Shown here piece by piece: positions 1 to 16,161 of a stretch of DNA of 16,161 nucleotides; positions within the stretch are counted from its first letter, which is position 1; each line of letters begins with the position of its first letter. The notes under the pieces are model-generated. The model had not been told where the DNA came from, searched no databases, and saw only the letters and a list, made by a program, of their open reading frames with translations. Location of the stretch: NCBI GenBank assembly GCA_022710665.1, contig JAKLGN010000014.1, positions 1-16,161 of the forward strand. Reading direction: 5' to 3'. The position numbers and the translations under genes are program-made. The stretch is from Methanoregula sp. GTDB taxonomy: Archaea > Halobacteriota > Methanomicrobia > Methanomicrobiales > Methanospirillaceae.

Positions 1-107
1 GGTGCTACTTTCATGCACCTGGCTATCGCCGAGGTCTTGGCGATTCCCTCTTTCTCCTCGATATCCAGAATGCTCTCCAGGTACTCTTCCAGCTGTTCCG
101 ATGCCAT
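1..107 (-). CDS. DtxR-family metal-dependent transcriptional repressor (N-terminal fragment)
   Basis: The reverse strand from an ATG at 107 reads 35 codons to the window edge and begins MASEQLEEYLESILDIEEKE, followed by a segment ending in TSAIARCMKVA. The E-x-L-E-x-Y-L-x-x-I-x-x-I/L-E-E pattern, followed by a T-S-x-I-A recognition-helix lead-in, is the usual N-terminus of DtxR/MntR/IdeR winged-helix repressors, which bind DNA when loaded with Fe(II) or Mn(II). The metal-binding, dimerisation and possible SH3 domains lie outside the window, so the metal cannot be inferred. Two palindromic sites at 117-132 and 142-157 lie directly upstream and suggest autoregulation. The family call is fairly secure for so short a fragment; an alternative is another winged-helix protein. 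Confidence 0.75.
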   Translation of the reverse strand, partial: MASEQLEEYLESILDIEEKEGIAKTSAIARCMKVA

Positions 108-116
108 CGCAGATGA

Positions 117-132
117 TTTAGGATATCCTAAA
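117..132. promoter_or_regulatory. perfect 16-bp palindrome, likely DtxR-type operator (site 1)
   Basis: TTTAGGATATCCTAAA is identical to its own reverse complement. It begins 10 bp upstream of the repressor start codon at 107. The TTAGG/CCTAA half-sites resemble those bound by bacterial DtxR/IdeR proteins. It probably overlaps the promoter or transcription start of the minus-strand repressor gene, so autorepression is the simplest reading. Confidence 0.65.
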
Positions 133-141
133 ATATGAATA

Positions 142-157
142 TTTCGGAAACCCTAAA
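142..157. promoter_or_regulatory. second, imperfect copy of the DtxR-type operator (site 2)
   Basis: TTTCGGAAACCCTAAA matches site 1 at 13 of 16 positions, and all three differences lie in the core and left half. The centres of the two sites are 25 bp apart. Tandem placement upstream of a DtxR-family gene fits cooperative binding. Confidence 0.5.
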
Positions 158-493
158 TCTCCCGCTGCCCCCTGAGAAGATACTGCGTGAAGCACTACCT
201 CTCCCCGTGGGTTCTTGTCTCTGCCTGCAGACGCCAGTCCCTGTTGTGTACCAGGTCACCGGACAGGAGCAATTATAAACATGCTCAGGAAATGATCTCA
301 CAACTGATGACCTGTTTCTTGGAAGGGAACGTCGGACAGATAACGGGGTTCCTTTCGAGAAGTGAGCGTAGGCAGCGAATGACTGAAGCGCCCAAAAAAA
401 ATTGCTCCGGTTATCACACCACGCAGTATCCTTACTGAGGAAACGAAAACGTATGGTGAACCGGAACAGGTATCGCGGTTTTGGGGAACGGTT
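158..493. other. gene-free interval between repressor and diphthine synthase
   Basis: I see no convincing coding frame here. An 83-codon plus-strand frame at 187-438 has no recognisable features. A TATA-like AATTATAAAC lies at 271-280 and could start the diphthine synthase transcript near 300, giving a leader of nearly 200 nt. A 9-bp inverted repeat pairs 266-274 with 400-408. There is a run of eight A at 394-401. I found no tRNA or rRNA signature. Confidence 0.5.
271..280 (+). promoter_or_regulatory. candidate TATA box for the dph5-DUF357 pair
   Basis: AATTATAAAC is a good archaeal box A match on the plus strand and the best one between the repressor and the ATG at 494. It implies a long leader, so a closer start with a weaker TATA remains possible. 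Confidence 0.3.
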
Positions 494-1243
494 ATGCTGA
501 CATTTGTCGGGCTCGGGCTGTTCGATAAAACGGACATCTCTGAAAAGGGCCTTGCCTGCATACGGCAGGCAGATCATGTTTTTCTGGAGAGTTACACGTC
601 ATGCCTCATGGGATCGACCGTTGAGGAGCTGGAAGAGTATTTTCATAAACCGGTCCATTGTCTCTTCCGTGAGGACGTTGAGCAGCACCCTGGCCGCCTC
701 CTTGATCTTGCCCAAAAAGGGGAGGTTGCATTCCTCTGTGCCGGGGACCCGATGGTTTCCACGACACACACGGACCTGCGTATACGCGCAGCGGAGCGGG
801 GAATCAGGACTGCGATCGTCCATGCTGCATCGATCGCAAGCGCGGTCTGCGGCCTTACCGGGCTCCAGAACTATCGCTTCGGCAAGTCCTGCTCCCTCCC
901 TTTTCCGCAGAAGAACTGGTTCCCCATGACACCGCTGGACGTGATCACCCAGAACCTCTCATTACGGCTGCATACGATAGTATATCTCGATATCCAGAAA
1001 GACCGGTTCATGACAATACCCGAAGCTGTTGCCCTGCTGGAGCAGATGGCACAGGAAAAACAGAGCTCCATTTCTCTGTATATAGGCATTGCCCGGGCAG
1101 GTTCGGATGATGTCGTGGTACGGGCAGGACCGGCAGAAAAGATACTCGCAGAAAAATTCGGCCCACCCCTCCATATCCTCGTCATCCCGGCAGTCCTGCA
1201 CGATATGGAAAAGCGCTACCTGGAGATGTTTGCCGGTTTATGA
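494..1243 (+). CDS. dphB: diphthine synthase (diphthamide biosynthesis methyltransferase)
   Basis: This 249-residue protein has the family's usual length and matches archaeal diphthine synthase (Dph5/DphB), a class III methyltransferase. It adds methyl groups from S-adenosylmethionine to the modified histidine of elongation factor 2 on the way to diphthamide, acting in the cytoplasm. The N-terminus [11 protein letters not shown] carries the G-x-G-L loop. The GDPM motif at residues 84-87 followed by STTHTDLR, and the [22 protein letters not shown] region near 110-131 with its conserved asparagine, tyrosine and glycine, are hallmark segments of this fold and family. The ATG at 494 is preceded by a weak GGGGA. 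Its TGA overlaps the next gene's ATG in an ATGA, so the two are probably translationally coupled. Confidence 0.95.
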
Positions 1244-1815
1244 GAACAGGAGACTGTCTCGGCCTGCTTGCAAAGGTGCTGGATGCTGTCTCGGTGGCAG
1301 TCCCTGATAAGTCCGGCCTTTCCCGGAGTGCCGGGTCCGTTGTCGTTATGGCAAAGGCCTACCAGTCCGATGGGATGGGATTCCTTGCATCGGAAGACCG
1401 GGTGAACGCACTCGCCAGTGCCTGGTACGGGTTCGGCTGGCTCCATTTCGGGATCAGCTACGGGCTTTTAAAAAGCACGATCCCCGCAGGATGCCCGTTT
1501 TATTCCCCGTGTGAATCCCTACCGCCCCGGTTCCGGGACCCGCTCCGGGAAAAGACCGGCCGCTACGCACACCTGCTGGACACTGCCAGGCACTCTGTCC
1601 GGACTGCGCCGGAAGCGGGCACAGCAGCCGGCGATTTTGCAGAACGGGTTCTTCTTGTCGTATCCATTTATGCGGGGAGCGGAAACCTCTGCCGGATCTC
1701 CGGATTTCCTGAAGATGCCCTGGCCCGCTTCAGTTACGCTCATGGCTGGCTTGATGCCGGGGTTACGGCCGGATTGTTTGTCATCACTGACCACCATGAC
1801 CTTTTCACGGTGTAA
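1240..1815 (+). CDS. protein with two tandem DUF357 domains
   Basis: DUF357 proteins are small archaeal helical proteins of unknown function, usually about 90 residues. This 191-residue product appears to contain two copies. The first spans about residues 5-80 and holds [18 protein letters not shown] followed by [15 protein letters not shown]. The second spans about 106-181 and holds [16 protein letters not shown], then [17 protein letters not shown]. Both share the order L-L-x-x-A ... A-P ... Y-x-S-x-G ... D-x-(V/A)-x-A-L-A ... Y-x-x-G-W-L-x-x-G-x-x-x-G-L. A linker with several prolines near 81-105 separates them. The start overlaps the diphthine synthase stop by 4 nt (ATGA), which indicates an operon. 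The biochemical role is unknown; linkage to diphthamide synthesis suggests translation-related work but does not prove it. Confidence 0.8.
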
Positions 1816-1898
1816 TACCTTCATGCCGGTCAGACAAACCATCCGGTGTAAGCAGCAGTCGTCGGGAGGCAGATTTCCCGTTTCTTCCGGCAGGGTAA

Positions 1899-1917
1899 AG
1901 TATAAACTGTTTATACT
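1899..1917. promoter_or_regulatory. 19-bp perfect palindrome containing TATA boxes, upstream of the UPF0104 gene
   Basis: AGTATAAACTGTTTATACT has 9-bp perfect arms around a single T. Each arm includes a TATA-like core (TATAAAC or TTTATAC), so it could be a bidirectional TATA element, a repressor operator placed over the promoter, or both. A plus-strand start would fall near 1935-1940, leaving a leader of about 45 nt before the ATG at 1983. Confidence 0.5.
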
Positions 1918-1982
1918 ATGCACAATAATTTCTAGAAGAGACTGACTCCCCCGGACGGGTTTTTTTACGAAGGCTGAGAGCA

Positions 1983-3017
1983 ATGGATTCATCACAGCGG
2001 AAATGGTTGTTTATCTCAGTTGGGTTCTCGCTCCTGGTTCTCGTTATCATCCTCTTTTTCACCATCAATGAAAACACCCTGACCTACATAAAAGAGATTA
2101 ATCCCCTGTTCCTGCTCCTTGCATTCCTGACCCATGTCCTGACCATGTGTTTCTGGGCCTGGCGTATCCAGAAGATGACGGGATCGCTCGGGTACCGCAT
2201 CGGGTTCTTTTATTGTCTTAACCTTGTCTTTGCCAACCTGCTTGCCGCGGCGGTGACACCGGCCCAGGCAGGTGGCGAACCGGTCCGCGTCCACGAGCTG
2301 TACAAGGCAGACGTCCCGCTCGGTGATGCAACCGCAATTGTCATCATGGAGCGGGTCCTGGACGGGGTCATCCTCGCAGCCCTCGCAGCCTTTGCCATGG
2401 TTGTCCTGACCGACCAGTGGAAGAGCCTCGGTGCCGTTTCGGAAGTCATGGTGTTCGTCACCTGGATATTCGTTGCGGGGTCCATTTTTTTATTTTACCT
2501 TGCTGTCCGGCGTCCAGATACCGTAAAAAGGATCTGCAAGCGGTGCACCATCAGCCTGACAAAGAAATGGGAGAACAAACGGGTTGAGAAGTTTATCGCC
2601 CGGGCCGACAGGGAGATCGACAACTTCCAGAACACTACCATCCGTTTTGTCCACACTGCCAGGAATGGGCTCCTCTGGGGACTGCTCTTCACCCTGCTCT
2701 ACTGGGTCTCGGAGATCGTGACCGCATCCCTTATTCTCGTCGGGCTCGGCCAGCCACCCCTTATTCTCGAATCGTTCGTCATCCAGCTCATCCTTGCTAT
2801 CCTGATGATGATGCCACTGACCCCCGGCAGTTCCGGTATCGCTGAAGTCGGTGCCACCACCATGTATGCCCTTTTCATCCCGGCCTCTATCGTCGGGATC
2901 TTTGTTGTTATCTGGAGGTTTGTTCTATATTACTTCAATATCGCCCTCGGTATTCTCTCCAGCATCATCATCGTTCGCAGGGAAGCGGGAAAGACGGATA
3001 AACCTCCCGTTTCCTGA
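1983..3017 (+). CDS. UPF0104 / LPG-synthase-type polytopic membrane protein (flippase-like)
   Basis: This 344-residue integral membrane protein belongs to the lysylphosphatidylglycerol synthase transmembrane family (UPF0104, PF03706). Hydrophobic segments lie near residues 9-28, 41-60, 73-91, 127-142 and 155-175, with more in the C-terminal half, giving roughly seven or eight helices. Family signatures are TPAQAGGEPVRVHEL (92-106), ERVLDG (123-128) and the C-terminal MPLTPGSSGIAEVG segment. A basic cytosolic loop (about 177-220) splits the two membrane blocks. In bacteria the domain moves or modifies charged lipids; archaeal relatives include AglD, linked to N-glycosylation. No catalytic soluble domain is attached here, so a lipid-linked substrate transport role is inference. 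The ATG at 1983 has only a weak purine-rich leader (GGCTGAGAG). Confidence 0.85.
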   Translation: MDSSQRKWLFISVGFSLLVLVIILFFTINENTLTYIKEINPLFLLLAFLTHVLTMCFWAWRIQKMTGSLGYRIGFFYCLNLVFANLLAAAVTPAQAGGEPVRVHELYKADVPLGDATAIVIMERVLDGVILAALAAFAMVVLTDQWKSLGAVSEVMVFVTWIFVAGSIFLFYLAVRRPDTVKRICKRCTISLTKKWENKRVEKFIARADREIDNFQNTTIRFVHTARNGLLWGLLFTLLYWVSEIVTASLILVGLGQPPLILESFVIQLILAILMMMPLTPGSSGIAEVGATTMYALFIPASIVGIFVVIWRFVLYYFNIALGILSSIIIVRREAGKTDKPPVS

Positions 3018-3058
3018 CCTAATCCTTATCCCAGTGAACACCAATCACTGTGCACGGT

Positions 3059-3511
3059 ATGCCACTGGTTGCGTGCGAAGTCCGGGGTGTGTTTGTTGCC
3101 ACGAACAATACAACGACGGTACCGCTGGTCATCCTTGCTGACAGAGACGACCGCATCCTCCCTATTTTTATTGGGATCTGGGAAGCCGTTTCCATCAACA
3201 GTGCAAAGATAAAAGAGGTGCTCCCGCGACCGTTCACCCACGATCTCTTCGTTGACCTCTGTGAGAAATTTTCCATTACCCTGCGATCCCTGCAGATCGA
3301 CAGTATCGATAATGGGGTTTATTATGCCCAGCTGGTCCTTGTTTCGGACCGCCGCGAAGAATTTCTTGACTGCCGGCCGAGCGACGGGATCGCCCTTGCC
3401 CTCAGGGCAGATGTTCCCATTTTTGTTGATGAGTGCGTACTTTCAGCTGCGGGCCAGAAAAGTTCCGATCTGCCGGATATCGTTGACCTTGCAACCTTTC
3501 TGGAGAAATAA
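3059..3511 (+). CDS. DUF151 / bifunctional nuclease family protein
   Basis: This 150-residue protein matches the DUF151 (BFN domain) family. Seen signatures are an N-terminal V-x-G-V-F-V, the LPIFIGIWEA block at about 34-43, RPFTHDLF at 57-64 and a conserved D-C-R-P-S-D-G-I-A-L-A-L-R block at about 104-117. Plant members have been reported to have nuclease activity; the bacterial and archaeal role is unsettled. I chose the ATG at 3059 because homologous N-termini begin close to the V-x-G-V-F strand; an in-frame GTG at 3050 would add three residues. No clear Shine-Dalgarno lies upstream of either. The gene ends 10 bp before the convergent hisE stop, and starts 41 bp after the membrane protein gene, so it may share that transcript. 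Confidence 0.85.
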   Translation: MPLVACEVRGVFVATNNTTTVPLVILADRDDRILPIFIGIWEAVSINSAKIKEVLPRPFTHDLFVDLCEKFSITLRSLQIDSIDNGVYYAQLVLVSDRREEFLDCRPSDGIALALRADVPIFVDECVLSAAGQKSSDLPDIVDLATFLEK

Positions 3512-3521
3512 CGGACAGGGA

Positions 3522-3824
3522 TCAGGTGCGTCTTCGTTCCAGTTCTGCAATGACATCGGAAAAGTCGATATCTGCTGCACGGAGCGCAACCAGGAGGTGA
3601 AAGAGCAGATCGGAAGTCTCCTCTACAGTCCTTTCCGGGATGCCGTTCTTTACCGCAAGGATGAACTCGGTCGACTCCTCCCCGACTTTCTCAAGCACCT
3701 TGTCAATGCCTTTCTTGTCAGTTAAAAGCCGGCTGGTATAAGAATCCGGTGTGGGATTGTCTGCCCGGCTGCAGATCACGTCCCAGATATCGGCAAGGAT
3801 CCGGGGATCAACCGTCTTTTTCAT
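3522..3824 (-). CDS. hisE: phosphoribosyl-ATP pyrophosphohydrolase
   Basis: HisE hydrolyses phosphoribosyl-ATP to phosphoribosyl-AMP and pyrophosphate, the second step of histidine synthesis. The 100-residue length fits a stand-alone archaeal HisE, with no fused HisI domain. The MazG-like all-alpha signature is present: SYTSRLLTDKKGIDKVLEKVGEE (about 28-50), E53 and EETSDLLFHLLVAL (68-81), whose clustered glutamates and aspartate bind magnesium. The ATG overlaps the nusA stop in an ATGA (3821-3824), so it is the downstream partner of nusA. No other histidine gene lies in the window, as is usual for the scattered his genes of methanogens. Confidence 0.93.
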   Translation of the reverse strand: MKKTVDPRILADIWDVICSRADNPTPDSYTSRLLTDKKGIDKVLEKVGEESTEFILAVKNGIPERTVEETSDLLFHLLVALRAADIDFSDVIAELERRRT

Positions 3825-4264
3825 ACATCCTCCCTTAAAAGGAGCACTTCCCCGATTTCAAACTCGCAGAAGCGACGGCAGAGGATGCGCGCTTTCTCGA
3901 TATTGCAGCCTGCCTTTCCAATCGCGATTCCAAGGTCGCTCCGCTGACGCACAAAGACATTCACCGGCCCGTCATCGCTGACACGCTCTATGCCGGTCAC
4001 CTCGGCGGGCTTGAAGATATTGGTGATAAATTCCGCAGGTTTTTCGGCATGTTCCACCATCTCGATCCTTTTCCCGAGCACGTTCTGGAGCCGCCTGATG
4101 TTGTCACCTTTCTTCCCGATCGCAAGCCCCATGTCCCCCTGACGGATGACATAGATCACCCGGTCGAACCGGTCGTCTATCACGCAGTCAAGCGCGGTGG
4201 CCTTGGTAAGAATCCGTAACTCCTCAATATACCTTCGTTCCTTAAAACCGATATTGCGCTCCAT
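3821..4264 (-). CDS. nusA: archaeal NusA-like transcription factor (two KH domains)
   Basis: This 147-residue protein is an archaeal NusA, the short form made only of two KH RNA-binding domains without the bacterial N-terminal and S1 domains. KH1 has the loop IGKKGDNI (49-56) after DMGL; KH2 has GIAIGKAGCNIEKAR (112-126). Archaeal NusA binds RNA and is thought to act in transcription elongation or termination. The gene normally sits in the RNA polymerase and ribosomal protein cluster next to rps12; here it stands apart, coupled to hisE by a 4-nt overlap and flanked by unrelated genes. The ATG at 4264 gives a normal N-terminus. It could be the displaced main copy or a paralog. Confidence 0.93.
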   Translation of the reverse strand: MERNIGFKERRYIEELRILTKATALDCVIDDRFDRVIYVIRQGDMGLAIGKKGDNIRRLQNVLGKRIEMVEHAEKPAEFITNIFKPAEVTGIERVSDDGPVNVFVRQRSDLGIAIGKAGCNIEKARILCRRFCEFEIGEVLLLREDV

Positions 4265-4344
4265 GATAAAATCAATCCTATTGTATCCGCTGATTTTGGG
4301 GTATTCGAAATTTGGTGTCCGTGGATAAGCGTCCGGAAACCCGG

Positions 4345-4381
4345 GCAGCGTTCATCTGATTTTATGAAATGATTACGCTGC
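4345..4381. repeat. imperfect hairpin between nusA and the SIMPL gene
   Basis: The arms GCAGCGT (4345-4351) and ACGCTGC (4375-4381) pair perfectly over 7 bp, with a short inner CAT/ATG pairing. It lies downstream of the T-rich stretch that follows the SIMPL lipoprotein stop and about 80 bp upstream of nusA. It may assist termination or be part of the nusA control region. Confidence 0.35.
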
Positions 4382-4387
4382 TATTTT

Positions 4388-4393
4388 AAAAAA
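4388..4393 (-). terminator. poly-T terminator of the SIMPL lipoprotein gene
   Basis: On the minus strand a run of six T within ACTTTTTTAAAATAG begins about 22 nt after the stop codon at 4416. Archaeal RNA polymerase terminates at such U-tracts without needing a hairpin. Confidence 0.5.
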
Positions 4394-4415
4394 GTTGTGA
4401 AAGGATATCTGAAGG

Positions 4416-5144
4416 TCAGTTGATGGTGTAGGTGATGGTTACTGTTGCCGATACCGTGATATCGCCGGACTGGATGGGAGTCTCAGCAGTGGCCCTTGGC
4501 GATGCATTGTCAAGGGCATAGTTCTGGAAGTACACGGGAGAATAACTGCTGCCGGTCTCTGCTCTCTGGACACCGGTGATGGTGGTCCCCATGGCAGCGG
4601 AGATCGTGTCGGCATCTGACCGGGCGCGTGTGACTGCCTCCTTTAAGGCCGCGGTTCGCAGTTCCTGCGCCTTCTCATCGGAAAGCATAAACTGGATGGA
4701 ATCTGCCTGGTTGATACCGTTTGCCACAGCTGTATCGATAACATCTCCGGTCTGGCTGACATTGTGAAGGGTGACCGTCAGGCTGTTGGTCACGCGGTAC
4801 GTCTTGATCTTTTGCTTCAGGATCCCCATGCTATCCTCGTAAACCGGGTAAATGTTGTAGCCGGTTGTCTTGAGTGCGTCGCGGGGAAGCCCGTACGCAA
4901 GAAGCGCATCGTGCACTTTTGCCATCCCGATGGCATTCTCTGCCTGTGCTGCCTTTACATTGGTGTTCTCGGTCTGCACAGAGAACGTCACCTGCGCCCG
5001 GTCCGGTGTCCCGATAACATTGCCGGTACCGGAAGTCTGGATCACGTGTTCACTGGCGCTATCCTGGGCAGCACCTGCACAGCCAACAAGAGTCAGGGCA
5101 ATGATCATCATGCCCATGGTTAGGAGTCGGGTCGTTCTTTTCAT
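4416..5144 (-). CDS. SIMPL-domain (DUF541) exported lipoprotein
   Basis: This 242-residue protein starts MKRTTRLLTMGMMIIALTLV, a basic then hydrophobic signal peptide, followed by a G-C-A-G lipobox with lipidation at Cys22, so it is expected at the outer face of the membrane. The mature part starts VIQTSGTGNVIGTPDRAQVTFSV in two blocks and continues through A-L-x-x-x-G-L-x-x-D-A-L-K-T-T-G-Y-N-I-Y-P-V-Y to a final SGDITVSATVTITYTI strand. These are the hallmarks of the SIMPL/DUF541 family, known mainly as oligomeric periplasmic proteins of unclear role (oxidative stress and signalling have been proposed). The open frame extends upstream to 5387, but the ATG at 5144 is favoured because it begins the signal peptide and has GGAGAAG about 12 nt upstream. 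It is divergent from the dehydratase operon. Confidence 0.9.
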   Translation of the reverse strand: MKRTTRLLTMGMMIIALTLVGCAGAAQDSASEHVIQTSGTGNVIGTPDRAQVTFSVQTENTNVKAAQAENAIGMAKVHDALLAYGLPRDALKTTGYNIYPVYEDSMGILKQKIKTYRVTNSLTVTLHNVSQTGDVIDTAVANGINQADSIQFMLSDEKAQELRTAALKEAVTRARSDADTISAAMGTTITGVQRAETGSSYSPVYFQNYALDNASPRATAETPIQSGDITVSATVTITYTIN

Positions 5145-5190
5145 AATGTTCGCATGATCTTCTCCGGAATCGGGATTAAAGATTCCTTTG

Positions 5191-5223
5191 ACTGCGAAAA
5201 GAGTCGCAGTTATTAAAAACTGC
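5191..5223. promoter_or_regulatory. overlapping inverted repeats over the SIMPL gene promoter
   Basis: ACTGCGA (5191-5197) pairs with TCGCAGT (5204-5210) across a 6-nt spacer, and GCAGTT (5206-5211) pairs with AACTGC (5218-5223). The middle arm is shared, so there are three alternating copies of an ACTGC-type half-site. On the minus strand the spacer of the second repeat lies in TTTTTAATAACTG, a credible TATA box 60-70 bp upstream of the ATG at 5144. The repeats therefore cover TATA box and transcription start, as expected for a repressor operator. Confidence 0.45.
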
Positions 5224-5255
5224 TCTGGAGAATTCATCGGACAGGCACTCCCGGG

Positions 5256-5413
5256 CGCTCCGCAGATGCTCTGCCCCCGCCCCTGTGGCAGCCCCCGCTT
5301 TGCGATACCCACGCAAGAAGGTTTTTTGTGCTGTCCCAAAAAAAAGAGGACAATCCCCCGCTCAGGAATGGGGCCGGGATGGCGCAAGGAGGGTCGATCA
5401 TCGGGAGCAGAAG
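5256..5413. repeat. GC-rich structured element, copy A
   Basis: This interval shares its order of motifs with 11073-11228: CGCTCC at the left end, alternating GCCCC/GCC/GGC/CCCC blocks, then TTGCGAT (5300-5306), a variable centre that can form a hairpin, a CCCC-to-GGGG hairpin (about 5356-5374), and GGGATGGCGCAAGGAGGG (5376-5393) followed by a GAGCAGAAG-like tail. The two copies are 158 and 156 bp long. No protein is evident on either strand. It may be a dispersed repeat or a structured RNA gene. Confidence 0.45.
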
Positions 5414-5521
5414 AGGTTTTCTGCAGAGCCCAAAAAACACAGCGTTTCTGCAGAGGTTGTCCGGGTGAACCAGCCCTTCTGATGATTTTGGCACGAGCTC
5501 GATTACCCCTGACGGTTCTTC

Positions 5522-5550
5522 ATTTAATCTGCCCTTCACGTTTGTAAACG
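5522..5550 (+). promoter_or_regulatory. candidate promoter and palindromic operator of the dehydratase operon
   Basis: ATTTAATCT at 5522-5530 is a plausible TATA box and would place the start near 5550, 56 nt before the ATG at 5607. The palindrome CGTTTGTAAACG (5539-5550, 5-bp arms) lies between TATA and predicted start, a position typical of archaeal repressor sites. Confidence 0.35.
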
Positions 5551-5606
5551 GCAGTCTCGGCCAAACTAGATTATGCCGGAAGGTCAATAGTAGAGACGAT
5601 GAGAGC

Positions 5607-6857
5607 ATGACAGCGACAATCGTAGAGAAGATATTCTCCCGGAAATGTGGCAGCGATGTGAGGGCAGGCGACGTGGTCATGGCCCCCCTTGACGGGGCGA
5701 TGATCCATGATATCACCGGCCCGCTTGCCATCCAGAAGTTCTACGAGATGGGCGGGAAGAGGGTCTTTGACCCGGATCGTGTCATCATGCTCTTTGACCA
5801 CCAGATACCGGCCGATTCGATCGATGCAGCAAACATCCACGTGTACATGCGGAAGTTTGCCGCTGAACAGGAGATCCATAACTATGATATCAATGCGGGA
5901 GTCTGCCACCAGGTAACCATCGAGAAAGGCCGGGCCGCACCCGGGGAGATCGTTGTCGGAGCCGATTCTCACACCTGCATGTATGGCGCTGCGGGGGCGT
6001 TTGCCACCGGCATTGGTTCTACCGATATGGGCTTTGCCCTGAAGTTCGGCGCTCTTTACTTCAGGGTACCGGAGACAATACGCGCAGAAGTATCAGGAAA
6101 GTTCCCGACACGGGTAGGGGCAAAAGACCTGATCCTTGCCATTGCCGCAGATATCGGTGCCGACGGGGCTACCTACAAGGCACTCGAATTTACCGGTAAG
6201 ACCGTGCGAAAACTCGGTATGGCCGGCCGGATGACGCTGTGCAACATGGCAATCGAGATGGGCGGCAAGGCCGGTATTGTTGCCCCGGACAAGGTTACGT
6301 GGGAGTACATGAAGGGCCGGCGGAAGATGAAACCCTTTGAACTCGACAGTGACGAGGATGCTGTCTTCGCGGAGCACCGGTCGTACACTGTTTCGGATCT
6401 CGAACCGCAGGTTGCTGTACCGCATAATGTGGATACCGGCGTTCCGGTGAGCAGGGTTTCGGGAACAACGATCGATCAGGTCTTCATCGGGTCGTGCACG
6501 AACGGGCGTTTCGAAGACCTTGCGGAGGCAGCCGAGGTGCTGGGAAGGAAGAAGTTCAACCCGAAGATCCGGGTCATCATCATCCCGGCCTCCCGGGACG
6601 AGTACCTCAAGACCCTCCGGGCAGGACTCATCGAAAAGTTCGTGAAAGCCGGAGCCCTTGTTGAGGCGCCGTGCTGCGGTCCGTGCATGGGGGGGGCGTT
6701 CGGGCTGATTGCACCCGGCGAGGTTTCGCTCTCGACATCGAACCGGAACTTCAAGGGACGGCAGGGAAGCACGGAAGGTAAGGTGTACCTCTGCTCCCCG
6801 GCAACCGCTGCGGCAAGTGCTATTACGGGTGAAATCACCGACCCGAGGGAGATCTGA
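5607..6857 (+). CDS. leuC: 3-isopropylmalate dehydratase / homoaconitase-type large subunit
   Basis: This 416-residue protein is the catalytic, [4Fe-4S]-carrying subunit of an aconitase-superfamily hydro-lyase of the archaeal two-subunit type. Cluster ligands are visible as Cys297 in IGSCTNGR and Cys357 and Cys360 in APCCGPCMGG. GADSHTCMYGAAGAFATGIG (119-138) is the conserved substrate and cluster loop. The C-terminus has the expected S-T-S-N-R-N-F-K-G-R-Q-G segment at about 376-387. Such enzymes isomerise 2-isopropylmalate in leucine synthesis or act on homocitrate-series acids leading to 2-oxosuberate and coenzyme B; sequence alone does not separate LeuC from HacA/AksD. It begins a tight operon: the small subunit ATG starts one base after its stop. 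The leader includes a three-codon frame ATG-AGA-GCA-TGA whose stop overlaps the start codon. Confidence 0.93.
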   Translation: MTATIVEKIFSRKCGSDVRAGDVVMAPLDGAMIHDITGPLAIQKFYEMGGKRVFDPDRVIMLFDHQIPADSIDAANIHVYMRKFAAEQEIHNYDINAGVCHQVTIEKGRAAPGEIVVGADSHTCMYGAAGAFATGIGSTDMGFALKFGALYFRVPETIRAEVSGKFPTRVGAKDLILAIAADIGADGATYKALEFTGKTVRKLGMAGRMTLCNMAIEMGGKAGIVAPDKVTWEYMKGRRKMKPFELDSDEDAVFAEHRSYTVSDLEPQVAVPHNVDTGVPVSRVSGTTIDQVFIGSCTNGRFEDLAEAAEVLGRKKFNPKIRVIIIPASRDEYLKTLRAGLIEKFVKAGALVEAPCCGPCMGGAFGLIAPGEVSLSTSNRNFKGRQGSTEGKVYLCSPATAAASAITGEITDPREI

Positions 6858-6858
6858 C

Positions 6859-7413
6859 ATGGCAGCAAAGAGGACCGTTCCGGTCCAAAAGGTCGTAGTT
6901 ACCGAAGGAGCCATCGCGAAGAATGCCCGGGCATGGAAGTTCGGCGACGATATCGATACCGACGCCATCATTCCGGGTCGCTTTTTGACGATAAACAACC
7001 CGGACGAGCTTGCAAAACATGCCTTTGAGGGTACCCGGGACGAGTTTGCGAAAAAGGTGCAGCGGGGTGACGTGATTGTCGGCGGCCGGAACTTCGGTTG
7101 CGGGTCCTCCCGCGAACATGCACCGCTCGCCCTGATGGGGGCCGGCGTGAAAATCGTGGTTGCCCAGTCATTTGCCCGTATCTTCTTCCGGAACTCGGTT
7201 AACGTAGGAGTACTCCCCGTGGTCTGCCCGGATGCGGACAAGATCGCTGACGGTGCGAAAGTCACCCTGAAAATTAAGGATGGTTATCTTGAAGCAGACG
7301 GAAAGCGGTACGCAATCGAACCCGTGCCGGCATTTATGCAGGGCATCATTGATGCCGGGGGACTCGTGGAATACGCAAAGATCCTCGGGGAGGTACCGGT
7401 ATGTACAAGATAG
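6859..7413 (+). CDS. leuD: 3-isopropylmalate dehydratase / homoaconitase-type small subunit
   Basis: This 184-residue swivel-domain subunit pairs with the upstream large subunit and carries the substrate-specificity loop. Motifs seen are [17 protein letters not shown] (about 27-43), [15 protein letters not shown] (76-90) and [12 protein letters not shown]. The segment after PGRFL reads [11 protein letters not shown], where related enzymes often have LRTTDPxELASH, so the specificity loop differs from common ones; I cannot derive the substrate from this. The protein has about 15 extra N-terminal residues compared with the shortest relatives. The ATG at 6859 is chosen because it follows the large subunit stop by one base; the open frame extends further upstream but inside the large subunit gene. 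Its last 13 nt overlap the dehydrogenase gene. Confidence 0.92.
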
Positions 7414-8522
7414 CGGCAATCGGCGGGGACGGGATCGGCCCGGAGATTGTTGCCGAGGGGAAGAAAGTGCTGGAGGCAGCAGGGGAGGCGTATAACTTCG
7501 ATATCCAGTGGACGGACTTTGATTTCGGGGCTGACCGCTACCTTGCCACAAAGAAACTCCTGACCGATGACGATTTAAAGGAACTCAAAAAGTTCAAAGC
7601 AATTTACTTCGGTGCCATCGGCGATGAGCGGGTGAAGCCGGGCGTACTGGAGAAGGGGATCCTCCTTGCCCTCCGTTTCCACTTCGACATGTATGTGAAC
7701 CTCCGACCGATCAAGCTCCTCAAAGGGGTTGAAACACCGCTCGCAGGAAAAGGTCCGGAGGATATCGATTTCGTGGTCGTCCGCGAGAACACCGAGGACT
7801 TCTATGTCGGTATCGGTTCACGCTTTAAAAAGCACCAGAAGATTGATCTGGACGTTGTCCGCGACCTCTACAGCGTGAAATTCGGTCTCGATGTTGCAAG
7901 TGATGCAGAGGAGATCGCCTACCAGATCGGGGTCATCACCCGCGAAGGCTCCCGCAGGGTCCAGACCTATGCGTTCGATCTTGCCATGCAGCGGAAGAAG
8001 AAGCTGACATCGGTGGACAAGGCCAACGTCCTCTCAGACGTGTATGGCCTCTGGCGCGACGTGTTTACCGAAACCGCGAAGAACTACCCGGAGGTTTCTA
8101 CCGATTTCAATTTCGTCGATGCCGTCACCATGTGGTTTGTCAAGAACCCGGAGTGGTTCGATATTGTGGTCACACCCAACATGTTCGGTGATATCATAAC
8201 CGACCTCGGCGCCATGATCCAGGGAGGGCTCGGTCTTGCCCCGGGCGGCAATATCAACCCCGAGGGCACCTCCATGTTTGAGCCGATCCACGGCTCCGCA
8301 CCGAAATACAAAGGCATGGGTGTTGCGAACCCCATCGCTACCATCTGGGCAGGATCACTCCTGCTCGATCACCTTGGCGAACACAAAGCTGCCGCGGCCG
8401 TTGTGAAGGCGATCGAGAAGAGCATCAAAGACGGCGTTGTGACAAAAGACCTCGGGGGCAAAGCGGTAAGTACCTCAAAGGCGGGGTCGTACATTGCCGA
8501 GTGCGTGAAGAAGGGGAGATAA
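7401..8522 (+). CDS. leuB: isopropylmalate / homoisocitrate-type NAD-dependent dehydrogenase
   Basis: This 373-residue protein belongs to the isocitrate/isopropylmalate dehydrogenase family of decarboxylating beta-hydroxyacid dehydrogenases. [10 protein letters not shown] (8-17) opens the fold, [11 protein letters not shown] (97-107) and the [10 protein letters not shown] block (128-137) form the substrate site, and [12 protein letters not shown] supplies metal-binding aspartates. HGSAPKYKG with [10 protein letters not shown] forms the cofactor site. The arginine-rich helix (LLALRFHFD) also fits. In RENTED the usual glycine after T-E is replaced by aspartate, unlike typical LeuB or Icd, so the substrate may be 3-isopropylmalate or the homoisocitrate series used for coenzyme B (AksF). 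It overlaps the small subunit gene by 13 nt and completes a hydro-lyase plus dehydrogenase operon. Confidence 0.88.
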
Positions 8523-8525
8523 TCC

Positions 8526-8534
8526 TTTTTTTTT
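8526..8534 (+). terminator. poly-T terminator of the dehydratase-dehydrogenase operon
   Basis: Nine consecutive T begin three bases after the TAA at 8520-8522, with a second T8 run at about 8592. This is the usual archaeal U-tract terminator. Confidence 0.65.
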
Positions 8535-8658
8535 AGGTTTCTTTTCATCCCCATGCAATTCGAACCTGTTGTCCGAACTGGGAAGCGGGGCATTTTTTTT
8601 AAACGATTTTCTGCAGTCCGTTGGTTGCCAAATCTTTATGACGGATACCACCGGACGA

Positions 8659-8679
8659 GTCAGAAAAATGCGGTCTGAC
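8659..8679. repeat. inverted repeat downstream of the metallophosphoesterase
   Basis: GTCAGA (8659-8664) and TCTGAC (8674-8679) pair perfectly around a 9-nt loop. It lies about 70 bp beyond the minus-strand stop at 8747, in a gene-free 224-bp convergent interval, and may mark its transcript end. Confidence 0.3.
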
Positions 8680-8746
8680 ACGATACAGCAGGAAATTATC
8701 GGTCCTGTTCAGACAAGGGATGAACGGATTTTCCGGACAGACTGAA

Positions 8747-9724
8747 TCATGAAAACATATGCCGGATGTTTGTCGATAACTGCTCAATCATTTCCGTCAG
8801 TATGCAGGAAAGGTCACCATGATTACATGCTCGGTTTCCTGACGGTGCCACCGCAGGCCTTTCTGTTGATAATGGATCCCGTGGAAAACAGGGTATCTCA
8901 TCCTCAAGAAACGGTGCGGGAACGATATGGACGATTCGCGCTGTAACCGTTTCCACCTGCCCATTGACCGACGTTATGGTATAGAGTGTTCCGGCAGAAT
9001 AATCAGACCCGGTTTTTCCCCCAAACACACCGTCCTGGTAATTCGTCATGTCAGCAATGACCGGAAAACCACGCACCCTCATCGGCTTTATAAAATTCCC
9101 GTGCATATGGCCCATGAGAACCAGACTGGGCTTTACGATCAGGTCTTTGTCGATAGCCTTCCCGAGCGGGGACAACGTCCCGTCCACATCCATGTAATAG
9201 TGCGTGGCAATGATGACGTTTGAACGCGGACTGTTGATAAGAGTTGACCGGATCATGGAAAATTCATCGGATGAGAGAGACGCTCCTGCATAATTAATTC
9301 CGACAAGATCAAAATCCTTAAAAGAAGTCACATAATTGACTTCAGGCATTCCCGTGTTTACCGAATAATAATGGAAATTTTTTCCATTGTCCGTGTCATG
9401 GTTGCCGGCGATGGTGTAGACAGGGAGGGAGGTATGATTCCGGGCAATGGAATACACGTCCCATTCCTTTCTGGAGTCCCAGGTATTGACAAGATCTCCG
9501 GTGATAATGATTCCCGTGATATTATACGGTGTTTTGACAGAATCAAGGTATGAAAAGGTGAAGTTATACGTATCAGGATAATAGGTAGCAAGATTCTGGG
9601 TATCAGAGAGGTGCACAAAGGAATAGGTGGTACTATTTCCTGCCGGAAATGCAGATGGCGTGGGGATTATCGCACAAAGAAAGAGTATCAGCAGTCCGGC
9701 ACGGTACCATTTCCAGGAATGCAT
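8747..9724 (-). CDS. exported calcineurin-like metallophosphoesterase
   Basis: This 325-residue protein starts MHSWKWYRAGLLILFLCAII, a signal peptide or anchor, followed by PTPSAFPAG. The metallophosphoesterase motifs appear in order: HLSDTQ (38-43), GDLVN (76-80), GNHD (107-110), ATHYY (173-177) and GHMHGN (205-210). The first motif is D-T-Q rather than the common D-x-H. Several N-x-S/T sequons suggest an extracellular glycoprotein. The likely substrate is a phosphoester at the cell surface, not definable here. A tail of about 50 residues with three cysteines (C279, C300, C307) follows the domain. The frame stays open to 10036, overlapping the PAS gene, but the ATG at 9724 begins the signal peptide; an alternative ATG lies at 9790. 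No strong Shine-Dalgarno is visible. Confidence 0.88.
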   Translation of the reverse strand: MHSWKWYRAGLLILFLCAIIPTPSAFPAGNSTTYSFVHLSDTQNLATYYPDTYNFTFSYLDSVKTPYNITGIIITGDLVNTWDSRKEWDVYSIARNHTSLPVYTIAGNHDTDNGKNFHYYSVNTGMPEVNYVTSFKDFDLVGINYAGASLSSDEFSMIRSTLINSPRSNVIIATHYYMDVDGTLSPLGKAIDKDLIVKPSLVLMGHMHGNFIKPMRVRGFPVIADMTNYQDGVFGGKTGSDYSAGTLYTITSVNGQVETVTARIVHIVPAPFLEDEIPCFPRDPLSTERPAVAPSGNRACNHGDLSCILTEMIEQLSTNIRHMFS

Positions 9725-9851
9725 GTCATCAGGAATCCGGAATGAAAGGAGTTGAATGGTTTGATCCCTGAACAATTCTCCGGGTTTCATTGAGGACATA
9801 TACGGTCTTGTTCTGACAGGGGAGCACAGAGGAGGAGAATGTCGGAAAGAA

Positions 9852-10733
9852 TCAGACCGACTCTTCTTCTGCACCCTCGTCCCGGGAGAAGATCGAGCGG
9901 ATTGCCCGGAAGGGGGAGCGCCCACCCGCCCGTGGTTCCTTCGGGCGGACCCCCTTGAAAAGGATCTCGGCCTCGGTAACTCCCTCGTCCACGTGCATCT
10001 TCTCGGTGATATCCACAAGCGAACCGGCAATCGCAACAGTCTTCCCGTTCTTCACCACCGGGATCTCGTTCACCTCAATCCAGATCCGGTTCCCGTCCCC
10101 GGTCTCCATCTCCAGCCGGTAAGGGGGTTCGCGTTTGCCGGTCGAGACGGCCCGGAGCGTCCGTTCAAGGCCGGTGGCATTGACAGGATTGTCGGTGAGG
10201 TAATCGGTCCATGATCTCTTCTTTGAACCGTTGGCACACTTCAGGAGGGTACGAATCCGCGGGCTGACATAGAGGGACCGGTGATCCGTGGTGTGGGTGT
10301 AGTACATCGGGATCCCGCTCTCGATGAGGAGCATCAGTTCCTCGTCCCTCCTGCGCACCGCCTTCTGCTCGTTCTTGAGCGGCGTCATGTCCCGACCGGT
10401 GGCAACAAGGGCAACGGGAGCCCTGTTATCGTCAAGGACAGATTTTATCGACCAGCTGATGCACCGCATCCCCTTCGGTGTCTGGAGCCACTGTTCCACA
10501 ATACAGGTATAGGGGGGTCGGAAGAGCTTGGTCATCTGGGTGGCAACGACGTCCGAATACCGCTCACCTGACACCGGCATGAAGACGCTGCCGGCAAGTT
10601 CATCCTTCGTTTTCCCCAGCAATTCCCTGTACGCTGTATTGAAAAAAAGAAGCCGGCCTTCAAGACTGATCTTGATAACGAGATCCTGCTGTTGTTCCAC
10701 TAGATCGCGGTAGGATTCGTCCGAAATATCCAT
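9852..10733 (-). CDS. cytoplasmic protein with two PAS domains and no output domain
   Basis: The 293-residue product has a first PAS domain at about residues 5-118 (starts YRDLVEQQQDLVIKISLEGR, then LLFFNTAYRELLGKTKDEL, ending VALVATGRDMTPLK) and a second at about 128-245 (contains SGIPMYYTHTTDHRSLYVSP, then IRTLLK, ending VAIAGSLVDITEKM). The typical G-R-D-M-T and D-I-T-E-K ends of PAC motifs are clear. There is no histidine kinase, GGDEF or HTH domain, no transmembrane segment and no signal peptide. The C-terminus is a proline, glycine and arginine-rich tail (near 258-282) ending in acidic residues. Methanomicrobiales carry many PAS-only sensors, which probably act by protein contacts with separate partners. 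The ligand is unknown. ATG at 10733 has GAGG about 9 nt upstream. Confidence 0.88.
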   Translation of the reverse strand: MDISDESYRDLVEQQQDLVIKISLEGRLLFFNTAYRELLGKTKDELAGSVFMPVSGERYSDVVATQMTKLFRPPYTCIVEQWLQTPKGMRCISWSIKSVLDDNRAPVALVATGRDMTPLKNEQKAVRRRDEELMLLIESGIPMYYTHTTDHRSLYVSPRIRTLLKCANGSKKRSWTDYLTDNPVNATGLERTLRAVSTGKREPPYRLEMETGDGNRIWIEVNEIPVVKNGKTVAIAGSLVDITEKMHVDEGVTEAEILFKGVRPKEPRAGGRSPFRAIRSIFSRDEGAEEESV

Positions 10734-10776
10734 GGTTACAGCCTCATATCCGGGCCCTGGTTCGTGTCCGGGATCC

Positions 10777-10785
10777 GTAATAAAA
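10777..10785 (-). promoter_or_regulatory. candidate TATA box of the PAS gene
   Basis: On the minus strand CTTTTTATTACGG carries a TATA-like core about 48 bp upstream of the ATG at 10733, predicting a start near 10755 and a leader of about 22 nt. Confidence 0.4.
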
Positions 10786-11072
10786 AGGAAGGGATAATCT
10801 CCACACCAGAATGATCTGTTGTGGAACTATTAATGTTGCACGATTTCTTCACGGATACCCCGATAAAGGAGGGGGATCCCGTCATTGATCCGGAATATTT
10901 GGATTTTGGAAATTTTTTAGAGAAGGGAAAACATCCGGCAGGACAAAAATCTGAGGGTATAGTGCCATTTTAACTACCAACTCTTTAAGGAATTTAAAAG
11001 AGAAAAATACAGCCAGAGTATTGTTCCAAATTTCAGATCAAAAAATGTTCCTGATAACGGACAAAAGACTGA

Positions 11073-11228
11073 CGCTCCAGGGGCTTCGCCCCGCCGCTAC
11101 GGCGCCCCGATTGCGATGACGTTGTATTACCAGAATCAGGTAACATGGTAATACAGAAGAATCGCAGGCGCCATGAGCCCCCAACGGGGGCAGGGCTGGC
11201 GCAAGGGGGGCATCCATCAGAGCAAGAA
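11073..11228. repeat. GC-rich structured element, copy B
   Basis: This is the counterpart of 5256-5413. In order it has CGCTCC, a GGGGC-TTC-GCCCC hairpin, GCC/GGC/CCCC blocks, TTGCGAT (11111-11117), a long hairpin (11101-11172), a perfect GCCCCC-AAC-GGGGGC hairpin (11177-11191) and GGGCTGGCGCAAGGGGGG (11193-11210), then a CATCAGAGCAAGAA tail. Nothing coding is seen. With a promoter-like sequence at 11264-11279 and T6 near 11042-11047 on the minus strand, it could be a minus-strand RNA of about 200 nt, but a dispersed repeat is equally possible. Confidence 0.45.
11101..11172. repeat. long three-part hairpin inside element B
   Basis: TGTATTACCA (11123-11132) pairs perfectly with TGGTAATACA (11146-11155) over 10 bp around a 13-nt loop. 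Outside it TGCGAT (11112-11117) pairs with ATCGCA (11161-11166), and GGCGCC (11101-11106) pairs with GGCGCC (11167-11172). Small internal loops separate the three stems, about 22 bp in total. Confidence 0.7.
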
Positions 11229-11275
11229 ATTAGTCGCTGAAATGTAACGATTCCCCAATCTGATATATCTGATTT

Positions 11276-11290
11276 CCCGGATTATCCGGG
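11276..11290. terminator. 15-bp palindrome downstream of the small 136-aa gene
   Basis: CCCGGATTATCCGGG has 7-bp perfect arms around one T. It lies about 40 bp beyond the minus-strand stop at 11331. It could be a terminator hairpin, though no T-run follows, or a protein-binding site, since it abuts a TATA-like sequence. Confidence 0.35.
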
Positions 11291-11330
11291 GACTATAGAA
11301 CCGGTCAGGTACTCTGAAAGCAGACAGGAA

Positions 11331-11741
11331 TCAGACCATCGCACCGATGGTCTGCTGATCGGCCGCAACCCGGCGCAGTTTTTGTGCCGGCGACTCCGGG
11401 ATCCGCACAATGACTGCCAGCCGCTCTTTACCATAAAGTACATTCCGTAGGGTATTGAGGGAGAGGGTAAAACTGCCGGCACCAAACAGGTCGATATTCA
11501 GGGCTTTGCCGGAGACCGAGACCTGCGCAAGACCGCTCGTTACCCCGAGGTAATATTCCCAGTTGCGGGTAAGTTCCTCGACCTGGATCAGGGTGCGGCC
11601 GGCTACAGCTTTTGCAAGGTCAGACCGGCGGATCGCGTACCTGGCCCCGCAGATATGGAGATCAAGAACTTCATGGGGGTGCCCGTCACTGTCGAGCGCC
11701 TGGCACCCGGTCCGCTGGAGATACCCTGCTTTTTCCATCAT
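11331..11741 (-). CDS. unrecognised 136-residue protein downstream of the nitrogenase-like genes
   Basis: I do not recognise this protein. It is soluble, with no signal peptide or membrane segment, and looks mixed alpha/beta with strands around HEVLDLHICGARYAI, LIQVEEL, LAQVSVSGKALNIDLFGAG and RLAVIVRIPE. It has only two cysteines (13 and 31), so a ferredoxin-like cluster is unlikely. The start is well supported: GGAGGTG lies 7 nt before the first of two adjacent ATGs (11741, 11738), and TTATATA lies at 11784-11790, predicting a leader of about 20 nt. It is on the same strand and 114 bp downstream of the K-like gene but has its own promoter, so it may be separately regulated. A link with the nitrogenase-like enzyme is only positional. 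Confidence 0.7.
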   Translation of the reverse strand: MMEKAGYLQRTGCQALDSDGHPHEVLDLHICGARYAIRRSDLAKAVAGRTLIQVEELTRNWEYYLGVTSGLAQVSVSGKALNIDLFGAGSFTLSLNTLRNVLYGKERLAVIVRIPESPAQKLRRVAADQQTIGAMV

Positions 11742-11783
11742 ACACGACCACCTCCTGGTGTATACAGGCGTCAGCTCACGAGG

Positions 11784-11790
11784 TATATAA
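11784..11790 (-). promoter_or_regulatory. TATA box of the 136-residue gene
   Basis: TTATATA on the minus strand lies 26 bp before a predicted start near 11761, which is followed within 12 nt by GGAGGTG (11755-11749). Spacing of TATA, start, Shine-Dalgarno and ATG is textbook for an archaeal leadered gene. Confidence 0.55.
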
Positions 11791-11855
11791 CGGGTCAGCG
11801 TGTGCAGGGTGAAAGTGAAGGATACCCAGACGGAGTATCGGTAAGCAACCGGAAA

Positions 11856-12986
11856 TCAAATCGTGGGACGAAGGTGGTCCATGCAGGTATTCAGAACCTG
11901 TTCCACAAAAAAGAGCGTCCCGTTTATCCCGGCAACAGGAGCGGGGGCAAGCCTTACCGCTCCTCTCAGGGGGGGTGTAATACCATAAAATGCCCGGCTG
12001 CCGCTTACGGATCGTTCGAAGGAAGAACCAAGGACAATATCCGGGTCATGAAGTTCTATCATTGTTTTTACCTGTCCAAGTCCGGTAACCAGAGAAGAAG
12101 GATAGCGGGACAGGCCGCCGGTGTTCCGCAGTCCGAGGAACCGGATATCGGCATCGAGATAGTGTTCAAGGGTCCGGGCAGCAAATTCCGCATACGATGC
12201 CCCCGCAAAAACAACGACCGACGGGGGGTCGAACCTCCGCAGGAACTTGTCGCAGACACGGGAGACCTCTTCTTCCTGCTGCGACAATTCCCTCATGACC
12301 GGGTCGATATCGGATCCTTCAACGACATCGCCGAGCCTCTCAAACGTGGCTTTCAGCCTGTCAAAACCAAGGGTCCCGCCGATATATTTCCCGACGCCAC
12401 TCAAAAAATCCCCGTTCGTACCGATTGTACAGGAAGCGGCTGTGCGGGTCTTTGAAAAGGCATCACGGCAAAAGACCGTTGCAACCGGGACCGACGCCAG
12501 ACCAAGCAGCCGCCGGATCTCCTGCAGGTTTCCTGAAAAAAAGGGATCGAGCAGGCAGATCCCGTCAATATTTACACCCTCTGCAGAACGATCGACCGCC
12601 GGTTCGAGGATCTTCAGCGCCCTGGCATACCCTGATTCTGCATCTCCGGAAAATCCCGGGCTGTCCACGAGAAGGACATCATGTTCAGCCAGCAGGGACG
12701 GGGTATCCTCGCCAAGGATTGCGGGGACGCATGTCGTGATCACCGCAATGCGATTGCCGGTGCCGTCAAGTTCCTCTATCACCTCCCGGAGCCGGTCCTC
12801 CGACCCGAAGATCACCTCGTTTTCGAGGATAAACGTTCCATGAAGAGGTGCGTGCAGGAGTGTTGTCGGATAATAATAACAGCCGCTGGAGCCGTGGATC
12901 ACAACGCTCATTCCTTCGAACCCCGCAAGAGCTGCGGCAGCCCCGGTCATGGCACAGGGCCAGAGAGGATTGTCGCATTCAGGCAT
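11856..12986 (-). CDS. nitrogenase component 1-like subunit (NifK/NifN-like)
   Basis: This 376-residue protein is a nitrogenase component-1 type subunit (NifD/K/E/N superfamily). Its start reads [20 protein letters not shown], with HGSSGC at 31-36, a GTFILENEVIFG block and TTCVPAILGED at 84-94. Cys11 (or Cys4), Cys36 and Cys86 reproduce the three-cysteine spacing that binds P-cluster-type clusters in NifD/NifK and simpler clusters in protochlorophyllide reductase. The extra N-terminal C-x6-C pair is unusual. It is far shorter than NifK (about 520) and close to CfbD-size proteins. The start at 12986 overlaps the upstream gene's stop by 8 nt (ATGCCTGA), so a downstream member of an H-D-K operon is clear. 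An in-frame ATG at 13067 would add 27 residues without family resemblance. The substrate is unknown. Confidence 0.85.
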   Translation of the reverse strand: MPECDNPLWPCAMTGAAAALAGFEGMSVVIHGSSGCYYYPTTLLHAPLHGTFILENEVIFGSEDRLREVIEELDGTGNRIAVITTCVPAILGEDTPSLLAEHDVLLVDSPGFSGDAESGYARALKILEPAVDRSAEGVNIDGICLLDPFFSGNLQEIRRLLGLASVPVATVFCRDAFSKTRTAASCTIGTNGDFLSGVGKYIGGTLGFDRLKATFERLGDVVEGSDIDPVMRELSQQEEEVSRVCDKFLRRFDPPSVVVFAGASYAEFAARTLEHYLDADIRFLGLRNTGGLSRYPSSLVTGLGQVKTMIELHDPDIVLGSSFERSVSGSRAFYGITPPLRGAVRLAPAPVAGINGTLFFVEQVLNTCMDHLRPTI

Positions 12987-13998
12987 GGATCGCCCGCCTC
13001 CAGCGGTGGAGCATCCTCCGTATACCGGATGAACCAACCACGGGATGGATCGGCAACTGACAGGCATCTTTGTTCCCGCTCATCCGTATGCGCAGGGCAT
13101 CAGCAGCTTCCCTTGCAGCCCGGGAACTCGCGGGATCCATGACCGGTCCGCAGAATATTCCCTGAGAATCGCCGATATCGGCAAAGTCTGCAAGGATCTC
13201 TGCCTGGAATTCCTGCTCGGTTCGGAGTGCCTTTCCCGGGTCGATCCCGCAGGCTGCTGCAACGGAACCAATGAACGCGAGGGTAGCCGAGAGACCGTCA
13301 GGGAAAGACGGGATATAGGGTGTCCCGAACCGTTGCCGGAGGTGCTCCCCGGCCGGTACCAGCGAAGGATCGCGGAGGATGTTGAGCCGGGCAGCGCCAA
13401 GAGCCGGAACATCGTCAGGAGAGATATTGCGCACGAACCGTATTCCCACCGGAATATGCAGGAGGGCGAGGAGACGCACAATCTCAGCATAATTCTCTTC
13501 CACCTCGTATTCAAGGTTTTTTTCCCCGATGATATTCACGCAGGGACCCGGCTGAGAGGGTTCTGAAAAAACGGTAAGCGCGATCAGGGCGTTATTGACC
13601 CCGTCCTGAAACGACCCCCCCAGGAAACCGGCAGTCGGCACCGGAATGACTGGTACCGGCCAGTCCCGGCCACAGACCGCATCCACATCGTCACCGATAG
13701 TCCCGGCAAGGCAGGTTGAGAGGACAAAGACCGTTGAGACATCCCGGTCGCAGACGGACCGGATCGTCCGGGCAAGGGCTTCCTCGCCACCAAAGATGAT
13801 ATCGCTTTCCAGAAGAGCGGATGAAACAAGGTCCGGGAGGGCTGCCTGCTCATTGTCGAGCATGGTGGCGTGGAAGAGGGAAAAGTTATGATGGGCGCAC
13901 CCCTTGGGGCCGTGGATAATACTCACGGCGTCCCGTACATGGGTCGTTATCGAGAGCGCTCCGGTAAGAGTGCAACCCCCGGACCTAGATGTATGCAT
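12979..13998 (-). CDS. nitrogenase component 1-like subunit (NifD/NifE-like)
   Basis: This 339-residue protein is the second component-1 type subunit. Cys9 in GGCTLTGAL, Cys34 in [11 protein letters not shown] and Cys96 in [12 protein letters not shown] match the three P-cluster-type ligands, and [11 protein letters not shown] (65-75) is the conserved segment between them. Homocitrate and FeMo-cofactor binding cannot be judged; later cysteines occur (for example in GPCVNI and IFCGPV), but I cannot align them to NifD Cys275. I chose the ATG at 13998, which overlaps the H gene's TAG by 14 nt and starts nine residues before the first ligand; the frame stays open to 14121 inside the H gene. Together with the K-like subunit it probably forms an alpha2beta2 reductase fed by the H protein. 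Confidence 0.85.
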
Positions 13999-14797
13999 AG
14001 GCAAGGATTTCAAGTTCATCGATCTCGAGAGGGGTAGGGATCGTAAGGCTCGTGTTCTCCATGACCCGGGTTGCAAGCGAGCGGTAGCGGGCTGCCTGTT
14101 CAGAGGCAGGCTCGTGCTCAATCACCGTCTTCCGGTTCAGCTCAGCGAGCTGCACCACGCGATCGCGGGGGATAAATTCCACAAGCCTGCTGTTTACCCG
14201 TTCTGCAAACTCGCTCACCAGCTCTTCTTCCTTTGGCTGGCCTTTGGCATTGCAGATGACGCCGGCGAGCCGGCACTTGCTCTTTGCCCGGGATGCCAGC
14301 CGCTTGATGGCCTTACAGATATTGTTCGCTGCATAGAGCGACATCAGTTCACCCGAGGTGACAAGGTAGATTTCCTGAGCGTACCCTTCGCGCATGGGCA
14401 TGGCAAACCCTCCGCACACAACATCTCCCAGCACATCGTAAACAATGACATCCCCTTTGAGCGCCCCGAACTTCTCAAGGATCTGGAAGGTGGCGATGAT
14501 ACCCCTCCCGGCGCATCCGACACCAGGTTCCGGTCCGCCGGCTTCGACACACCTCACGCCATTATATCCTCTGAATTCGACATCGGCGAGTGTTATTGCA
14601 GCATCGCCACGTTCCCGGACCAGATCCATGACGGTGGGTATGAACGTGCCGTGCATCAGCATGCGGGTGCTGTCCCGTTTGGGATCGCACCCGATCTGCA
14701 GGATATCAAGCCCCATACCGGATAATGCGGCAGAAAGGTTTGCCGAAGTCGTGGATTTCCCGATACCTCCCTTGCCATACAGGGCGATCTGCTTCAT
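13985..14797 (-). CDS. NifH/BchL/CfbC-like iron protein ATPase
   Basis: This 270-residue protein is a NifH-superfamily iron protein, the ATP-dependent electron donor to a component-1 partner. The P-loop GKGGIGKST (8-16) is intact. The two cysteines that hold the [4Fe-4S] cluster between monomers are Cys95 in GVGCAGRG and Cys128 in [23 protein letters not shown] follows the switch-like region, with arginine where NifH usually has alanine. ASGEL-like switch residues read [14 protein letters not shown]. It resembles archaeal NifH-like and CfbC proteins. The next genes, overlapping by 14 and 8 nt, encode two different component-1 subunits, unlike CfbC, which works with a single CfbD. The ATG at 14797 has no Shine-Dalgarno and lies about 26 bp after a TATA box, so translation may be leaderless. 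Confidence 0.93.
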
Positions 14798-14817
14798 TGT
14801 GGTACTATGGGGCGGTC

Positions 14818-14836
14818 GTTTATATCAGATTTCCTG
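14818..14836 (-). promoter_or_regulatory. promoter of the nitrogenase-like operon
   Basis: On the minus strand CAGGAAATCTGATATAAAC combines a BRE-like purine-rich GGAAA with a TATA core. The TATA centre is about 26 bp from the ATG at 14797, so transcription probably begins at or next to the start codon. Confidence 0.55.
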
Positions 14837-14976
14837 AAGTTAACAAAAGTCAGGCTTAGCTCAACATTGGTCTAGCTTGTTTTGCATACCGTTCCATTCC
14901 CTCTCCCAAAGCATAGTGCTCCCTTGCATCTGGCTTTCACAAAACAGGTAATTGAACGGAATAGACTCCTGCAGGG

Positions 14977-14989
14977 TGATCGCATCACG
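14977..14989. repeat. short hairpin in the interval between the H-like gene and the lipoprotein
   Basis: GTGAT-CGC-ATCAC is a perfect 5-bp inverted repeat. The surrounding interval 14798-15090 holds only the two divergent promoters as far as I can see. No NrpR-type operator (GGAA spaced to TTCC) is convincing there. Confidence 0.3.
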
Positions 14990-15013
14990 GGTATTCACCG
15001 GAGCCCCTTTGCG

Positions 15014-15020
15014 TTTATAA
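15014..15020 (+). promoter_or_regulatory. candidate TATA box of the lipoprotein gene
   Basis: TTTATAA lies 71 bp upstream of the ATG at 15091 and predicts a start near 15043 with a leader of about 48 nt; a GAGAG about 8 nt before the ATG may serve as a weak ribosome site. Confidence 0.4.
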
Positions 15021-15090
15021 GTCCGCACCGGACACAGTAGAAAGTATTTCTCGGAGTATAGACCAAATCTTGTATTCGAGAGAATAAACA

Positions 15091-15987
15091 ATGAAAAAAT
15101 GGATTGTGATCTGTAGTTTACCCATCCTGGTTATCGGGATGGTTTTAATGAGCGGATGTACAAGCACAGAACCTCTGAGCACGGAATCGGTGGTGCCAAC
15201 AACACCGCAAATCGTGAATGCGACGTTGTTCGTTTCTCCGGGCCAGACCGCCGCGGTAATGGCGACATCGGGTCCCGTACCCGCATTGACAACAAATCAG
15301 ACACCATCAGTCCGGGATCCGATCCTTGGCCCCTGGCGTAACGGCATGTTTTTTTATGCGAACGGCACCGTCGAGGGTAACGGTACGAGCACGTGGAAAT
15401 TAAACAAAAATGAGAATAATTCCTATTTCATCATATCCGATATGCCAACTGCAGGGGCAAATAACATCAGGGAAGTGAGTTCCACAGAATGGATATACAA
15501 TCCTGCTTCGGATAAGATCTATATACGGGGTTCTTCGGTCTCCTTTTCCCGGGGGATACCAACCCAGAAACCTTCACTATCAGCTACCTTTACGACAATG
15601 CAGACACCAGCCCCAACGGTCACGACAGTCAGGACTACCGCAACTGCTGTTCCCTCAGGTACTGATCCGGGTACCGGCTCCCTTTTTATCCACACCGGGG
15701 GTGTGGGAAGTGATATTACCGTCTATATCGCTCCTGAAGACGGAACGTACCGTCCACCGATTGTTCTTGGGGCTCTGAACCCCGAGTATACCCAGGTGAA
15801 GATTCTGCCAGACGGGTGCTCGGAGCGTGTGAGCCTCCCGCCCGGCAGATATATTGCCTATTTACCGGATAAGAACGGCGATGAGACAGAGCAGCAGTCG
15901 TTTGTGATCAATGCCAATTACAATTCCGATATTTCGTTCACAGGACTCTCCTACCGCTCTTCCGGTGGCGGTGGATGCGGCGGATGA
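15091..15987 (+). CDS. modular surface lipoprotein with Thr/Pro-rich linkers
   Basis: The 298-residue product starts MKKWIVICSLPILVIGMVLM with an S-G-C-T lipobox, predicting lipidation at Cys23 and an extracellular location. A first Thr/Pro-rich linker (about 24-76) precedes a beta-rich domain beginning DPILGPWRNGMFFYANGTVE, then GNGTSTWKLNK, a type common in Methanomicrobiales exported proteins and rich in N-x-S/T sequons. A second linker full of T, P and A (about 156-195) leads to a second beta domain (GSLFIHTGGVGSDITVYIAP onward, with LPPGRYIAYLPDKNGDE) that resembles PEGA-type carboxypeptidase-like repeats. The last residues are SSGGGGCGG, an unusual glycine-cysteine tail. The function is unknown; surface binding or display is the best inference. 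Confidence 0.85.
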   Translation: MKKWIVICSLPILVIGMVLMSGCTSTEPLSTESVVPTTPQIVNATLFVSPGQTAAVMATSGPVPALTTNQTPSVRDPILGPWRNGMFFYANGTVEGNGTSTWKLNKNENNSYFIISDMPTAGANNIREVSSTEWIYNPASDKIYIRGSSVSFSRGIPTQKPSLSATFTTMQTPAPTVTTVRTTATAVPSGTDPGTGSLFIHTGGVGSDITVYIAPEDGTYRPPIVLGALNPEYTQVKILPDGCSERVSLPPGRYIAYLPDKNGDETEQQSFVINANYNSDISFTGLSYRSSGGGGCGG

Positions 15988-16020
15988 TACCGCTGCTGAT
16001 GACTTAAAGGGAGAACAGAT

Positions 16021-16050
16021 GCGGGGGAAAAACCTCCCTTTTCCCCCCGC
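16021..16050 (+). terminator. hairpin downstream of the lipoprotein gene
   Basis: GCGGGGGAAAA at 16021-16031 pairs with TTTTCCCCCCGC at 16039-16050 with one bulged C around a short loop. It starts 33 bp after the TGA and is followed by a pyrimidine-rich stretch, so it probably ends this transcript. The remaining bases to 16161 show only an AT-rich TATA-like GATTAAATAAG near 16120. Confidence 0.55.
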
Positions 16051-16161
16051 TCTTCTCCATAGATCTGCCCGGGGATACGGTTTTCCTACCCTACTTCTCT
16101 TCTCCCGCATATGGTTTTGTTGATTAAATAAGACCCGTATGAACCAGTCCGGGCTCAAATT

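Follow-up and report, generated by a model that had tools for sequence, protein, structure and literature searches.

A nitrogenase-like H-D-K operon found throughout Methanomicrobiales, with an iron protein that is probably shared with coenzyme F430 synthesis

Which reaction is served by a methanogen operon that encodes a NifH-type iron protein together with two different small component-1 subunits? The question arises from the window (the whole stretch of 16,161 nucleotides of Methanoregula sp. that was analysed), in which the genes here called H, D and K follow one another on one strand (Table 1). H and D overlap by 14 bases and D and K by 8; longer mechanical starts of the open reading frames are also possible (380 aa for D, 403 aa for K), and the shorter ones were preferred because the family alignments fit them. 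The operon is real and does not reflect chance, since it recurs in at least 71 archaeal loci of named genome records. A preliminary description, made from the sequence alone, had reported three overlapping genes and short component-1 subunits with three P-cluster-type cysteines each, and this is borne out by the open reading frames, the Pfam matches and the alignments.

Table 1. Positions of the operon, its downstream neighbours and the related component-1 genes.
Feature	Sequence	Positions	Strand	Description
H	window	14797-13985	minus	NifH-type ATP-driven iron protein, 270 aa
D	window	13998-12979	minus	small NifD/NifE-type component-1 subunit, 339 aa
K	window	12986-11856	minus	small NifK/NifN-type component-1 subunit, 376 aa
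Small gene behind K	window	11331-11741	minus	136 aa; no match in Pfam and NCBIfam searches
Aconitase-family large and small subunit and isopropylmalate-dehydrogenase-like genes	window	5607-8522	plus	convergent
Fused H-D system	L171; L172	4494-7948; 4266-7762		NifH fused to component-1 protein (728 and 737 aa) and second component-1 gene
Lone component-1 gene	L168; L169; L170; L184	7450-8700; 4858-6129; 6911-8083; 5996-7171		391-424 aa

All three proteins exceed the Pfam cut-offs, H with Fer4_NifH (PF00142, 356.3 bits) and D and K with Oxidored_nitro (PF00148, 172.5 and 105.1 bits). Among the curated NCBIfam models, H passes F430_CfbC (NF033200; 410.5 bits, cut-off 402) and falls below nifH (TIGR01287; 386.2 bits, cut-off 394.35), so that the NCBI model already calls H CfbC. 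D and K remain far below every curated cut-off: the best model for D is nifE (92.4 bits, cut-off 505.1), and the best for K is CfbD (38.9 bits, cut-off 268.4). The H sequence contains GKGGIGKS and two cysteines (15 protein letters not shown), which are taken to be the P-loop and the cluster ligands. D keeps C10, C35 and C97, and K keeps C11, C36 and C86 (numbering of P0001 and P0002). These six cysteines are invariant in alignments of 25 D and 24 K sequences, from which the K of locus L044, with one stop in its tblastn span, was left out, and they correspond to the three cysteines that are conserved in NifD/NifE and in NifK/NifN. In a further alignment each of the 12 D and 12 K rows keeps its three cysteines. 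The FeMo-cofactor cysteine is absent from all 12 aligned D proteins (the two alignments differ by a shift of one column, and the cysteine is missing either way), and the C-terminal region that carries the FeMo-cofactor histidine is missing from D.

In order to place the two component-1 subunits, a tree was built from 69 chosen rows, including 12 D and 12 K proteins and CfbD, Nif and Bch subunits; one scoring step used a chosen set of 37 loci. D and K each form a clade of their own (100/100), apart from the CfbD, Nif and Bch subunits, as expected from the earlier proposal of an H-D-K type reductase lying outside those clades. D falls on the side of NifD, NifE, BchN and BchY, and K on the side of NifK, NifN, BchB, BchZ and CfbD; support for this split is moderate (81/82), and the Bch branches are long. 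Neither subunit groups with BchN/BchB or BchY/BchZ, which are represented by long branches from one organism. This mirrored placement of D and K fits a heteromer of the two and does not fit two copies of CfbD.

A search of genome contigs with D, which reaches close relatives only, recovered at least 71 archaeal loci and eight bacterial ones at about 30% identity. Of the 71 archaeal loci listed, all but one contain H and 63 contain K, and several of the contigs end early. The order was sampled with 119 Methanomicrobiales genomes, namely the genome of the window and 118 others of at least 90% completeness. Judged by best E-value, K occurs in 115 of these (114 genomes and a fragment in G020) and is missing from G043, G109, G112 and G116, where the best matches are paralogues or none. 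D occurs in 113 and is missing from the same four genomes and from the fragmented G020 and G095. Both were found in all six families sampled. When 295 genomes of the phylum were searched with a K model (E 1e-25, up to six candidates scored per genome), 61 Methanomicrobiales reached 407 bits or more and six other genomes 118 bits or less; no close match to K was found outside Methanomicrobiales in that sample. One genome (G094) carries two D and two K orthologues, on contigs C28 and C32, and in four Methanoculleus-type loci (L032, L037, L042 and L043) K lies about 3-5 kb from D on the opposite strand.

The match of H to a CfbC model raises the relation of the operon to coenzyme F430, a nickel cofactor on which methane formation depends. 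Its synthesis requires a NifH-type donor, CfbC being the partner of CfbD (PMC7242693). The assembly that contains the window (1.39 Mb, 242 contigs, 64% complete) has three component-1 genes, D, K and one on contig C188. The latter is a true CfbD (491.6 bits with TIGR03282, cut-off 268.4) within a cluster of the order cfbE-cfbD-cfbB, all three genes of which pass their NCBIfam cut-offs. Since cfbD is thus encoded separately, D and K do not constitute the known F430 enzyme; their distinctness from CfbD, asserted earlier, also follows from their separate clades and from the scores against the CfbD model, which D matches with 37.2 bits. The cfbE-cfbD-cfbB cluster contains no cfbC, and a search of this 64%-complete assembly found a single NifH homologue at E 1e-30 or better, namely H; three weaker matches reach at most 28 bits. 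The separate cfbD and cfbC that had been suggested as a check are therefore half confirmed: cfbD is present, and no second cfbC was found in the partial assembly.

The same arrangement is seen across the order. CfbD was found in 117 of the 119 genomes, and a NifH homologue (E 1e-30) in 118, with none in G095. Exactly one NifH homologue is present in 79 genomes; the other 40 comprise G095 and 39 genomes with two to five, at least some of which carry nif clusters. In 73 of the 79 single-NifH genomes the NifH gene lies no more than 300 bases from D (369 in G014), and the genome also has K and CfbD. The remaining six comprise G043, which has no D or K, G020, in which D and K are broken, G085 and G088, in which CfbD was not found, and G046 and G050, for which the NifH position is absent among the matches listed. 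The two genomes without a CfbD match at E 1e-20 (G085 and G088; 92% and 90% complete) do carry H, D and K. The best 20 CfbD loci of the order all read cfbE-cfbD-cfbB, with no NifH homologue within the 4 kb stretches (20 of 20). A CfbC model searched against 146 genomes of the phylum matched 87 at E 1e-60 and 64 over the curated cut-off. The best 30 CfbC-model loci comprise 13 of the order cfbD-cfbC-cfbB, two of the order cfbC-cfbB, and 15 in which H is followed by D, all of the latter from Methanomicrobiales; the canonical CfbC proteins at these loci share 45-50% identity with H of the window.

Because the essential F430 pathway needs a NifH-type donor and H is the sole candidate in most single-donor genomes, H is probably shared: most likely it is common to CfbD and a D2K2 complex and does the job of CfbC too. 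The first description had proposed an ATP-driven low-potential reductase and had taken the absence of any other cfbCD as a pointer to an F430 role. The reductase reading is retained; the operon is very probably not independent of F430, since H passes the CfbC model and a second cfbC was not found.

The H trees say less about where this protein came from. In a tree of 79 rows, H forms a clade that is separated from all but one of the 17 CfbC rows and lies closer to NifH-type proteins. In a second tree, from which six long-branch rows were left out (loci L002 and L049 had been omitted from the H extraction), H (34 rows, 100/98) and CfbC (15 rows, 100/100) are separate clades. Descent of H from canonical CfbC was considered: both trees place H outside the CfbC clade, yet a joint clade of H and CfbC is not rejected (p-AU 0.506). 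Since the trees could not decide descent, replacement of one gene by the other is not claimed here as shown.

An alternative would be that H serves D and K alone and CfbD takes its electrons from another, unrecognised donor. The location of H with D and K, away from cfbD, and its position outside the canonical CfbC clade would agree with this. It is nevertheless unlikely, as any other NifH homologue is absent from 79 of 119 genomes, and two genomes that lack D and K retain an H that still passes the CfbC model. These two genomes, G112 and G043, belong to the family of the window itself, and both carry CfbD; their H proteins score 406.5 and 419.2 bits. In both, H is followed immediately by a 140-171 aa relative of the gene behind K of the window and then by an archaeal NusA-like gene, with FprA located upstream of H and a PRK-type kinase or TrkH-like gene between. 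As H and CfbD are kept here without D and K, the latter are dispensable and H apparently is not. The H proteins of these two genomes form the sister group of every H that is accompanied by D and K (80/83 in the first tree, 98/82 in the second). The absence of D and K may reflect loss or may mean that they were never gained, and the sister position of H would fit gain as well.

If H is shared, as seems most probable, its two roles could be combined as follows. H would bind two MgATP and hand over single low-potential electrons to at least two catalytic partners, the CfbD homodimer (F430 reductase, encoded elsewhere) and a D2K2 heterotetramer. In the latter, a P-cluster-type iron-sulfur site to which D and K contribute three cysteines each would pass the electrons on to an organic substrate sitting where nitrogenase holds its cofactor, as in dark-operative protochlorophyllide reductase (DPOR). 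The composition of the complex, its cluster type and the shared use of H are what we infer from sequence and comparison. D2K2 is thus proposed to be a reductase of DPOR design with a nitrogenase-like electron entry site. The reading as a whole, in which H feeds both CfbD and a DPOR-like D2K2 that reduces an organic substrate, most likely a tetrapyrrole of the F430 or corrinoid family, is judged to have an even chance of being right.

Comparison with the characterised systems shows where D2K2 resembles each of them. DPOR (BchL-BchN-BchB) shares the H-D-K composition and the lack of FeMo-cofactor ligands; it differs in being a chlorophyll enzyme with only part of the six cysteines, the three cysteine positions of K being occupied by P, D and C in BchB. 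When the predicted folds were re-aligned (the AF2 model of D has a pLDDT of 89.9), the best Z was obtained with DPOR, clearly for K and slightly for D, a comparison that may be biased towards DPOR, most nitrogenase chains being longer. CfbC-CfbD is similar in the small size of its subunits and in the iron protein, which passes the CfbC model and is probably the same; however, CfbD is the product of one gene, has two of the three cysteine positions and forms its own clade, and canonical cfbC lies between cfbD and cfbB, whereas H is encoded with D and K. Nitrogenase and NifEN share all six P-cluster-type cysteines and the division into a D/E and a K/N side, but D and K lack the cofactor cysteine and histidine, are 100-200 residues shorter and score far below the cut-offs.

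The resemblance to NifEN gives rise to a further explanation, by which D2K2 would be a NifEN-like cluster scaffold or maturase that might supply [8Fe-9S-C]-type clusters to, for instance, the activation complex of methyl-coenzyme M reductase (MCR), a complex reported to need L-type clusters (PMC12176620). D scores best with NifE, and Foldseek ranked NifEN chains first for both the D and the K model among the matches listed. This explanation is unlikely, as the NifE cluster-ligand cysteine is missing from 12 of 12 aligned D proteins, the His-bearing C-terminal region is absent, and MCR is not confined to Methanomicrobiales, as K is in the phylum sample.

A sulfur compound had also been put forward as a substrate, together with a tetrapyrrole. 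D2K2 would then act like methylthio-alkane reductase (Mar) or isethionate reductase (Isr), and both the H-D-K composition and the six cysteines are as in Mar. Mar is described as having P-clusters and using an [Fe8S9C] cluster with conserved ligands (PMC12552129), counterparts of which are absent from D and K, and Mar and Isr are described as B-H-D-K sets that include a radical SAM gene (PMC11423573), a gene missing from the named conserved neighbours of H-D-K, part of the clusters having been annotated. The sulfur-compound idea is weakened by the missing FeMo-cofactor ligands and appears improbable, and the tetrapyrrole is favoured. That D and K are accessory to F430 reduction itself, required along with CfbD in this order, would agree with the common H and with D, K and CfbD being order-wide, but is very improbable because G043 and G112 keep CfbD and H and have neither D nor K.

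For the DPOR-like reductase, a tetrapyrrole of the F430 or corrinoid family is tentatively preferred as the substrate class, which is the weakest point of the reading. The weak pointers in this direction are the donor it would have in common with a tetrapyrrole reductase, the DPOR-like fold, and a chelate importer and CobN beside a sister system. In the latter (Table 1), which occurs in G112 and G025, H and D are fused; the D part of the fusion is sister to D (99/94), and the product of the gene behind it is sister to K (95/91). The system differs from the operon in this single chain and in its K, where D, C and P replace the three cysteines; nifH/nifE-like gene fusions were noted in 2012 (PMC3464626). 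The fused locus also encodes a periplasmic-binding-type protein, an ABC ATPase and a FecCD/BtuC-like permease, which scores best with BtuC (200.2 bits, below the cut-off of 334). In G112 it adjoins CobN (1007.7 bits, cut-off 822.05), and no CobN was found among the open reading frames listed for the 11 kb around the G025 fusion.

A more specific version, in which D2K2 would be a Methanomicrobiales-specific reductase of F430 or corrinoid macrocycles, perhaps acting in the repair of over-oxidised F430, and H would have displaced canonical CfbC order-wide and would feed two and in some genomes three partners, is doubtful. F430 is oxidised to F560. A literature search for this oxidation found no paper. 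The substitution of D2K2 for cobalt-precorrin-6A reductase (CbiJ, PF02571) was considered and given low weight, as CbiJ is absent from genomes with and without D and K alike: at E 1e-10 none of the 119 Methanomicrobiales genomes has a match, and three of 14 control genomes do, the Methanosarcina acetivorans control not being among them. Since K had no close match outside the order in the phylum sample and CbiJ is missing with or without D and K, the absence of CbiJ gives no hint on D2K2.

The gene neighbourhood, the comparison of which had been proposed as a further lead, proved conserved and yielded little on the substrate. Upstream of H are genes for FprA, TrkH, a PRK-type kinase and desulfoferrodoxin; because FprA, together with TrkH or the kinase, also accompanies H in the two genomes that lack D and K, these neighbours say little on D2K2. 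Among the loci compared, none of the conserved neighbours of H-D-K is a tetrapyrrole gene. The set downstream of the operon on the other strand is described as homoaconitase/isopropylmalate-dehydrogenase-like, and its isopropylmalate-dehydrogenase-like gene is present in 40 of 52 loci with enough sequence. The 136 aa gene behind K was found in 35 of the 52 loci whose downstream sequence is long enough, and it stays behind H in L138 and L140, where D and K are missing; it is a conserved neighbour and a candidate part of the system.

Pairs with six cysteines and no FeMo-cofactor ligands are known as a kind: the 'yellow' group of Dos Santos et al. 2012 (PMC3464626) has the same pattern and also comes from Archaea. 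The searched text of that paper does not name Methanoregula, Methanospirillum or Methanomicrobiales, and neither the H-D-K operon nor a shared iron protein is described in the open-licence literature searched, including that on nitrogenase-like groups IV and VI. As far as this literature shows, three things are new: an H-D-K clade that spans the order, its link to F430 by way of a common donor, and the absence of D and K from genomes that retain H. If H feeds both CfbD and D2K2, an essential cofactor pathway of an entire methanogen order depends on an iron protein whose gene lies with those of another enzyme, one nitrogenase-type donor serves several acceptors, and the cfbC annotation in these genomes is to be read as that of a shared gene. 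A six-cysteine P-cluster site in D2K2 without an active-site cofactor would also bear on the order in which the metal sites of the nitrogenase family arose.

Several genomes encode further component-1 proteins. The lone component-1 gene (Table 1) codes for three P-cluster-type cysteines and a cofactor-type cysteine, and in L168 and L169 it is located one to two kb behind cfbB. In single-NifH genomes (G052 and G019) its product would be a third user of H. Other archaeal genomes, represented by loci L147 and L161, carry at least two additional nitrogenase-like pairs next to each other.
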